A stretch of DNA of 64,000 nt from Bacillus cereus (lineage in GTDB: Bacteria; Bacillota; Bacilli; Bacillales; Bacillaceae_G), in the NCBI RefSeq assembly GCF_002584535.1, contig NZ_NUOT01000052.1:19840-83839 (forward strand). Reading direction: 5' to 3'. This document shows positions 1 to 64,000 of this stretch, piece by piece. A model generated the notes under the pieces. The model did not search any database and had not been told where the DNA came from. It was given only the letters and a program-made list of their open reading frames with translations. Made by a program: the position numbers and the translations under genes. Positions within the stretch are counted from its first letter, which is position 1. The number at the start of each line of letters is the position of its first letter.

Positions 1-251
1 ATATTATTCGTACAGAAATCATTAGACAAATTAAACAAAATGAAAGTATTTATTTTCCAGATGCTGCTGACAAAGTGATGAGTACAAAGAAATTCAACTA
101 CTTTTTAGAACCAGATAACCTTGTCATTTATTTCTCTTTATATGAAATCGCACCTTATTCAAGTGGAATCCCGCAATTTCGTATTCCATACACATTACTA
201 AGGGATTCATTGAATCCTACTTATCAAAACATTTTGATTGACAATAGATAA
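1..251 (+). CDS. C-terminal end of a DUF3298/RsiV-like protein (5' truncated by window)
   Basis: Only the last 82 codons lie in the window, read in the third frame up to a TAA at 249-251. The fragment contains LEPDNLVIYFSLYEIAPYSS followed by FRIPYTLL, which is the typical end of the DUF3298 domain found in RsiV-type anti-sigma factors and in PdaC-like peptidoglycan deacetylases. In that family the domain is extracellular and in RsiV it binds lysozyme. No other domain can be seen, so the full architecture and function stay open. The gene ends 16 bases before the bioY operator and is unlikely to be functionally linked to it. Confidence 0.7.
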   Translation, partial: IIRTEIIRQIKQNESIYFPDAADKVMSTKKFNYFLEPDNLVIYFSLYEIAPYSSGIPQFRIPYTLLRDSLNPTYQNILIDNR

Positions 252-266
252 ACGAATTAGCTACGA

Positions 267-302
267 TAATGTTAACTGAACATCAACAGGAGGTTAACAT
301 TA
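267..302 (+). promoter_or_regulatory. BirA-type operator overlapping the bioY RBS
   Basis: A perfect inverted repeat TAATGTTAAC (267-276) - 16 bases - GTTAACATTA (293-302) matches the Bacillus BirA box, whose core is GTTAAC in two arms about 14-16 bases apart. The right arm overlaps the end of the AGGAGG ribosome binding site and the first base of the bioY start codon. BirA bound with biotinyl-AMP would therefore block expression when biotin is plentiful. Arms and spacing are seen; regulation is inferred from the family. Confidence 0.85.
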
Positions 303-898
303 TGAAGCAATTACGCGTTTCGGATTTATCACTAGCAGCTATGTTTGTTGCGCTTATGGCAATTGGTGCGAATATCGTATCATGGGCACCCTTTTTACAA
401 GTGGCTGGTGTTCCCCTTTCGATGCAACCATTCTTCGCAATTTTAGCGGGTCTTCTTCTCGGAAGCAGACTTGGGGCCTTATCTATGACTGTTTATATGC
501 TTATTGGGGTTGCAGGAGCACCAATTTTCGCTAAATTCCAAGCTGGATTTGGCGCACTGTTAGATCCTACCGGTGGTTTTATTATCGCATTCATTATTGT
601 TGCTTATGTAACAGGAAAACTAGTAGAACAAAGAGAAAAACCACAACTTGGGACATTTGCAATCGCATCTGCCACTGGAATTATCTTAACTTATATCATT
701 GGTACAACTTATATGTATGCGGCTGTAAACTTCTGGATGGGCGGAAATATGAGTTACAAAGCGGCTTGGACGATTATGATGTGGTTTGCTGTTAAAGATA
801 TCATCTTTACAATTATCGGTGCTATCATTGCACCTCGTATATACTATGCGGTTCATAACTCTGTATATCAACGCAATTCTAGTTTCTCTCCAAAATAG
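302..898 (+). CDS. bioY: Biotin transporter BioY (ECF S-component)
   Basis: A 198-residue integral membrane protein of the BioY family, the substrate-binding S component of energy-coupling-factor biotin importers. It shows about six hydrophobic segments and the BioY signature around residues 75-105 (GAPIFAKF then LDPTGGF). The start at 302 is chosen because CAGGAGG ends 8 bases upstream; an in-frame ATG at 269 lies inside the BirA operator and has no ribosome binding site. No EcfA/EcfT genes are adjacent, so it probably uses the shared ECF module encoded elsewhere. Expression is likely repressed by BirA. An intrinsic terminator follows, so it is a single-gene unit. Confidence 0.95.
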   Translation: MKQLRVSDLSLAAMFVALMAIGANIVSWAPFLQVAGVPLSMQPFFAILAGLLLGSRLGALSMTVYMLIGVAGAPIFAKFQAGFGALLDPTGGFIIAFIIVAYVTGKLVEQREKPQLGTFAIASATGIILTYIIGTTYMYAAVNFWMGGNMSYKAAWTIMMWFAVKDIIFTIIGAIIAPRIYYAVHNSVYQRNSSFSPK

Positions 899-955
899 AA
901 TACGTTGATCCTTAAACCATTTGAAGTAAATCATAAATTTAGAAAATAAGACACA

Positions 956-994
956 AAAAGGATATCATCAAAATCGATGATATCCTTTTCTTTT
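956..994 (+). terminator. Intrinsic terminator after bioY
   Basis: A 14-bp perfect stem (956-969 with 976-989), 6-base loop, then a T-rich tail. Confidence 0.9.
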
Positions 995-1090
995 AGAAAC
1001 ATCCTTGATTGCACTGATATAAATTTGATTTTTACATATAAATAAATTATGCTTGAAAAGAATTAAAATTGCATAAGGAATTGATTATAA

Positions 1091-2647
1091 ATGGTAGGAA
1101 CAGCCTCGCAAGACAAGGCAAAAAGATTTCTCATCGTAACATTATTTTTCACACTTGGGACAGCTTTAGGCAAACTACTTGGATTTGCAAAAGAAGTTAC
1201 ACTTGGAGCTTATTTCGGTACAAACTATGCTGTAGATGCATATGTGGTTGCTTTAAATATACCAACAATTGTATTCACTGGTATCACAGGCGCTTTTGCC
1301 TTCTCATTCATTCCTATTTTCATGGAACTAAAAGGCAAAGATCCTCTTAAAGCATATCGATTTATGAATAACTTTTTAAATATTATTTTACTCATTTTCT
1401 TTATTCCGCTTTTGCTCATTGAACTGCAACCACATTTTTTTATTAAAATGTTTGCACATGGTTTACCCGAGCAAACAGCAGTATTGTCAGCCTATTTGCT
1501 GCAAATTATTTTTCCAACTGTATTTTGTACATTTTTTATTGATATCTTCAATGCTTATTTAAACAGTTTACATAAATTTCGAATTACAAGTATACAATGG
1601 ATTGTGTTAAATGGGATTACACTACTTATCTTTGTTTTGCTCGTACAATGGATTGGAATTTATGCACTTGCATTAGGTGTTATACTTGGAAATATTGTAC
1701 AAACTATACTTGTCTACATTGCTTCTAGACGCGAAGGATACCATTATAAATTTTTAATTGATTGGAAAGATCCTTCTTTAAAAAGGATGATGGCCTTAAG
1801 TATCCCTGCATTTATTACAAGTGTGTCTATTCAAATTAATTTACTCGTAGATCGAACGTTAGTTTCCGGACTGGAAGAAGGGTCTATTGCAGCTCTTAAT
1901 TATTCTCAAAAGTTATATTTTATTCCACTTGGATTAATTGCTGCTCCTGTCTTAACTGTCATGTACCCAAAATTCGTTGAATATGTAAACCAGGAGAATT
2001 GGAAACCATTCATTCAGCTCATTGAAACGAATATTAAAGTACTGTTATTTTTATTTATCCCAGTCTGTGTTTATTTTACATTCTTTACTGAAGAAATTGT
2101 AAAAGTGATTTATAACTATGGTGCATTCGGAAAGGATTCTATTGAGCTAACAGCAACCGCACTACAATTTTATGCAGTCGCTGCTCTTATGCAACCTTTA
2201 AAAGATTTACTTGATCGCTTATTGTTTTCACTAAAACTGAATCGTTATATTATGTACGTATCTATCGTTTCTATGGTTGTAAATGTTATATTATGTATCG
2301 TACTCGTTCATTATATTGGTTTAGCAGGTGCTGCACTTTCAACCTCTATTGCATCAGTAAGTACAGTATTTCTGTTATTATGGATGTTGCAAAAGTATAT
2401 GAAAGAGAAAGAACAGATAAATTTGCACTACACTCGCTTTTTATTGAAATGTACCGTTGCATCTTTTGTAAGTTTGTATGCTTCCAAACTACTGCTTCAT
2501 TTCTCACATGATACAAAATTACTTATCTTATTAGCAATAACAGTCGGTGCTATCATTTACTTACTTATTACTTACATGTTAAGAGTAAAGGAGCTACAAC
2601 AATTGCTATCGCTATTTTTAGGTAAAAGGAAGGATATAAATGAATAA
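1091..2647 (+). CDS. MurJ/MviN-family lipid-linked oligosaccharide flippase
   Basis: A 518-residue polytopic membrane protein of the MOP superfamily, MviN/MurJ branch. The conserved N-terminal motif KLLGFAKEV (residues 28-36) followed by AYFGTNYAVDAYVVALNIP is typical, as is the total length with about 14 hydrophobic segments. Family members flip undecaprenyl-diphosphate-linked precursors across the membrane. The next two genes encode a GT4 glycosyltransferase and an O-antigen-ligase-like protein, so it could serve export of a surface polysaccharide repeat unit rather than, or as well as, lipid II. The start follows AAGGA with an 11-base spacer. The last 8 bases overlap the next gene, indicating an operon. 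Confidence 0.88.
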   Translation: MVGTASQDKAKRFLIVTLFFTLGTALGKLLGFAKEVTLGAYFGTNYAVDAYVVALNIPTIVFTGITGAFAFSFIPIFMELKGKDPLKAYRFMNNFLNIILLIFFIPLLLIELQPHFFIKMFAHGLPEQTAVLSAYLLQIIFPTVFCTFFIDIFNAYLNSLHKFRITSIQWIVLNGITLLIFVLLVQWIGIYALALGVILGNIVQTILVYIASRREGYHYKFLIDWKDPSLKRMMALSIPAFITSVSIQINLLVDRTLVSGLEEGSIAALNYSQKLYFIPLGLIAAPVLTVMYPKFVEYVNQENWKPFIQLIETNIKVLLFLFIPVCVYFTFFTEEIVKVIYNYGAFGKDSIELTATALQFYAVAALMQPLKDLLDRLLFSLKLNRYIMYVSIVSMVVNVILCIVLVHYIGLAGAALSTSIASVSTVFLLLWMLQKYMKEKEQINLHYTRFLLKCTVASFVSLYASKLLLHFSHDTKLLILLAITVGAIIYLLITYMLRVKELQQLLSLFLGKRKDINE

Positions 2648-3707
2648 AATTATGTACCTTTTGAATTATGTCGGGGATGGTGGGTCGGAAAAATATGTCC
2701 TCGATTTAATTCAATCTATTGATCCAAAACGTTGTGTTCTTGTATATTCTACTCCTGGCCCTTTCTTACATAAGTTTGAGAAATTAAACATACCCATATA
2801 TCGTATAGAAATGCACCATCCTTTTGATATACAAGCTGCAAGAAAACTTAAAAAAATAATCGCAAAAGAACAAGTAGATATAGTTCACGCACAATTTTTA
2901 CGTGAGAACTATATTGCAATTTTAGCAAAACTATTAGGAGCATCCATACGTGTCATCTGGACATATCATGTGGATGTTCCAATGGCACGTCCTTTAAGAT
3001 GGTGCAATGCTTTTTTTACTCGTTACAATGACACGATTATTTGTATTTCACAGTTTATGAAACAACAGCTTCTTGAAAAAGGGGTTCAAAAGGATAAATT
3101 AAAAATGATTTACAATGGTTTAGAAGACCCTTATTCAAATGCATTACCCGCTCTTCATAAACCGATGAAAATCGCTGTAATTGGAAGGTTAAGCGAGGAA
3201 AAGGGGCAACCTTTTTTTATAAGAAGCTTACACAAGTTAAAAACACAATATCCGTCTTTACAATGGCAATGTAATATTATTGGAGACGGGCCACTAAAAA
3301 GTCAATTAGAAAACTTAATCACGACGTTACAATTAGATGATTCCGTTTCTTTATTAGGTTTTCAAGATAACATTATAAAAGAATACGAAGCACATGATAT
3401 AATCGTGATTCCGTCAAAAAATGAAGGATTATCCTACGTTGCAATTGAGGCAATTGCCATGAAAAAACCCGTGATTGCGACAAATATTGGTGGGTTACCT
3501 GAAGTTATTGTTCCAAATCAATCGGGTATCTCTATACCATATGGAGATGAAGAACAATTAGCAACTGCACTAGCAAGATTATTACAAGATGAAAAGCTAT
3601 ACCATTCCTTGGCAGAATGCGGACGCGAATATTATTTACAAAACTTCACTTTCTCTAAAATGCTAACAGAAGTAAACAATATTTATCGCATACCATCATC
3701 ATGTTAA
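2640..3707 (+). CDS. GT4-family glycosyltransferase
   Basis: A 355-residue cytoplasmic GT-B glycosyltransferase. The N-terminal half has the GDGGSEKYV loop (residues 12-20) and the C-terminal Rossmann domain starts near residue 178 (IAVIGRLSEEKGQ). The nucleotide-sugar site is visible as PSKNEGLSYVAIEAIA followed by KPVIATNIGGLPEVI, with the EX7E arrangement of GT4 enzymes. The sugar specificity cannot be read from sequence. The ATG lies inside the end of the upstream flippase gene (8-bp overlap), so the two are translationally coupled. It probably adds a sugar to a lipid-linked intermediate handled by its neighbours. Confidence 0.9.
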   Translation: MNKIMYLLNYVGDGGSEKYVLDLIQSIDPKRCVLVYSTPGPFLHKFEKLNIPIYRIEMHHPFDIQAARKLKKIIAKEQVDIVHAQFLRENYIAILAKLLGASIRVIWTYHVDVPMARPLRWCNAFFTRYNDTIICISQFMKQQLLEKGVQKDKLKMIYNGLEDPYSNALPALHKPMKIAVIGRLSEEKGQPFFIRSLHKLKTQYPSLQWQCNIIGDGPLKSQLENLITTLQLDDSVSLLGFQDNIIKEYEAHDIIVIPSKNEGLSYVAIEAIAMKKPVIATNIGGLPEVIVPNQSGISIPYGDEEQLATALARLLQDEKLYHSLAECGREYYLQNFTFSKMLTEVNNIYRIPSSC

Positions 3708-3719
3708 AGGAGACTATAT

Positions 3720-5093
3720 ATGATACACCTTACTCGATTTCATTATATACTGCTCAGCATTTTCTTTGTTACATTAGGGTTGTTATTCCCATCACCTTAT
3801 ACCGGGCTATTCATTTCAGCTTTATTAGCAGTCTCTGCTTTCCGAGATGAAAAGCTCGGTATTGCTTATTTACTATTATTCATTCCGATGCGTCCTTTTC
3901 TTACAGCCTATAACGCTGGATTCAAATTGATCGGTTCTCTCATTATTCTCTCTTTGTTATGTAAATTGTTTTTACAATACCGACATAATATTTCAAAGCT
4001 ATTTTCATTTCATTACTTTGAAATTGCATATTTTGTATTTTGTTTATTCGGATCTATTTTAGGAATAGTAAATGGCGTTTCCCTTACAGCGATTGTAATG
4101 CAGCTACATACCCTGTTACTATTTTACTTTGTATTCTATATTGTATCGCGGCTTTCTTTCCATCATGATGATTTGTTATTTTTTGCAAAAATAACTTTCA
4201 TCGCTTCCATTATCATTTCAATACAAGGTTTAATTGAAAAACTCTCTCTACGAAGTATGTTGCTTCCAGAGGCATGGAAAGAACTCGTATTAGCCCCTAC
4301 AAATAAAATACGTATATACGGGATGGCCGGCGGTCCAAATGAATTAGCACTTTATTTAATATTAGCATTTCTCATATCACTCTATTTATTGCGAGATGCT
4401 TCAACCAAAATGAAATATATCGTCTATATAGGACTCACGCTTATCGCAACGACGTTATTATTAACATATTCACGTGGCGCTTTTTTAACAGTGATGATAT
4501 TTGTAGTTCTTTATATCATCGTTTATAGACGTATACCGTATTGGAAATCACTACTTTCCGTACTGCTAATATCATCCTTGTGTGCTGCAGGTATCTCTTC
4601 TGTGACGAATTATTTAGAAGGAGATGCTCTCGGAGCTAAACGTTTTTCAGAAGCTTTATCCGAAGAAACTGTTGAACTAAGTAAGCAAGATGGACGAATC
4701 TATTATGTGAAAAAAGCAGTAGAAATTTTCAAGGACAAACCGATTACAGGATATGGTTTCGGTACATTTGGTGATGCAGCTACTCAAACACATTCTTCAC
4801 CAATTTATAAGCAGTACAATATTACATGGAATTTTTATTCGGATAACCAGTACATTCAGATCCTTGCTGAAACGGGCCTCATTGGAGTCATCCTATGCGC
4901 TATATTTGCATTTGGTTTTTTAAGGCTGTTTTGGGAATATAGAAAAGAAGCACCATTTGGTCCCCTCCTCTTATATTTATGCGTCGGCGCTATCGTCGGA
5001 AGTGCTTTTTATAATATCTTAGAGAATGGAATCTTTATGATATATTTCTTTCTCACAGCTGGATGTATATTGAAAAAGAAAGAGGACTACTGA
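3720..5093 (+). CDS. O-antigen ligase / Wzy-like polysaccharide polymerase
   Basis: A 457-residue protein with about ten or more membrane segments and the Wzy_C/O-antigen ligase core: LLTYSRGAFLTVMIFVVLYI near residues 242-261, then a large extracellular loop with TGYGFGTFG and the NQYIQILAETGLIG motif. Family members polymerise or transfer lipid-linked oligosaccharides outside the membrane. Its position as third gene after a flippase and a GT4 enzyme supports a role in assembling a surface glycan. The ribosome binding site AAAGGAG lies a few bases after the previous stop. Its TGA falls inside the stem of the bidirectional terminator. Confidence 0.85.
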   Translation: MIHLTRFHYILLSIFFVTLGLLFPSPYTGLFISALLAVSAFRDEKLGIAYLLLFIPMRPFLTAYNAGFKLIGSLIILSLLCKLFLQYRHNISKLFSFHYFEIAYFVFCLFGSILGIVNGVSLTAIVMQLHTLLLFYFVFYIVSRLSFHHDDLLFFAKITFIASIIISIQGLIEKLSLRSMLLPEAWKELVLAPTNKIRIYGMAGGPNELALYLILAFLISLYLLRDASTKMKYIVYIGLTLIATTLLLTYSRGAFLTVMIFVVLYIIVYRRIPYWKSLLSVLLISSLCAAGISSVTNYLEGDALGAKRFSEALSEETVELSKQDGRIYYVKKAVEIFKDKPITGYGFGTFGDAATQTHSSPIYKQYNITWNFYSDNQYIQILAETGLIGVILCAIFAFGFLRLFWEYRKEAPFGPLLLYLCVGAIVGSAFYNILENGIFMIYFFLTAGCILKKKEDY

Positions 5094-5116
5094 TATTTCA
5101 GTAGTCCTCTTTCTTT
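5078..5116. terminator. Bidirectional intrinsic terminator between convergent genes
   Basis: A perfect 16-bp stem (5078-5093 with 5098-5113) with a 4-base loop and T-rich tails on both sides. It contains the stop codon of the upstream gene. Confidence 0.92.
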
Positions 5117-5121
5117 TTATA

Positions 5122-7800
5122 TTATAATTTTTTCTGTTTTCTTGATAACACGAAACCAAGTAACAATGTAACAATTAAACTAATAGAAGAAACGATTGCT
5201 CCTATTACAAACCCTGGAGAAGTATATTTTAATTCAACTGTATGTGTTCCTTTTTCTAAATCTAATCCAAGGAACGCATCATTTAATTTCAGTAACTTCG
5301 TCTCTTTTCCATCTACAGTCGCCTTCCAGCCCTTATCGTATGGAATCGATAAGAATAAATAATCATCTTCTTTCACATCAATTTTTCCAGATACAGTACG
5401 ACTTGTGTAGTTTGTTACGTCAAATGGCTGCTGTTTTAATTCATTCACTCGCTGATCCAATGCATCTACATCAAGCCCATAGAATAATTGTTGTTCTAGC
5501 TCAATAGACTGATGGTTTACTTTTACTTCAACTTCTACTTTTTCATTTTCAAAATATCCCAAATCAAGGATACCGTTATTCCAATAATAACGCGGATACT
5601 CTGTAAATTTCTTACCAAGAGATTTTCCATTTACATATACTTTTGTAACATCAGTTGGCTCTACACGTAATTTCGTATACAACTGTTGTTTACCTTTGAC
5701 ATCAAATACATATTTAATGCTAGCTGTTTTACCATCTTGTTGTTTTATCAATTCAATTGGCTTTTGTTTCGTCTGAGCTATTTTTTTCTTTTCAGCAGCT
5801 AATTCTTGCTTCGTTTTTTCCTTTTCTACAACCTCCAAGTTATTATATTCTACAGAACTTGGTTCAAGTGGTTTATAGTAGCTAATATCTTGCCCATTTA
5901 ATTTGCCAATAAATTTATTTTGTTCTTCAAAGGAATTTACATAGTTAATTTTTTGAACCTTTAACTTATCTTTTCCTTTTATATCAAATTCCTCTTTATT
6001 TACCATGTACCCAAATGGAAGAGCATTTTTATTCTCATATACATAGTTCTTACCTACACGATCAATTTCGGACCATCCATACTTGTTAAGTGGTTCATCT
6101 GAAATCATATATTTCATTCCGAGCAATGCATCTGTAGAAATAATGCCTTTACCATTTTGTAAAATTAGAGCCTCTAAATAACCATAACCTAACTCCTGCA
6201 TATATAAGTTTAAATGGCCGTTTGCTACGGAGTTAAAATGCGTCACACCTTTATACCCAAAACGCAATGCGTCATTCCATGTAACGCCTCGCGTCGTTTC
6301 CATGCGATAAAGTCCTTTATCCTTTTCAGCGACTTTTTGAATTGTTTCTTCATATCTTGGATATGGTGAAGCATACTCTTGACGATTAATATAACCGTAC
6401 TCATACCCCATTAACTTAACCATATAGACTGTATTAAGTGCAACATCAAGTGATACCACGGCTACTAAAGCAAATGAGATTATTGCTTTATTTTTTTTCA
6501 AGCGTACTTTTGCAATTAACAATAATGCATATACAACAATAAAGAACACATTTGTAATAATTTTATTCGATTGTATATAGCTTGGAGCTAAATTCCCAAG
6601 TAATAACAGCATAACTAGGTTAAAAAGAACAACCTTTTTTAAAGCCGGTATTAACTCCTCTTCAAACACCATAAATGTTCGAACTGCAACCAAAATGAGC
6701 ATGAAAGAGAAAGTGAATGAATAACGATATGGGAAGTTCGTTGGTGGTTCAAAACCGTGCCAAGCTATATTTAAAAATGGAATTTCAAACGATAGAACTA
6801 AAAATAGTAAAACTGCTCCATATACGATCTTTTCTTTTAAAGCAATTTTCTTTGTTATAAAGAATAATGGAAGCAATAATAGTGTTAAAACACCAGCGTA
6901 AACATTTGGCATACCATTTACTGTTGTATCGACTACTCCGTTAAAGAATCGTGTATAGAATTCTACAAGATCAAAATTAAATGCTGTAGAAAATGGTAGC
7001 TTTGCACGTTCCACAAAGTTACTCTTTAAGTCCATATATGTTGGTAAGGTAATAAAGGCAGACATCCCTGCTGCTAAACCTGTTCCCATACAGAACCAAA
7101 CAAATCTTTGTATGAATAACTTTATATTTCGAACATCGTACAGCACACAAAAACGTGCTACAAAATAGATAAACGTAAATATCCCTACCATAACAGAGAT
7201 ATAAAAGTTTGTAATAAATGTAAGTGCTAAGCTAAACGTAAATAATCCATATTTCTTCTGTGTTAAAAGTTTTTCAACCCCTAACAAAATGAGAGGTAGT
7301 AAATAAATCCCGTCTAACCACATTACACAGAATGAATACACAGTTACAAATGACATTAATGCGTAAAAAGTTGAAAATAGTGTAATTGTGATTTCTCGGC
7401 GCTTCATCATATGACTTAAATAATACGTCATTGTTACACCAGCTAGTCCAACTTTTAATAACGTCATTAACATAATCGCTTCCGGAATATGTGCACGATC
7501 AAAAAAGAGAATTAAAATGGAAAATGGACTTGCTAAATAATAGGCAAATACACCAATAAAATTAAGGCCCATTCCACCTTCCCAACTATAAAATATGCTT
7601 TTTCCATCTTTGAAAACATCATATAAGTACGTGTAAAATTGTACATATTGTGTATGTAAATCAGTTACAAGGATTGATTTTGATCCAAATGGCGCCACAC
7701 CAAGTAACATGAAAACTACACCATAAATAGAAAAAGGAAGTAAGAAAGCAAATGTATATAAAACCTTCTTTTTCTTAAACAAATCTAACAGTGCTTGCAT
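5122..7800 (-). CDS. yfhO: YfhO-family GT-C glycosyltransferase (teichoic acid glycosylation)
   Basis: An 892-residue membrane protein of the YfhO family: a long N-terminal region with about a dozen membrane segments, then a large extracytoplasmic domain (about residues 480-860) and a last C-terminal membrane segment before KKL. In B. subtilis, YfhO is the extracellular GT-C-type enzyme that transfers GlcNAc from a lipid carrier to lipoteichoic acid, working with CsbB and GtcA. Both partner types lie just upstream on the same strand. The start at 7800 is chosen because GGAGG precedes it by about 6 bases; an ATG six codons earlier lies in front of that site. Confidence 0.9.
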   Translation of the reverse strand: MQALLDLFKKKKVLYTFAFLLPFSIYGVVFMLLGVAPFGSKSILVTDLHTQYVQFYTYLYDVFKDGKSIFYSWEGGMGLNFIGVFAYYLASPFSILILFFDRAHIPEAIMLMTLLKVGLAGVTMTYYLSHMMKRREITITLFSTFYALMSFVTVYSFCVMWLDGIYLLPLILLGVEKLLTQKKYGLFTFSLALTFITNFYISVMVGIFTFIYFVARFCVLYDVRNIKLFIQRFVWFCMGTGLAAGMSAFITLPTYMDLKSNFVERAKLPFSTAFNFDLVEFYTRFFNGVVDTTVNGMPNVYAGVLTLLLLPLFFITKKIALKEKIVYGAVLLFLVLSFEIPFLNIAWHGFEPPTNFPYRYSFTFSFMLILVAVRTFMVFEEELIPALKKVVLFNLVMLLLLGNLAPSYIQSNKIITNVFFIVVYALLLIAKVRLKKNKAIISFALVAVVSLDVALNTVYMVKLMGYEYGYINRQEYASPYPRYEETIQKVAEKDKGLYRMETTRGVTWNDALRFGYKGVTHFNSVANGHLNLYMQELGYGYLEALILQNGKGIISTDALLGMKYMISDEPLNKYGWSEIDRVGKNYVYENKNALPFGYMVNKEEFDIKGKDKLKVQKINYVNSFEEQNKFIGKLNGQDISYYKPLEPSSVEYNNLEVVEKEKTKQELAAEKKKIAQTKQKPIELIKQQDGKTASIKYVFDVKGKQQLYTKLRVEPTDVTKVYVNGKSLGKKFTEYPRYYWNNGILDLGYFENEKVEVEVKVNHQSIELEQQLFYGLDVDALDQRVNELKQQPFDVTNYTSRTVSGKIDVKEDDYLFLSIPYDKGWKATVDGKETKLLKLNDAFLGLDLEKGTHTVELKYTSPGFVIGAIVSSISLIVTLLLGFVLSRKQKKL

Positions 7801-7892
7801 TATACTCCTCCATAACATTCTTTGTTAATAATTTATTACAAAAATATATGTATAAAAAACAATAGCCGGCATAAAGCCAAGCCATTTGTTTT

Positions 7893-8315
7893 TTAAGCAT
7901 TTTGACCATTTTCTACATCGGTCTTCTTTCTAAAAATAACATACTTACTTGCAAAATAATTAAAGACAACAACAATAATATTTGCAATAACTTTTGTAAT
8001 TAAATCATTTATACCTAACCATTCAATAAATGCTATCATCGCAAAGAGATCTATAAAATACGATAGGATACGAAATCCCATAAAATAAAAGAACTCCTTC
8101 AACGCATGAGTCAAATTAGCTTGTTGACTATTGAAGACATATTTTTTGTTTGTAATATACGCAAACAATACAGCTACAATCCACGCAATCGTTGTTGCTA
8201 TTTTATAGTCCATTCCAACTAAAGTTGCACAAATGAAATAAGTTACAATATTAATCAGTGTTGTTAAACCACCAAAAAATAAATAATTAAATATTTCCTT
8301 CGTTTTATTATTCAC
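7893..8315 (-). CDS. GtrA/GtcA-family lipid-linked sugar flippase
   Basis: A 140-residue protein with four membrane segments and the GtrA signature: FGGLTTLINIVTYF near the N-terminus, WIVAVLFAYITNKKYVF in the middle and FNYFASKYVIFRKK near the end. GtrA proteins are thought to flip undecaprenyl-phosphate-linked sugars to the outer face of the membrane. It lies 12 bases after the CsbB-like gene and ahead of yfhO, completing the synthase-flippase-transferase trio. The start is GTG at 8315 with AGGGGA upstream. Confidence 0.92.
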   Translation of the reverse strand: MNNKTKEIFNYLFFGGLTTLINIVTYFICATLVGMDYKIATTIAWIVAVLFAYITNKKYVFNSQQANLTHALKEFFYFMGFRILSYFIDLFAMIAFIEWLGINDLITKVIANIIVVVFNYFASKYVIFRKKTDVENGQNA

Positions 8316-8327
8316 ACTTATAATCCC

Positions 8328-9335
8328 CTAGTGATTGGATTTTACTTTACGATCTTCTACACTATATAATTTTGCCATCTTTTTATCGCCATCTATATTT
8401 GTTACTTTGTCATCGTTATATTCATCTACAAAATATAGTGGACGCTGTTTTGTTTCGTTAAAAATACGTCCTAAGTATTCACCAATAATACCAATGGAAA
8501 TTAATTGTACGCCGCCGATGAATAGAATCGCCGTCATCATGGATGGATATCCACTTACCGACTCACCGTACATAAGCGTCTTAATAATGATCCAAAGCAT
8601 GTAGACAAATGCTCCGAATGAAACAGTAAATCCCATGAATGATGCAAGACGGAGTGGAGCTGTTGTAAAGGATGTAATCCCTTCAATCGCAAGATCCATT
8701 AGTTTAAAATAATTCCACTTTGTTTCGCCTGCAGCACGTGGATCACGGTCAAATAAAATTTCTTTCTTATTATAACCAATCCAGCTAAACATTCCTTTTG
8801 TATAACGCTGTGTTTCGCGGATTTTCTTTAATGCTTCTACACAACGGCGATCTAATAAACGGAAATCTCCTGTATTTTCCTGAATAGGGATTCTTGTCGT
8901 TTTCTTTAATAAGCCATAAAATTTACCCGCTGTCCATTTTTTCGCCCATGACTCACCTGCACGAGAGCGTCGTTTAGCGTATATATCATCATAGCCTTCT
9001 TCCCAGTATTTAATCATTTCAGGAATAAGCTCAGGTGGATCCTGTAAATCTGCATCAATAATAATTACAGCATCACCCATTGCATGATCAAGACCTGCAA
9101 TCATCGCTGTTTCTTTCCCAAAGTTTCGTGATAAATCCACATATGAAATGCGCTCATCGTGTTCTCTAAATTCTTTAATAATATCTAATGTACGATCTTT
9201 ACTTCCATCATTCACAAATAAAATTTCAAATTTATAATTTGGAATTCCTTGAAATACACCTGTTAACCGACTATATAATTGATCTAATACTTCTTCTTCA
9301 TTATATGCCGGCACTAAAATTGTAATGGTCTTCAA
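8328..9335 (-). CDS. csbB: CsbB-like GT2 polyprenyl-phosphate glycosyltransferase
   Basis: A 335-residue GT2 enzyme: ILVPAYNEEEVLDQLY at the N-terminus, acidic motif IIDADLQDPPELI near residues 90-102, and two C-terminal membrane segments typical of GtrB/CsbB/DPM1-like enzymes. These make undecaprenyl-phosphate-sugar on the cytoplasmic side. The context, followed by GtrA and YfhO, is that of the CsbB-GtcA-YfhO lipoteichoic acid glycosylation pathway; GlcNAc as the sugar is inferred. I place the start at the TTG at 9335, because AAAGGAG lies 8 bases upstream; an earlier in-frame TTG at 9359 lies ahead of that site. Confidence 0.88.
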   Translation of the reverse strand: MKTITILVPAYNEEEVLDQLYSRLTGVFQGIPNYKFEILFVNDGSKDRTLDIIKEFREHDERISYVDLSRNFGKETAMIAGLDHAMGDAVIIIDADLQDPPELIPEMIKYWEEGYDDIYAKRRSRAGESWAKKWTAGKFYGLLKKTTRIPIQENTGDFRLLDRRCVEALKKIRETQRYTKGMFSWIGYNKKEILFDRDPRAAGETKWNYFKLMDLAIEGITSFTTAPLRLASFMGFTVSFGAFVYMLWIIIKTLMYGESVSGYPSMMTAILFIGGVQLISIGIIGEYLGRIFNETKQRPLYFVDEYNDDKVTNIDGDKKMAKLYSVEDRKVKSNH

Positions 9336-9392
9336 AGAAGGTACTCCTTTCTTTTTCAAGCTTTCTCATAAAGAATAATTTATAAGCACAGA

Positions 9393-9454
9393 TTAGACAT
9401 AGTAAACTGGAAGTTTGTCTTAGAATACCTCATTCTCCAATCCACTATGTCTAA
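9393..9454. repeat. Long inverted repeat between galU and csbB
   Basis: TTAGACATAGT (9393-9403) is exactly repeated in inverse at 9444-9454, with a second TGGA/TCCA pair inside and a loop of about 30 bases. It may act as a weak terminator after galU or as a structured leader of the csbB-gtrA-yfhO transcript. Only the repeat is seen. Confidence 0.6.
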
Positions 9455-9475
9455 CCGTACATATTTATAAATGAA

Positions 9476-10366
9476 CTAATTTTTTACAGCGTTTGTTTGT
9501 TCAGTTACAAGCTCTTGCATAATTTTTAGTAAATCCTCTTTTAGCTCATCATGCTGTAGGGCCATTTCAATTGTTGTTTGAATAAACCCAAGTTTTTCAC
9601 CAACATCATAACGTTTGCCTTCAAAATCATATGCGAATACACGTTGAATCTCATTTAAACTTTGAATTGCATCTGTTAATTGAATTTCGCCACCAGCACC
9701 TACGTGTTGCTCTTCCAAGAAACGGAAGATTTCTGGTGTCAATATATAACGTCCCATAATTGCTAAGTTTGAAGGTGCTGTACCTTGAGCTGGTTTTTCA
9801 ACGAATTGCTTTACTTGGTAGCGGCGTCCCTCTTTTTCTAATGGGTCGATAATACCGTAGCGATGCGTTTCATCTTCTGGAACAGTTTGTACGCCAATTA
9901 CAGAAGAAAGTGTTTTTTCATACTCATCGATTAATTGCTTTAAGCAAGGCTTTTCTGCTTGTACAATATCATCTCCAAGTAATACAGCAAATGGTTCATC
10001 ACCAATAAATTTACGAGCACACCATACTGCATGTCCTAAACCTTTTGGTTCCTTTTGGCGAATATAGTGAATGTCTACCATTTTAGAGGAAGCTTGTACT
10101 TTCTCAAGCAACTCGTATTTTTTCTTTTCTAATAAGTTTTGTTCTAATTCAAACGCATTATCAAAGTGATCTTCAATTGCACGTTTTCCTTTTCCTGTAA
10201 CGATAATGATATCTTCAATACCAGCTGCTACAGCTTCTTCAACGATATATTGAATTGTTGGTTTATCAACAATTGGTAACATTTCCTTTGGCATTGCTTT
10301 TGTTGCTGGTAAAAAACGTGTTCCGAGACCAGCGGCTGGAATAATCGCTTTTCTAACTTTTTTCAT
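9476..10366 (-). CDS. galU: UTP-glucose-1-phosphate uridylyltransferase
   Basis: A 296-residue cytoplasmic nucleotidyltransferase that makes UDP-glucose from UTP and glucose-1-phosphate. The signature [20 protein letters not shown] at residues 7-26 and the conserved motifs [16 protein letters not shown] and [12 protein letters not shown] are present and the length is normal. The start at 10366 has AGAGG upstream. Product and position fit with pgcA (14777-16504), which supplies glucose-1-phosphate, and with the surface glycosylation genes around it. Two plausible sigma-A promoters lie upstream. Confidence 0.96.
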
Positions 10367-10501
10367 GCTTATAACCTCTTTCTTTCGTTCTTGGTTTATA
10401 TTCGCATTCATCCAAGTAGTATTTATTCTTCTTACTTTTCCCTGCCACATCATATTTATTGGATATATTTTGTTCTTATCCAAATACGCGCAAATTTCCA
10501 C

Positions 10502-10529
10502 ATTATATATCTAGTAATCTATGTGTCAT
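10502..10529 (-). promoter_or_regulatory. Candidate proximal sigma-A promoter of galU
   Basis: On the minus strand ATGACA (10529-10524), 16 bases, TATAAT (10507-10502). It would give a leader of about 130 nt before galU. Confidence 0.55.
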
Positions 10530-10584
10530 ATTACAAGCTTTACATGTTACTTTCTTCACTAACTGTAAAAAACACTCCGTACAA

Positions 10585-10614
10585 ATTCTACATGATTGCC
10601 TCTTTATTCGTCAA
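10585..10614 (-). promoter_or_regulatory. Candidate distal sigma-A promoter of galU
   Basis: On the minus strand TTGACG (10614-10609), 18 bases, TAGAAT (10590-10585). Apart from the two promoters and the terminator at 10706-10745 the 390-base gap between galU and the next gene shows nothing else. Confidence 0.5.
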
Positions 10615-10705
10615 GGTCACTTCATGCCCTCTATTTTACATTTGACACTTTATACATGTAATTGATAGTCAAACATTGTGTAACCAATTATGATTAACCA
10701 TTAAT

Positions 10706-10745
10706 AAAAAAAAGCCATTGATATATACATACTAACGGCTTTTTT
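10706..10745 (-). terminator. Intrinsic terminator of the 14511-10756 operon
   Basis: GCCGTT/AATGGC stem (one G-U) with a T-run on the minus strand. Confidence 0.7.
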
Positions 10746-10755
10746 CATTCGTTTA

Positions 10756-11154
10756 TTATTCAATCGTTACTTTTTGTTTTTGTTCTTTATCGTTCATTGA
10801 TTCAAGCTTTTTTTTCATGTTTTCATTTTCATACTGATAAATCGCAACAGTTTGTGTCAATTCTTTAACTCGAATAGAAGACCTTGATACAACTACAGTT
10901 AAGAAGAATAACACACATGTAACAAATATAAATCCTAAAAAGAAAAGCGCATTAATCGGCGTAGCAACCCCTAAAGCATGTGAAACAGCATCAATCGATT
11001 TAGGGAAAATCCCGATAATTAAAATACCAATTAATACACCATACCATGTTAGTACATATTTCAATTCTAATTTCTCTTTACGAACCAAGTTCGTAAAGAT
11101 CATTAGTCCTACTATAACACCTAAAATAATTAAAATTTGAAGGCGAATTGTCAC
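10756..11154 (-). CDS. DUF2304 membrane protein
   Basis: A 132-residue protein with three membrane segments and a C-terminal charged helix likely to be coiled (about residues 95-128), the layout of the DUF2304 family. Such proteins are commonly encoded beside GT2 polyprenyl-phosphate glycosyltransferases and may anchor or assist them; biochemical role unknown. The GTG start overlaps the GT2 stop codon (GTGA), so the two are tightly coupled. It is the last gene of the minus-strand operon. Confidence 0.85.
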   Translation of the reverse strand: MTIRLQILIILGVIVGLMIFTNLVRKEKLELKYVLTWYGVLIGILIIGIFPKSIDAVSHALGVATPINALFFLGFIFVTCVLFFLTVVVSRSSIRVKELTQTVAIYQYENENMKKKLESMNDKEQKQKVTIE

Positions 11155-11867
11155 GAAACATTCTCCTTTCTCTTTGGTTTCAATCTATCAATTGTAATCG
11201 CAAGCGTTACTTTAATCATATAGTAGATTGCTTTGTAATTTACAATTGAAGATGTCCCTCCAATTCGTTCTCGCATAAGCACAGGAACTTCTTCTACTTG
11301 ATAATTGTTTCTTAATACAGACACGATACTCTCTGGTTCTGGATAATCTTTCGGATAATATTCACAAAACTCATTAATGATCTTTTGATTCACCATTCTA
11401 AATCCAGAAGTCGCATCTGTAATTTGTTTTCCGGATACAATTTTAATTAGCTTTTCAAAGAAACGAATTCCTAATCTTCTTGTGAAAGAAGATTGAAAAC
11501 CCTCTTTATTAATAAATCGTGAACCGATAACCATATCAACCTGCTTCTCCTCCATCGCCTGAAGAAGATCCCCTAAATATGCTGCATCATGTTGACCATC
11601 ACCATCAAATTGTACAGCGATATCATATCCATAACGCTGGGCATATTTATATCCAGTCTGCATACCTCCACCAATTCCTAAGTTAATTGGCAAACTTACA
11701 TAGTTAAAATTATTATCTTTACAGATTTGCTCAGTATCATCTTTTGAACAATCGTTAATGATAACATAATCAAAGTCTGGAGCATTCTTTTTTATATCCT
11801 CTACAACGTGTATTAAGTTTGTCGATTCATTGTAGGCAGGAATAATAATAAGCTTTTTTTTAAACAA
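11151..11867 (-). CDS. GT2-family glycosyltransferase (dolichyl-P-mannose-synthase-like, no membrane tail)
   Basis: A 238-residue GT2 enzyme with IIIPAYNESTNL at residues 7-18, the acidic motif VQFDGDGQHD near residues 84-93 and ATSGFRM near residue 153. Unlike the CsbB-like enzyme at 8328-9335 it has no C-terminal membrane pair; the downstream DUF2304 protein may supply the membrane contact. It probably charges a polyprenyl phosphate with a sugar for the DUF2142 and SMR-like proteins encoded upstream. The start is TTG at 11867 with AGAGGA upstream. Confidence 0.87.
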   Translation of the reverse strand: MFKKKLIIIPAYNESTNLIHVVEDIKKNAPDFDYVIINDCSKDDTEQICKDNNFNYVSLPINLGIGGGMQTGYKYAQRYGYDIAVQFDGDGQHDAAYLGDLLQAMEEKQVDMVIGSRFINKEGFQSSFTRRLGIRFFEKLIKIVSGKQITDATSGFRMVNQKIINEFCEYYPKDYPEPESIVSVLRNNYQVEEVPVLMRERIGGTSSIVNYKAIYYMIKVTLAITIDRLKPKRKENVS

Positions 11868-11894
11868 CGGGAATTCCTCTCCTTGCTTTTCAAA

Positions 11895-13820
11895 TTAAAA
11901 CAACTTTACAAGCCAAAATACAAACGCATATGTTAAAAATAATATTGCCGCTTTACTTGCAAATATAGCGACATCTGGTTTTTCAATCTTAAACTTAAAA
12001 TGCTGTTGAACCAACAACAAAATAAACGGAATAATAGGAATAAAGTAACGACCTTGTATTCCCAAAATATACGGGCTTCCTACAGTTGTCCATGTCATAT
12101 ACAAGCTTAACATAACTAGCAATATTACACTAGCAATGCAAAATCTTAAACTCCATTTTTTCATCCAATCTAAAGTAGGAACTCCTTCTTTTTGATCAAT
12201 GATTGCAATTATAACAAACACAATCGGATATAAATATAGAATCCCTTTTAAAGGTGTAGATAAGAAACCAAAGACATTATACATTTCAATCCACTCATCT
12301 AATCCATGATCAAACGAACGAATAAATACTTTTAATGCTTCAAGCGGGTGATGCAACATGTAGCTAATTTGCCTTGTCGCAGATACATCTCCACTATTTA
12401 ATCCGTCACCAACATATTTCATTACAAATATGTTCCAACCCGCAACAAGTATTGCCGCTCCCCCTATTACACCAATATTAAATAACCAATATTTCTTTTT
12501 CGTTCCATGTTTGGCTACGCCACCAAATAACATAAGCAGTAGCAGTGGCCAATACGTAAACTTACAAAGTGTCATTATGATTCCTGATACCGCCATTGAG
12601 ATAAATTCTGCCTTTGTAAGACCTTCATTATGAAACCATAGGCGCATTAGTAATGCGATGAATATAAAGCTAGATCCCATTAATACCGCATCAGCAGACA
12701 AACTTGCCGCATGGAACATGATAATTGGTGCTAACATAAAGAACATAAATGTACGTCTCATTACAGGCATTTTATACAATGCATATGCAGACATTGCAAT
12801 GAATGCAAATAGATTTACTAAACGCCCTAATATATTTGCTGTCCAAATATTTGTATCAGCTAACATAGCTAGTTTAATCCCTATCGCTTGTGGGATATAA
12901 GGGATAAAAGTATATACCGCAGTTGTAGCTTGTGGCTCAAATACTTGCTGTTCTTTTGCATCTGGTCTGATACTAAATTGTTTAACATAATCAATTGCAT
13001 CTGGATTGATTTTTTCATCCCTTTTAACAGGATGAAGATAAGTATCTAATATTTTTTGGGAAACAAAGTACCCTACATTCCCTTCATGTTTTGGTGTAAT
13101 TAAATTCCCTTGGGCAACGTCCTGACTCTTTAAGAAATGAACCCATTCATCAGAGGTTTGATGAATAGGTGTATAAACAGCAAAAAAGCTCCCAAAAATC
13201 ATTGCAATTAAAGTATACTCAACGACAATACGTTTTCCTACCCATACAAATAACGTCGCAATTAGTACCGATAGAGTTAAAAGTACACCCCATTTCCAAT
13301 AAGGCACAGAAGATAACTTATAGTCAACAACTAATACTTTATTGTCTTTTGTTTCACCATTCACATTTAACATTTTACCTTCTATAGGAAAAGCTGTAGT
13401 AATATATATTCCTTTATTTTCATCAAATTTAATTTTTTCTAACACTATCCTTAAATCTGTTGCTTCTTTTTGAATTCTTTCAGGAAGAGGAATATAAAGT
13501 TCTCCATCTTCTTTAAACATATCTGATGTAACATTAATTTCTTCCGTCTCATTTTTAGTAATCAACTTCAATTCCCCAGTAAAATGGGCTTGTTTCACAT
13601 CAGAATTCAAATGTAATGAAATTGCCTTCATATCTTTATGACTATTAGATAACTGTTGTGTAATCGTATCTCCCTGTTGCAGTTGAAATCCTTCTTTTGT
13701 ATTTTTGAAATTGCCACCTTCTGATCTTAAAAGGCTAGATCGAGAACTGGCATACAATAACATTATTGTAAATATGACTAAAAAACTAATTAACCATTTG
13801 GTTCTTTTTTTCATCACCAT
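11895..13820 (-). CDS. DUF2142 membrane protein (probable GT-C glycosyltransferase)
   Basis: A 641-residue membrane protein. One N-terminal membrane segment is followed by an extracytoplasmic region of about 140 residues, then about ten membrane segments. The motif HQTSDEWVHFLKSQ near residues 219-232 matches the conserved acidic first loop of DUF2142/GT-C proteins, where the Asp-Glu pair is the likely catalytic site. Family members are thought to use polyprenyl-phosphate sugars to decorate surface polymers. It sits between the SMR-like pair and the GT2 gene. ATG at 13820 has AAGGAGA 7 bases upstream. Confidence 0.83.
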   Translation of the reverse strand: MVMKKRTKWLISFLVIFTIMLLYASSRSSLLRSEGGNFKNTKEGFQLQQGDTITQQLSNSHKDMKAISLHLNSDVKQAHFTGELKLITKNETEEINVTSDMFKEDGELYIPLPERIQKEATDLRIVLEKIKFDENKGIYITTAFPIEGKMLNVNGETKDNKVLVVDYKLSSVPYWKWGVLLTLSVLIATLFVWVGKRIVVEYTLIAMIFGSFFAVYTPIHQTSDEWVHFLKSQDVAQGNLITPKHEGNVGYFVSQKILDTYLHPVKRDEKINPDAIDYVKQFSIRPDAKEQQVFEPQATTAVYTFIPYIPQAIGIKLAMLADTNIWTANILGRLVNLFAFIAMSAYALYKMPVMRRTFMFFMLAPIIMFHAASLSADAVLMGSSFIFIALLMRLWFHNEGLTKAEFISMAVSGIIMTLCKFTYWPLLLLMLFGGVAKHGTKKKYWLFNIGVIGGAAILVAGWNIFVMKYVGDGLNSGDVSATRQISYMLHHPLEALKVFIRSFDHGLDEWIEMYNVFGFLSTPLKGILYLYPIVFVIIAIIDQKEGVPTLDWMKKWSLRFCIASVILLVMLSLYMTWTTVGSPYILGIQGRYFIPIIPFILLLVQQHFKFKIEKPDVAIFASKAAILFLTYAFVFWLVKLF

Positions 13821-13838
13821 CTTTAAATCTCCTTATGT

Positions 13839-14177
13839 TTATTGAATGCAAAAAATTGCAATACCCGCGATAATAATAATATTCCCTACTACTTTTCTTT
13901 TCGTAATTTTTTCACCAAGAAAATACCAACCGAATATTAAAATAATAACGTAACTAAGCGATTCTATAACAGGCGCTTGCTTTAATGTGACACCTTTCAT
14001 TGCAATAACATTTAAACCAGCATTAATTACAAATAAAGAGTATCCAACTATTACATATCGGTTCACATATTCTTTCCACTTTGTATCATAAGTGACTAAC
14101 GTTGCTTTTTTTAGTAAAATTTGGGAGTAGTTTGCTAAAATAACACCAAAAATATAAAGCAAAACAAATTTATTCAT
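13839..14177 (-). CDS. EamA/SMR-like half-transporter, subunit 2
   Basis: A 112-residue protein with four membrane segments, resembling EamA/SMR proteins and ArnF-type undecaprenyl-phosphate-sugar flippase subunits. Its ATG lies inside the end of the preceding gene (8-bp overlap), as expected for two subunits of one heterodimer. Placement with a GT2 and a GT-C-like gene suggests it translocates the lipid-linked sugar; drug efflux is the alternative reading of the fold. Confidence 0.75.
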   Translation of the reverse strand: MNKFVLLYIFGVILANYSQILLKKATLVTYDTKWKEYVNRYVIVGYSLFVINAGLNVIAMKGVTLKQAPVIESLSYVIILIFGWYFLGEKITKRKVVGNIIIIAGIAIFCIQ

Positions 14178-14511
14178 CTTTTACCACCACAACAATCCCT
14201 ATAATAATAACGATCGCACCGAGAACGTTATTCCATCTTATCGTATCCCCAAAGAATACTACGGACCATAAAAGCCCCCATAAAATAATAACACCCCGAT
14301 GTGAATACGCTTTAGATATTTCAAACGGTTTAATGACTTGTTGCCATATAATTGCATATCCAAACAAAAGGATAACAAGAACCATATAGGCCATAAGAAA
14401 AGAAATTGAACCGACTGAAAATTGCGCTGCCCATTTCATATACACCATTATGATAGAGTATAAAAAAAAGGCAACATGTAAAAATACATAATGCTTAATA
14501 GATGCTTTCAT
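14170..14511 (-). CDS. EamA/SMR-like half-transporter, subunit 1
   Basis: A 113-residue protein with four membrane segments, paired with the next gene by an 8-bp overlap. It resembles ArnE-like halves of EamA transporters (IILWGLLWSVVFFGDTI then VLGAIVIIIGIVVVV). It is the first gene of the operon running to 10756. The upstream 265 bases to pgcA hold the pgcA terminator and no clear promoter that I can name. Flipping of a lipid-linked sugar is inferred from context. Confidence 0.73.
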   Translation of the reverse strand: MKASIKHYVFLHVAFFLYSIIMVYMKWAAQFSVGSISFLMAYMVLVILLFGYAIIWQQVIKPFEISKAYSHRGVIILWGLLWSVVFFGDTIRWNNVLGAIVIIIGIVVVVKDE

Positions 14512-14742
14512 ACACTCAACTCTCTTTTTTAAAAATGATAGTTATATCATCACTTATTTTACTAACTTTCATCCCCAAACTTTATTCATACAAAATAAAA
14601 TTTTAACATAAATACTTAAAAATTTCATTCTGAACTTATATCGGCGCATTCCTTGCTTGTGTCTAAAATGTGACAATTTCAATTGTATACCCATGAATCA
14701 TTCATATGAAAATTTCCTATTTCTATCTACTCAATAACAAAA

Positions 14743-14775
14743 AAGCATGAACATCTCCATGTCCATGCTTCTTTT
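14743..14775 (-). terminator. Intrinsic terminator of pgcA
   Basis: 10-bp stem (14743-14752 with 14761-14770, one G-U) and T-rich tail on the minus strand. Confidence 0.8.
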
Positions 14776-14776
14776 A

Positions 14777-16504
14777 TTATTGAACGCGATTCATAATATC
14801 GCTTTTAATATTCTCAAGCTTTTCTTCACTATGTTGCAGGGAATCGCCTTGCACTCCAAAGTAAAATTTAATTTTCGGCTCTGTTCCAGACGGACGTAAG
14901 CAGAACCAAGAACCATCCTCAAGGTAATACTTTAATACGTTTGATTTTGGTAAATGAATCTCTTCAGTAGCTTCTTCCACAACTTTTGTTCTAACACTCG
15001 CTTTATAATCTTCAGCAATTGTAACCTTTAAACCTGCTACTTCTGTTGGTCGATTCTCACGGAAAGATGTCATCATATTTTGAATTTGCTCCGCACCATC
15101 TTTTCCTTTCAATGTTAGAGAAACAAGTCCTTCACGGAAATATCCATACTTCTCAAATACTTCAAGCAATCCATCATATAATGTTTTACCTTGTGATTTA
15201 TAATATGCTGCTACTTCACATGCAAACAATACCGATTGAACAGCATCTTTATCACGGCAGAACGGGCGAATTAAATATCCATAACTTTCTTCGTAACCGA
15301 ATTGGAATGCATATTCTCCGCTTTCTTCGTATTGCTTAATCTTTTCACCAATAAATTTAAATCCAGTTAATGTATCAATTGTGTCAAGCCCGTAAGCTTT
15401 TGCAATTGTACGTCCTAATTCTGAAGTAACGATTGTTTTTAAGACAACACCATTCTCTGGTAATATACCTTTTTCTTTCTTTTGAGATAATAAGTATTCC
15501 AGCATTAACGCACCTGTTTGATTTCCTGTTAATACTTGATATTCACCAGCATGATTTCGAATTGCAACACCAAGACGATCTGCATCTGGATCTGTTGCAA
15601 TTAAAACATCAGCCTGCGTTTCTTCACCGTAACGAATTGCTAATTCAAATGCAGCATGCTCTTCTGGGTTTGGTGATTTTACAGTAGAAAAGTTAGGATC
15701 CGGCTGTTCTTGTTCTTTTACAACCGTTACATTTTTAAATCCTACTGCTTCTAAACCACGACGAGTAGGAATATTAGAAGTACCATGTAATGGTGTAAAG
15801 ACAACCTTCAATTCTTCTCCATGTTTTTCCACTAATTCTTTATTAATAATCACTGTTTTTAATTGTTCTAAATATGCATCATCTACATCTTGTCCGATAA
15901 TTTCTAATAGACCGTTTTGCTTTAATTGCTCAATATCCGCAATCTCTACTACTAGCTCATCACTTACCGCATTTACGTACGAAATTAATTCATCCGCTTC
16001 TTTTGGAGGTAATTGTCCTCCATCTTCTCCATATACTTTATATCCATTGTATTCTGGTGGATTATGGCTTGCAGTAAGAACGATTCCACTATATGTATGT
16101 AAATAACGCACTGCAAATGAAAGTTCCGGTGTTGGGCGTAAACTTTCAAATACATATGTTTTAATGCCATGAGCACCCAGTGTCGCTGCCACTTCCATTG
16201 CAAACTCTGGTGATTTATGACGTGAATCATACGCAACGACAACACCGCGCGCTTTTGCTCCATCACCTTGTTTTTCAATAAATTGTGCTAATCCTTCTGT
16301 TGCTTTACGTACTGTATATACATTTAAACGGTTTGTTCCCACACCAAGCTCACCGCGCATACCACCTGTACCAAACTCTAAATTTTTATAGAAACTGTCC
16401 TCGATTTTCTTCGGATCTTCCTTCATTTCTTCTAATTGTTGCTTTAACTCTGCATCTAAATTCGCAAAACTACTCCAGCGTTCATATTCTTTTGTCCAAT
16501 CCAT
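14777..16504 (-). CDS. pgcA: Alpha-phosphoglucomutase
   Basis: A 575-residue cytoplasmic alpha-D-phosphohexomutase interconverting glucose-6-phosphate and glucose-1-phosphate. The phosphoserine loop [17 protein letters not shown] is near residues 140-156, the metal loop [10 protein letters not shown] near residue 303, the sugar-binding GYEESYGY near 400, and the phosphate site [12 protein letters not shown] near 540. Length and order match B. subtilis PgcA (YhxB). With galU it supplies UDP-glucose for teichoic acid and glycolipid synthesis. ATG at 16504 has AAGGAGAGAGG upstream. It is transcribed alone. Confidence 0.95.
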
Positions 16505-16707
16505 TTTCCTCTCTCCTTTCAGTCAAACATAATCTCATTATATGGCGAAAATAACGCTTTCCTCAATACTATTTTATATCCCTAGAAAATCTTACCTTAT
16601 ATACAAAACTATGTAATCTATGTAAACATTCTTTTCCTTTACGCATACTTTCTGCATGGAACGAAAAACTATACGTAATAAATATATTCTTAAATAGGGT
16701 GAATACA

Positions 16708-17316
16708 ATGCAAGAATGGGCACTGACAAAAACAATGAAACAGCATATTCAAGAAACTATTAAAGATATTTCTTTTGCACTTCAAGATATGCAAACTGCA
16801 CTGGACAATAATAATGAATGTATTTTATGTAAAGTTGAAGATATACAAAAATTATTACTACATATCCAATCAAAAACGGCATCCTACTATGTCAAAACGT
16901 ATCTATCTCCCTATACAGACTGTTACATTCATCTACTAACAGCAATCAGGCACTTATCTGAAAAACGGCATGGTGCTCTCATTATTGTGGAAAGAGATCA
17001 ACCGGTAGAATCATTTATCCAATCCGGGATAGAACTACAAGCACACTTAACCGTTCCATTGTTAGAATCTATTTTTTATCCTGGAAACTCTCTTCATGAT
17101 GGTGCTGTTCTTGTGAAAAATAACCATATTATATCCGCAGCCAATATACTTCCACTATCACATCAAACACTTGCATCGCATCAAAAATTAGGGACACGTC
17201 ATCGCGCAGCAATTGGGCTTTCCGAAGTAAGTGATGCCCTTATTCTTGTTGTATCTGAAGAAACCGGAAAAACATCTTTTGCCTTAGCTGGAATGTTATA
17301 TGCATTTTCACTATAA
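16708..17316 (+). CDS. cdaS: Sporulation-type diadenylate cyclase CdaS
   Basis: A 202-residue soluble protein with a helical N-terminal part (residues 1-60) and a DAC/DisA_N domain. Catalytic motifs are intact: DGA at 131-133 and RHR at 164-166. It makes c-di-AMP from two ATP. Absence of membrane segments and of a DNA-binding region, together with the length, distinguishes it from CdaA and DisA. In B. subtilis the N-terminal helices of CdaS are autoinhibitory and expression is in the forespore. The ATG at 16708 has AGGGTG 6 bases upstream; a GTG three codons earlier is part of that site. Confidence 0.93.
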   Translation: MQEWALTKTMKQHIQETIKDISFALQDMQTALDNNNECILCKVEDIQKLLLHIQSKTASYYVKTYLSPYTDCYIHLLTAIRHLSEKRHGALIIVERDQPVESFIQSGIELQAHLTVPLLESIFYPGNSLHDGAVLVKNNHIISAANILPLSHQTLASHQKLGTRHRAAIGLSEVSDALILVVSEETGKTSFALAGMLYAFSL

Positions 17317-17406
17317 AATCTTATATTTCTTTTACATATAACAGGAATTTTCATTCTGCTAATTGAAGTATATACATTATGAGGATAGAAAGGCGATGTA
17401 GGAATC

Positions 17407-17766
17407 ATGAAAAACACATTCTATCTATTTTTCACAATATTTTTTACATGCTTTATACTTGTAGGTTGTATCGATGCGAATAGCTCGAGCAACTCTTCCA
17501 ATCAACCTCAAGAAACCGAAAAAAGTATTAAAAAGGCCGTTTGGAATCAATTATCCAATCAAGAAAAGCAATATATTATTGGTGATTGGGAAAATGCTAC
17601 AATGACAAAAACAACATTTCACAAGCATAATAGCCATCAATCAAATGAGGAATATGAAGGAAAGACTGTTTATCTCGTTCATTTCCCATCTGATACATCT
17701 GCACCCAAAAACGTTGAAGTATATGTTGATATCGATACAAATGAAATTGTAGGATATAATAAATAA
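17407..17766 (+). CDS. Small lipoprotein of unknown function
   Basis: A 119-residue protein with a lipoprotein signal peptide: a hydrophobic stretch and lipobox LVGC with Cys at about residue 21, so it should be anchored outside the membrane. A Ser/Asn/Gln-rich linker (residues 25-40) leads to a domain of about 75 residues ending VEVYVDIDTNEIVGYNK. I do not recognise a named family. It is separated from cdaS by 90 bases and followed by a long hairpin, so it is probably its own unit. Confidence 0.75.
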   Translation: MKNTFYLFFTIFFTCFILVGCIDANSSSNSSNQPQETEKSIKKAVWNQLSNQEKQYIIGDWENATMTKTTFHKHNSHQSNEEYEGKTVYLVHFPSDTSAPKNVEVYVDIDTNEIVGYNK

Positions 17767-17770
17767 CTTA

Positions 17771-17830
17771 AACAATATTGACCTCTAAAAACGACTTGCT
17801 CGTTCTTTTAGAGGTCAATATTGTTTAATA
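17771..17830. terminator. Long hairpin, probable terminator
   Basis: A perfect 20-bp stem (17771-17790 with 17806-17825), extended by a short inner pairing. The T-tail is weak (TTGTTTAAT). Confidence 0.6.
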
Positions 17831-17948
17831 CATAAAAAGAACTTTCAAACTTTTAATTATGTACCCGCTTCTAAACATAAGATACGTGATTTTACAATAG
17901 AAATGTCTGATAAGATAGAAATACCAAGTCAATTGAGGAGTTACATAT

Positions 17949-19088
17949 ATGCACAACAGTCTATTACAAAAAAGACGTTTATACTCTGAACAGCCACACA
18001 AAAAAATTTGGTGGTTAAAACCCATTCTAGCTCATTATCTTCTTTTAATTTTGGCCATTTTATTACCCTATTATAATAACTTCCATGAAGGAATGACGTT
18101 AGAACACTTCAAGCATGCTCTTATTAATTGGGATAGTCTTTGGTACATTGAAATCGCTGAAAATGGATATGAATCAAGAAAAGCTACTGCGTTTTTTCCA
18201 TTTGTACCAATACTAATCAAAGTCTTTGGCAACCCCTATACTGTCATTGCAGTGACGCAGGTCGCATTTTTTATTTGCTTATATTTGCTGAAGGAATTTT
18301 TCAAGCGCTGTAACATGAATGATTCCCAAATAAAAGCAGGCATTTGGCTTTTCGCAGTTAATCCTTGTGCAATTTATTATGCCACTGTTTATACAGAAGT
18401 CTGGATCGTTCTTTTCTCCCTTGCTTCTCTTCACATGGCTATAAAAGAAAAATGGCTTTACGCTTATATATTTGCCGCCATTTTAACATCCACCCGAGCA
18501 CCAGCTTTATTATTCGGCATTTTTCCATTTACCCTTTTTATTATGTCCATATGGAATAAAAATTGGAAATTGGTAAGAAATTCTCTATTATGGGGACTAA
18601 GTTGTACAGTTGGCTTAACAGGATATATGATTTACCTATATCGTGTATTCGGAGATCCGTTGGTTTTCTCAACGACACAAGCCGAAAACTGGGGTCATTA
18701 CGCCGTTTTACCATGGATTCAAATCATTGAAGGCTTTTATGCAGCATTTACTGTAGACATAAGAGAAATAAGACAAGGGCTATGGATATCAGCAGTATTA
18801 TTCGCCTTTTTTGGAATTGGATATATTTGGCGTTTGAAATCTCATTTAAAATGGGAAAGTATTAGCGCAATGCTCTTTGTATGTATCACGATTATTTTTA
18901 TATTCAGTTTTGGTACACGCGGTCTGCCGATGCATAGCACGCTCAGATATTTAAGTGTTTTATTCCCAATTTATGCTATCATCCCACTTGTTGTACCTAA
19001 ATCAATTCAACGGATAATTATTATTTTCTTTGCGATTGTATCGTTTATGAGCGCATGGAATTTCACTCATCATATATGGAACCTGTAA
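17949..19088 (+). CDS. PIG-V-like mannosyltransferase family membrane protein
   Basis: A 379-residue membrane protein with about eight to ten hydrophobic segments. It carries the PIG-V-like first-loop pattern WDSLWYIEIAENGY (near residues 61-74) followed by FFPFVPILIK, in which the Asp is the expected catalytic residue of GT-C enzymes. It probably transfers a hexose from a lipid carrier to an extracellular acceptor; donor and acceptor unknown. The start at 17949 follows GAGGAG with an 11-base spacer. It stands alone, convergent with pepA. Confidence 0.82.
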   Translation: MHNSLLQKRRLYSEQPHKKIWWLKPILAHYLLLILAILLPYYNNFHEGMTLEHFKHALINWDSLWYIEIAENGYESRKATAFFPFVPILIKVFGNPYTVIAVTQVAFFICLYLLKEFFKRCNMNDSQIKAGIWLFAVNPCAIYYATVYTEVWIVLFSLASLHMAIKEKWLYAYIFAAILTSTRAPALLFGIFPFTLFIMSIWNKNWKLVRNSLLWGLSCTVGLTGYMIYLYRVFGDPLVFSTTQAENWGHYAVLPWIQIIEGFYAAFTVDIREIRQGLWISAVLFAFFGIGYIWRLKSHLKWESISAMLFVCITIIFIFSFGTRGLPMHSTLRYLSVLFPIYAIIPLVVPKSIQRIIIIFFAIVSFMSAWNFTHHIWNL

Positions 19089-19091
19089 GAT

Positions 19092-19148
19092 AAAAAAAGC
19101 CGTCTCCAAAAGGTCTGTACGTAACGCCCTTTTGGGACAGCTTTTTTC
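19092..19148. terminator. Bidirectional terminator between convergent genes
   Basis: About 19 paired bases with two wobble positions, A-run and T-run at the ends, loop of about 13 bases. Confidence 0.85.
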
Positions 19149-19156
19149 CAACTCTC

Positions 19157-20641
19157 TTATTCTTCTCCAAAACGCTCAACAAGCGTCGCAAGCGTACGAA
19201 CCATTGCTCCTGTTGCTCCTGCTGGTCCTAAATCATGTGCGCTCGTTGTATCAGATGTTCCAGCGATATCTAAATGTACCCATGGTGTTTCTTCTGCAAA
19301 CTCACCAAGGAATGTTCCTGCCATTACCGCATGACCTTCACGACCTGGTGAGTTATTTAAATCTGCAAATTTACTGTTACGGACGCGTTCTTTATCACGC
19401 TCGAAAATCGGTAATTGCCAAATTGGCTCATCCGTTTCCATTGATGCTTCTAACACTTGTTCAAACAACGTTTCATCATTTGTCATCGCACCCGTTGTAT
19501 GGTTTCCAAGTGCAACGATGACACCACCTGTTAATGTCGCAACATCAACAAGATAGTTTGCACCAAGTTTCTTCGCATACGTAATCCCGTCTGCTAATGC
19601 TAGACGACCTTCTGCATCTGTATTTAATACTTCAATTGTTTTCCCACTCATAGATGTAATCACATCATCTGGTTTGAATGCAGTACCACTAACAACGTTA
19701 TCAGTTGATGGAATAACAGCGACTATGTTTTGCTCAGGACGAAGTTCACCGATAATTTCCATCGCTCCAAGAACAGCTGCAGCACCGCCCATATCACCTT
19801 TCATACCAACCATACCTTCGCGTGGTTTTAAAGAATAACCACCTGTATCATATGTAATCCCTTTTCCAACGAGCCCGATCACATCTGTCCACTCTTCTTT
19901 TCCTTTATAAATAAGAGCGATCATTTTTGGCGGCTCAGTAGAACCTTGATTCACGGCAAGTAATGCACCCATACCAAGCTCTTCCATTTCTTCTTTCTCA
20001 AGTACTTTATAATCCATGTCATATGTCTCAGCTAATTCAACAGCATACTCTGCAAGTTTTGTTGCTGTTAATACGTTAGGCGGCATATTTACAAGTGTAC
20101 GAGCTGAGTTTGTCGCACGTCCGTGCACATATCCTACTGTTAATGCAGCTTCGATTTCTTTTGCGTCTTCTACTGTAATAACCGCAAAGTTTTCTAACTC
20201 TACACTTTCTTTTTTATCTGTTTTATAGGTTTGTAAATCATATGTACCTAGGCAATACACTTCCGCTGCAATATGTGCAACATCGATTGCACCTAACTTA
20301 TCTGTTACGAAAGAATCAAGTAAAATCGCTGCATCTTTTACCTTTGCAGCTTTTAATGTTTTAAATGCTTTACTAAGTGAAGCACGTAACGTTTCTGTTG
20401 TGTATGCTTCTTTTTTGCCAAGACCGACAAAATAGTAGCGTTTTGCATTTGTTTTTCCTAGGCTATGTACTTTAGAAATAACTTTTTTCTTTGAACTAAG
20501 CTCTTTCTCTTCTAATAAAAGTTGTAATTGTCCTTCAAATGCTTTATCCAGTTCTTGTACAAAACTACTCGTTACCTCTTCTTCAAATAAAGCAACAATT
20601 ACCGCTTCGTGATTCACTAATTCTTTTTGTACTTGAAACAT
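19157..20641 (-). CDS. pepA: Leucyl aminopeptidase (M17)
   Basis: A 494-residue cytoplasmic M17 metallopeptidase that releases N-terminal residues from peptides. The C-terminal catalytic half has the two-metal signature NTDAEGRL near residue 342, the Lys of [14 protein letters not shown] near 254-267, and the Asp of GDMGGAAAV. Length matches the family. It corresponds to B. subtilis YuiE and begins the run of yui-yum genes that follows upstream. The ATG at 20641 has AGGGGG upstream. Confidence 0.95.
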
Positions 20642-20950
20642 GCTCAGACCCCCTAAATTTCTCTCTTTTCATTATAACTTTATTTTCGATAAAATGCGAC
20701 AATTCCAACTCTTTCCGTATTCAAATTCCATCCTGCAACTACTACGAAAGATTTCCCCCTTCATTTACACCTCTAACACTATCTTAATGAAGAAATACAA
20801 ATAATCCTTCCAAAACTTTCAACTACAGTCTCCAAAATAAAATAACGTTATATATAGTACTCAACACACTTAACAAAAAATATGGAATTATGATTCTCCT
20901 AAAATCACAAACTGATTACACAATGAAGTTTATGATTAGATGGAAAGCAA
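20642..20950. other. Intergenic stretch upstream of pepA
   Basis: AT-rich, no ORF with a credible ribosome binding site on either strand. A TATAAT on the minus strand around 20672-20677 could be a -10 element for pepA but lacks a good -35. Confidence 0.4.
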
Positions 20951-20998
20951 AAAAGAGTGCATACCTCTTGTAGACAGGCACTGCACTCCTTTTTATAA
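20951..20998. terminator. Terminator after the 21036-21821 remnant
   Basis: Stem of 11 bp (20951-20961 with 20982-20993, one bulge) with A/T runs on both sides. Confidence 0.7.
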
Positions 20999-21035
20999 AA
21001 ATTTCGTATCATCCAATTTAGTCAAACTAATTACA

Positions 21036-21821
21036 TTAAACTGGATATTTCAACACTGCAAATTGATATAAATAAATGATTTTATCTATATTATTTAAAG
21101 CAATTATCAGTACAAATATACTTAGCGTTATAATTTTCAAACGATTTACTTTCTTAAATCCGTATGCTAGAAGTAACGGTAATATAAAAATAATATGTGA
21201 CCCATAAATAAATGCTTCTGGTAATCCAAATCCAAAAATCCCATGTAGCAAAACATTAAATCCTAAGCACCCTACCAAAAATAGAACAAAACGATCTTTT
21301 AATATATTTTTTGCCATAACCCATAAAATCGTTCCATATACAGTTATAATTACAATCCATCCTCTTAATGGATGAGATGGTAACAAATTGAATCATGGAA
21401 AATCTTGGTGTGTCCGTAAAAGAACCTCAGAAATATTACCCAAAATTAAAGGTGATCCTAGAAGTGAATGAATAAACATCCCTATTTTAGAACTTAAATA
21501 CTCTTTTGAAAATTCTTGTTAAAGAGTAAAACGGGTACTACCTCCTATCGCTTCTTGCAAAGTCACTTGATTCACTAGCATAACCCCTATAAATGCCGCG
21601 ACTACAAGAATGATAGGAATGAATGTCCAAATAAGTTTCCTCTTCGTTCCTTTATATACCAAAATACTCGCAATAAACCACATCGCTGAATTTGTTATTG
21701 TAACTCCAGCTGTAATAAAAGCAAAAAATATATTTGAAATATGAAAATTTTTAGTTGCTATTTTTTCTCTCATAATTAATGGATAGTACACAAAACAAAT
21801 CGCAACTAAATTTACACTTTT
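21036..21821 (-). pseudogene. Decayed polytopic membrane protein gene
   Basis: One reading frame on the minus strand stays membrane-protein-like from about 21821 to 21036 but is interrupted by in-frame stops: TAG at 21824-21822, TAA at 21521-21519 and a TGA just before 21386. Between the stops the same frame still reads plausible sequence (for example SSKIGMFIHSLLGSPLILGN), and the two longest open parts (21791-21519 and 21386-21036) both code for hydrophobic segments. This is best read as the 3' part of a larger integral membrane protein gene lost by nonsense mutation and 5' deletion. The layout recalls GT-C or related polytopic proteins, but I cannot name the family. Confidence 0.75.
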
Positions 21822-22038
21822 CTATTTCTAAAAAATACTTTATTACCTTTTGAAAAAAATTAGAAAATTTTTACACAAATTGTCCAACCTAAAAAATCAT
21901 ATCATAAATCTTTTCATGAAAAAAGAGGCTACAAAAAAATATACTTAGCCAATCTAGTAAACATATATAACAAATCAGTTTCATTCCAAACACAGTTGAC
22001 AATACATTCCAAATAATAACCAATATATTTTCAAATAA

Positions 22039-22085
22039 AAAACAAAGGTAGTCTAGTGTTATTACCACTAGACTACCTTTGTTTT
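22039..22085 (-). terminator. Terminator of yuiC, overlapping its stop codon
   Basis: Perfect 20-bp stem (22039-22058 with 22066-22085), 7-base loop; the stop codon lies in the stem and a T-rich tail follows on the minus strand. Confidence 0.9.
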
Positions 22086-22699
22086 AAATATTGACCACGG
22101 AACACTTGCATCGTTTCGTCTTGATTTAACATCGTTAACTCTTCTTCTGTAAACTTACCTTTTCCCATTTTCACTACATATACATTTACTTTTTTCTTAC
22201 CCCATTGACTATACACATCTTGAACCGTATCATAGTACAAATCGAGTCTATTTCCTTTTATAGCGCCACCTTTATCTGCTACCACGCCATATCCATAGCC
22301 TGGTACAAAAAGGATGGTCCCAATTGGAAATACACGTAAATCAGCTGCAATTGTAGAATATATGTCCCTTTTAGCCTTTACACCTGAATATGTAATGCCA
22401 TACTCTGGATGACCAGGGTTTTTACCGGTTGATTCTACACCTGACGTATAACCAGTTGCTGTCATTTCCATTACACGATATTTAGACCAGTCTTTCCCCT
22501 GTTCTAAAGCATTTATCACTTCTTTACTCGGAACAACTTGGTGCCCTCTTTCTGCTGCATGTACTTCTTTTACATTGCTTTCTTGATATGTTTTTACAAG
22601 CTCCAGTACAGACACTCCAGTGAACGCTTGCCATGTCACACATAATGCGACTACAAGTAAACAAGTCATCATAATGCGAATACCATATCGTTTTAACAT
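22073..22699 (-). CDS. yuiC: YuiC-like 3D-domain protein (Sps family)
   Basis: A 208-residue protein: an N-terminal membrane anchor (about residues 8-26), a linker, and a C-terminal 3D domain with the three aspartates in [19 protein letters not shown]. subtilis YuiC is a stationary-phase survival protein whose fold is related to the lytic transglycosylase domain of resuscitation factors and binds glycan. It is encoded next to yuiB and in the yumB neighbourhood, as in B. subtilis. The exact start is uncertain: I use the ATG at 22699; GTG at 22714 and ATG at 22732 are in frame, and the only good site (AAGGAG) lies 14 bases before 22699. Confidence 0.88.
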
Positions 22700-22764
22700 T
22701 TTTATATTCCACACTCCTTCATCGTTCATCATTCCCTATACGATTAAGAAATATGCAGAAAAAA

Positions 22765-22786
22765 AATCTCCAGTAAACTGGAGATT
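22765..22786 (-). terminator. Terminator after yuiB
   Basis: 9-bp stem (22765-22773 with 22778-22786), 4-base loop, T-run on the minus strand; includes part of the yuiB stop codon. Confidence 0.8.
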
Positions 22787-23102
22787 AGAACATTTGATAA
22801 CCACTTTTCCGAAGTTTCTTTATCACAACTCCTGATAAAATCGCCCCTATTAACCCTGTGGATAGAATAAAAAGATCGGCTTGTCCAAGATGCGAGACAC
22901 TTGTTCCAAATGAGGAAAATGTTTCTTTCGGCTTTGAAAAGTAGTCCCAGACACTTGCTTTATTAATAATCAGCATACAAACAATTGGATAAATGATAAC
23001 CATTACCCAAGTAGCACGTAAAATCATATTGAGTAAAAATCCAATTCCAAAGAAAAGTATAAAAAATAACATCATTGAAATAAGTAATACTGGAATACTC
23101 AC
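22785..23102 (-). CDS. yuiB: YuiB-like membrane protein
   Basis: A 105-residue protein with three hydrophobic segments (about residues 3-25, 27-45 and 78-96). It corresponds in position and size to B. subtilis YuiB, whose function is unknown. GTG start at 23102 with GGAG about 9 bases upstream. It lies just downstream of the Nudix gene and ahead of yuiC. Confidence 0.8.
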   Translation of the reverse strand: MSIPVLLISMMLFFILFFGIGFLLNMILRATWVMVIIYPIVCMLIINKASVWDYFSKPKETFSSFGTSVSHLGQADLFILSTGLIGAILSGVVIKKLRKSGYQMF

Positions 23103-23117
23103 TTTTTCCCACTCCTT

Positions 23118-23612
23118 CTATTTCTTATCTCCTGCCGTAAATACATGATAGGCTGTATATCCAAATTGATCTCCTGGATTTAATGTTGTATCCATCTTCA
23201 GAAGTGATTCTGTATGACCTTCCAGTAAATATCGAATTAATATAGAAGCATCTTGATTATATGCAATATCTTTTGGATGTAAAAATGCTACTTCAGACAA
23301 TTCCTTTTCTTGTACAGTGATTTCTTCTCCTTCTGGTTCGAGTAAAAAAATAATCATATTATCGCTAATCTCATCACGAATAACTCCAGAACGAATTCCA
23401 ATAACCCCTTTTATATGCGCCCGAATTCCTGTCTCTTCTAAAATTTCACGTTTAACAGCTTCATCAATCGTTTCTCCCTCATTTACAAAACCAGCCGGCA
23501 ATGACCATTTTCCTTTTAGCCCCCCGTATTTTTTCTTAACGAAGAGCCAGCGACCATCTTTTGTAGTCACTAATCCACTTACAGCTAGCCAAACATTCCC
23601 ACGCTTTCCCAT
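23118..23612 (-). CDS. Nudix hydrolase
   Basis: A 164-residue soluble protein with a complete Nudix box at residues 41-63: GFVNEGETIDEAVKREILEE then TGI, giving GX5EX7REUXEEXGU. It should hydrolyse a nucleoside diphosphate linked to another group; substrate cannot be deduced. ATG at 23612 with AAGGGG upstream. It is 15 bases from yuiB and probably cotranscribed. Confidence 0.9.
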   Translation of the reverse strand: MGKRGNVWLAVSGLVTTKDGRWLFVKKKYGGLKGKWSLPAGFVNEGETIDEAVKREILEETGIRAHIKGVIGIRSGVIRDEISDNMIIFLLEPEGEEITVQEKELSEVAFLHPKDIAYNQDASILIRYLLEGHTESLLKMDTTLNPGDQFGYTAYHVFTAGDKK

Positions 23613-23871
23613 GATGTAAAACCCCTTTCAGTCAAACGAACAGAATATTCATTCTTTTCTATGTATTATACTATATTTTTCAGTGAGAATAATATAATCT
23701 TCCCTTGTTCCTCAGTTACTACATTTCTTTCTACCCTTCCTAATTTCCATATATTTGATATAATGTGAATATAGGGTATTCTTTCCTCTGTAGAAAGACC
23801 TCGAATCCCTTCAAAATTCTGCTTTGAATATTACATCACACCTATTCATTGCGAAAGGAGTAAAAAGTAAA

Positions 23872-24306
23872 ATGAGAAATCTATCACAAAAGTCCAGGAT
23901 TGTATTTGTAACATTAGTTTCCGCATTACTCTTCTGCTCTTTCTTAATTGCCACTTCACTTTCACCACTTGCTGATTTGGGACCTAATGCAAATAAATTT
24001 AACTCTCTAGGCATGTGGAAATCAATCGGCATGATTTTACTATTTTATATTGTACCTCTACTTCTTTATATAGGAGGAATACAGGCAATGCGATTCATCA
24101 TGGCTTTTCTTTGCGGTATGGGGCTATTCATACATCTCGTGATACTTACAGTCGTATTTATTACAATGCGCGTAAGTGACTATAACGCCTCTTCTTTCTT
24201 AGGAGTCATCATGCTTTGCGTAGCAGTATCCATCACAAATGTAATTTGGTTTTTTGTTGCTTTTCGTTCAAAAAGAACTTCTACTTATACACTGAATGCA
24301 CGATAG
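23872..24306 (+). CDS. DUF5391-like membrane protein
   Basis: A 144-residue protein with four membrane segments (about residues 10-30, 46-66, 72-96 and 108-132). The order SLSPLADLGPNANKF - SLGMWKSIGMILLFYI fits the small Bacillus family DUF5391 as I remember it; function unknown. The start at 23872 is supported by GAAAGGAG 11 bases upstream. A terminator follows, so it is a single gene. Confidence 0.75.
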   Translation: MRNLSQKSRIVFVTLVSALLFCSFLIATSLSPLADLGPNANKFNSLGMWKSIGMILLFYIVPLLLYIGGIQAMRFIMAFLCGMGLFIHLVILTVVFITMRVSDYNASSFLGVIMLCVAVSITNVIWFFVAFRSKRTSTYTLNAR

Positions 24307-24332
24307 AAGTTTAAGAAAAGCTTACATAACAC

Positions 24333-24370
24333 AAAGAGCAGAAGCGACTCATAGCCGCTTCTGCTCTTTT
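24333..24370. terminator. Bidirectional terminator
   Basis: 14-bp perfect stem (24333-24346 with 24356-24369), flanked by A and T runs, between convergent genes. Confidence 0.9.
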
Positions 24371-24380
24371 CTACTATATA

Positions 24381-25589
24381 TTAAAAGAACTTTAGTTTAC
24401 CTTTTTTCAGAACTAATAAAGGTCCACCAAGTAAGAATAAGTAACGGTTATCGATTACTTTCTTCATGAAGGAAGCTTTCCATCCCGTTAACTTTTTCCC
24501 CATCACAACGCCCATTGCATCGTCATGTCCTAATGAACATACAGATCCTTTGTTATCGAAAACGAATTTCTTCATTTCGCCTTTATCACGAACTAGCACA
24601 GCTAAGTTGTGTGCAATGTTGTAACCTTGTTGAATTGCAATTTGTGCTGTCGGTGGATATGGACGGTTAATCTCTTCATTGATGATTAACGCTGCGTCAC
24701 CAACCATGAATACATCTTCATGACCTGGAGCATGCATATACTCATCAACTTTTACACGTCCACGCATTGCTTCAAAGCCAGACTCTTCCACAATACCGTT
24801 ACCGCGAACACCGGCAGCCCAAACAACAGTTTCAGATTTAAGTAACTCAGCATCATCACCGTTTGCAACTAGAATACCTTCTTCAGTTGCTTCTTTAATT
24901 GCTGTACCGATTCGGAATTCTACACCTTTTTTCTCTAATTGTTTTACCGCATACTCAACTAATTCTGGATCGAAACCAGGAAGCGCTGTTGGAGCAGCTT
25001 CTACACAGATAATACGTGCTTTTTCACGTGGAACATCATATTCTTTGCAAAGTTCAGGAATACGATTTGCAAGCTCACCTACATACTCGATACCTGTAAA
25101 TCCTGCACCACCAACCACAATTGTTACTAGCTCATCACGTTTTTCTGTCGCATATTGAGAGAACTTGTATTCCATATGCTCACGAATTTGACGAGTCGCA
25201 TTAATGTTAGTAATAGAGAATGCATGCTCTTTCAAACCTTTAATACCGAATGTTTCAGATTCAAAACCAAGGCCGATTACTAAGTAATCATATGTTAACT
25301 CACCATTTTTTAAGATAATGCGCTTTTCAGCAGCCTTAATTTCTACAACTGTATCTTGCACAAAGTTTACTTTGTTTGTATCAATAACGTCTTCAATATC
25401 GAGACGGATTTTATCATGGTGTAATGTACCAGCTGCACTTTCATGTAACCAAGTTGCTTGGTAGTGATAGCTGTTGTTGTTTACTAACGTAATTTCAGCT
25501 TCACTTACAGATAATGTTTTTTGCAGACGAACAGTCGTAATCATCCCGCCATAACCTGCACCTAAAACTACGATTTTTGGAGTTTTCAC
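24381..25589 (-). CDS. yumB: Type-2 NADH dehydrogenase (YumB)
   Basis: A 402-residue monotopic flavoprotein that passes electrons from NADH to quinone without pumping protons. Two Rossmann motifs are clear: [10 protein letters not shown] at residues 6-15 for FAD and [15 protein letters not shown] near 163-177 for NADH. FMVGDAA near 302 completes the FAD site and the C-terminus is amphipathic ([16 protein letters not shown]). It matches B. subtilis YumB and lies in the same order next to yumC. The start is GTG at 25589 with AAAGGG upstream. A palindrome with a Rex-like core lies about 90 bases upstream. Confidence 0.92.
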
Positions 25590-26064
25590 CGAATCACAAC
25601 CCTTTTCTTTATATAATAAGTAATCAAAATCAAAAATAAAATCAAAGTGCTAAACACTCAATTTGTCAAGAATGTGGAATTCCTCACATTCTCAAGCATA
25701 ACAAAACGTATTCAAAAAATCGTACGAAATTTGTCATAAAAAATTAACATAATACTTTCCTATATTAGTCGGTTTTATTTCATAATTCAAGCGCCTAGAG
25801 AATTATCAATATTTTAAAATAACATAGCGTTTTCAAGGGTTTTTTAACCTTTTTTTCATCTATTTTCCTACTCGGTATATTTTATACATTTTCATCCTAT
25901 CTATGCAGAAGCTTACATATAATTCAGTCATTTCTTGCAGTATTCTAAACTGAAATATGTTATCATTTTTATTGTAAATTGCAATATTGTTTGCAGGATT
26001 TCCGTATACATATGAACAATATATGGAATCAATATCTAAATTCCATCTATAGGGGGAATAAATA
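25590..26064. other. Divergent intergenic region between yumB and yumC
   Basis: 475 AT-rich bases with no credible ORF. It holds the palindrome at 25669-25692 and must contain both promoters. The only promoter-like pair seen for yumC is a weak TTGCAG - 17 bases - TGTTAT around 25935-25965. Confidence 0.5.
25669..25692. promoter_or_regulatory. Palindrome with Rex-like core upstream of yumB
   Basis: AGAATGTG - 8 bases - CACATTCT is an exact 8-bp inverted repeat. Its TGTG-N8-CACA core has the spacing of the Rex operator (TTGTGAAWWWWTTCACAA), though inner positions fit only in part. Rex controls NADH dehydrogenase genes in Firmicutes, so this is a plausible operator. Confidence 0.45.
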
Positions 26065-27054
26065 GTGACAGAAAATCAAAAAGTTTACGACATAACGATT
26101 ATCGGTGGAGGTCCAACAGGATTATTCACAGCGTTTTATGGCGGCATGAGACAGGCAAGTGTAAAAATTATTGAAAGCTTACCGCAACTTGGAGGACAAT
26201 TATCCGCACTATACCCTGAAAAATATATTTATGACGTAGCCGGATTCCCAAAAGTACGTGCGCAAGAACTTGTTGATAATTTAAAAGAACAAATGAAAAA
26301 GTTTGAGCCGACTATTTGCTTAGAAGAAGCAGTTGATACACTTGAAAAACAAGCCGATGGCGTATTTAAGCTTGTAACAAATAAAGCAACACACTATTCT
26401 AAATCTGTCATTATTACAGCTGGTAACGGAGCTTTCCAACCACGCCGTTTAGAATTAGAAGGAGTAGAAAAATTCGAGAAAAAAAACCTTCACTACTTCG
26501 TTGATGATATGAAAAAATTCACTGGGAAACGCGTCGTTGTATTTGGCGGCGGCGACTCTGCTGTAGACTGGACAATGATGTTAGAACCAATCGCTGAACA
26601 AGTAACAATCGTTCATCGTCGTGATAAATTCCGTGCTCATGAGCACAGCGTAGAAAGCTTAATGAACTCTCGAGCAGACGTAAAAACACCTTACGTTCCA
26701 ATTGAACTAATTGGTGAAGACAAAATTGAACAAGTTGTTCTGCAACATGTGAAAACAGAAGAAAAGGTTGTTATTGACGTTGATGATGTCATCGTAAACT
26801 ATGGTTTCGTTTCTTCTCTTGGTCCAATTAAAAACTGGGGCTTAGACATTCAAAAGAACAGCATCGTTGTAAACTCTAAAATGGAAACAAACATCTCTGG
26901 TATTTACGCAGCTGGTGACATCTGTACATATGAAGGAAAAGTAAAACTAATTGCATGTGGCTTTGGTGAAGCACCAACAGCGGTAAACAATGCCAAAGCT
27001 TACTTCGATCCAAATGCAAAACTGCAACCAATGCATAGTTCTAGTATGTTTTAA
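26065..27054 (+). CDS. yumC: Ferredoxin/flavodoxin-NADP reductase, type 2
   Basis: A 329-residue FAD/NADPH flavoprotein of the thioredoxin-reductase-like FNR family. FAD motif [10 protein letters not shown] at residues 12-21 and NADP motif [11 protein letters not shown] near residue 160 are intact, followed by [10 protein letters not shown] typical of NADPH binding. The CxxC of thioredoxin reductase is absent, which marks it as FNR2 (B. subtilis YumC). It exchanges electrons between NADPH and ferredoxin or flavodoxin. The start is GTG at 26065 with a GGGGGA site; a terminator follows. Confidence 0.95.
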
Positions 27055-27070
27055 TATATAAAGTGAAGCG

Positions 27071-27099
27071 GACTCCTTTCATACAGAAGGAGTCTTTTT
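27071..27099 (+). terminator. Terminator of yumC
   Basis: 8-bp stem (27071-27078 with 27087-27094) and T5. Confidence 0.85.
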
Positions 27100-27483
27100 G
27101 AATAAATTAACTCCTAGCCAACCTTCACAAGTAACACTAGCAGTGTATTCAAATTATGAGTCCGATGAAACCGGAGCATATAGATACACAATTGGCATGC
27201 CAGTTTCTTCATTGGAAAATATCCCGAAAAATATGACACCTCTTGCAATCCCTGCTTGTACATATGCGTTATTTACAACTCGAAAAGGTCCAATATCAAA
27301 AGTTATCGCAGAAGCATGGCAAGATATTTGGAACTGGTCAAAAGAAAACAACCGCGCTTTCACGATAGACTTTGAACGATACGGTGAACATCTATTGATC
27401 CAAATGATGCCCAAATTGATATTTATATTGCACTAGCTAAATTCATCGATTTACACTCTTTCCACAAAAAATGCAGCGAATAA
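27098..27483 (+). pseudogene. Remnant of a GyrI-like/AraC effector-binding domain protein
   Basis: The frame from 27098 reads a recognisable effector-binding domain: VYSNYESD, YRYTIGMPV, IPACTYALFTTRKGPI, then IDFERYGEHL. The family normally ends FERY.....DPNDAQVDIYIAL. Here that ending is present but in another frame: IDPNDAQIDIYIALAKF is read from 27394, while the first frame stops at 27434-27436. A frameshift near 27391-27394 is therefore likely. The first 25 or so residues of the domain are also missing. The TTG at 27098 has AAGGAG 6 bases upstream but that site belongs to the yumC terminator. I call it a truncated and frameshifted remnant. Confidence 0.75.
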
Positions 27484-27498
27484 TCGCTACGTTTTTTG
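27472..27498 (+). terminator. Weak hairpin with T-run
   Basis: AGCGA/TCGCT stem with a 4-base loop followed by TTTTTT after the remnant. Confidence 0.45.
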
Positions 27499-27554
27499 CA
27501 TGATTACACTACACTTTTATTATATCGGCGCCCTTATATACCCTATCTCATCAA

Positions 27555-27585
27555 ATCTTACAAAACTGTCATGTTTTTGTAAGAT
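27555..27585. repeat. Inverted repeat upstream of the DUF4870 gene
   Basis: ATCTTACAAAA (27555-27565) and its exact inverse at 27575-27585, 9 bases apart, about 75 bases before the start codon. Size and position fit a repressor operator; no T-tail for a terminator. Confidence 0.5.
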
Positions 27586-27661
27586 AAAACGATAGTGCCT
27601 CACTCCATTTGCCTGCATACTAAACGTATAATAACAAACACTAGCTTATGAGGTGACCTAC

Positions 27662-27979
27662 ATGAACGGAAACAAATTATTATCCGCCTTTTCCTACTGG
27701 AGTATTTTCTTTGCACCGCTTCTTTTCCCAATCATCGTTTGGATTTTCGGTGACAGCGAGACGAAAGCTCATGCAAAAAAAGCTTTATGGACACATATTA
27801 TTCCAAGTATTGCAGCCTTTATATCGATGATTGTATTAGGAATTATGGGACTCGGTTCCAATGAGCCCGATGTAACACTTGGTATCGGTGCTATTATCAC
27901 TGTATGTATTTGCGGTATCATTAGCCTGTACTTCTTTATCTGGAATATCATAAAAGGAATCCAAGTTATGAAATCCTAA
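27662..27979 (+). CDS. DUF4870 membrane protein
   Basis: A 105-residue protein with three hydrophobic segments and the DUF4870 pattern: SYWSIFFAPLLFPIIVWIFG then HAKKALWTHIIPSI. Function unknown; these small proteins are often stress-responsive. The ATG at 27662 has GAGGTGA 5 bases upstream. An inverted repeat lies in the promoter region and a terminator follows, so it appears to be individually regulated. Confidence 0.85.
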   Translation: MNGNKLLSAFSYWSIFFAPLLFPIIVWIFGDSETKAHAKKALWTHIIPSIAAFISMIVLGIMGLGSNEPDVTLGIGAIITVCICGIISLYFFIWNIIKGIQVMKS

Positions 27980-27983
27980 CAAG

Positions 27984-28030
27984 AAAAACCATCAACTACT
28001 CCAAGGGAAGAGAACGTCTGATGGTTTTTT
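27984..28030 (+). terminator. Terminator of the DUF4870 gene
   Basis: 11-12 bp stem (27984-27994 with 28019-28029), 24-base loop, T-run. Confidence 0.75.
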
Positions 28031-28208
28031 TATTTTCTACCGGAATCACATTCGCTTCTTCTTATCTTGCCTTAAAAAATCCACTGGGCAAATGTGCAAT
28101 TATTGTCTACAATGAAAAAGTGCAGTATAGAAATATTAAAAACTGTATAAAACGATTGTTAATAGGATTTTATATCCATTCAAAATGGTTACATAGAAAG
28201 GAAGCAAT

Positions 28209-29456
28209 ATGGAGGAACTACAACAAAACAAACCTGCTCCAGCAGAAAGTGGAACACCTTTATTAAAAAATACAAACTTCCTATTCCTCTGGGCAGCTAC
28301 TCTATTTTCAAGTTTTGCCTTAGCCTTTTTTACATTTTCTCAAACGTGGTACATAGCAAAAACATTAAATCTTGAGGCCTCACTAGGCGTTGTCTTTGTT
28401 GCGCTTAGCGTACCAAGGCTCGTCTTTATGATTGTTGGGGGAGCTGTCGCAGATAAATTCCCGAAAAAAAATATTATGTTTTACTCAAATATCGTTCGTG
28501 CACTTCTTGTCGCAACGATTTTAACTTGGTTTATCGTTGGTCATGTGACCTTATATACATTTGCTTTGTTTGCTTTGTTGTTCGGATTAGCTGATGCCTT
28601 CTTTTGGTCAGCAGACGGTTCCATTCTCCCTGAACTTGTAGAAAAACATCGCTTAACACAGGCGAATTCACTTACACAAATGACGAACCAAGCATCAGTA
28701 ATTTTAGGACCTGTACTTGGTGGGATTCTCATTAAGTTTAGTAATTATGAGACCATCTTTTCCATTACCATTCTGCTCCTCATTATTGCTGCTATACTCG
28801 TCCAAAAAATACAATTTACAGTACAAGAAAAAACAGATAAAGATAAAGGTATGTTTACATCTATTAAAGAAGGAATTTTATACGTAAAGGAATCGCCTTT
28901 TCTTTCAACATTTCTCATCTGTAGTGCCTTTTTAAATCTATTTTTAATCGGTCCAATGCAAGTTGGTTTCCCGCTATTTGTCAAAAACGTTCTTCATGGT
29001 GACTCGCTTCAATTTAGTTATTTAGAAGCTGCTGTTGGAGCAGGCATGGCAATCGGTGCCGTCATTGTTGGTCTTAAGAACATTAATCGTAGACGCGGCT
29101 TATTTTGTATCATTATGATGCTGTTATCTGGCGTTTTCTTCCTATCTATTAACTTCAGTACAGCACTTTGGCAAGCACTACTCGCAGGCGCCTTCTACGG
29201 TATTACAATTGCCATGGCCATCGTTCCATTAATGGCGATGATTCAATCTACCGTCAAAGAAGAAATGATGGGCCGTGTCATGAGCTTAATGATGCTTTCA
29301 TCCATGGGCTTCATCCCGCTTTCCTATGCATTCACATCACTCGCACTTGCTGCTGGTATTCCGATTGTGACGATTATGAAAAGCGGCGCTATCGCAGTTA
29401 TTATCTTCGTATTATTTGTTGCGATTCGCGTTCCTGTTGTACGAAAATTTGATTGA
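28209..29456 (+). CDS. MFS transporter, DHA3-like efflux family
   Basis: A 415-residue protein with 12 membrane segments. The loop after TM2 reads GGAVADKFPKKNIMF, the MFS signature G-x3-D-x2-[KR]; ILGPVLGGILI near residue 164 is typical of the EntS/MFS_3-type exporters. The substrate (drug or siderophore) cannot be told from sequence. AAAGGA lies 5-6 bases before the ATG. The 180 bases upstream hold no other gene. It ends at a shared bidirectional terminator. Confidence 0.87.
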   Translation: MEELQQNKPAPAESGTPLLKNTNFLFLWAATLFSSFALAFFTFSQTWYIAKTLNLEASLGVVFVALSVPRLVFMIVGGAVADKFPKKNIMFYSNIVRALLVATILTWFIVGHVTLYTFALFALLFGLADAFFWSADGSILPELVEKHRLTQANSLTQMTNQASVILGPVLGGILIKFSNYETIFSITILLLIIAAILVQKIQFTVQEKTDKDKGMFTSIKEGILYVKESPFLSTFLICSAFLNLFLIGPMQVGFPLFVKNVLHGDSLQFSYLEAAVGAGMAIGAVIVGLKNINRRRGLFCIIMMLLSGVFFLSINFSTALWQALLAGAFYGITIAMAIVPLMAMIQSTVKEEMMGRVMSLMMLSSMGFIPLSYAFTSLALAAGIPIVTIMKSGAIAVIIFVLFVAIRVPVVRKFD

Positions 29457-29463
29457 TTAAGAG

Positions 29464-29493
29464 GAGTCATGTATTACACGCATGACTCTTTTT
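29464..29493. terminator. Terminator between convergent genes
   Basis: 8-bp stem (29464-29471 with 29481-29488) plus T-run; the stop codon of the minus-strand gene lies in the loop. Confidence 0.8.
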
Positions 29494-30355
29494 TGAATGG
29501 ATCAAATAACGTCACCTTCGTGTTCCTTCTTATAGCCGCCCCCCATTCTAACTCAATATCTAAAAATAGATCTCGCATCGTACTATACAAAAGAGCCTTA
29601 ACATCTTTCCGAATTTCCCCTAACTTATACGCTCTGACAACACTTTTCACACGCCAGATAAGCTTTTCCTGAATATCTTCATCAACAAGCAGCTGTTCCA
29701 AAAATACACCTTGCTCTAATAATCCGCTCTTTTTATAAGCCAGTTCTACTTTACTCCAAAGCACATTAATTGTTTGTGGATTCCGTGACATTGGTACAAT
29801 CGCATGTACAAACTTAGCCGGAATATCATGACGACAATATGTCTCATCAAGCTCATACGTTGTTTTTTTCTTTTGTACTTCTTTAGAAGAGTTTTTAAAA
29901 AGAATCGTTTCCCTTTCTTCTCGCACCTCTTCCTTCTTACACCCATCTACATTTTCCACATTTTCACATGCGGTCATTTTCATACGGCCATCCATGCGGT
30001 CAATGGCAGCTTTACGAAACACATACAAATTTGCACTATATCCCCCGCGCTTATGTCTCTCTTTCGTAGGGATCCTTTCAATAATCCCGAGTTCTTCTAA
30101 TTTCGCAACAGAGCGACGCACCGTACGAATACTTTTTCCTATTTTAGTCGCAATTGTTTCCATTAACGGACAAGCGACTCCTACTGTTTTTTGTTTTTCA
30201 TTAATTGCATATCTCCCTAACAAACGAATTACTAAAAAATCTGTTTTATTTATATCAGCTTGATAACGTACGAAAATTTGCTGCTGATATACATTGAATT
30301 CTTCTTTACTTTGAAATTCGCTATATGTTTTCATTAAGTTATAGAAAGTTCCCAT
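29474..30355 (-). CDS. Winged-helix (HTH_36) Rep-like protein
   Basis: A 293-residue basic protein. The N-terminal third contains a winged helix of the HTH_36 type: TDFLVIRLLGRYA, then ETIATKIGKSIRTVRRSVAKLEELGIIERI. The middle is charged and low in conservation and the last 100 residues are helical. The architecture recalls replication-initiator-like or DnaD-like proteins found on B. cereus-group plasmids and as chromosomal paralogues; a plasmid origin is possible but no origin repeats are seen here. The start is set at 30355, 6 bases after GGGGTG; ATG 30361 and GTG 30364 are also in frame. Confidence 0.7.
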   Translation of the reverse strand: MGTFYNLMKTYSEFQSKEEFNVYQQQIFVRYQADINKTDFLVIRLLGRYAINEKQKTVGVACPLMETIATKIGKSIRTVRRSVAKLEELGIIERIPTKERHKRGGYSANLYVFRKAAIDRMDGRMKMTACENVENVDGCKKEEVREERETILFKNSSKEVQKKKTTYELDETYCRHDIPAKFVHAIVPMSRNPQTINVLWSKVELAYKKSGLLEQGVFLEQLLVDEDIQEKLIWRVKSVVRAYKLGEIRKDVKALLYSTMRDLFLDIELEWGAAIRRNTKVTLFDPFKKESCV

Positions 30356-30439
30356 TTTCATCACCCCATATATACATAGGTCCCATGAAGCAAAATGGGC
30401 GTTTTCAAAAAATTTTCTTAATGAACTGAGGTAGAAACC

Positions 30440-30892
30440 ATGATTGTAATTAGTGCCTGTTTAGCTGGTATTGCTTGTCGTTACGACGGAAATGACAATC
30501 TAATCTCAAAAATAGAAGAGCTATTGCAGAAAGAAGAAACCGTTCTTGTCTGTCCAGAAGTATTAGGTGGATTACCAACGCCACGCCCCTCAGCAGAAAT
30601 TATTGGTGGCAATGGTGATGATGTACTAGACGGCAAAGCAAAGGTGATAGATAAAGAGGGGAACGATGTAACAGAAGCCTTTGTCCAAGGCGCTTATAAA
30701 GCATTAAAAGAAATAAAAGATCTACATCCCGAATACATCATTTTAAAAGAACGTAGTCCGTCTTGCGGAAGCTCCACCATTTATACGGGCGAATTTAATG
30801 GAAACAAACAAGAGGGTTACGGTGTAACAACTGCATTGCTTCGAAGACATGGCTTTACAGTCATTTCAGAAGAAGATTTTGAAAATAAGTAA
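30440..30892 (+). CDS. DUF523 family protein
   Basis: A 150-residue protein with the conserved DUF523 cysteines: SACLAGIACRYDG at residues 5-17, VCPEVLGGLPTPRP at 37-50 and ERSPSCGS near 104-111. The cysteine spacing suggests a metal or Fe-S site; the family lacks an assigned function, although related domains desulfurise thiouracil-type compounds. GAGGTAG lies upstream of the ATG. Single gene, ending at a small terminator. Confidence 0.88.
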   Translation: MIVISACLAGIACRYDGNDNLISKIEELLQKEETVLVCPEVLGGLPTPRPSAEIIGGNGDDVLDGKAKVIDKEGNDVTEAFVQGAYKALKEIKDLHPEYIILKERSPSCGSSTIYTGEFNGNKQEGYGVTTALLRRHGFTVISEEDFENK

Positions 30893-30893
30893 A

Positions 30894-30920
30894 GGAGCTG
30901 GCCCATACCCCAACTCCTTC
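30894..30920. terminator. Bidirectional terminator
   Basis: GGAGCTGG (30894-30901) with CCAACTCC (30910-30917), one wobble, between convergent genes. Confidence 0.65.
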
Positions 30921-30924
30921 TTCA

Positions 30925-31278
30925 TTATTTCACACCTAATTTTTCTTTCACTTTTGCAGGCAGCTCGTCTTTTTTCACTTCTTCCCAAGCTGTCACACCT
31001 TTTTTATCGGAGTAGTATACATGTAGAAACGCTTCTTTGCGAAGATTTTTTTGCGCATTAAATTCCATTGTTTTTTCTTTACCCTCTTCATCAAATCCCG
31101 CTAATTTATATTGGTAATTTGTATATGGTGTACCATTATCAGATTTTCCCTTGTATTCTTTTCCATCAGCCGTAATTTGAACATAATACGTATCTTTTCC
31201 CATACGGTTTAAATCACAACCAACTAACAAGCTAGCAAATACAACTAAAATACTAAAAAGTGCAATATATCTTTTCAC
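30925..31278 (-). CDS. YxeA-family (DUF1093) lipoprotein
   Basis: A 117-residue secreted protein with signal peptide and lipobox LVGC (Cys near residue 21). The domain YYVQITADGKEYKG...YQYKLAGFDEEGKEK...LHVYYSDKKGVTAWEEV matches the YxeA/DUF1093 family of small OB-fold-like secreted proteins, function unknown. The start is GTG at 31278: GAGGTG sits 6 bases upstream, and the alternative GTG at 31287 is part of that site. Confidence 0.85.
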   Translation of the reverse strand: MKRYIALFSILVVFASLLVGCDLNRMGKDTYYVQITADGKEYKGKSDNGTPYTNYQYKLAGFDEEGKEKTMEFNAQKNLRKEAFLHVYYSDKKGVTAWEEVKKDELPAKVKEKLGVK

Positions 31279-31395
31279 GTCTTTCACCTCATGTGTTTTT
31301 TATTATACTGCTATCATAATCCCTTTTCATTTAAGGAGAAATTCAAAAACGTGACATGAGCATTACACTTTTGTAAGATTACACACTAAAAAAAC

Positions 31396-31444
31396 AAAAA
31401 AGAAGATAACCAACTACTGTACCTAGTCGATTATCTTCTTTTTT
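31396..31444 (-). terminator. Terminator of fbpB-like gene
   Basis: 14-bp stem (31396-31409 with 31431-31444) with further inner pairing and a T-run on the minus strand. Confidence 0.85.
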
Positions 31445-31472
31445 GTATATCAACGACGTTTTCGTATCTTAA

Positions 31473-31622
31473 TTAGGAAGCCGATTTATTAATTGTATAA
31501 CGTTGTTCAATACGTTGTTCAATTTTTTCCATCTCTTGTTTATCATTTAATATCTTTTGTTTATTTTCTTTTACCAATTCTTTAAACGATTTATGAAGTA
31601 ATTTACAACGTTTGTTCGCCAT
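31473..31622 (-). CDS. fbpB: Fur-regulated basic protein B (FbpB) family small protein
   Basis: A 49-residue, strongly charged helical protein, too short for usual ORF cut-offs. KSFKELVKENKQKILNDKQE (residues 11-30) followed by MEKIEQRIEQR matches the FbpB family. In B. subtilis FbpB assists the iron-sparing response alongside the sRNA FsrA. AAGGAG lies 8 bases upstream of the ATG at 31622 and a terminator follows. A 6-bp hairpin (TCTGTG-TAAT-CACAGA, 31641-31656) is in the leader. I looked for a Fur box and found no convincing match. Confidence 0.85.
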   Translation of the reverse strand: MANKRCKLLHKSFKELVKENKQKILNDKQEMEKIEQRIEQRYTINKSAS

Positions 31623-31859
31623 AATCATTTCTCCTTATTGTCTGTGTAATCACAGATATAAAATAAAATTTTTCGATTACCATAAATTTTTTGTCTTTAT
31701 TTGTCGAAAAATTATTCTTAATTCAAGAGTACTATAACTTCCGAGTTTTTAAACCTATTTGTTTGAACATTATGTGAATTTAATGAAAACAATTATTTCA
31801 CAACTAGTTTGTAAAATAATAAAAAATAACCTTCTCACTCATTTGTGAGAAGGTTATGA

Positions 31860-32213
31860 TTAACACTCTTCTGGCTTACCAGCATTCGAAGCTGTACGGA
31901 AAGATGATCCACATCCACACGATGCGATTGCGTTCGGGTTATCGATTGTAAATCCACCGCCAAGCATCGATTGCTTATAGTCAATTTTTACTCCTTTAAC
32001 AATCGGAGCACTTTCTTTATCAATAACAAATTCAACACCATAAAACTCAAGAACTGTGTCATCTTCATTTGGTTCTCTTTCAAATCCTAAGCCGTAAGAA
32101 AGACCACTACATCCACCGCCATGTACAGCAAGGCGAACGTATTTCTCTCCTTCTTCAGCATCTTTTAACATATCTTTAATTTGAAATGCCGCTTGTTCTG
32201 TTACATCAATCAT
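31860..32213 (-). CDS. yutM: A-type Fe-S carrier (IscA/ErpA/SufA family)
   Basis: A 117-residue A-type carrier that passes Fe-S clusters to apoproteins. The three conserved cysteines are present: GGGCSGLSYGL near residues 33-43 and SCGCGSSF near 101-108. Length is typical and the order yutM-dapF is that of B. subtilis. The start is set to ATG 32213 with AAGGAAGGTGG just upstream; an upstream in-frame ATG at 32252 has no site. It follows dapF by about 40 bases. Confidence 0.93.
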   Translation of the reverse strand: MIDVTEQAAFQIKDMLKDAEEGEKYVRLAVHGGGCSGLSYGLGFEREPNEDDTVLEFYGVEFVIDKESAPIVKGVKIDYKQSMLGGGFTIDNPNAIASCGCGSSFRTASNAGKPEEC

Positions 32214-32254
32214 GAAATCCACCTTCCTTTCATCTCTCGTTCTATTATACATCT

Positions 32255-33121
32255 TTACGCTCCTATCTTGTACTCATACACTCCGCGGCAAATTACTTCC
32301 GCTGGACCTTTCATCAAAACGTTCCCTTCTTCTGTCCAGGCAATCATTAAATCTCCGCCCGCTAAATGAACCGTAATTTCTTCACCACGCTTCATTTTTT
32401 CATTCAATACTGCTGCCACAACTGCTGCACATGCCCCTGTGCCACACGCCTGCGTCACACCTGATCCACGTTCCCAAACGCGGAAATTCATTTCATTTTC
32501 ATTTACAACTTCAATGAATTCAACATTCACTCGTTCCGGGAACATCTCATGCGTCTCAAGTACTGGACCTAATGTTGTAAGTGGTGCTTCTTCCACATCA
32601 TCAACGAAAATAACCGCATGCGGATTCCCCATCGAAACAGCAGTAAACGCATAGCGATGATTATTGTATAGGAAATCTTCACGAATAAAAGGCGTTTCTC
32701 CCTCTCCAAGCATCGGTAACTCTGCACGAGTTAAACGAGGTGCTCCCATATCAATTTTAGCTAAGGTAACGATACCGTCTTCTACTGTCACTTCAGCCGT
32801 TACGATTCCGGCCAATGTTTCTATTGTAAAAATATTCTCCTCTACTAGTTTATGCTCATACGCATATTTCGCTACGCAGCGCAGTCCATTCCCGCAGCTT
32901 TTTCCTTCTGAGCCATCATTATTAAACATGCGCATTTTCACTTGTGCTACTTCTGATGGACAAATTAAAATCATTCCATCCGCACCAATTCCAGTGTTGA
33001 TATTTGATACTTTTTCCGCTACAAGAGATAGTGCCTCTTCTGGAATTTGTTCTTCAAACATATTTACATATATATAACTATTCCCAAGACCATGCATTTT
33101 TGTAAAAGAAAATTGGTTCAT
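32255..33121 (-). CDS. dapF: Diaminopimelate epimerase
   Basis: A 288-residue cofactor-free racemase converting LL- to meso-diaminopimelate for lysine and peptidoglycan synthesis. Both catalytic cysteines are seen: [16 protein letters not shown] near residues 67-82 and [14 protein letters not shown] near 221-234. FTKMHGLGN at the N-terminus is standard. The ATG at 33121 has GGAG 9 bases upstream; the ATG six bases earlier is too close to it. It is probably cotranscribed with yutM. Confidence 0.96.
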
Positions 33122-33243
33122 CCTCATTCACTCCAAAAAAAATTTGTTGTTCTAAGTATAAAATGCATGCTTTTGGAACACAATAAGAACGTCCCCCGTT
33201 TCTCATATTTGACAACATTTTGATGGCCTTTATATAAGAGCCG

Positions 33244-33266
33244 TTCTTACACACATTGTGTAAGAA
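33244..33266. repeat. Perfect 9-bp inverted repeat upstream of dapF
   Basis: TTCTTACAC (33244-33252) and GTGTAAGAA (33258-33266), 5 bases apart. It lies 123 bases ahead of dapF and next to the terminator at 33271-33295. It could be an operator or part of the terminator region. Confidence 0.5.
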
Positions 33267-33270
33267 AAAA

Positions 33271-33295
33271 GCCCTTCTCGGAAAGGGCCTTTTTT
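33271..33295. terminator. Intrinsic terminator
   Basis: GCCCTT/AAGGGC stem with A- and T-runs on both sides; probably the old terminator of the lost yutK gene. Confidence 0.75.
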
Positions 33296-33326
33296 TATTC
33301 ATACAAACGTCCTTGCAATTGCAGCA

Positions 33327-33458
33327 CTTAATATCCAGCTCAGCTGCAATGACCTCTTCTGTCCATGGTACACCAATGACAAAAGCAAGCAATGAAAACA
33401 TGTAATCTAATATAAATTGCAGTGACACATCTGGAAAACCGAAAAGACCAGCGAGTAC
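33327..33458 (-). pseudogene. Remnant of a NupC/YutK-type nucleoside transporter
   Basis: About 44 codons on the minus strand, starting just after an in-frame TAG at 33461-33459, read LAGLFGFPDVSLQFILDYMF then SLLAFVIGVPWTEEVIAA. This is the conserved region of concentrative nucleoside transporters (GLFGF..LSL..ILGY.F.PLAF.MGVPWSEA). The frame loses all similarity after LDIK. In B. subtilis yutK, a NupC-type transporter, occupies exactly this slot between dapF and yuzB. The sequence is therefore a relic of a deleted yutK orthologue. Confidence 0.8.
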
Positions 33459-33553
33459 CTAAATAATATTTATTCTGTCACCTCTAAAGCTCAAATTCTT
33501 TGTTAGCATTTCCTCTAAAAGAATTTTCACTCTGATGAAACAAATAAAATAGA

Positions 33554-33573
33554 CGTTGCTCAAGTGCAACGCC
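33554..33573 (-). terminator. Terminator of yuzB
   Basis: CGTTGC/GCAACG stem (33554-33559 with 33566-33571), T-rich tail on the minus strand. Confidence 0.65.
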
Positions 33574-33813
33574 TTAAAACATTGGGTTTTCATCTAAATA
33601 ATCATATACATTTTTCACAAGCTCTTCTACCGTTGTCCCTTGTACAACTTCACCATTCACCAGTGCAAAAGGACCTTCAAAACAAATACCACAATACCCC
33701 AGACAACCATATTCCATGACATCTAAATTCGGATCTTTTTCTAATTTTTCTAACGCTGCTTGTGATCCACTCGCAAGGTTACCTACACAAAACTCGATTA
33801 ATGGCTTAATCAA
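33574..33813 (-). CDS. yuzB: YuzB family (DUF1450) protein
   Basis: A 79-residue protein matching Yuz[13 protein letters not shown] at residues 6-17 and [20 protein letters not shown] at 35-54. The cysteine cluster suggests a metal or thioredoxin-like ferredoxin fold; function unknown. The start is TTG at 33813 with GGGGGG about 7 bases upstream. Position between dapF and yutJ is conserved with B. subtilis. Confidence 0.9.
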
Positions 33814-34151
33814 AACTATCCCCCCTGTACCTCAAAAAAATAAATCTATACTAAGAAAACTAAGCTGTTTCTTGTTGTTTCCATTACACCTACTACAATA
33901 TTTCGTTGCTTCACTACTTCATTTCAAATCGAAAGATCTTCTCTATATCAATTCACTTGGATTTCCCAACATATAAATCACTGCTATGAAATCAGAAAAA
34001 GATCTCCACTCATTTCCCTCTTCTGGTTTCACCCGAAGGAAATGGCAGCTTCTATCGTTTTTTCTAACCTATCTGTTGTTTTTCCAACATACAAATCAAA
34101 ACAGTTTGTCCACTTTTCTTCTTATTGTACAACAGAGTACACATTCATGCA
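33814..34151. other. Gene-free stretch upstream of yutJ
   Basis: About 340 bases with no ORF supported by a ribosome binding site. On the minus strand a short stretch (34094-34032) reads YVGKTTDRLEKTIEAAISFG before a stop, which looks coding-like, and a similar but degraded word occurs near 33980-33950. It may be a decayed gene, but I cannot name it. Confidence 0.35.
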
Positions 34152-34180
34152 TTGTTATTTGTTCACAAATTCGATATAAT
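34152..34180 (+). promoter_or_regulatory. Sigma-A promoter of yutJ with palindrome in the spacer
   Basis: TTGTTA (34152-34157), 17 bases, TATAAT (34175-34180). The spacer holds the palindrome ATTTGT-TC-ACAAAT (34158-34171), which includes a TTCACAA half-site like that of Rex. Confidence 0.65.
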
Positions 34181-34262
34181 TTGAGTGAGTAAAGTCAAAA
34201 TATTTTTTCAATATATAATTGTATGATTAGGGGATATTTCAACAGAAAAGGGGTAATCCATC

Positions 34263-35333
34263 ATGAAACACCTCGTATTACTGGGCGGTGGCTACGGTGG
34301 CATGAGAATTCTGCAACGGCTTCTTCCAAGCAATCAACTTCCAGATGATGTCCAAGTGACATTAATCGACAAAGTACCATACCACTGTTTTAAAACAGAA
34401 TATTACGCATTAGTAGCGGGTACAATTTCAGAAACGCATATTCGCATTCCATTTCCTGAACACCCGCGTCTCAACATTCAATACGGCACTGTAACGAATG
34501 TTGACCTTGAAAACAAAGCCGTTCATCTTGATGGAGGCGAAGTTGTCGAATATGATGACTTAATTATTGGTCTTGGCTGCGAAGACAAATATCATAACGT
34601 ACCAGGTGCGAAAGAATATACACATAGCCTTCAATCAATTGAACAAACTCGTAAAACGTACGAACAATTAAATGGTTTGGAACCGAATGCAACTGTCGCT
34701 GTTGTCGGTGCTGGTTTAAGCGGCGTTGAAGTTGCAAGTGAACTTCGGGAAAGTCGTTCTGATTTAAAGATCTACTTATTTGATAGAAAGGATCGCATTT
34801 TATTCCCATTCCCAGAAAAATTAAGTAGATACGTAGAAGAGTGGTTCGTAAAGCATAATGTTACGATTATACGAAACTCTGACATTACGAAAGTAGAACC
34901 AAATGTTGTGTACAACCATGATGAACCGCTTAAATGCGATGCAATCGTATGGACAGCAGGTATTCAAGCAAACGAAGTTGTTCGAAACCTTCCAGTCGAG
35001 CAAGATAGTAGCGGACGGGTTGTATTAACAAAATATCATAATATTCCGAACAATGAGCATGTTTATGTTGTAGGAGATTGCGCTTCTCTTCCACATGCAC
35101 CATCTGCACAACTTGCTGAAGGCCAAGGTGAACAAATTGTCCAAATATTATTAAAACGTTGGAACAATGAGCCACTTCCTGATGAACTACCTGTTATTAA
35201 ATTAAAAGGCGTTCTCGGCTCTCTCGGTAAGAAACATGGATTTGGATTATTGGCAAATCAACCATTAATGGGCAGAGTGCCTAGACTTTTAAAGTCCGGT
35301 ATTCTATGGATGTACAAACATCATAATGGCTAA
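34263..35333 (+). CDS. yutJ: NADH dehydrogenase-like flavoprotein YutJ
   Basis: A 356-residue FAD-dependent pyridine nucleotide oxidoreductase of the type-2 NADH dehydrogenase group. FAD motif VLLGGGYGGMRI at residues 4-15, NAD motif VAVVGAGLSGVEVASE near 146-161, and VYVVGDCASLPHAPSAQLAE near 268-287. It is shorter than YumB and lacks its long C-terminal membrane helix, matching B. subtilis YutJ. GGGG precedes the ATG and a clear promoter lies upstream. Single gene with terminator. Confidence 0.9.
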   Translation: MKHLVLLGGGYGGMRILQRLLPSNQLPDDVQVTLIDKVPYHCFKTEYYALVAGTISETHIRIPFPEHPRLNIQYGTVTNVDLENKAVHLDGGEVVEYDDLIIGLGCEDKYHNVPGAKEYTHSLQSIEQTRKTYEQLNGLEPNATVAVVGAGLSGVEVASELRESRSDLKIYLFDRKDRILFPFPEKLSRYVEEWFVKHNVTIIRNSDITKVEPNVVYNHDEPLKCDAIVWTAGIQANEVVRNLPVEQDSSGRVVLTKYHNIPNNEHVYVVGDCASLPHAPSAQLAEGQGEQIVQILLKRWNNEPLPDELPVIKLKGVLGSLGKKHGFGLLANQPLMGRVPRLLKSGILWMYKHHNG

Positions 35334-35338
35334 ACAGA

Positions 35339-35369
35339 AAAACAAGAGCGGGTCGCTCTTGTTTTTTCT
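35339..35369 (+). terminator. Terminator of yutJ
   Basis: 12-bp perfect stem (35339-35350 with 35354-35365) and T-run. Confidence 0.9.
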
Positions 35370-35445
35370 ATTTTTCTCCTTTTTTGATACGATATGAATA
35401 TATAAAAACAAATTGAATTTATATAGAATCAGAAAGGAGAAAATT

Positions 35446-36105
35446 ATGTTTTTATTAAAAGACGTAACATATAAAGACATCTTACATATTCCTTACTTAG
35501 AGATCCACAAAGAAAAAACCACCTGCATCATCGTTGAAAGTGGCAGCGGAAAAAGTACGTTACTTCGCCTGCTCAATGATCTACAATCACCAACAACTGG
35601 CGAAATTAAATATAACGATACCCCCATTTCGTCTTATCCGCCTATTCAATTACGTCGTGAAGTCGTTATGCTAGGACAAACTCCTCCAATATTTGACGGA
35701 ACAGTAAAAGATAATTTGTTAATAGGGCTTCGCTTTTCGGAGAAATCTTTACCACCTGATGAAGCACTACAAGAAGCTCTCGCAATTGTAAGCTTAGAAA
35801 AAGAGTTAACAGATATCGCTTCCTCATTATCCGGTGGTGAAAAACAAAGACTCTCCTTAGCTCGTGTTTTACTTATGGATCCGCCCGTTTATTTATTAGA
35901 TGAGCCAACATCTGCATTAGATGTTGATACAGAAAAACGCGTCATGAAAAATTTCACTACAATTGCGAAACAAAAAAAGAAAACTGTTATCTTTATTACC
36001 CACTCACAACTACTTCCAGAAGAAATAGCAGACGACATTATTGAAATTAATAAAACAAAAGGTGCTATTAGAAGGGAAGTGCACGCATTTGAAGGGCGTT
36101 ATTGA
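35446..36105 (+). CDS. FetA/YbbL-like ABC transporter ATP-binding protein with altered Walker A
   Basis: A 219-residue ABC ATPase paired with a FetB-type permease, the YbbL-YbbM system linked to iron export and oxidative stress in E. coli. The signature LSGGEKQRLSLARVLL, Walker B VYLLDEPTSALD and the switch His (FITHS) are normal. The Walker A reads VESGSGKST at residues 30-38: the first, normally invariant Gly is Val, codon GTT at 35533-35535. One base change from GGT would explain it. Activity may be reduced. AAAGGAG precedes the ATG at 35446. The stop overlaps the permease gene. Confidence 0.88.
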   Translation: MFLLKDVTYKDILHIPYLEIHKEKTTCIIVESGSGKSTLLRLLNDLQSPTTGEIKYNDTPISSYPPIQLRREVVMLGQTPPIFDGTVKDNLLIGLRFSEKSLPPDEALQEALAIVSLEKELTDIASSLSGGEKQRLSLARVLLMDPPVYLLDEPTSALDVDTEKRVMKNFTTIAKQKKKTVIFITHSQLLPEEIADDIIEINKTKGAIRREVHAFEGRY

Positions 36106-36877
36106 ATTACAACTTTGGCAACTTGCTGCAGCATATATTTTCATTATCATTTTAATCGGCCTTGTAAAATTAAAAGGAATACCACGTGAAAAACAAATTA
36201 CGATCGCTACATTCCGTATGACCATTCAACTTGTGCTTGTTGCATACGTACTTACATACATATTTGAAAATAGTAATCCATTTTATACAATTGCTATTAT
36301 TACTTCTATTACTACATTTGCTATTTTTAACATTTATAAGCGAGTTAATATCCCTATGTCAAAAGAGTTAAAACGTGTGGCCGCACTCTCAATGATTGCA
36401 GGATCAATCGGGCCACTTTTATTATTTATCTTTGTCATTATTGGACACGACCCTTGGTATGCTCCGCAATATATCGTTCCAATCGCTGGAATGCTCATTG
36501 GTAATGCCATGACCGGTGTGTCACTCGGTGCAAATACATTCTTAAAAACTATGAAATCACAACGTGAGCAAATTGAAGGTGCACTGATGCTGGGAGCAAC
36601 CCCAAAACAAGCAGCTACCCCACTTATAAGCGATGCTTTCGACTCAGCTATTTTGCCAACGATTAATTCTATGGTCGGAATGGGAATCATTAGTCTCCCA
36701 GGTATGATGACAGGACAAATTTTATCAGGAATTTCACCGTTTACCGCCATTCAATATCAAATTGTGATTATACTTGGTATTTCCGGAAGTACAGCTTTTT
36801 CTGTCATTATCTTTTTACAACTTGGGTATAAAACATTTTTTAATAGGCGGTGTCAGTTAAAAAAGATGGAATCTTAG
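36089..36877 (+). CDS. FetB/YbbM-like ABC transporter permease
   Basis: A 262-residue membrane protein of the UPF0014/FetB family with about seven membrane segments. Typical motifs are ATFRMTIQLVLVAYVL near residues 39-54, PIAGMLIGNAMTGVSLG near 131-147 and INSMVGMGIISLPGMMTGQI near 193-212. It should form the export channel with the ATPase encoded upstream. I place the start at TTG 36089, preceded by GAAGGGAAG, overlapping the ATPase gene by 17 bases; an ATG at 36041 lies deep inside that gene and has no site. Confidence 0.88.
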   Translation: MKGVIELQLWQLAAAYIFIIILIGLVKLKGIPREKQITIATFRMTIQLVLVAYVLTYIFENSNPFYTIAIITSITTFAIFNIYKRVNIPMSKELKRVAALSMIAGSIGPLLLFIFVIIGHDPWYAPQYIVPIAGMLIGNAMTGVSLGANTFLKTMKSQREQIEGALMLGATPKQAATPLISDAFDSAILPTINSMVGMGIISLPGMMTGQILSGISPFTAIQYQIVIILGISGSTAFSVIIFLQLGYKTFFNRRCQLKKMES

Positions 36878-36888
36878 AGGCGAATTTC

Positions 36889-37092
36889 ATGAAGAAACAT
36901 AAGAACTGTCAAAGCTGTGGCATGCCATTTTCAAAAGATGAAAATGGTGGCGGTACAGAAAAAAATGGAGAAAAAAGTACAACGTATTGCAGTCATTGCT
37001 ATGAAAATGAAAAATTCGCCCTTCCGCATATTACAGTAGGCGAGATGAAACAGCTTGTTGAAAATAAATTAGAGCGATGGAAAAATAGTTAA
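36889..37092 (+). CDS. Small zinc-ribbon protein
   Basis: A 67-residue soluble protein. CQSCGMPF at residues 7-14 and YCSHCYENEKF near 34-44 form two CxxC knuckles of the putative zinc-ribbon family Zn_ribbon_2. Function unknown. The ATG at 36889 has GAGG 6-7 bases upstream. It follows the permease gene by 11 bases, so it may be the third gene of that operon. Confidence 0.85.
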   Translation: MKKHKNCQSCGMPFSKDENGGGTEKNGEKSTTYCSHCYENEKFALPHITVGEMKQLVENKLERWKNS

Positions 37093-37136
37093 TATAAAAG
37101 AGTTCACATCTTATTGTGAACTCTTTTATATTAACT
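37087..37136. terminator. Very long perfect terminator hairpin
   Basis: 22-bp perfect stem (37087-37108 with 37115-37136), 6-base loop. The stop codon of the zinc-ribbon gene is inside the stem. Confidence 0.85.
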
Positions 37137-37293
37137 ATCTCCTTATTGATTACAGTATTTATTTTCATATTTGCATTCTTCATACTTCTATTTAAGATCC
37201 CTGATTAACATTCTAAGTATTTTAAACCAATTTATGGATATTATAAGTAATGAATCTTTAAATTTGTATCGTTCTATAATGGAGGTATATATA

Positions 37294-37452
37294 ATGTATT
37301 ACGTTAAATTAATTCAAGGACAATCATTCTACGCGTTTGATCATCGCTTCTTATTAGATCAAGAAGAGCAAGTTACACAAAGAATTTTTAAATACTTGTG
37401 CAAAAATGAGTTTTTTGAAGTACGTAAAGACGAGGATACTTCCACAGCATAA
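37294..37452 (+). CDS. YqbF-like small protein
   Basis: A 52-residue protein: YYVKLIQGQSFYAFDHRFLL then YLCKNEFFEVRKDE. It resembles the SH3-like N-terminal domain of YqbF, known from the skin prophage of B. subtilis (Y.KLIQG.S......F.....V...YL..NE.FE). GGAGG lies 6 bases before the ATG at 37294. The 140 bases in front hold no gene. It may be a phage-derived leftover that is still intact; function unknown. Confidence 0.7.
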   Translation: MYYVKLIQGQSFYAFDHRFLLDQEEQVTQRIFKYLCKNEFFEVRKDEDTSTA

Positions 37453-37492
37453 TAATGAGTAGCTAAGTAGTGTATAACTTCATCTACAAACC

Positions 37493-37530
37493 GACCTCTA
37501 TAGTAACTACTACAGAGGTCTTACTATTTT
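37493..37530 (+). terminator. Intrinsic terminator
   Basis: GACCTCT (37493-37499) with AGAGGTC (37514-37520) and a T-rich tail. Confidence 0.65.
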
Positions 37531-37561
37531 ATATCCGCACCATCTTAATTTTTGAAATAAA

Positions 37562-38362
37562 CTACCCTTCCCACTTCTTCCGACATTCCTCTATCCCACT
37601 AAGCAAATACTTCTTCGTCATATCTGCCCGCTTCCAAATGGAAATCGTTCGTTTCTTTCCCTTATTATGACGTATCCGCTCTACCTCTTGTAGCAAAGGC
37701 ATCCATTTATCAGTGGACGATTTCATCATATATTGTAATCCTTCATCTTTTGAAACAATTGTTTTATGCTCTAACGTATACAAAATACGGCCCATCGTTA
37801 CAACGGCTGATTCTACCCATTCTTCAATTAAAAACAAATATGTACGTGATGCCTTTTCACCCCAGTATTGCTCTACGTTATATTTCATTGTTTCTACAAC
37901 CCTATTCCATGAGACCTCAAACGGAAGTTCACTTGCTTCTTCTCCAGTCACAGTAATTCCATGGTTCTTTAACGTCCACCACGTCACAGCATTCACATCC
38001 CAGTGACCTACGTTAACTTTCCCATCAGCACAATAGACATACTGCTCTATCTCTTGATTATTCTTTCCTAAATCAGCAAGCGGGATATACATACCGTCCA
38101 TCCGTCCTCCGAGCTTATTTTTACTCAATTTTTTATGTAAATCACTTATTTGCAACTTCTCAAATTCACTGACTGTCTCCCTCGTTACCGTTACAAAATC
38201 AACATCACTCGTCCCCAAATGAAATGCACCTAGAGCGATTGAACCGTATACGTACACCCCAATTAATTTTTCATTTAAGAAAATATCTTGTAATCCCATC
38301 ACATATTGCTCCATTAGACTCGTTACTTCCTCTGGCAACTCCTGTTTCACTACACCCTTCAC
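37562..38362 (-). CDS. Nucleotidyltransferase with DUF4111 (aminoglycoside adenylyltransferase-like)
   Basis: A 266-residue soluble protein. The nucleotidyltransferase core reads VYGSIALGAFHLGTSDVDFV near residues 38-57, giving the GS...D.D metal site. The C-terminal DUF4111 domain has helices similar to ANT(9)/AadA enzymes that adenylate spectinomycin or streptomycin. Chromosomal members in Bacillus are often not resistance genes, so the substrate is open. The start is taken as GTG 38362, 6 bases after AAGGAGG; the ATG at 38368 directly abuts that site. Confidence 0.82.
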   Translation of the reverse strand: MKGVVKQELPEEVTSLMEQYVMGLQDIFLNEKLIGVYVYGSIALGAFHLGTSDVDFVTVTRETVSEFEKLQISDLHKKLSKNKLGGRMDGMYIPLADLGKNNQEIEQYVYCADGKVNVGHWDVNAVTWWTLKNHGITVTGEEASELPFEVSWNRVVETMKYNVEQYWGEKASRTYLFLIEEWVESAVVTMGRILYTLEHKTIVSKDEGLQYMMKSSTDKWMPLLQEVERIRHNKGKKRTISIWKRADMTKKYLLSGIEECRKKWEG

Positions 38363-38421
38363 ATGCATCCTCCTTAATAAAATTACCTTTAATAACTATT
38401 TTTTCCATATAGATATATAAG

Positions 38422-38449
38422 AAAAGCCTTTGCAACCACAAAGGCTTTT
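38422..38449. terminator. Terminator of yuzD
   Basis: 11-bp perfect stem (38422-38432 with 38439-38449), A/T runs on both sides. Confidence 0.85.
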
Positions 38450-38452
38450 ATA

Positions 38453-38761
38453 TTATAAATATTTCTCAATTTCTTCGTATACGTCCTTCAAACGAGGATT
38501 TCCTTCTCCAACGATTTCACCGTTTACAAGAACAACCGGATAAAATAAATCCTCTTCAATTACCCGCTCTACAAAAGCTTGCTTCTCAGCATCATCTTGC
38601 TCTTCTTGAATATCAACGTATTCAAACTTAAATTTATCATCTTGTCCTTCATATTTACGACCAATTGCCGCTTGTAGCCATTCAAATGTTTCAGTCGAAG
38701 ATGGCATTCCAACGCAGCTCGCACAAATTACTTTTGCCCCATATACTTGAACATTTACCAT
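38453..38761 (-). CDS. yuzD: YuzD family (DUF1462) thioredoxin-like protein
   Basis: A 102-residue protein with a CxxC at ICASCVGMPSS (residues 12-22) followed by a thioredoxin-like pattern ending LFYPVVLVNGEIVGEGNPRL. This is the YuzD family, encoded next to yutI in B. subtilis and presumed to be redox-active. The ATG at 38761 has GGGGGAG upstream; upstream in-frame extension to 38845 lacks a site. Divergent from yutI. Confidence 0.88.
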   Translation of the reverse strand: MVNVQVYGAKVICASCVGMPSSTETFEWLQAAIGRKYEGQDDKFKFEYVDIQEEQDDAEKQAFVERVIEEDLFYPVVLVNGEIVGEGNPRLKDVYEEIEKYL

Positions 38762-38969
38762 TCTTTCTCCCCCACTTCTCTGTTCTAACAGTACGCCGAG
38801 ATGACTTACCTTATAAACACATCTCTTTACAAGCTCATTTCTCATCCCCTATACTGAAAAAACACGTTGTAAACATGATACAATATTTTGACATTAAAAC
38901 AAGAACAGAAAAAATAGATTTTCCCCTGTATCTTGATTATAATAAAATGGATGAAAGGAGTCGATAAAA

Positions 38970-39206
38970 ATGGAAAACCCAAATATGCAAGAACAAGTAT
39001 TAGAAGTATTAGATAAATTACGCCCGTTCTTACTTCGTGATGGCGGTGACGTTGAATTAGTAGATATTGAAGAAGGTATTGTAAAACTACGCCTTATGGG
39101 TGCATGCGGTAGCTGCCCAAGTTCTACAATCACATTAAAAGCTGGTATCGAACGCGCACTACTTGAAGAAGTACCAGGCGTTATCGAAGTAGAACAAGTA
39201 TTTTAA
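38970..39206 (+). CDS. yutI: NifU-like Fe-S scaffold/carrier (YutI)
   Basis: A 78-residue Nfu domain protein. CxxC at residues 46-49 (GACGSCPSS) binds a [4Fe-4S] cluster at the dimer interface. Length and sequence match B. subtilis YutI, which participates in cluster delivery. GAAAGGAG lies upstream of the ATG. With YutM (31860-32213) and the SufR-like regulator at 50182 it is one of several Fe-S-related genes in the window. Confidence 0.94.
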
Positions 39207-39255
39207 TCTAAAAGCGGATGCGGCTTGCTTAGAATCGCTGAAACTAAATATCCAT

Positions 39256-39285
39256 AAAAAAGAGACCACCATTGGTCTCTTTTTT
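39256..39285. terminator. Bidirectional terminator
   Basis: 13-bp perfect stem (39256-39268 with 39273-39285), 4-base loop, between yutI and yutH. Confidence 0.92.
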
Positions 39286-39296
39286 ATAAATTCCTA

Positions 39297-40301
39297 TTAG
39301 GACAACCAATCCAACTTTCGAATCCCGAGCTTCTCAACAGGCAAACGGAGGAATTCATAAAAATGCTTCATAAATTGCTCTGAACGGTTCACATCGTGTA
39401 AAATGTCTTCTAAGCGATCTCGGTACATATTTTTTTGTTCTTCATTTCCCGTCAGATAGTACTGTTCCACCGTTTCAAAGTAATGAAGTGGAAAGAGAAG
39501 GCGCGCAAATAGTAGGCGCCAGCCAAAAGAAGAGAGGGCATAGTTTTTCTCATAATCCGATACAAACTGGAAAATTGTTTGTTCCCAATCTTTCTTCTTT
39601 TCCGTGAATACGTATCGAATCCATTCCGCTAAATCCCTGCTTGGATGATCATATACCCAATCGATGGGGATTTTTAATTTATTGGTTTGCTGCCATAATA
39701 AAGGGGTAAAGCGTTCTTGGCAGATCGTTGCTGCGTCGGCAAGCTGAGGTGTATCATCTATTTCTGTATCTACAACATATTGAATTGCATTTTCAGCAAC
39801 GCCCAAATAATATGGGAAAGACTCGATAAATAGTTGATCAAATACATCTGACGGCGGATTCATAAGTTGTGATTGCCAAAATCGCTCTAATTGATCGAGC
39901 CTTTTTTCCCATAATGACTTCCATTCACCAATGCGACTTAATTGTTCTATTTCTTCTGGAAAAAAGGCGCCTCGTTTATGAAATAAAGAAAGCTCGTTAC
40001 CTAACGAAGTAGCATGTCGATCAAGCAAACGCATACCTTTTAATAAACAGTAATTTTTTTCTTCTATCTCACTTACATAGTAACCGTGCACCGTTGGAAC
40101 GAAGGTTGCAACAGTAATATCCCCTTGCTGGTTCATATAATCGCTTAATTTTTTCATTTCAACAAGTACATCTTCCTCCATATCCCCAATTGGAAGAAGT
40201 ACATAAATTTTATTACGAATCCAAAAGCTTTTATAGGGGCCAAGAGGGATTAATTCTTTGACATGCATTTGATAATGCTCATAAATATGCTGAATCATCA
40301 T
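39297..40301 (-). CDS. yutH: Spore coat-associated protein YutH
   Basis: A 334-residue protein related to the CotS/CotI kinase-like fold. Degenerate kinase-like landmarks are VYDHPSRDLAEWIRYVF near residues 216-232 where IDWVYDHPSRDL replaces the usual HGDLH-type loop. B. subtilis YutH is a SafA/CotE-dependent spore coat protein. The start at ATG 40301 has AGGTGG upstream; GTG at 40310 is part of that site. It is divergent from yutG, as in the B. subtilis neighbourhood. Confidence 0.88.
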   Translation of the reverse strand: MMIQHIYEHYQMHVKELIPLGPYKSFWIRNKIYVLLPIGDMEEDVLVEMKKLSDYMNQQGDITVATFVPTVHGYYVSEIEEKNYCLLKGMRLLDRHATSLGNELSLFHKRGAFFPEEIEQLSRIGEWKSLWEKRLDQLERFWQSQLMNPPSDVFDQLFIESFPYYLGVAENAIQYVVDTEIDDTPQLADAATICQERFTPLLWQQTNKLKIPIDWVYDHPSRDLAEWIRYVFTEKKKDWEQTIFQFVSDYEKNYALSSFGWRLLFARLLFPLHYFETVEQYYLTGNEEQKNMYRDRLEDILHDVNRSEQFMKHFYEFLRLPVEKLGIRKLDWLS

Positions 40302-40417
40302 AGTCGCCACCTATGGTTTTTCTATATATATATGAGCTTGTGCTCGCCTTTCATTCCTATGCACATGATAAAGCAGTAAAACGTATACAAATAATAAAAA
40401 GAAAAAAAGGTGATAAC

Positions 40418-40909
40418 ATGAAAGAATCGAATCAACTACAAGAAAGAGCATTACAACTACTACAGGAACGTGGTGTAACAATCGATGATATTGCGGAGCT
40501 TGTTCATTTTCTTCAAAAGAAATACCATCCAAATTTAGAAATGTCAGAATGTCGTTACAATGTAGAACGTGTATTATCCAAGCGTGAAGTACAAAATGCG
40601 CTCATTACAGGAATCGAGTTAGACGTTCTTGCCGAAAAAGGAATGTTGAGCGAACCATTACAAGACATTGTAAAGCGTGATGAAGGTTTATACGGAGTGG
40701 ATGAAGTAATCGCCCTTTCCATTGTAAACGTGTACGGCTCTATCGGTTTCACAAACTTTGGATATATCGATAAATTAAAACCAGGTATTTTAGAATACTT
40801 AAATGATAAATCATCTGGAAAAGTTCATACATTCCTTGATGATATTGTAGGTGCTATCGCTGCAGCCGCGTCTAGTCGTTTGGCGCATCGTGCCGAGCAT
40901 GCAGAATAA
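40418..40909 (+). CDS. yutG: Phosphatidylglycerophosphatase A-like protein (YutG)
   Basis: A 163-residue soluble PgpA-domain protein. The C-terminal two-thirds carries the domain, with VDEVIALSIVNVYGSIGFTN near residues 94-113 and FLDDIVGAIAAA near 144-155 including the metal-binding Asp pair. Unlike E. coli PgpA it lacks clear membrane segments. Bacillus YutG-type members may act on phospholipid-derived or nucleotide phosphates. AAAAGG lies upstream of the ATG; terminator follows. Confidence 0.88.
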   Translation: MKESNQLQERALQLLQERGVTIDDIAELVHFLQKKYHPNLEMSECRYNVERVLSKREVQNALITGIELDVLAEKGMLSEPLQDIVKRDEGLYGVDEVIALSIVNVYGSIGFTNFGYIDKLKPGILEYLNDKSSGKVHTFLDDIVGAIAAAASSRLAHRAEHAE

Positions 40910-40926
40910 GGTAAAACCCTAAAAAT

Positions 40927-40966
40927 AAGAACCCACCCCTTTACACAAAGAGGTGGGTTCTTTCAT
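40927..40966 (+). terminator. Terminator of yutG
   Basis: About 15 bp stem with one mismatch (40927-40942 with 40947-40962), T-rich tail. Confidence 0.8.
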
Positions 40967-41035
40967 TTACATAAATTGCAATCCTATATACAATTTATGT
41001 AAAATATTTCCGAACGTTCACACAGGGGTGTTCTG

Positions 41036-41302
41036 ATGTTTAAAAAGCAAATCTTTTCTTGGCTTTTTCTACTTTTCGCACTGGTTGCCTCCGTCACATT
41101 CTTTCTATGTCTCACATGAACACAGCACCTTACACCTTCACTAGAAGGCACTATTATGACAAATAGTATCTTATCTATCATTTTAGCACTCATTAGATAA
41201 AAAGGGTTGGTTCGTACAATAAGTGGAACATGCTCTATAGCCCTGCTCTCTTACATTATTTTTTTCGGTTATGTTATACGCTTAATTTGGACAGGGTCAT
41301 AA
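41036..41302 (+). pseudogene. Small membrane protein gene with two in-frame stops
   Basis: From the ATG at 41036 (GGGGTG 5 bases upstream) one frame reads 88 codons to a TAA at 41300-41302, broken by TGA at 41117-41119 and TAA at 41198-41200. All three segments are membrane-like: WLFLLFALVASVTFFLCL, then NSILSIILALI, then IALLSYIIFFGYVIRLIW. Conservation of frame across both stops suggests recent nonsense mutation rather than chance. I do not recognise the family. Confidence 0.6.
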
Positions 41303-41310
41303 CACATTTG

Positions 41311-41796
41311 TTAACAACGGCATTCATCTAAATCATACTCCATGAGCAGGAACTCTCTCCCCCTGCTCATAAACAAAACATTCTTTTGAAACCCAACGTT
41401 CTCATACAATGTAATCGCCCTCTTATTAAAAGCAGCAACGCTTAAACGAATTCTTTTGGGCTGGAACGCTTTTAAAGCAAATTGGAAACCAACTTTCAAG
41501 AAAGATTTTCCCATTCCCTGTCCCGTTAGATGTGGCTTCATGCCAAGCCCAATGTCTACAGTATCCTCACCTATATATAACTTCGCATCCCTTCCCCCTG
41601 GTACTTGCGCATTTTCTCCAAAACAAAAGTAACCTATCAATTCCCCATATTCATTACAGCAGCCATAATATGTTCCATCTAATAGTTCTTCTATTGTCTC
41701 TTCACTTCCTGAAAAATTATATAACGAATACGGTTCTTCATACTGCCATGTATTGATTTCTTTTGCTTCTTCTCCTGTTAGTTTGTGGATATTCAT
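41311..41796 (-). CDS. GNAT-family N-acetyltransferase
   Basis: A 161-residue GNAT enzyme. The acetyl-CoA binding motif A is seen as LTGQGMGKSFLKVG near residues 90-103, followed by RLSVAAFNKRAITLYENVGF near 117-136, the usual motif B. Substrate unknown; the C-terminal fold looks like RimI-type or small-molecule acetyltransferases. The site before the ATG at 41796 is weak. Single gene. Confidence 0.88.
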   Translation of the reverse strand: MNIHKLTGEEAKEINTWQYEEPYSLYNFSGSEETIEELLDGTYYGCCNEYGELIGYFCFGENAQVPGGRDAKLYIGEDTVDIGLGMKPHLTGQGMGKSFLKVGFQFALKAFQPKRIRLSVAAFNKRAITLYENVGFQKNVLFMSRGREFLLMEYDLDECRC

Positions 41797-41966
41797 CTTC
41801 TTTCTTCATTCCTTTCTAAAAAACTCCTTACTAACAAAGTTCTACATAAATCCTGAAATTCACCTTCCATTTTCGAAAAGTTTGTAAATTTTCAAAATAC
41901 AAAATTGGAAATCTTTTGTTAGCGTGTTACGATTAAAGTAATTATTCTAAATGAGGTGGAATCGAA

Positions 41967-43223
41967 ATGCCCCTACAGTTATGTAAAGGACAGAAGGTAG
42001 ATTTAACAAAAACAAATCCTACATTAACTCATATAAAAATAGGTCTCGGCTGGGATCTTCCTACAAATTCACATGCATTCGATTTAGATGCTGCTGCTTT
42101 TTTATTGGATTCAAACGGTAGACTAACAACTTCAGAGCATATCGTATTTTACAAACAGCAATCTTCTCTGCAAGGCACGATTACACTTTCAAAAGATAAT
42201 CGTACAGGTAAGGGTTCTGGAGATGATGAAGAAATCTCCATTTCGCTTTCAAAGATTCCATTACATATCGAACGAATTATGTTCACTATTACCATTCACG
42301 ATGCATTGGCACGCATGCAAACCTTTGGCCAAGTAAAGCAATCCTACGTCCGTATTATCAATACAACGAATAATGAAGAAATGTTTCGTTATAACCTTAC
42401 AGAACAATTTTCATCTGAAACTGCATTAATCGCCTGTGAAGTTTACCGTTATAAGGGCGAGTGGAAGTTTGGAGCTATCGGTAGAGGAATACAAGGAGGG
42501 CTCACAGAACTTTCTCATCAATTCGGATTATCTCATATAACACCTAACCTTTTTGAAAAAACAAATAAACAGATTAAACCTTCTTCTAGTCAAAAACATA
42601 TTAACCTTTCCAAAATTGAACTAAAAAAATCTGGAGATACGATCAACTTACAAAAAACGGACAAACCTCTTGGCGAAATTGCAGTGAATTTAAATTGGAG
42701 TAAGCAAAGTGCTCCAAAACAAAAAGGATTTTTCTCATCTTTAGCGGCAAATCTCTCACCTCAAGTAGATTTAGATTTAGGCTGTTTGTTTGAATTTAAA
42801 GATGGTTGGAAAGGCGTTGTACAACCGCTTGGAAATACGTTTGGTTCATTTCATAGTGAGCCTTACATTCATTTAGATCAAGATGATCGCACGGGGGCTT
42901 CAAATACAGGAGAAAATTTACGCATTAACGGAAACATGATTCATGAAATAAAAAGAATATTAATTTTCTCTTATATTTACGAAGGCGCAGCCAATTGGTC
43001 ACAAGTTGACGGTGTTGTTACATTAAAACAAGAAAATGGACCAGACATTGTTGTGAAAATGGATGAACACCGTAATGGCCTGAGTACATGTGCAATTGCA
43101 ATGCTTGAAAATGTAAATGATGAGACATTCAAAGTACAAAAATTAGTGAAATATTTTAAAGGACACCGAGACATGGATCAACATTATAAATGGAACATGA
43201 ACTGGGTCGCAGGCTCTAAATAA
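41967..43223 (+). CDS. TerD/TerA two-domain stress protein
   Basis: A 418-residue cytoplasmic protein made of two Ter domains. The N-terminal TerD domain (about 1-190) has the calcium-binding pattern HIKIGLGWDL...FDLDAAAFLLDSNG and SKDNRTGKGSGDDEEI. The C-terminal part (about 210-418) is TerA-like, with VNLNWSKQ, DLDLGCLFEFKDGWKGVVQ and DQDDRTGASNTGENLRING. Ter proteins are tied to tellurite and other membrane or metal stress. It is the first gene of a six-gene operon; GAGGTGG precedes the ATG. Confidence 0.93.
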   Translation: MPLQLCKGQKVDLTKTNPTLTHIKIGLGWDLPTNSHAFDLDAAAFLLDSNGRLTTSEHIVFYKQQSSLQGTITLSKDNRTGKGSGDDEEISISLSKIPLHIERIMFTITIHDALARMQTFGQVKQSYVRIINTTNNEEMFRYNLTEQFSSETALIACEVYRYKGEWKFGAIGRGIQGGLTELSHQFGLSHITPNLFEKTNKQIKPSSSQKHINLSKIELKKSGDTINLQKTDKPLGEIAVNLNWSKQSAPKQKGFFSSLAANLSPQVDLDLGCLFEFKDGWKGVVQPLGNTFGSFHSEPYIHLDQDDRTGASNTGENLRINGNMIHEIKRILIFSYIYEGAANWSQVDGVVTLKQENGPDIVVKMDEHRNGLSTCAIAMLENVNDETFKVQKLVKYFKGHRDMDQHYKWNMNWVAGSK

Positions 43224-43235
43224 GGTGGTGACAAT

Positions 43236-44450
43236 ATGCAGCATTTTTCCTATCTATCCCTTGAAGAAAAGCAGAACCTTTTCTACCAAGAACCCATTAC
43301 ATTTTCAAAGGATTCCGCGAAAGATCAACTAGCTTACGCATTAGGTGCTACTCTATATACACCTGGAACAAAGAGAACCATTGCAGATGACATCGTTAGA
43401 AAAAGGCTCGAAGGTACGACATCGATTGTACTTTGTTTAGAAGATTCTATTAGTGATTGGGATGTGAAACTTGCCGAGCAAAATGTTGTCATACAGATGC
43501 AACTACTAGCTCATATGATGGATACTGGCAAGCTCCATCCATCAGACATACCACTACTCTTTATTCGGATTCGTGAACCAAAGCAAATGGATTCGCTCGT
43601 TCATGAACTAGGAAGCGCCGTCCATTGTATAAGCGGTTTTGTGTTTCCTAAGTTCACTCCGGCGAACGGAATGTCTTACATTCGTGAGCTACAGGATATA
43701 AACGAAACCTATTCACTTTCACTTTATGGGATGCCTATTTTAGAGTCTCCTGAAATTATTTATAAAGAAACTCGTATTGATACATTACTAGCAGTTAAGG
43801 AAATCTTAGATTCTTACCGTGATTTTATTTTGAATGTCCGAATTGGGGCGACCGATTTCTCAGGGCTATTCGGCATTCGTCGTAACAAAGATACGACAAT
43901 CTATGACATTTCGATTATTCGCGATTGTATTTCTGATATTATTAATATTTTTTCTAGAAAAGCAGATGAATATGTTATATCTGGACCGGTGTGGGAGTAT
44001 TTCGGAAACAATCCGCGCGTACTCAAACCACAGCTCCGTCAAACACCATTTCGTGAATCATTTGGAAACGCCGGGCTTACAATGCGTGAGAACATGCTTC
44101 ATCGGTACGAGGACGGATTAATTCATGAAGTCTTGCTCGATCAGGCAAATGGATTAATTGGAAAAACGGTCATTCATCCTTCTCACATTAAACTCATTCA
44201 AGCTATGCATGTTGTAACGTTAGAGGATTATTTAGATGCAAAAGCTATTTTCGAAGCGGCCCAGACGTATAACGGCGTGATGAAAAGCAGCTTTTCTAAC
44301 AAAATGAATGAAGTGAAGCCCCATTATAATTGGGCACGTAAAACACTTCTGAAATCTAATATTTATGGGGTGCTACATGAACAACAAACTTTCATCGATC
44401 TCCTTACCGAAGAACCAAAGCAAAACATACACGTACCACATTTTAAATAA
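43236..44450 (+). CDS. HpcH/citrate-lyase-like C-C lyase of the Ter operon
   Basis: A 404-residue TIM-barrel protein of the HpcH/HpaI/CitE superfamily. VLCLEDSISDWDV near residues 67-79 and LNVRIGATDFSGLFGIRRNK near 201-220 hold the expected acidic and arginine positions; GKTVIHPSHIKLI is near 309-321. Such lyase-like proteins are a fixed part of the Ter-linked biosynthetic module, where a nucleoside-like product has been proposed. It starts 12 bases after the TerD/TerA gene with AAGGTGGTG as site. Its last 74 bases overlap the next gene. Confidence 0.88.
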   Translation: MQHFSYLSLEEKQNLFYQEPITFSKDSAKDQLAYALGATLYTPGTKRTIADDIVRKRLEGTTSIVLCLEDSISDWDVKLAEQNVVIQMQLLAHMMDTGKLHPSDIPLLFIRIREPKQMDSLVHELGSAVHCISGFVFPKFTPANGMSYIRELQDINETYSLSLYGMPILESPEIIYKETRIDTLLAVKEILDSYRDFILNVRIGATDFSGLFGIRRNKDTTIYDISIIRDCISDIINIFSRKADEYVISGPVWEYFGNNPRVLKPQLRQTPFRESFGNAGLTMRENMLHRYEDGLIHEVLLDQANGLIGKTVIHPSHIKLIQAMHVVTLEDYLDAKAIFEAAQTYNGVMKSSFSNKMNEVKPHYNWARKTLLKSNIYGVLHEQQTFIDLLTEEPKQNIHVPHFK

Positions 44451-45765
44451 AATAAAGGTTCATATAGATGTGCTACATAATCCATATTTATTATCGCCAG
44501 ATCAACTATTCCAAATGGCTGCAAGAATCAATAAAAAACGTGGTTTTTTATTCGTAAGCACCATTTTAGGAAAACATCTTCCCGTTCCACCTGCAATCTC
44601 TTTAGCTGGAGGCTGTGCTCTTGCTGCAAGATATATGGAGGTACTGCATCATACAAATCATCCATATCAAAAAGAAATTCTCAATCTGATTTCTTCTAAA
44701 GATCGTACGAATCATGAACTGGAAGCAATTCTGCAGTACCAATTCCCTTTAGATAAAGAAGTCTTATTTATCGGATTTGCAGAAACAGCTACCGCATTAG
44801 GTCATTCGATGTTTCAATGTTTTCAAAATGCGAAATATGTTCATACAACAAGGGAAACAATCTCACAAATCAATTCTGTCATTACATTTGAAGAAGAACA
44901 TTCTCATGCGACATCTCATCGTTGTTATGTGGACAAAAGCTATTTTCAAAATGAACAGCCTATCGTCCTGGTAGATGATGAAATAACAACAGGAAAAACC
45001 GCCCTTAATATCATCAGATCCATTCAAGAAAAGTTTCCAAGAAAAGAATATATTGTCGCTTCTTTATTAGATTGGCGCTCAGATGCACATCGAAAGCAAT
45101 TTACAGAGCTCGAGCAAGAACTTGATATTACGATTCATGTAATCTCTCTATTAAGCGGCTCAATTGACGTAATCGGTAGTCCGATCGCTAGTTCTTCTTC
45201 GCATGGTGAAATGATTGATAAATCAATAGAGTCCAAGATAAAAAAACATATACTTCCATGCCCTACTTTACCGTATACATCTGTACATCATGATATCAGC
45301 TACATAAACTACACCGGGCGCTTTGGCATTTCATCCGATGATCAAAATTATATCCACTCTTTTGCTAGAAAGATTGGATATGATTTAAAGAAAAAACGAA
45401 AAGGTAAACAGACACTCTGCTTAGGAACCGGTGAATTTATGTACCTTCCAATGCGGATTGCCGCTGAAATGGGGACAAATATTTCGTATCAATCAACAAC
45501 GCGTAGTCCGATTCACCCGTACGCAGATGATCTACAATATGCTATTCATAATCGTTTTTCCTATGAAAGCCCCGAAAACAAAGCAGTTACAAATTATTTT
45601 TATAACATCCAGCCCGGAGATTACGATGAAGTTTTTCTTTTTATAGAGCGTAATTTGCAAGGAGATGCTTTTCATCCTCTTCTTACACAATTACAAACGG
45701 TTATTCCGGTCATTCATATCGTTTCATTTAAGAGCTTAACAGAAAGCGAGGGTGAAGAAATATGA
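44377..45765 (+). CDS. Phosphoribosyltransferase with TRSP domain (Ter module)
   Basis: A 462-residue protein. The N-terminal PRTase has the PRPP-binding loop IVLVDDEITTGKTALNII near residues 194-211. The C-terminal domain carries the literal TRSP motif (STTRSPIHPYADD) that names the family. It should attach or remove a ribose-5-phosphate in the proposed Ter nucleoside pathway. The start is set at ATG 44377 (GGGGTG 4 bases upstream), inside the lyase gene. It shares ATGA with the next gene. Confidence 0.9.
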   Translation: MNNKLSSISLPKNQSKTYTYHILNKIKVHIDVLHNPYLLSPDQLFQMAARINKKRGFLFVSTILGKHLPVPPAISLAGGCALAARYMEVLHHTNHPYQKEILNLISSKDRTNHELEAILQYQFPLDKEVLFIGFAETATALGHSMFQCFQNAKYVHTTRETISQINSVITFEEEHSHATSHRCYVDKSYFQNEQPIVLVDDEITTGKTALNIIRSIQEKFPRKEYIVASLLDWRSDAHRKQFTELEQELDITIHVISLLSGSIDVIGSPIASSSSHGEMIDKSIESKIKKHILPCPTLPYTSVHHDISYINYTGRFGISSDDQNYIHSFARKIGYDLKKKRKGKQTLCLGTGEFMYLPMRIAAEMGTNISYQSTTRSPIHPYADDLQYAIHNRFSYESPENKAVTNYFYNIQPGDYDEVFLFIERNLQGDAFHPLLTQLQTVIPVIHIVSFKSLTESEGEEI

Positions 45766-46880
45766 CTGAGATTAAAACAATACAGCTTATCGGCAGCTAT
45801 GCGAAAGAAGATGCTATTTTTCTATTAAAAGATATTAGTGATGCCATAGAAGAAAGAACAACAGAAGACAGAGAACAAGCAATTCAATCGGGCACACATT
45901 ACTCTGAAATGCTTCCGATTGAATATAATCCATCTAAGCCTTATATGGATTTATTTTTTGCTTCACTCGAGCAATACAAACGGAAGCTAGCCATTGCTAT
46001 CGGCGTTGTAGCTGAGCAAATTATAAAGACGAAAGGAAAGAATCTTGTACTCGTATCACTAGCAAGAGCCGGTACACCAATTGGCGTTTTAATAAAACGG
46101 TATATTCGTTATCAATATCATCTCGAATTGCCACATTATTGCGTTTCTATTATTCGGGGACGCGGCATTGATGAGAATGCACTTCACTATATTTTACAGC
46201 AGCATCCAAATCAAACGATTCAGTTCATTGATGGCTGGACTGGAAAAGGTGCCATAAAAAAAGAACTGCGCCAAGCAGTACATACATTTAACGAAAAGAA
46301 CCATGAATATATTTCGGACTGCATGGCTGTACTTGCTGATCCAGGCCATTGTACTTCTATATATGGAACACGAGAAGATTTCCTCATTCCAAGCGCTTGC
46401 TTAAATGCGACCGTATCAGGATTAATTAGTCGCACAGTTTTAAATGAAACATATATTGGCCCAAATGATTTTCACGGTGCCAAGTATTATAAAGAACTAG
46501 AAACAGAAGATTTATCTAACTTCTTTATTGACGAAATCACAGCGTTATTCCCTTCTATTAGCGCTGATGTAACAAAGCAACTAGAGCACGTTATTACTAC
46601 CTATACAGAGCCATCTTGGCAAGGTATGCAAGATATTGCCTCTATTCAAAAGTATTTTGGAATAGAGGATATAAATTTAGTGAAGCCAGGAGTTGGAGAA
46701 ACAACGCGTGTTTTACTAAGACGGATGCCATGGAAAATTTTAATCCAGGGCGAAAACAATCCAGACTTAAAGCACATTTTACTTCTAGCACAAGAAAAAA
46801 ATGTTCCAGTAGAGCTCTATAAAGATATGACTTATTCGTGCTGTGGGCTCATCACACCTCTTGGGAGGAAAATTTCATGA
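45762..46880 (+). CDS. StiP-type protein with C-terminal PELOTA domain (Ter module)
   Basis: A 372-residue protein of the StiP family (annotated as cysteine protease, though the fold is PRTase-like: VLVSLARAGTPIGVLIKRYI near residues 97-116 and FIDGWTGKGAIKKEL near 151-165). The C-terminal 75 residues fit the PELOTA_1 RNA-binding domain (VKPGVGETTRVLLRRMPW). Both are hallmarks of the Ter-associated biosynthetic operon. Start and stop overlap both neighbours by 4 bases, so translation is coupled. Confidence 0.9.
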   Translation: MTEIKTIQLIGSYAKEDAIFLLKDISDAIEERTTEDREQAIQSGTHYSEMLPIEYNPSKPYMDLFFASLEQYKRKLAIAIGVVAEQIIKTKGKNLVLVSLARAGTPIGVLIKRYIRYQYHLELPHYCVSIIRGRGIDENALHYILQQHPNQTIQFIDGWTGKGAIKKELRQAVHTFNEKNHEYISDCMAVLADPGHCTSIYGTREDFLIPSACLNATVSGLISRTVLNETYIGPNDFHGAKYYKELETEDLSNFFIDEITALFPSISADVTKQLEHVITTYTEPSWQGMQDIASIQKYFGIEDINLVKPGVGETTRVLLRRMPWKILIQGENNPDLKHILLLAQEKNVPVELYKDMTYSCCGLITPLGRKIS

Positions 46881-47689
46881 TTTTTGCAAGTGACCTTGAT
46901 CAAACGCTCATTTATTCTCGGAAATCATTTCGTGCTTCTATAGACGATGAACACATTCAACTGATTGAAACGTTAGACAACAAAGAAATTTCTTTTATGA
47001 CACATACAGCTATCTCGTTATTAAAAGAACTGCAATTACAAGCTCAATTCATCCCTGTTACAACTCGAACCATTGAACAGTTTCAGCGCATTACACTATT
47101 TCAAACAGAAGTCGTTCCGGAATATGCGATTACAAGCAATGGCGGTAATATCCTTCATAACGGTAAGTTAGATGCCACTTGGAAAAACATACAAACGGAG
47201 CGCTTAACAACATGTATGGAAAAAGAAGACGTTCTAACAGAATTTCAAAATATTTCTCATGAAGAATGGGTTCTTTCACAAAAAACAGCTGATGATTTAT
47301 TTCACTACTGCATCATTAAGCGTGACAATATTCCATACGACGAATTACAGTCATTCACAACTTGGCTCGATCAACAAGGATGGACTCATTCATTACAAGG
47401 CAGAAAATTATATTTTGTGCCAAAGCCTGTGAACAAATGGGATGCTGTCCAATATGTACAAGAAAAACTTCAGGCAAAAACCGTAATTACTGCTGGTGAT
47501 TCCTTACTTGATCTATGCATGTTAGAAAGGGCAAATCATGCCATTGCTCCTCTTCACGGTGAACTTGAAACAAAACAAGGAAGTTTATTACCTCACATTG
47601 TAAGAACAAATGAAATTGGTATATATGCAGCAGAGGAAATTGTGGATAAAGCACTCCAAATGATCCATAATTCTCTTCCTACTGCGTAA
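46877..47689 (+). CDS. HAD-family phosphatase of the Ter module
   Basis: A 270-residue HAD phosphatase of the Cof/MPGP-like group. Catalytic DLDQT is at residues 6-10 (Asp6 nucleophile, Asp8), motif II TTRT near 62-65, the Lys in KPVNKW near 186 and GDSLLDLCML near 206-215. It would dephosphorylate the product made by the PRTase/lyase genes. ATG at 46877 with GGGAGG upstream overlaps the StiP stop (ATGA). Confidence 0.9.
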   Translation: MIFASDLDQTLIYSRKSFRASIDDEHIQLIETLDNKEISFMTHTAISLLKELQLQAQFIPVTTRTIEQFQRITLFQTEVVPEYAITSNGGNILHNGKLDATWKNIQTERLTTCMEKEDVLTEFQNISHEEWVLSQKTADDLFHYCIIKRDNIPYDELQSFTTWLDQQGWTHSLQGRKLYFVPKPVNKWDAVQYVQEKLQAKTVITAGDSLLDLCMLERANHAIAPLHGELETKQGSLLPHIVRTNEIGIYAAEEIVDKALQMIHNSLPTA

Positions 47690-47749
47690 TCTATACATGC
47701 TTCAAGAACTGGCATCTTTGCTACATAATAAAAAAAGGGGCGATTATAC

Positions 47750-48418
47750 TTGAGTACAATTACATTACGGAAAGAAGCAGTACGCGTTGTATTAGAGAAA
47801 AAGAGATTAACAGGCGTTGTCGCAAAAGTTGCGCTCGTATTAGACATTTCTGGGTCTATGCGAACACTTTATAAAAATGGCACTGTACAAGAAGTTGTCG
47901 AACGCGTTCTTGCGGTTGCAAGTCAATTTGATGATGATGGCTCACTAGATATTTGGGTATATGATAACGAATTTTCAAGATTACCATCCATTACTGAAAA
48001 AGACTTTGCTGGTTATGTTGAAAAACATATTTTAAATAACCCTTCCATTCATAAATTTGGCCGAAATGAAGAGCCACAAGTGATGGAAGATATCATAAAA
48101 AAATATACGATTGAAGAGAAAAGCGAAGAGCCTGCCTTTGTTATATTTATTAACGATGGTGGCTGTAAAAAAGGAATTCAAAAACCGGTTGTATTCTCTT
48201 CTAACCAACCGATTTTTTGGCAGTTTGTTGGGATTGGAAATGGAAAATTCGACGTTCTTAGAAAGCTAGACGAAATGGAAGGGCGTTTCATTGATAACGC
48301 AAACTTCTTCCACATTCGCGATATCGAAAAAACAACAGATGAAACATTGTATAATAACCTGTTGAATGAACTTCCGATGTGGATAAAAGAAGCGAAGGAG
48401 AAACGAATTTTATTATAA
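47750..48418 (+). CDS. TerF-like VWA domain protein
   Basis: A 222-residue protein, almost entirely a vWA-TerF-like domain. The MIDAS motif DISGSM is at residues 32-37, with further metal ligands in FINDGGCK near residue 145. Ter-system VWA proteins are believed to scaffold or sense metal with TerD proteins. The start is TTG at 47750 with AGGGG upstream, 60 bases after the HAD gene. It is the last clear gene of the operon. Confidence 0.9.
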   Translation: MSTITLRKEAVRVVLEKKRLTGVVAKVALVLDISGSMRTLYKNGTVQEVVERVLAVASQFDDDGSLDIWVYDNEFSRLPSITEKDFAGYVEKHILNNPSIHKFGRNEEPQVMEDIIKKYTIEEKSEEPAFVIFINDGGCKKGIQKPVVFSSNQPIFWQFVGIGNGKFDVLRKLDEMEGRFIDNANFFHIRDIEKTTDETLYNNLLNELPMWIKEAKEKRILL

Positions 48419-48449
48419 ACATACTAAGAAAGACCGCTGTGAAGGCGGT

Positions 48450-48611
48450 ATGTTTGATTCGATGAAGAAAACAACAGATGCTGGTATTTTTGAATTTACA
48501 GGAATTGAAACATTAGAGCACACATTCTATACGCGTGTTCCTTCTGTGGATGAAGACGTGCGAGAAGAATATCTTGAAGAAGTGAAAGCAGTCGTGAATC
48601 GCGTATTTTAA
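48450..48611 (+). pseudogene. Orphan C-terminal-like fragment after the Ter operon
   Basis: An open frame of 53 codons from ATG 48450 to TAA 48609-48611 reads GMFDSMKKTTDAGIFEFTG and later VDEDVREEYLEEVKAVVNRV. The frame is open further upstream into the VWA gene and there is no proper ribosome binding site (AAGGCGG directly abuts the ATG). It looks like the 3' end of a gene whose beginning is missing. I cannot identify the parent; it could also be a genuine small protein. Confidence 0.45.
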
Positions 48612-48615
48612 TAAG

Positions 48616-48649
48616 ACACTCCACCTTATACGAAGGTGGAGTGTTTTTA
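48616..48649. terminator. Terminator of the Ter operon
   Basis: 12-bp perfect stem (48616-48627 with 48633-48644) and T-run, shared with the convergent gene. Confidence 0.9.
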
Positions 48650-49177
48650 TTTTATGGTGAGCTTAGGAAGATATCTTTGTAAAATGTTTTCTAACTCTCT
48701 CATATCCTCTTGCCTAATGAGTAAGTTTACATTGTCATGCCATTTTTCTTGCCCGCGATATAAGAAGATATTTTCTTGCGGATTTTCCCATGTGGATGTT
48801 TTATATCCTTTTAATTCTGCATAGGAATAGTAATTCATCCCATCAATCACACCTTTTTCATATACCTTGACGTCTTTAATTAGCTGTATCACAAAAAGGA
48901 TCATAAAACAAACAGCTACAGTATAAGCTCCTATTTTGAGTAAAAACAGTTCGAAACTACCAATTTCTCCATCTATATAACGAACGTATGTAAGTATAAG
49001 TTGTACAAAGAAATAAGCTGGACCAAACAACACGAACCATCGGCTTTTTTTACGTGGGTAAGTAGCAATAATCTCTCCAATATCCTCTTGTACACTTTTT
49101 ATTTTATGTATTTTCCATATAGCAAAGCCTAAAATACACAACGTTACAAGAAAGATAATAATCGAAATGATATACAT
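48647..49177 (-). CDS. Three-TM protein with DUF5673/PH-like tail
   Basis: A 176-residue protein with membrane segments at about residues 3-21, 48-66 and 80-100. The cytoplasmic tail GVIDGMNYYSYAELKGYKTS followed by FLYRGQEKW resembles the bacterial PH-like DUF5673 tail. Function unknown. The ATG at 49177 has GGAGGGGGAG upstream. It is convergent with the Ter operon and not related to it. Confidence 0.75.
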   Translation of the reverse strand: MYIISIIIFLVTLCILGFAIWKIHKIKSVQEDIGEIIATYPRKKSRWFVLFGPAYFFVQLILTYVRYIDGEIGSFELFLLKIGAYTVAVCFMILFVIQLIKDVKVYEKGVIDGMNYYSYAELKGYKTSTWENPQENIFLYRGQEKWHDNVNLLIRQEDMRELENILQRYLPKLTIK

Positions 49178-49282
49178 TTCTCCCCCTCCAATCTCTATTC
49201 TACCAGTAATATTCTCTCCGTATATCCTTATAACATAATTTTACCTTTTATATCCATATACAAAATATGTAATTATGCATAT

Positions 49283-49312
49283 AAAAAATCAGGCAACCTA
49301 AACGATTGCCTG
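49283..49312 (-). terminator. Terminator of yutF
   Basis: CAGGCAA/TTGCCTG stem (49290-49296 with 49306-49312) and T-run on the minus strand. Confidence 0.8.
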
Positions 49313-49319
49313 CCCACTC

Positions 49320-50084
49320 TTACATCTTCTCAATCCACTCCGTCAAGTTATGCACAACCGCTGTTGGCTGCACTTCATATTCTGTTAACTTCTCCTCAGT
49401 TGTGACTCCAGTGTGGACAAGAAGTGTATGCATACCAGCATTTATCCCCGCTAAAATATCAGTATCATAGTTATCCCCAACCATTAGCGCTTCTTCTTTC
49501 GCCATACCAAGTACTTTTAGTGCTTGTTCCATAATAATAGATTCTGGTTTTCCGATGAAAATTGGCTCTACACCTGTGGATACTGTAACAACAGATGTTA
49601 ATGAACCGTTTCCTGGTAGTAAACCCTGCTCAGTTGGAATAGCAATGTCTCCATTTGTTGAAATAAATGTCGCACCATTACGTACTGCTAGACATGCTTT
49701 CGCTAACTTTTCATATGTAATTTCGCGATCTAATCCAACAACAACAAAATCAGGATTTTCATCCACAAGCTTGAATCCTTTTTCCACAAGTGCATCATAC
49801 AATCCTTCTTCTCCAATCATATACACAGACGCATCTTGTTTACGTTCATAAATAAAGTTCGCTGTTGCCATGCTCGTTGTAAATACTTGCTCTGGCTTAG
49901 CTGGAATATCGAAACGAACAAGCTTTTCTGCTACTTGTTCTGGTTTACGTGTTGAATTATTTGTTACAAACAAATATGGGAGACCACGCTCCTGTAATGC
50001 TTTTACAAAGTCACTAGCTTCTTCAATTTGTTCTTCACCGCGATACATTGTACCATCTAAGTCGATTAAATAGCCTTTATACAT
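49320..50084 (-). CDS. yutF: HAD-family phosphatase YutF (NagD/AraL-like)
   Basis: A 254-residue HAD type IIA phosphatase. Motif I DLDGTMYRG at residues 8-16, motif II FVTNNSTRK near 39-47, Lys in FIGKPES near 175-181, and MVGDNYDTDILAG near 199-211. Family members act on nucleotide or sugar phosphates. Length and sequence match B. subtilis YutF. GGAGAGA lies upstream of the ATG. It is downstream of the SufR-like gene, with a terminator in between. Confidence 0.92.
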   Translation of the reverse strand: MYKGYLIDLDGTMYRGEEQIEEASDFVKALQERGLPYLFVTNNSTRKPEQVAEKLVRFDIPAKPEQVFTTSMATANFIYERKQDASVYMIGEEGLYDALVEKGFKLVDENPDFVVVGLDREITYEKLAKACLAVRNGATFISTNGDIAIPTEQGLLPGNGSLTSVVTVSTGVEPIFIGKPESIIMEQALKVLGMAKEEALMVGDNYDTDILAGINAGMHTLLVHTGVTTEEKLTEYEVQPTAVVHNLTEWIEKM

Positions 50085-50147
50085 CCATCTGTCTCTCCTT
50101 TTTGTCTAGCGTTCATACCTTCTTATATTAACCCCTTTTTCCAAAGA

Positions 50148-50171
50148 AAAAAACGCTTCGTCTAAAAGCGT
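50148..50171 (-). terminator. Terminator of the SufR-like gene
   Basis: ACGCTT/AAGCGT stem (50153-50158 with 50166-50171) and a T7 tail on the minus strand. Confidence 0.75.
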
Positions 50172-50181
50172 CCCATAACGT

Positions 50182-50814
50182 TCATTTTTTCTCTTGTATG
50201 TGATACGAACAGTGACAGTCACCATCACACATATTTGATAATACCTTCACATTTCCATCAGAAAACAGTCGCTTATACATATTTTCTTCCTCCACACAAA
50301 GCTGTGGATATTTTTCAGCAACAGCCTTTAATGGACAATTTTGTTTTTGTAATATGTATGAGTTTTCTCCCTCCTGCTTCACTTGTACCATATATCCATG
50401 CTTCTCTTGAATAACGGCAACTTCCCGAAGCTTCTGCCATACATTTTCTTGACGACTGATTCGCCTTTGTAATTGCTCTTCAATCCGATCCGTCCTGGTC
50501 TTTAAAATAGCATCTACAAGGGTTTCACCACCAATTTTCTCTAAATCCTCTAACACACCTAAAGCAAATTGCTTATAATCCTTCGGAAAGGAATCTTCTC
50601 CTTTTTGACTTAGGGCGTATACATATGTTGGTCTGCCCACATGTTGACGTACCATTTTCGACTGAATGATTTCTTCTTGCTCCAGCTTACTTAAATGACG
50701 ACGTACTGCCATCTCTGTAATCTCCAAAGTTTCAGATAATGCTCCAACCGTTTGTTCTCCATTTATTTTTAAAAGCTGTACAATTTCTTCCTTCGTTGTA
50801 CGTGCTTCCCCCAT
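50182..50814 (-). CDS. SufR-like Fe-S responsive transcriptional regulator
   Basis: A 210-residue protein with an N-terminal winged helix (IVQLLKINGEQTVGALSETL, then MAVRRHLSKLEQEEII) and a C-terminal domain with a cysteine cluster: NCPLK near residue 159, LCVEEEN near 172 and MCDGDCHC near 195-202. This is the layout of the SufR family, which represses suf genes when holding a [4Fe-4S] cluster. suf genes are not in the window, so targets are inferred. GGGAGAAGGATGAGAA precedes the ATG at 50814. Confidence 0.85.
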   Translation of the reverse strand: MGEARTTKEEIVQLLKINGEQTVGALSETLEITEMAVRRHLSKLEQEEIIQSKMVRQHVGRPTYVYALSQKGEDSFPKDYKQFALGVLEDLEKIGGETLVDAILKTRTDRIEEQLQRRISRQENVWQKLREVAVIQEKHGYMVQVKQEGENSYILQKQNCPLKAVAEKYPQLCVEEENMYKRLFSDGNVKVLSNMCDGDCHCSYHIQEKK

Positions 50815-50855
50815 TTCTCATCCTTCTCCCTTTTTAGCCGTTTCTATCGATAAAA

Positions 50856-50886
50856 AAGATCCCCAAAAAGGCTAATGGGGATCTTA
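50856..50886 (-). terminator. Terminator of yutE
   Basis: 9-bp perfect stem (50856-50864 with 50877-50885) with T-run on the minus strand. Confidence 0.85.
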
Positions 50887-50895
50887 TCCATACAC

Positions 50896-51336
50896 TTATT
50901 CTGCTATGAATGCAGATACAGGTCCTAGTTCCTTTTCTAAGTAACGGCGAATATTCGCAGGGTATTTCTGTACCACAGCGATTTGTTTTTGAATCGTCGT
51001 ATATAATTCTTCATGATTCATTTGAATATAATCTTGCATAAGCATTTTCCGAAGAAGAATCACTTCTTTTATTCCTGCTCCTTCTTCTCCACTTATGACT
51101 TTTTCATCCATTAAAATATCAATAATATCTTCATAACTTCCTGGATCACGCATAATAAATCCATCAATCATTGCATTTCCAACATCTAATATGCAATCAA
51201 TGATAAGATGCGACATACGCTCTAATGCGTAATATTCAAAATCATTTTCATATTTCTTCTTCTCTTGAAATGTATCTACTACTTGTTCTAAACATGTTAA
51301 TATTTGCTCTATTTTTTTTCTGTCTACAAAGTACAT
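50896..51336 (-). CDS. yutE: DUF86/HepT-like protein YutE
   Basis: A 146-residue helical protein of the DUF86 family (B. subtilis YutE). HepT toxins have an RX4-6HXY motif; here the corresponding helix reads LRKMLMQDYIQM, so the His is replaced by Asp and no MNT antitoxin gene is adjacent. It is probably not an active toxin. The start is ATG 51336 with AGGTG 6 bases upstream; GTG at 51345 is part of that site. Divergent from glpX. Confidence 0.8.
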   Translation of the reverse strand: MYFVDRKKIEQILTCLEQVVDTFQEKKKYENDFEYYALERMSHLIIDCILDVGNAMIDGFIMRDPGSYEDIIDILMDEKVISGEEGAGIKEVILLRKMLMQDYIQMNHEELYTTIQKQIAVVQKYPANIRRYLEKELGPVSAFIAE

Positions 51337-51483
51337 GAATGTCACCTACCTGGAAATTAAAGCATTTACATTTTAATTGTAACCGTTTCTTCTAAAAAAA
51401 TCGACAATTTTTCGAATTCACCTTTCACGCGTTATTTGTTATAGTTATAACTGTATGATTTTTGAAATTGGAGGAATGCCACC

Positions 51484-52455
51484 TTGGAACGTGAACTCGC
51501 ATTAGAAATTGTCCGTGTAACAGAAGCAGCAGCCTTAGCATCCGCACAATGGATGGGCCGCGGAAAGAAAAACGAAGCAGATGATGCAGCAACTACTGCT
51601 ATGCGTAATATGTTTGATTCAGTAAACATGGCAGGTACTGTTGTAATTGGCGAAGGAGAGCTTGATGAAGCACCAATGTTATATATTGGTGAAAAACTGG
51701 GAACAGGTAACGGCCCAGAAGTAGATATCGCCGTTGATCCATTAGAAGGTACAAACATTGTTGCAAAAGGTCTTGCAAACGCAATGGCAGTTATTGCAGT
51801 CGCAGATAAAGGAAACCTTCTTCATGCTCCGGATATGTACATGGAAAAAATCGCGGTTGGTCCAAAAGCAGCTGGTAAAATCAGCTTAGATGATCCAATT
51901 GAAAAAACAATTGAAATTGTAGCAGAAGCAAATAATAAAAAAATCCGTGACCTAACGGTTATCGTCCAAGAACGTGACCGTCATCAAGAAATTATTGACC
52001 GTGTTCGTACAAAAGGTGCACGTGTAAAATTATTCGGTGATGGCGATGTTGGCGCGTCAATCGCAACAGCTCTTCCAGGAACAGGTATCGATTTATTCGT
52101 TGGTGTTGGCGGCGCTCCAGAAGGCGTTATCTCTGCAGCAGCATTAAAGTGCCTTGGAGGCGAAATGCAAGCACGCTTAGTACCAATGAACGAAGAAGAA
52201 GAAGCACGTTGCCGTAAAATGGGATTAGAAGACCCTCGTCAACTTCTTATGTTAGACGACCTAGTATCTGGTGATGATGCAATCTTCTCAGCAACTGGTG
52301 TATCTGCTGGCGAGTTATTAGATGGTGTAAAATTCCTTGGCGGAGACTTAGCAGAAACATATTCTATCGTTATGCGCTATAAAACAAGAACAGTACGCTT
52401 TATTAAGACGCATCACCATTTAGATCATAAACCTCACTTAAACTTAGATATTTAA
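51484..52455 (+). CDS. glpX: Class II fructose-1,6-bisphosphatase
   Basis: A 323-residue cytoplasmic GlpX enzyme hydrolysing fructose-1,6-bisphosphate in gluconeogenesis. [16 protein letters not shown] near residues 57-72 and [15 protein letters not shown] near 82-96 are the metal and substrate motifs; [20 protein letters not shown] near 202-221 is also typical. The start is TTG at 51484, 9 bases after GGAGG; an out-of-frame ATG lies between. Followed closely by the DUF3055 gene. Confidence 0.95.
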
Positions 52456-52473
52456 AAAAGGAGCTTTTGTAGT

Positions 52474-52740
52474 ATGGAAGAACGTTTCTTTCTTTACGAC
52501 GATACAGTCGATACAAAAACGCGTTTCGTTAGCTTTATGGGAGAAAATGAGCGCCACGATTTAGCGCTTTTATACTCCGATCGTCATTACGGTAAAACAA
52601 TCGTCCTTGATATGCAACGCAATAAATTTGCAATTATCGGCACTGACGATTTAAACGAACCAGGCTACTTAGAGCACGCTTTTTCTGTATCTGAAGAAAT
52701 TGCAGAAGAACTGCGCTCATTCTTATTCGAACTTATATAG
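52474..52740 (+). CDS. DUF3055 (SAV0927 family) protein
   Basis: An 88-residue soluble acidic protein: FFLYDDTVDTKTRFVSFMGE, HYGKTIVLDMQRNKFAIIGT and YLEHAFSVSEEIAEELRSFL. These match the DUF3055/SAV0927 family of small Firmicutes proteins, function unknown. AAAGGAG lies 11 bases before the ATG. It is 18 bases after glpX and shares its transcript. Confidence 0.87.
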   Translation: MEERFFLYDDTVDTKTRFVSFMGENERHDLALLYSDRHYGKTIVLDMQRNKFAIIGTDDLNEPGYLEHAFSVSEEIAEELRSFLFELI

Positions 52741-52747
52741 TATTATG

Positions 52748-52778
52748 CACCAGCTATTATAGTAGCTGGTGTTTTTTT
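52748..52778 (+). terminator. Terminator of the glpX operon
   Basis: 9-bp perfect stem (52748-52756 with 52763-52771) and T7. Confidence 0.9.
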
Positions 52779-52790
52779 ACATAATTTATT

Positions 52791-52818
52791 TTGAATTTTC
52801 AATCTTTCGTGTTATACT
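52791..52818 (+). promoter_or_regulatory. Promoter of the leader RNA
   Basis: TTGAAT (52791-52796), 16 bases, TATACT (52813-52818), just after the glpX-operon terminator. Transcription would begin near 52825. Confidence 0.6.
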
Positions 52819-52858
52819 TATGAGCAAATCTATTTGGAAGAAAGGACGTCTACTACGT

Positions 52859-52879
52859 ATGCCAACATTTACTTTGTAA
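52859..52879 (+). CDS. Leader peptide uORF1 (MPTFTL)
   Basis: Six codons plus TAA, AAAGGA 12 bases upstream. Its TAA overlaps the ATG of the next small ORF (TAATG). It lies at the 5' arm of the long RNA hairpin, as expected of a stalling leader peptide. Translation is unproven. Confidence 0.5.
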   Translation: MPTFTL

Positions 52880-52986
52880 TGGAGCAGCAATTGAATAGCA
52901 TTACTCTCAAAAAAGCTACATGCTTTTTCAAGGGAGTAGTCTGTTCATTTCCCATTGCAAAGGAACGTAACGCATCTGTAGTATGA
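52879..52986 (+). CDS. Second leader ORF, 35 residues
   Basis: Starts at the ATG overlapping the uORF1 stop and ends with TGA 8 bases before the terminator stem. The peptide includes SITLKKATCFFKGVVCSF and KERNASVV. The ORF spans the whole RNA rod, so ribosomes on it would unfold the structure. It may be translated by coupling. I do not recognise the peptide. Confidence 0.45.
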   Translation: MEQQLNSITLKKATCFFKGVVCSFPIAKERNASVV

Positions 52987-52994
52987 TGTTTTAC

Positions 52995-53027
52995 GGAGGT
53001 TCCTATAAGGGGAACCTCCTTTTATTT
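52995..53027 (+). terminator. Intrinsic terminator of the leader
   Basis: 9-bp GC-rich perfect stem (52995-53003 with 53011-53019), 7-base loop, T-rich tail, about 90 bases before the next start codon. Confidence 0.9.
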
Positions 53028-53113
53028 TTGTCTATTTCTTCTTTATTCATACTGCAAGACATCCAAATAGCTGTATTACGTTCCTTTACCCAATATATAC
53101 GAGGTGAAGGAAA

Positions 53114-53614
53114 ATGCAGAAAGTACAACTTTCTTGGAATTTATATGAGAATGAATTTGAAACGACAGTCGAAAAGCATTGTAAAAATTGCGGGCATACC
53201 ACCCTTTTTACTGATACGAACATTCGTAGACATAACGCAAACGGAAAGAACATTTACCGCTTTGCGATTTATAAATGCCAAAAAGGGCATACGTGGAATA
53301 AGAAACTCCACATTTATAAGTCGTTTTCTGAACATGTCGAAACAATCGATGTGTTTCAACAGAAACAAGCTGAAACAACGACTACCATCTCGATTATGCA
53401 ATATAAAGAAAATGGCACGACAGAAATAGCCATTGTATTAGAAACAGTCGTGGGCTCCCATCGTATTGATAAAGCACTAGCTGCATACATTTCAGATTTG
53501 AGCCGTACGGCAATTGTAGACAAAATCAAAAATGGATACATCCAGTTGAATGGTCAGAAGATGAAATCAAATACAACACTTTCTGAAGGTGACCTCATTT
53601 CAATTTGCTTGTAA
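53114..53614 (+). CDS. Zinc-ribbon-like plus S4-domain RNA-binding protein
   Basis: A 166-residue protein. The N-terminal part has a CKNCGHTTLF knuckle (residues 23-32) and KCQKGHTWNKK near 56-66, a possible zinc site. The last 50 residues fit an S4 domain: DKALAAYISDLSRTAIVDKI, then GYIQLNGQKMKSNTTLSEGD, as in RluD-type pseudouridine synthases and RqcP/YlmH-like ribosome-associated proteins. There is no catalytic domain. It probably binds rRNA or tRNA. GAGGTGAAGG lies upstream of the ATG. The attenuator-like leader suggests induction by impaired translation. Confidence 0.8.
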   Translation: MQKVQLSWNLYENEFETTVEKHCKNCGHTTLFTDTNIRRHNANGKNIYRFAIYKCQKGHTWNKKLHIYKSFSEHVETIDVFQQKQAETTTTISIMQYKENGTTEIAIVLETVVGSHRIDKALAAYISDLSRTAIVDKIKNGYIQLNGQKMKSNTTLSEGDLISICL

Positions 53615-53656
53615 AAAAGAATTCCTCTTACGCCTACCGTAAGAGGAATTCTTTTT
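53614..53656. terminator. Bidirectional terminator
   Basis: 19-bp perfect stem (53614-53632 with 53638-53656), 5-base loop, between convergent genes. Confidence 0.92.
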
Positions 53657-53960
53657 ACTTCTTCACTTTTCGTAACACAAAGTATGCACAACCAAAATTA
53701 CAGTATTCGTATAAGTACTCCGATAATGTACTAATTTTCGTATCATATGTCGCACGTTGGTTACTATCATCAAAAAATCCGCGCAATCTGAGTTGATCGT
53801 AACCCCAGTCACCAACGATATAATCATATTTATTTAAAATTTCTGCATAGCGCTCTTTAAATGCTTCTTCACGAAAACCGTTACGATAGTCTGTAATTAC
53901 TTCGTACTGAACATTATTTATGTTCATCGTAGCATAACTCTCCTGCTTTTGCTCCATCAT
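53655..53960 (-). CDS. yutD: YutD family (DUF1027) protein
   Basis: A 101-residue soluble protein: YEVITDYRNGFREEAFKERY, DYIVGDWGYDQLRLRGFFDD, YLYEYCNFGCAYFVLRK. This matches the YutD family, for which a structure exists but no function is known. ATG at 53960 with AAAGGAAG upstream. It is divergent from yutC. Confidence 0.9.
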   Translation of the reverse strand: MMEQKQESYATMNINNVQYEVITDYRNGFREEAFKERYAEILNKYDYIVGDWGYDQLRLRGFFDDSNQRATYDTKISTLSEYLYEYCNFGCAYFVLRKVKK

Positions 53961-54075
53961 AAACTTCCTTTCTAAGCATTCTTCTTTTTATCGTATCACA
54001 AAGCATAGCAACCAACAATTTCAAATACAAAAAATTGAAAAGTAGTAAATGCTATGGAGAAGGAGGTGATATCTC

Positions 54076-54654
54076 GTGAAAAAACAAATTGTACTCTCCC
54101 TTCTCACTCTTTCCTTATTTGCAGGCTGCCAAACAGCAAATAAAGCTGAAATGGAACGTGAGGAAGGCAGCCGTGTTCTTGTTTCCAATAAAGATGACAT
54201 GTATCATACAGAAAATACAAATACGAGGCTTACAAGAGTCGGATACTCTTCTAAGCAAAAGGATGAAGTATCTAACAAACAAGTAGGGGCGATTAACCGT
54301 GAGAAAGTAGCAGAAATGATTACAAATATGACTGTAAATCTGCCTGACGTAACAAATGCTGCTACACTTGTCACTGATGATGAAGTATTTGTTGTATATC
54401 GTGCCAATACAAGTAATCCCGCACTTGTAACAGATCAAGTGTATAAAACCGCTTTGTCCATCGTTCCTCGCTATTATAAAGGATATGTATCAACAGACCA
54501 AAAGTTGATTTCGCAAATTCAAGGACTTCAGTCTGGTACGTTAAATGATAAGGAATATGAACAAAGTCTTGATATGTTAAAGCGTGAAATGAGTAAAAAT
54601 CCGCATATAAATAACACTCAAAATCCCACGCTAAATGACATGATTAAGAAATAA
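54076..54654 (+). CDS. yutC: YhcN/YlaJ-family sporulation lipoprotein (YutC)
   Basis: A 192-residue lipoprotein with lipobox FAGC (Cys near residue 18). The domain is YhcN/YlaJ-like: NREKVAEMITNMTVNLPDVT near 75-94, TLVTDDEVFVVY and ALSIVPRYYKGYVSTD near 127-142. Members are forespore or spore-membrane lipoproteins, some affecting germination. GTG start at 54076 with an excellent AGAAGGAGGTGAT site. Position beside yutD and near lipA is conserved. Confidence 0.88.
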   Translation: MKKQIVLSLLTLSLFAGCQTANKAEMEREEGSRVLVSNKDDMYHTENTNTRLTRVGYSSKQKDEVSNKQVGAINREKVAEMITNMTVNLPDVTNAATLVTDDEVFVVYRANTSNPALVTDQVYKTALSIVPRYYKGYVSTDQKLISQIQGLQSGTLNDKEYEQSLDMLKREMSKNPHINNTQNPTLNDMIKK

Positions 54655-54697
54655 AAAAGATGGCGGCTGCCTACTTGAGACAGCCCCATCTTTTTTA
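54653..54697. terminator. Bidirectional terminator
   Basis: AAAAAAGATGG (54653-54663) with CCATCTTTTTT (54686-54696) and inner GCTG/CAGC pairing. Confidence 0.85.
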
Positions 54698-55429
54698 TTT
54701 CTTACGATTATCTGCATATACCGCCATAGCATCACACATAAACTGTGCCAATCCTTCTCCAAACTTATCAATATTTTTTGTAAAACGTTCATCATCCACA
54801 TACATTTGTCCTAATCCTTTGAACGCCTCTAATGAATATTGACCAAAGTCTTGCAAGTACTCATACCATACATGAATTGCTTCTTGTGCTTCTTTAGAAT
54901 CAGGCGCACCATTCCGAAGCTCCGCTAGCTTTCTATAAATGTTATTAAAGTCTTCTTGCTTTTCCTTAGTCATACCAGCAGCTGTCTTATTTGCTTTATC
55001 TATAGCCTTGTCTCCCCATCGTGCGCGAGCTTCCTCTTCATATGGATTATGACTAAAATCGAAGCCTTCAAATTTTTCTTTATTCGTCATTTCAATCTCT
55101 CCTTTTGTATGCTTAATTGTCTTATCAATTGTCGCAATCACCTTATCCAGCCTAGCACGCTTCTCAAGCAACATTTTCCGATGCATCTGAAGCGCCTCTT
55201 CCCTGTCAAATGAAGGACTACTGATAATTTCTTTAATTTTCTTTAAAGGGAAGCCAAGTTCTTTAAAAAATAAAATTTGCTGCAATCTCTCTAGATTTTC
55301 ATTGGAGTACAGACGATATCCCGACTCTGTCGTCTCGTCTGGGGTTAGAAGCCCAATTTCATCATAATGATGCAGTGTGCGCACACTAATACCAACTAAA
55401 TCGGCTACTTCTTTTACCCGCATTTTCAT
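54695..55429 (-). CDS. MerR-family regulator with TipAS domain
   Basis: A 244-residue regulator. The N-terminal MerR winged helix is clear: [20 protein letters not shown], then [17 protein letters not shown] dimerisation helix (about 80-115) leads to a C-terminal TipAS domain (about 125-240) with [18 protein letters not shown] and [11 protein letters not shown], which in TipAL binds thiopeptide and other peptide antibiotics. The closest B. subtilis relative is Mta. The start is ATG 55429 with a G-rich site. Its own promoter has the 19-base spacer of MerR-controlled promoters. Confidence 0.9.
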
Positions 55430-55452
55430 TGTTTCGCCCCCCCTCAGTACAT

Positions 55453-55483
55453 ACAATAAAGTATTACGCAACGTGAGAGTCAA
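55453..55483 (-). promoter_or_regulatory. MerR-type promoter with 19-bp spacer
   Basis: On the minus strand TTGACT (55483-55478), 19 bases, TATTGT (55458-55453). The spacer holds TCACGTTGCGTAA, a partial dyad. The over-long spacer is the hallmark of MerR-activated promoters, so the TipAS-type regulator probably controls itself. Confidence 0.7.
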
Positions 55484-55571
55484 TAGAAAAACTCTTTTTT
55501 GATAAAAATAAACGATTTCTTTGATTCGCTGTATAATAGAAGAGTACATACATGAGAAAGTGGTGAAAAAT

Positions 55572-56351
55572 ATGATTTCAAATGCTGTAATTGGTAGTAT
55601 GATTCTTCAACTAGCAATATCGGTTCTCGTTCCAATTATTGTACTGATTTATTTTCGAAAAAAATATCATATAAACTGGAAAGTAGTTGGAGTTGGTATT
55701 CTTATTTTTATTGGATTTACCCAAATCCTAGAAACGCCATTCCACCTATTCATGCGCGGAAATCCAGCAACAGCTAAGATTTTAGAAAACCCATTTATCT
55801 TTGCGATTTACGGCGGACTTACCGCTGGTATTTTTGAAGAATTAGGACGTTTTGTCGCCTTCTTCTTCCTATTAAAAAAATCCCAAGAATATAAAGATGG
55901 TCTTGCGTACGGAATTGGACACGGCGGAATGGAATCCATCTTAATTGGTGGTTTCGCTGGACTCCAAACTCTTACCTTTGCAACATCCATTAACAACGGA
56001 AGCTTCGCTCAAATGGTTGAAAAATTACCTGAGCTAAGTCGTGTACAAGATGCTTTAATACAAGCACCTGCTTACTTGTATTTACTCGGCAGCTTAGAAA
56101 GAATTATGGCACTTGTCCTGCAAATCGCCTTCACGATGCTTGTCATATACGCAGTAAAACAGAAAAAATATATTTTCCTCGTATATGCTGTGCTATTCCA
56201 TGCCTTCGTAGACTTCTTTGCAGCTCTTTATCAAAGACAAATAATCAACGTATTTGTTACAGAAGGTATCATCTTTATTTTTACAATTTGCGCTTTCATT
56301 CTGATTCGTAAAATGAAGGACAAATTAACAATTGAACCGAAAAAAAGCTAA
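55572..56351 (+). CDS. YhfC-family putative intramembrane protease
   Basis: A 259-residue protein with seven or eight membrane segments. [16 protein letters not shown] near residues 89-104 and [18 protein letters not shown] near 115-132, plus [11 protein letters not shown] near 217, match the YhfC family, related to CAAX-type glutamic proteases (EExxR then H). Role unknown; other members affect secretion or stress. AGTGGTG precedes the ATG at 55572. It is divergent from the MerR gene, which could regulate it. Confidence 0.85.
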
Positions 56352-56373
56352 GTCCATGCGGCTTAGCTTTTTT
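56340..56373 (+). terminator. Terminator of the yhfC-like gene
   Basis: About 13 paired bases around a 4-base loop, T6 tail. Confidence 0.85.
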
Positions 56374-56441
56374 GTATAGAGGACTTTTTTTCCTATTTGT
56401 CGAAGTATGTATGGTCAACTTGAAAAAATGAGGGATAGATT

Positions 56442-57008
56442 TTGAAAAAACTTATCGTAGTGCGTCACTGCTCAGCAACTGGACAAGAACAAGAGGCTGA
56501 ATTAACAATTGCAGGAAAAAAACAAGCACACTTCCTTGCTGATTTCCTCATACAAAATAACCTGCAAATAGAGTCCATTGTTTCAAGCCCTTTCACTCGC
56601 GCCATTCAATCCATTACGCCATTCGCATCACAGAACAATTTACCAATCAAAGAAGATGAACGATTAACAGAGCGTATACTGAGCAGTGCTCCAATGAAAG
56701 ATTGGATACACAAACTAGAATATACCTTTACAAATATAGATATTGCCTTTTCAGGCGGAGAGTCAACAAAACAAGCGATGGAACGTGCCATATCGCTTAT
56801 TAACGATATTTTAAAACAAGAACATTATGTAACGCTGCTTGTTACACACGGAAACTTGTTAACGCTTATTTTAAAACACTTTGATGAACGTTTTGGTTTT
56901 AATGAGTGGAAAAACTTAAGCAATCCTGACGTTTACGAAATTACAATCTCTGAACAAACAACAATTCACAGATTGTGGGGGAAGACCGTTGAAAATCGTT
57001 ACACATGA
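56442..57008 (+). CDS. Histidine phosphatase superfamily protein
   Basis: A 188-residue protein of the phosphoglycerate-mutase-like branch. The catalytic RHC at residues 8-10 (VVRHCSA) replaces the commoner RHG; SSPFTRAIQS near 48-57 and VTHGNLLTL near 133-141 complete the active site. Substrate unknown. The start is TTG at 56442 with GAGGGA upstream. Its end overlaps the next gene by 20 bases. Confidence 0.88.
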   Translation: MKKLIVVRHCSATGQEQEAELTIAGKKQAHFLADFLIQNNLQIESIVSSPFTRAIQSITPFASQNNLPIKEDERLTERILSSAPMKDWIHKLEYTFTNIDIAFSGGESTKQAMERAISLINDILKQEHYVTLLVTHGNLLTLILKHFDERFGFNEWKNLSNPDVYEITISEQTTIHRLWGKTVENRYT

Positions 57009-57750
57009 TAACATTGAACAGGAACATATTTGCTGTGCCATGTCAGACAAAAAAGTAAAACGTGGTGTCGAGCTCAAAAAAGCATGGCTAAAAAATCGAT
57101 TTGAAGAAGGACTTGTGTTCAAAAAACTAGATGTGAAAGGAAAAGTGTTCATTGAATACATTCCAGCTGAGTATGCATGGGTGCCTATCTCTGCACCAAA
57201 ATACACATGTATCAATTGCTTTTGGGTCTCAGGGCGTTTCAAAGGGCAAGGATACGGCGCACAGCTCTTAGAAGAATGTATCCAGGATGCTAAAGCGCAA
57301 GGAAAGCATGGAATCGTTGTTATTTCTAGTAAGAAAAATAAACCCTATTTATCAGACGGTAGCTATTTAAAGAAAAAAGGGTTTCAATTATGTGATACAG
57401 CACCGCCTTATTTTGAATTACTTGTATACAAATTTGATCCAAGTGCTCCTTCACCCCATTTTACAGCAAGCGCCAAAGATATGAAGATTCCAAATCAAAA
57501 CGGCTTAGTCGTCTATTATACAAATCAGTGTCCTTATACTGATTATTACATTCATCAAGAATTAACCAATATAACGCAACAATATCACATCCCTTTTGAA
57601 TGCATTCAGTTGACATCGCGAGAAGATGCGCAGCATGCTCCTTGTGCCTTTACAACATACGGAGCTTTTTATAACGGAAAATTTTTAACACACGAAATTT
57701 TAAGTGCGAAAAAATTTGAAAAGTTGATGATGAACATAGAGCAAATCTAG
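56989..57750 (+). CDS. GNAT acetyltransferase with YoaP-like C-terminal domain
   Basis: A 253-residue protein. Residues 1-150 form a GNAT domain with the acetyl-CoA loop GRFKGQGYGAQLLEE near 82-96. The C-terminal 100 residues fit the YoaP domain, including NQCPYTDYYIHQEL near 180-193 and the end TYGAFYNGKFLTHEILSAKK, a thioredoxin-like layout. Function unknown. TTG start at 56989 with GGGGGAAG upstream, inside the phosphatase gene, so the two are coupled. Confidence 0.86.
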   Translation: MKIVTHDNIEQEHICCAMSDKKVKRGVELKKAWLKNRFEEGLVFKKLDVKGKVFIEYIPAEYAWVPISAPKYTCINCFWVSGRFKGQGYGAQLLEECIQDAKAQGKHGIVVISSKKNKPYLSDGSYLKKKGFQLCDTAPPYFELLVYKFDPSAPSPHFTASAKDMKIPNQNGLVVYYTNQCPYTDYYIHQELTNITQQYHIPFECIQLTSREDAQHAPCAFTTYGAFYNGKFLTHEILSAKKFEKLMMNIEQI

Positions 57751-57769
57751 AAAGGGGTATTAACAAAAT

Positions 57770-58246
57770 ATGTACGAAGAAGTAATCTCTTTATTACATA
57801 AAACAAATGCTTCCTACGAAAAATTTGAACACGAACCAGTTCTCGATTACGAAACAGATCGTGTCATTCGTGAACGGCTTGGCTTACAAGGAACTCCTAG
57901 TAAAAGTTTATTTTTAAAATCAAAATCTGGATCCTATTATGTGTTCTTCACATTAGAAGGAACTCGTCTCGAGAGAAACGAAATGAAGGAAATCACAGGA
58001 GAGCGCTTATCAATTTGTTCACCTGATGAACTAAGAGAACAAACGGGTTGTATTCCCGGATGCGTCGCTCCTTTCGGCTATTCACAGGATGTAACGATTA
58101 TTGTGGATCATTCCGTCTATGCCTACGATAAAATTCTAATTACACCGGGTGTCCCAGAATTTACAATTGAATTATCCACAGAAGAATTGAAAAAGATTTT
58201 ATCCACATGTCAAAATACTGTTTTAGAATATAAGAAAGAGAGCTGA
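57770..58246 (+). CDS. YbaK/EbsC-like aminoacyl-tRNA deacylase
   Basis: A 158-residue soluble YbaK-domain protein. The conserved Lys lies in SKSLFLKSKSG near residues 44-54, and the tRNA/aminoacyl pocket motif GCIPGCVAPFGY near 92-103 is typical (GxxPGxVxPFG). It should hydrolyse mischarged tRNA such as Ala- or Cys-tRNA(Pro). AAAGGGG lies upstream. It follows the GNAT/YoaP gene by 19 bases and is probably in the same operon. Confidence 0.88.
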   Translation: MYEEVISLLHKTNASYEKFEHEPVLDYETDRVIRERLGLQGTPSKSLFLKSKSGSYYVFFTLEGTRLERNEMKEITGERLSICSPDELREQTGCIPGCVAPFGYSQDVTIIVDHSVYAYDKILITPGVPEFTIELSTEELKKILSTCQNTVLEYKKES

Positions 58247-58263
58247 TTTCAGCTCTCTTTCTT
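58232..58263. terminator. Palindromic bidirectional terminator
   Basis: 15-bp stem centred at 58247-58248; overlaps both flanking stop codons. Confidence 0.85.
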
Positions 58264-58591
58264 AGTGAGCACTAGATCCAGACATATTTAGCACAGCTAC
58301 TCCGCCTATAATAAGCACTAATCCCACTGCCGTTTGCCACGTAAAGACATCTTTCCATACAAGTACACCAATGAGTGCTGTTAAAGCTGTTCCTACCCCT
58401 GACCAAATCGCATACGCCGTACTAAGTTGTATATGCTGCAATGCTTTAGACAGGAAGAAAAATGCTGAAGCAAACCCTAACACTACTCCTATGCTTGGCA
58501 ACACTTTTGTAAAACCATTGGATACCTTTAGCATCGTTGTCCCAAATACTTCACTTACAATCGCAATTGCTAAAAATAGAAAAGCCTTCAT
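58262..58591 (-). CDS. SMR-family multidrug efflux protein
   Basis: A 109-residue protein with four membrane segments and the essential membrane Glu at residue 14 (IVSEVFGTTMLKVSNGF). The SMR signature AYAIWSGVGTALTALIG is near residues 59-75. It exports lipophilic cations in exchange for protons, as EmrE and EbrAB do. No partner SMR gene is adjacent, so it may work as a homodimer. The gene is single with a weak site before the ATG. Confidence 0.92.
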   Translation of the reverse strand: MKAFLFLAIAIVSEVFGTTMLKVSNGFTKVLPSIGVVLGFASAFFFLSKALQHIQLSTAYAIWSGVGTALTALIGVLVWKDVFTWQTAVGLVLIIGGVAVLNMSGSSAH

Positions 58592-58610
58592 ACTATTTTC
58601 CCCCTAAAAA

Positions 58611-58647
58611 AAGATCCCTCTTAGCAATCTCACTAAGAAGGATTCTT
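58611..58647 (-). terminator. Terminator of lipA
   Basis: Imperfect 14-bp stem (58611-58624 with 58633-58647) and T-run on the minus strand. Confidence 0.7.
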
Positions 58648-58652
58648 TCTCA

Positions 58653-59549
58653 TTATTTTGCTTCTGCAGTATTTTCCTTCGCAGAACGTACTTGCTCATC
58701 TGCATGGTAAGAAGAACGAACAAGCGGGCCAGCTTCACAGTGGCTAAATCCTTTGCTAAGCGCAATTTCTTTTAGCTCTGCAAATTCTGCTGGTGTGTAA
58801 TATTTAATAACTGGTAAATGCTTTTTAGATGGTTGTAAGTATTGTCCAAGCGTTAAAATATTCACATTGTTCGCACGTAAGTCGTCCATTGCTTCAATTA
58901 AATCTTCTCTTGTTTCACCTAGCCCCACCATAATACTAGATTTAGTTGGAATATCAGGTTGCATTTCTTTTGCACGACGTAAAAACTCTAATGAACGATC
59001 ATATTTTGCTCTTGCGCGAACTCGGTCAGATAATCGACGTACTGTTTCAATGTTATGGTTCAAAATATCTGGTTTTGCATCCATTAACATTTTTAAGTTT
59101 TCTTCTACCCCGCCCATATCAGATGGTAACACTTCAATAGACGTGAATGGATTATTACGACGAACAGCGCGTACTGTTTCAGCAAAAACAGCTGCTCCGC
59201 CATCCTTTAAATCGTCACGTGCAACCGCTGTTATAACAACGTGTTTTAAACCCATTTGTACAACAGAATCTGCTACGCGTTCTGGCTCTTGTAAATCAAG
59301 CTCTGTTGGTAAGCCTGTTTTAACCGCACAAAAACGACAAGCACGTGTACAAACCGCACCTAAAATCATAAATGTTGCTGTTTTTCTTACAGCCCAACAT
59401 TCGTGAATATTTGGACATTTCGCCTCTTCACAAACGGTATGAAGCTGCTTAGAACGCATCATTTTCTTTAAGCCTGTATAGTTTTCATTTGTATTTAACT
59501 TAATTTTCAACCATTCGGGCTTGCGCTTATATTCTGTTTGTTTTGTCAT
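58653..59549 (-). CDS. lipA: Lipoyl synthase
   Basis: A 298-residue radical-SAM enzyme inserting two sulfurs into octanoyl chains to form lipoyl cofactors. Both Fe-S motifs are intact: [12 protein letters not shown] near residues 42-53 (auxiliary cluster) and CTRACRFC near 68-75 (SAM cluster), with the terminal [10 protein letters not shown] near 280. Matches B. subtilis LipA (YutB). The start is ATG 59549, 8 bases after GGAG; an extension to 59600 has no site. Divergent from lytH. Confidence 0.96.
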
Positions 59550-59739
59550 GTTATCAACTCCGCACAATATGAAATAGTTTACCGTGTTCGCTTCTTTCAA
59601 TGTAACATATCTATTCTAACGTATGAAAGCGATTTGCTCAAATGAAGATTCCAAGAATTTTTACCAATGATTTACTATAATGAAATATCTCGTATATCCC
59701 ACACTAAAGAGAGTGATGTTGTGAAAGGAGTTTATTTTC

Positions 59740-60738
59740 ATGCTTCGAAAGATTGCCCTATTTCTTTCTATTTACTTTTTTCTTGGACAAGGTATTGCCT
59801 ATGGTGAAGTGGATCAAAAACAAATATACGAAAAACGCATGACACTGTATAAAGAAACTGAAAAAGATACCAATATTCCATGGTATTATGTAGCTGCAAT
59901 TGATCAATATGAACGCAATATTCGAAGCGTAAGGAAAGATATTCCGAAAAAGCCTGATGCGATCATTTCGATTTACTTCAAACCAGAAGTGTGGGCTGGC
60001 CCTGCCAATAGTTCAACTAATGATACTCTCCCCCATACAATTTCTCTATTTGGCGGTATTGGTTTAGATGGAGATAAAGATGGACTAGCAGATGCAAATA
60101 ACGACCGAGATCTTTTACACACAATGGCAACTATTATTAAAAAACAAGGTACATCAGAAGATCGTATGAAAATTATGCTATGGGAATATTATAGACGTGC
60201 AAAAACGGTTGAATTAATTACCAAGTATGCTCGTATTTATAAGCACTATGGCCGTATTAACTTAGAAGGAAATGCTTTCCCTCTTCCTGTCAATAGCGAT
60301 AATAGTTACCGTAGCACATTTGGCGCTGGGCGTAGTTTTGGCGGAAGACGTATTCATGAAGGCACCGATATTTTTGCAGGCTATGGCGTACCAGTAAGAT
60401 CTACTTGCTACGGCATTATTGAAACAAAGGGTTGGAACCGCCTTGGCGGCTGGCGCATCGGCATTCGCGATTTATATAACAATTATCATTATTACGCACA
60501 TTTAGGCGGGTTTTCAAAAGAAATACAACTTGGACAAATTGTCGAACCAGGAAAAGTCATTGGCTTTGTCGGTAGCACAGGTTACGGTCCCCCTGGCACA
60601 GCTGGGAAGTTCCCTCCACACTTACATTTTGGATTATATAAGGACAACGGATATACAGAGTGGGCTTTTGATCCATATATGCATTTAAGTTTGTGGGAGC
60701 GAAAAGAACGTGCGAATTTAAAAAACAACCGTAGCTAA
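59740..60738 (+). CDS. lytH: L-Ala-D-Glu endopeptidase LytH (M23)
   Basis: A 332-residue secreted or membrane-bound M23 metallopeptidase. Signal peptide at about residues 1-22 (LFLSIYFFLGQGIAYG). The zinc site is intact: RIHEGTDIFAG near 206-216 and PHLHFGLY near 287-294, with the first part (25-190) an alpha-helical accessory region. In B. subtilis LytH (YunA) trims cortex peptide stems to single L-Ala during sporulation. AAAGGAG lies upstream of the ATG. Same location next to lipA and yunB as in B. subtilis. Confidence 0.92.
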   Translation: MLRKIALFLSIYFFLGQGIAYGEVDQKQIYEKRMTLYKETEKDTNIPWYYVAAIDQYERNIRSVRKDIPKKPDAIISIYFKPEVWAGPANSSTNDTLPHTISLFGGIGLDGDKDGLADANNDRDLLHTMATIIKKQGTSEDRMKIMLWEYYRRAKTVELITKYARIYKHYGRINLEGNAFPLPVNSDNSYRSTFGAGRSFGGRRIHEGTDIFAGYGVPVRSTCYGIIETKGWNRLGGWRIGIRDLYNNYHYYAHLGGFSKEIQLGQIVEPGKVIGFVGSTGYGPPGTAGKFPPHLHFGLYKDNGYTEWAFDPYMHLSLWERKERANLKNNRS

Positions 60739-60753
60739 TCGCTACGGTTGTTT
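60723..60753. terminator. Bidirectional terminator
   Basis: 12-bp perfect stem (60724-60735 with 60741-60752). Confidence 0.88.
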
Positions 60754-60782
60754 CCTTATAAATCCACGATATCTTTTCAAAC

Positions 60783-61520
60783 TTATTCATCCGCTTTCTT
60801 CCCTTTACTATCTGGCACAAAAACTCCGCCGCTTCCATAATAAGATGGTACCTCACCTTGTACGATCCGCGTCGCAATTGGAATATTTTGTTTCACTGTA
60901 ATTTCTTTTGTACGAAATGGGATAATTACCTGTAGCGTAACATTCACTTCCATAACAACTTCAATCGCCGTATTGTTAATTCCATGTGGTTTTACATTTT
61001 GCTTAATATCCGTACTTACATGACCAATTGTTGTAAAATCAATTGGAATATCTGGCCCTAAATTACCAAGAAGTGCATTATCCGTTATGCGTCCAAGAGG
61101 AACAGACATCGACACGCCGCTCTCTTCCGGCAGACCGAGCGCCTTCATATCCCCCTTCTCTACTTGATGCAAATATTTTTCTATGTATGCAGTAGTCGAT
61201 GTCAAAATCTCATTTACTTGTTTTGTATTTAAATCGATTGTAGATACTTTTCCATTCTTATCATTTTGTACTTTCATTAATGAATCGACATCAAATCCTT
61301 CATTAATTCGATCCTTTACCGCTTTTGTCATCACAACCGTTGCCATTTTATGTGTCTGCATTTCCCCATACTTAATCAATGTAGGTTGAATACTTTTATT
61401 CACAATCCAGAACCCTTGTAAAGTTAACAATAAAAAAAGGATAAACGAAATGAGTAGTACATGCCGAAAAGGAAGCGGTCCTTTTCGAAACCGCGAAGCT
61501 TTTGGACGAAATGTACGCAT
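60783..61520 (-). CDS. yunB: Sporulation protein YunB
   Basis: A 245-residue protein with one N-terminal membrane segment (about residues 24-43) and an extracytoplasmic domain matching YunB: KHGEMQ-like helix TLIKYGEMQTHKMATVVM, then ESGVSMSVPLGRITDNALLG and VEVMMEVNVTLQVIIPFRTK-like strands near the end. B. subtilis yunB is a sigma-E gene whose loss gives abnormal spores. The ATG at 61520 has GGAGGG upstream. Convergent with lytH. Confidence 0.9.
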   Translation of the reverse strand: MRTFRPKASRFRKGPLPFRHVLLISFILFLLLTLQGFWIVNKSIQPTLIKYGEMQTHKMATVVMTKAVKDRINEGFDVDSLMKVQNDKNGKVSTIDLNTKQVNEILTSTTAYIEKYLHQVEKGDMKALGLPEESGVSMSVPLGRITDNALLGNLGPDIPIDFTTIGHVSTDIKQNVKPHGINNTAIEVVMEVNVTLQVIIPFRTKEITVKQNIPIATRIVQGEVPSYYGSGGVFVPDSKGKKADE

Positions 61521-61575
61521 AACAAAACCCTCCTTCTTATATCATTTCTATGCAAGAAAGAGGGACGATATATGC

Positions 61576-61878
61576 TTATATCATTTTTAATAACGCATCT
61601 TTTCCAATTGTTCCTGCTGGAATGCCTAAAGCTTCAGCTCCGGTCGTTACCGATTCAAGCGGCGCTTCAAGAAGCTGTTCAATCGTTCTCACCCCAACTG
61701 CGCGGCCAGCAATAATTCCTCGGTCTCCTAACTTCTCGTTTAGTAGACCAACATCTAAAGCACCACACATAATATATCCTTTATCGCTCATAACAGCCAG
61801 CAAATTTGTTTTCGGAAGCTTTACACTAACGGCTATAAACGTATAGTTATCAATGATAATTGGTTCAACATTCACCAT
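61576..61878 (-). CDS. yunC: YunC family (DUF1805) protein
   Basis: A 100-residue soluble protein: NYTFIAVSVKLPKTNLLAVM, GYIMCGALDVGLLNEKLGDR and AVGVRTIEQLLEAPLESVT. It matches the YunC/DUF1805 family, structure known and function unknown. GGGAG lies upstream of the ATG. It follows yunD by 67 bases and may be cotranscribed. Confidence 0.9.
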   Translation of the reverse strand: MVNVEPIIIDNYTFIAVSVKLPKTNLLAVMSDKGYIMCGALDVGLLNEKLGDRGIIAGRAVGVRTIEQLLEAPLESVTTGAEALGIPAGTIGKDALLKMI

Positions 61879-61945
61879 AGTTCACACACTCCCCTCTTTC
61901 TTATCTTTATGAAAAGAGAAAAATGGGTGTTACAAATTAACTAGC

Positions 61946-63361
61946 CTATAATTTAATTGAAGAATTATGAGTTATCAACATCTCCATTAACACATCTCTT
62001 AATAACTCTGGCATATAATATTGCTTTTCAGAAAGTGTGGATAGTTCTGGGTATAAGTACCCAAATGTAAACATGTCAATCGTTCCGACAGTGTATATAC
62101 GCTCTAGCTCTAAAGATTCTCCATTGATTAATACATCTTCGAGTAAAATTTTATTTCCAGGAATTTTATCTGGGATAACTTCGAGGCCATCATAAATCAT
62201 TTTTCCCATCACTTTTCCGCGAAAGCCCAGACCTTTCACTTCAAGCTGTTCCATATTTGGACGACGTGCTTTTAAAATAACTTCTCTTAATACTTTACCA
62301 GACACTTGCAATGCACATGGATTAATAGGATGTGGACAAATGCGGTGGATATCCCCTCGCGTTACAATCCCTTCTTTTAACCCTTCTAATAATACACCCG
62401 CATTCACCATACCAACTTCAGCATTACACCACTCTTTTAATGCGCTTGCCAGCATACTAGCAAATGGTGTTTCCTTAAACCAATCAATTGGTAATGGCTC
62501 CTTCAATTCAATTACAGGCTCTGCCATTATGCTTTTACTTTCTTCTTGTAACATCTCAATTGTGGATAACGGTTTGCTATAAGCACTTAAACGCTCTGTT
62601 TTAATCGCTCTACCATCCTTTTTCAACACCTGCCCGGTTTCCTTATCCACAGTAAGCTGCACATGGCCGACGTAACGTCCCCACTTTTCACAACAACAAA
62701 GCAAAGTTCCATTCACGAGAACACTACGCTCAAATAGGTGATGTGTATGCGCTCCTAAAATTACATCGATATCATAATTCTTCGCCATATACTCATCGGC
62801 ACTTTTCCCAAGATGCGAAAGTACAACTGTAATATGCGCTTTATCTTTTACTTCTGCCAAAATGGATTCTAAATGTATCATCGGATCTTCAATATGCCAA
62901 CCTAGCATTTCATAAAAATCAGGATAAGCTACCGTTAAACCGATAAAAGCTACCATAATTCCTTCTGTAGTTGTATGGAGAGTATACGGTTTCGCCCAAT
63001 CAGGACGCGTTCCATCTCTTTCAAATAAATTAGCTACAAGCACCTCAAAATTCGCTTCACCATATAAATGTTCAAGATGGTCTTTCGCTAATGTAATTCC
63101 TTCATTATTTCCTATCGTTACATAATCATATAACGCCTCGTTTAACAATTTCGTATTGCCTTGTCCATTCGTTGCTTCCGTTATGCGATGAAAACGATCC
63201 ACATGATCGCCAATATCTAATGTAAAAACAGACTCTCCTGCTTTCTGTCTACGCTTTTTCTCTTCTTGTACAAACCGAGAAATCCGCGGCCAGTTTTCAA
63301 AATGACTATGTATATCATTTGTATGATAAAGGTGAATGATTGTTTCTTTATTGATATCCAG
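61946..63361 (-). CDS. yunD: YunD metallophosphatase/5'-nucleotidase family, CTG start
   Basis: A 471-residue protein of the 5'-nucleotidase family. The metallophosphatase domain begins IIHLYHTNDIHSHFENW near residues 7-23, continues with LDIGDHVDRF and VTIGNNEGI, and includes VLSHLGKSAD and ILGAHTHHLFE; the C-terminal nucleotide-binding domain follows. There is no signal peptide. The metal-binding N-terminus is only included if translation starts at CTG 63361: AGGAGG lies exactly 8 bases upstream and no ATG, GTG or TTG precedes the essential DIH motif. A start at GTG 63202 would delete two metal motifs. Confidence 0.88.
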   Translation of the reverse strand: MDINKETIIHLYHTNDIHSHFENWPRISRFVQEEKKRRQKAGESVFTLDIGDHVDRFHRITEATNGQGNTKLLNEALYDYVTIGNNEGITLAKDHLEHLYGEANFEVLVANLFERDGTRPDWAKPYTLHTTTEGIMVAFIGLTVAYPDFYEMLGWHIEDPMIHLESILAEVKDKAHITVVLSHLGKSADEYMAKNYDIDVILGAHTHHLFERSVLVNGTLLCCCEKWGRYVGHVQLTVDKETGQVLKKDGRAIKTERLSAYSKPLSTIEMLQEESKSIMAEPVIELKEPLPIDWFKETPFASMLASALKEWCNAEVGMVNAGVLLEGLKEGIVTRGDIHRICPHPINPCALQVSGKVLREVILKARRPNMEQLEVKGLGFRGKVMGKMIYDGLEVIPDKIPGNKILLEDVLINGESLELERIYTVGTIDMFTFGYLYPELSTLSEKQYYMPELLRDVLMEMLITHNSSIKL

Positions 63362-63601
63362 AGAAAAAACCTCCTCTCAGTTCCTTACTGCCTTTTACGC
63401 TATGCGCTTGCGATAATCCTGTAAATACTTTTCGCCTTTTCTTGCTATTTTACATTGTACTCTCATTAAAGGAAAAAGCAAAAGATTCTCCTCGGTCTCA
63501 TATACAACATAATTATCATAAAAGGATAATAACTATCCATATTGATTTAACGCTACTAATTGTTGTTTATCGTCAATCGATCGATATATTTGCAATCAAG
63601 T

Positions 63602-63628
63602 AAAAAGCGCCCTGTAAACAGGACGCTT
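63602..63628 (-). terminator. Terminator of the cytolysin gene
   Basis: 10-bp stem with one mismatch (63605-63614 with 63619-63628) and T-run on the minus strand. The rest of the 285-base gap up to yunD shows no gene. Confidence 0.8.
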
Positions 63629-63646
63629 CGGACGTATATGTTATCT

Positions 63647-64000
63647 TTAATTATGACTAATATTAGCGGTTGGGTATAATGTCGTTCCTCCAATTGAAAC
63701 TTTTATTTCATTTGTTAATGGAACATTTTGTTCATTAATAATTGTTCTCCACCATTCCCATGCAAGACCTGTACATTCTCTCGCTACGACTTTTACATTT
63801 TTTGAATTCGGCGGAAGTGGTATGACTGTAGAGTAATGAGCCGTTTTGTCTCTGCCGTTTCCTTCCCAAGTCTTATGTATTAGTACTTCTTTTCCATTTT
63901 GATCATATGAGAATTCATCCCAAGATACGTCAAATTGAGCAACATATGCCCCATAATGATCAAGCGTCATTTTAGCACTGGAATATTCTGTAGTTGTAGT
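63647..64000 (-). CDS. alo: Cholesterol-dependent cytolysin (cereolysin O/anthrolysin O), C-terminal part
   Basis: The last 118 codons of a thiol-activated pore-forming toxin; the gene runs off the window. The fragment is domain 4, the membrane-binding beta-sandwich. The undecapeptide ECTGLAWEWWR (63778-63746) is the exact conserved form, and the Thr-Leu cholesterol pair is seen in GGTTLYPT near the end. The ending NISHN is that of the B. cereus-group proteins. The toxin is secreted and oligomerises on cholesterol-containing membranes. Whether the upstream part is intact cannot be judged. A terminator follows directly. Confidence 0.95.
   Translation of the reverse strand, partial: TTTTEYSSAKMTLDHYGAYVAQFDVSWDEFSYDQNGKEVLIHKTWEGNGRDKTAHYSTVIPLPPNSKNVKVVARECTGLAWEWWRTIINEQNVPLTNEIKVSIGGTTLYPTANISHN

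What the first reader, a model, noticed from the sequence alone, without database searches (positions are those of the whole stretch)
52791..53113. Candidate translation-sensing attenuator in front of a zinc-ribbon/S4 gene
The gap after the glpX operon has every part of a ribosome-mediated attenuator: promoter, 7-codon leader ORF (MPTFTL), a second ORF coupled by TAATG, a rod-like RNA fold closed by a 17-bp helix, a GC-rich terminator, and an alternative pairing AGGAAC (52961-52966) with GTTCCT (52999-53004) that would break the terminator. The downstream product carries an RNA-binding S4 domain. Leaders of this sort are known for ribosome-protection and rRNA methylase genes, but I know of none for this gene.
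Basis: partly seen in the sequence, partly recalled or inferred. Interest (0 to 1): 0.85.

Follow-up and report, generated by a model that had tools for sequence, protein, structure and literature searches.

The report
Ribosome-sensing switch before S4-domain gene
A short stretch of RNA in front of a little-known, probably ribosome-related gene looks like a switch that keeps the gene off until ribosomes stall on a tiny 6-codon reading frame, and relatives of this switch sit in front of several other kinds of genes, some of them resistance-like, in Bacillus-type bacteria.

Summary
The leader (52825-53113) folds far better than shuffled sequence (z -8.9) and is conserved at about 70% DNA identity before orthologues in other Bacilli. 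The tiny ORF is kept as MPxxxL* or, with one whole codon fewer, MPxxL*. The second TAATG ORF is not conserved; TAATGG is a helix arm. Partner-swap tests support the rod helices, an SD-sequestering hairpin, a 12-bp pairing of the rod's 3' arm (52959-52970) with the SD sequesterer (53076-53087), and a helix from the RNA 5' end to the region before it. A conserved GGGAnnnGTnYG before the 3' arm fits the elemental RNA-polymerase pause signal. Covariance searches find the leader in the order that holds Paenibacillus before GNATs, SDRs, an ABC ATPase and a FusB-family EF-G-binding protein. Most likely it is a ribosome-mediated transcription-plus-translation attenuator of the vmlR/tlrB/cplR kind, in a distinct leader family that my literature searches did not find described. 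By association the DUF1062-like zinc-ribbon/S4 protein becomes a candidate ribosome-protection factor. Induction, inducer and protein function are untested.

The parts
52791..52818 (+). Putative sigma-A promoter (TTGAAT, 16 nt, TGtTATACT)
   Evidence: consensus match only, one found where shuffles give 3.6
52830..52838 (+). Helix A, 5' arm (CTATTTGGA) near the predicted RNA 5' end
   Evidence: 9 bp with 53062-53070; refined swap test -12.0 native vs -7.6 swapped, 0 of 10000 permutations as low; >=8 pairs in 20 of 25 representatives
52840..52846 (+). Shine-Dalgarno-like GAAAGGA for the uORF
   Evidence: sequence; similar purine runs stand before the uORF in the aligned leaders
52843..52862 (+). 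H1, outer rod helix, 5' arm
   Evidence: MFE partner 52972-52992; swap test -9.8 vs -7.3, 0 of 10000
52859..52879 (+). uORF MPTFTL*
   Evidence: 72 DUF1062-S4 leaders: ATG-to-TAA distance 18 nt in 58, 15 nt in 13, 16 nt in 1; codon 2 always Pro (CCA 69, CCT 2, CCC 1); start TTG in 5
52872..52882 (+). H2, 5' arm (end of the uORF and TAATGG)
   Evidence: 11 bp with 52952-52962; changes on both sides at three pairs; swap test 0 of 10000
52892..52947 (+). H3, upper rod hairpin
   Evidence: swap test -14.8 vs -11.1, 0 of 10000
52932..52943 (+). GGGAGTAGTCTG, predicted elemental RNA-polymerase pause (G-10, Y-1, G+1)
   Evidence: pattern GGN6TNYG 9-13 nt before the 3' arm in 23 of 25 representatives; pause elements as given in PMC12288461, passages
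52952..52962 (+). H2, 3' arm
52959..52970 (+). D, 5' arm (AAAGGAACGTAA): switch strand, next to or inside the H1/H2 arms in the resting rod, or paired with the SD sequesterer
   Evidence: 12 bp with 53076-53087; swap test -17.6 vs -13.0, 0 of 10000; >=8 pairs in 25 of 25
52961..52966 (+). E: AGGAAC, candidate antiterminator arm (partner 52999-53004)
   Evidence: swap test 29 of 10000; formed in folding of RNA cut at 53012 with the uORF masked (0.89 or 0.71), lost once the terminator is complete
52977..52985 (+). Helix B, 5' arm (partner 53048-53056); overlaps the outer arm of H1 in the window
   Evidence: refined swap test 4 of 10000
52995..53029 (+). Intrinsic terminator (10 bp, then T tract)
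53048..53056 (+). Helix B, 3' arm
53062..53070 (+). Helix A, 3' arm (TCCAAATAG)
53076..53090 (+). D, 3' arm and SD sequesterer (TTACGTTCCTTTACC)
   Evidence: 53081-53090 pairs with 53103-53112 (10 bp), 53076-53087 with 52959-52970 (12 bp)
53102..53112 (+). Shine-Dalgarno region of the main gene (AGGTGAAGG core), sequestered
   Evidence: SD hairpin swap test -11.3 vs -9.5, 0 of 10000
53114..53614 (+). Main gene: DUF1062-like zinc-ribbon + S4 protein, 166 aa

Best explanation
The 290-nt leader is a ribosome-mediated attenuator with two locks. Default state: the uORF MPTFTL is translated and released quickly, the rod (H1/H2/H3) forms, transcription ends at 52995-53029, and any read-through mRNA has its SD locked by 53081-53090. 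Induced state: a ribosome held on the uORF keeps the 5' strand of H1/H2 open. The freed strand 52959-52970 first meets the terminator's 5' arm (52999-53004) and then, before the SD is made, the SD sequesterer (53076-53087), leaving the SD open. A polymerase pause at about 52942 would let the ribosome load before the 3' arm is made. Helix A ties the RNA 5' end to the region before the SD sequesterer; its role is unclear (scaffold or 5'-end protection). Shown by comparison: the uORF, the helices, the alternative pairing D, and re-use before other genes. Inferred: transcription, stalling, termination, the pause, and the inducer (a translation inhibitor or another cause of slow early elongation). 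The product probably acts on ribosomes (inference).
For: Leader conserved at 68-77% DNA identity in other genera in blastn pieces of 133 nt or more. uORF found in 63 of 64 leaders examined (window plus 63 loci, at least nine of them refetches of the same genomes; exception L063), with one-codon indels (MPxxL*), synonymous changes at codon 2 and TTG starts. RNAalifold: changes on both sides at three H2 pairs. Swap tests on 25 diverged representatives: H1, H2, H3, A, D and the SD hairpin 0 of 10000 permutations as good, B refined 4, E 29, controls 675 and 7711. D has >=8 pairs in 25 of 25. Folding of window RNA ending before the SD, with helix A held: D 0.00 with the rod free, 0.88 or 0.87 with a ribosome masked at the stop or start codon. 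Pause pattern in 23 of 25. Same leader before GNAT, SDR, ABC and FusB-family genes. Same architecture as the experimentally dissected vmlR, cplR and tlrB leaders.
Against: No transcript, stalling or induction data. Equilibrium folding of the full read-through RNA does not open the SD in most species: >0.05 more open in 2 of 25 (stop-codon mask) and 5 of 25 (start-codon mask). With helix A held it opens by >0.1 in 5 and 14 of 25 (control mask 0), but in the window only from 0.17 to 0.19 or 0.26. The completed terminator wins over E, so antitermination must be kinetic or use another pairing. One leader has a shifted uORF (L125, MPIHTVMG*), one a lost stop (L189), and one distant orthologue (L063) has no such leader. 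The promoter match is not better than chance.
Confidence: 0.83

Rival explanations
1. Autogenous control: the S4 protein binds the rod and represses its own synthesis, like a ribosomal-protein leader; the uORF is incidental.
For: The product carries an RNA-binding S4 domain and the rod is very stable.
Against: The same leader stands before GNAT, SDR, ABC, serine-hydrolase and FusB-family genes, in which Pfam found no S4 domain; the uORF is kept in frame through codon indels.
Confidence: 0.06
2. Amino-acid attenuator: the uORF senses a charged tRNA (Thr, Leu or Pro) as in trp-type attenuation.
For: Short uORF with Pro at codon 2 in all 72 DUF1062-S4 leaders counted.
Against: The middle codons vary widely, Ala can stand at codon 2 (MAGTL), and the downstream families are not amino-acid biosynthesis genes.
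Confidence: 0.04
3. Stand-alone small RNA: promoter, rod and terminator make a 200-nt sRNA and the position before the gene is incidental.
For: Promoter match, stable fold and terminator form a complete unit.
Against: Helices A, B and D pair the rod region with sequence beyond the terminator and covary; in nearly all loci read the leader lies just upstream of a gene on the same strand (exceptions such as L186 and L169 are listed under Noticed in passing).
Confidence: 0.04

Closest known systems
vmlR leader of Bacillus subtilis (PMC9226507, passages read)
   Same: uORF in a bulge of an anti-antiterminator rod, intrinsic terminator, SD-sequestering hairpin, alternative pairing that also frees the SD, polymerase pausing; drug-stalled ribosome as trigger
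   Different: uORF MIN (MDN, MDK, MRK in relatives), gene is an ABCF ATPase; leader sequences not compared here. Here uORF MPxx(x)L, an extra 5'-end helix A, and several downstream gene families
tlrB (yxjB) leader of B. subtilis (PMC6851288, abstract read)
   Same: leader peptide, polymerase pausing, transcription plus translation attenuation
   Different: macrolide RYR arrest motif and NusG-dependent pause; rRNA methylase gene; here no RYR in the peptide and a GGGAnnnGTnYG-type site
cplR, VmlR2 and LsaA uORFs (PMC10201436, passages read)
   Same: very short uORFs (MR[I/M], MK[L/Q], MAGN) thought to sense drugs acting early in elongation; SD masking shown for cplR
   Different: all before ABCF genes; none of the stated consensuses is MPxx(x)L (the SDR-type MAGTL shares MAG with LsaA's MAGN)
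uORFC-6-1 motif before hflX (PMC8632094, passages read)
   Same: Bacillales uORF element before a ribosome-rescue gene, found by comparison
   Different: peptide with an Arg-Leu-Arg motif; structure wholly downstream of the start codon

Membership tests
Ribosome-mediated attenuators of resistance-type genes (vmlR/tlrB/cplR kind) | Short translated uORF within an anti-antiterminator fold | tested here: met
   Frame-preserving conservation of MPxx(x)L* and covarying H1/H2; translation itself not measured
Ribosome-mediated attenuators of resistance-type genes (vmlR/tlrB/cplR kind) | Intrinsic terminator between uORF and gene | tested here: met
   52995-53029; termination not measured
Ribosome-mediated attenuators of resistance-type genes (vmlR/tlrB/cplR kind) | Mutually exclusive pairing that frees the SD | tested here: met
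   D and the SD hairpin share 53081-53087; both pass the swap test
Ribosome-mediated attenuators of resistance-type genes (vmlR/tlrB/cplR kind) | Pairing that prevents the terminator | tested here: inconclusive
   E: 29 of 10000 in the swap test; at equilibrium the terminator wins
Ribosome-mediated attenuators of resistance-type genes (vmlR/tlrB/cplR kind) | Induction by a ribosome-targeting drug | not testable with these tools
   needs experiments
DUF1062 (PF06353) | Match above Pfam's gathering score | tested here: inconclusive
   Window protein 13.3 bits against a cut-off of 23, 20 of 27 members match at E<=1; a distant orthologue with the same leader, L124, 132.9 bits
S4 RNA-binding domain | S4 sequence and fold | tested here: met
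   [not shown]
Known Rfam families (riboswitch, T-box, protein leaders) | Match to a covariance model | tested here: not met
   No match to the leader up to E 1; the only row, atoC at 52687-52778, E 0.21, lies upstream and below its gathering score. None in 10 related loci up to E 0.5

The most novel reading that the evidence does not exclude
The leader defines a previously undescribed, widespread Bacilli attenuator family (uORF M-P/A-x-x-(x)-L*, with S or Q as last residue in some) that acts as a general sensor of stalled early elongation and is shuffled between unrelated protective genes; the DUF1062-type zinc-ribbon/S4 protein it most often controls in my sample is an unrecognised ribosome-protection or ribosome-rescue factor.
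Probability: 0.5. Interest if true: 0.8.

Novelty: new variant of a known kind. Interest (0 to 1): 0.64.

Why it matters
If right, one leader family marks a set of genes that Bacillus- and Paenibacillus-type bacteria switch on when ribosomes stall, several of them not known as resistance or protection genes. It gives the uncharacterised DUF1062/S4 protein a testable role at the ribosome. It also offers a search key (covariance model plus uORF) to find inducible protection genes, and a way to learn which translation inhibitor a 5-6 codon uORF with Pro or Ala at codon 2 can sense.

Tried and rejected
Rejected: a functional second ORF at TAATG (2-36 aa in 25 representatives, no shared peptide); a riboswitch or other known RNA family; a further copy of the leader in the window (no other window match better than E 0.22 with R2 or R3); homologues of the main gene on plasmids or viral contigs (none) and of the leader DNA on plasmids (none).

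Rows dropped: refetched genomes (L043, L046, L050, L055, L056, L057, L062); L063 (no uORF), L036 (upper rod deleted, not parsed) and L132 from the 72-leader set; L101, L102, L104-L106, L108, L111, L113, L117, L119, L120, L122 and L131 were not added to it because their proteins are identical to, or they are refetches of, loci already there; L190-L194 came later. A2 leaves out L024, L036 and L047 among others. The 185 other genomes (mostly S4-only hits, a few weak, stop-broken hits that reach the N-terminal part) were ignored.

Full report
Setting. The gap lies between a terminator-like site after the glpX operon (52747-52772) and a 166-aa gene at 53114-53614.

Is it more than chance? RNA 52825-53030 folds at -76.6 kcal/mol against -41.3 +/- 4.0 for 200 dinucleotide shuffles (z -8.86, none as good). 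The promoter match alone is not significant. The strong evidence is comparative.

Homologues. The protein finds 40 related loci in the species-genome collection (Lysinibacillus, Brevibacillus, Fictibacillus, Neobacillus, Rossellomorea, Pseudalkalibacillus, Paenibacillus, Thermoactinomycetaceae and others). In 397 genomes of one order, 208 match; 23 are near-full-length relatives (E 4e-33 or better) and the other 185 are mostly S4-only hits. The leader DNA matches 29 of 397 genomes of the same order (nearly the same set). Twenty of these are among the 23, one is the search centre G004, which has the gene, and eight are 25-32-nt pieces that look like chance. In blastn pieces of 133 nt or more the leader is 68-77% identical in DNA, while the proteins are 38-54% identical.

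The uORF. MPTFTL in the window; elsewhere MPTTTL, MPTFNL, MPNFTL, MPTYTL, MPSNSL and others, and, with one whole codon fewer, MPTYL, MPAYL, MPTNL, MPANL, MPTSL. The uORF pattern was found in 63 of 64 leaders (window plus 63 loci, at least nine refetched genomes; not in L063). Of the 72 DUF1062-S4 leaders parsed, the ATG-to-TAA distance is 18 nt in 58, 15 in 13 and 16 in 1 (L125). Codon 2 is Pro in all (CCA 69, CCT 2, CCC 1), the last codon TTG 51 or CTG 21, and five start with TTG. This pattern argues for translation. The TAATG that follows is not a conserved ORF: in 25 representatives it gives 2 to 36 aa with no shared peptide, as short as MA in L005, a Brevibacillus.

Structure. RNAalifold on 51 leaders finds H2 with changes on both sides at three pairs (5, 17 and 8 sequences). 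I tested each helix by pairing every leader's arm with its own partner and with those of other leaders (25 representatives under 85% identity, RNAduplex, 10,000 permutations). Two control pairings gave 675 and 7711. The test shows preference for own partners; it does not model the tree. D (52959-52970 with 53076-53087, 12 Watson-Crick pairs in the window) has at least 8 pairs in 25 of 25; A in 20 of 25; the SD hairpin in 21 of 25. D and the SD hairpin share 53081-53087, so they exclude each other, and part of D's 5' arm is paired in H2 in the resting rod. A crosses D, so their co-existence would be a pseudoknot.

Switch model. In RNA ending just before the SD, with helix A held, D in the window goes from 0.00 (free) to 0.88 or 0.87 when a ribosome footprint masks the end or the start of the uORF. 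Over 25 representatives D>0.4 occurs in 12 (free), 21 (end) and 25 (start). Against this: in the full RNA the SD opens by >0.05 in only 2 or 5 of 25; with A held it opens by >0.1 in 5 or 14 of 25, none with a control mask, and in the window only from 0.17 to 0.19 or 0.26. E forms in RNA cut at 53012 when the uORF is masked (0.89 or 0.71) but is lost once the terminator is complete. The order of synthesis, or the A+D pseudoknot, therefore carries the model. The terminator part is the least certain.

Pause. GGN6TNYG lies 9-13 nt before the CATTAC arm in 23 of 25 representatives, and in 12 of 21 leaders of other genes that I looked at; the nine without it include four that have lost the upper rod and at least two where my script cut the segment wrongly (L170, L173). 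It fits the elemental pause elements G-10, Y-1 and G+1 given in PMC12288461 (passages read). A pause there would hold the polymerase before the 3' arm is made. This is inference.

Other genes. A covariance model (R1) hit 33 of 398 Bacilli genomes; of 30 loci read, 25 precede the zinc-ribbon/S4 gene, 4 a GNAT-pentapeptide gene and 1 an unidentified ORF. A wider model (R2) hit 54 of 344 genomes of the order of G624 (60 places, all fetched). That order includes Paenibacillus: the G926 contig has the length of the named Paenibacillus record of L023. R2 hit 8 of 150 genomes of the order of G001, two of them weak. R3 hit 2 of 299 of the phylum, the search centre and one genome already known. These searches sample genomes and use strict filters, so weak leaders are missed. 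Over the 96 partly redundant loci L101-L196, sorted by their best tblastn match on the leader's strand, downstream genes are: zinc-ribbon/S4 36; GNATs of the tandem-GNAT/pentapeptide type 32; SDR 11; other GNATs 8; and one each of ABC ATPase, FusB-family EF-G-binding protein, class-C-beta-lactamase-like hydrolase and M29 peptidase; 5 unclassified (families). The FusB-family protein passes Pfam's cut-offs but scores below NCBI's FusB/C/D/F cut-offs. uORFs there are MPDFS, MPTTL, MPAYL, MAGTL, MAVACL, MPANQ and similar. In 55 of 56 such leaders listed (partly redundant) the short frame is closed; L189 has lost its stop, and the MATEM entry printed for L170 is a pattern artefact, since its leader reads MAGTL. 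D-like pairing at -14 kcal/mol or better was found in 7 of 13 evaluable loci before other genes (L136, L150, L164, L168, L170, L174, L176), not in the other six; L172 could not be evaluated, and no swap control was run. For L156, one of the six, the script took the wrong arm; by eye its arm GGAACGCAAG is fully complementary to CTTGCGTTCC before its SD. GNAT and SDR genes are common, so the resistance theme rests mainly on the FusB-family case and on the architecture.

The protein. C23, C26, C55 and H59, and an RRHNANGKNIY-type stretch, are invariant or nearly so. The S4 domain matches RluD, Hsp15 and related proteins by sequence and fold. The distant orthologue L124 is a clear DUF1062 member. 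I infer a ribosome- or rRNA-binding protein; nothing here tests this.

Known systems. vmlR (PMC9226507, passages), cplR (PMC10201436, passages) and tlrB (PMC6851288, abstract) work by the same logic. Membership in the kind is well supported except for drug induction and the antiterminator. No listing or passage that I saw describes this leader (open-licence library only).

Verdict. An attenuator of known kind, a distinct and widespread leader family, and a first lead to the function of a DUF1062-type S4 protein.

Noticed in passing
L186: A group II intron-type reverse transcriptase ORF lies between an SDR-type leader and the start of its SDR gene.
   Followed up: no
L169: The leader MPTTL* precedes a phosphotransferase-like gene (name from recall, no family search) that is interrupted by stops.
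   Followed up: no
L174, L178, L181, L183: Minimal leaders that have lost most or all of the upper rod but keep the uORF, the helix arm at its end and the ATTACAAGG strand, before a GNAT gene.
   Followed up: partly
[not shown]
   Followed up: partly
G993, G926, G941, G1033, G1053: Genomes with two or three matches to the leader; where read they precede different genes, and one copy in G993 (L189) has lost its uORF stop.
   Followed up: partly
L195 and L196: Weak partial matches to the apical GGGAGnAGTCTG hairpin without a uORF.
   Followed up: no
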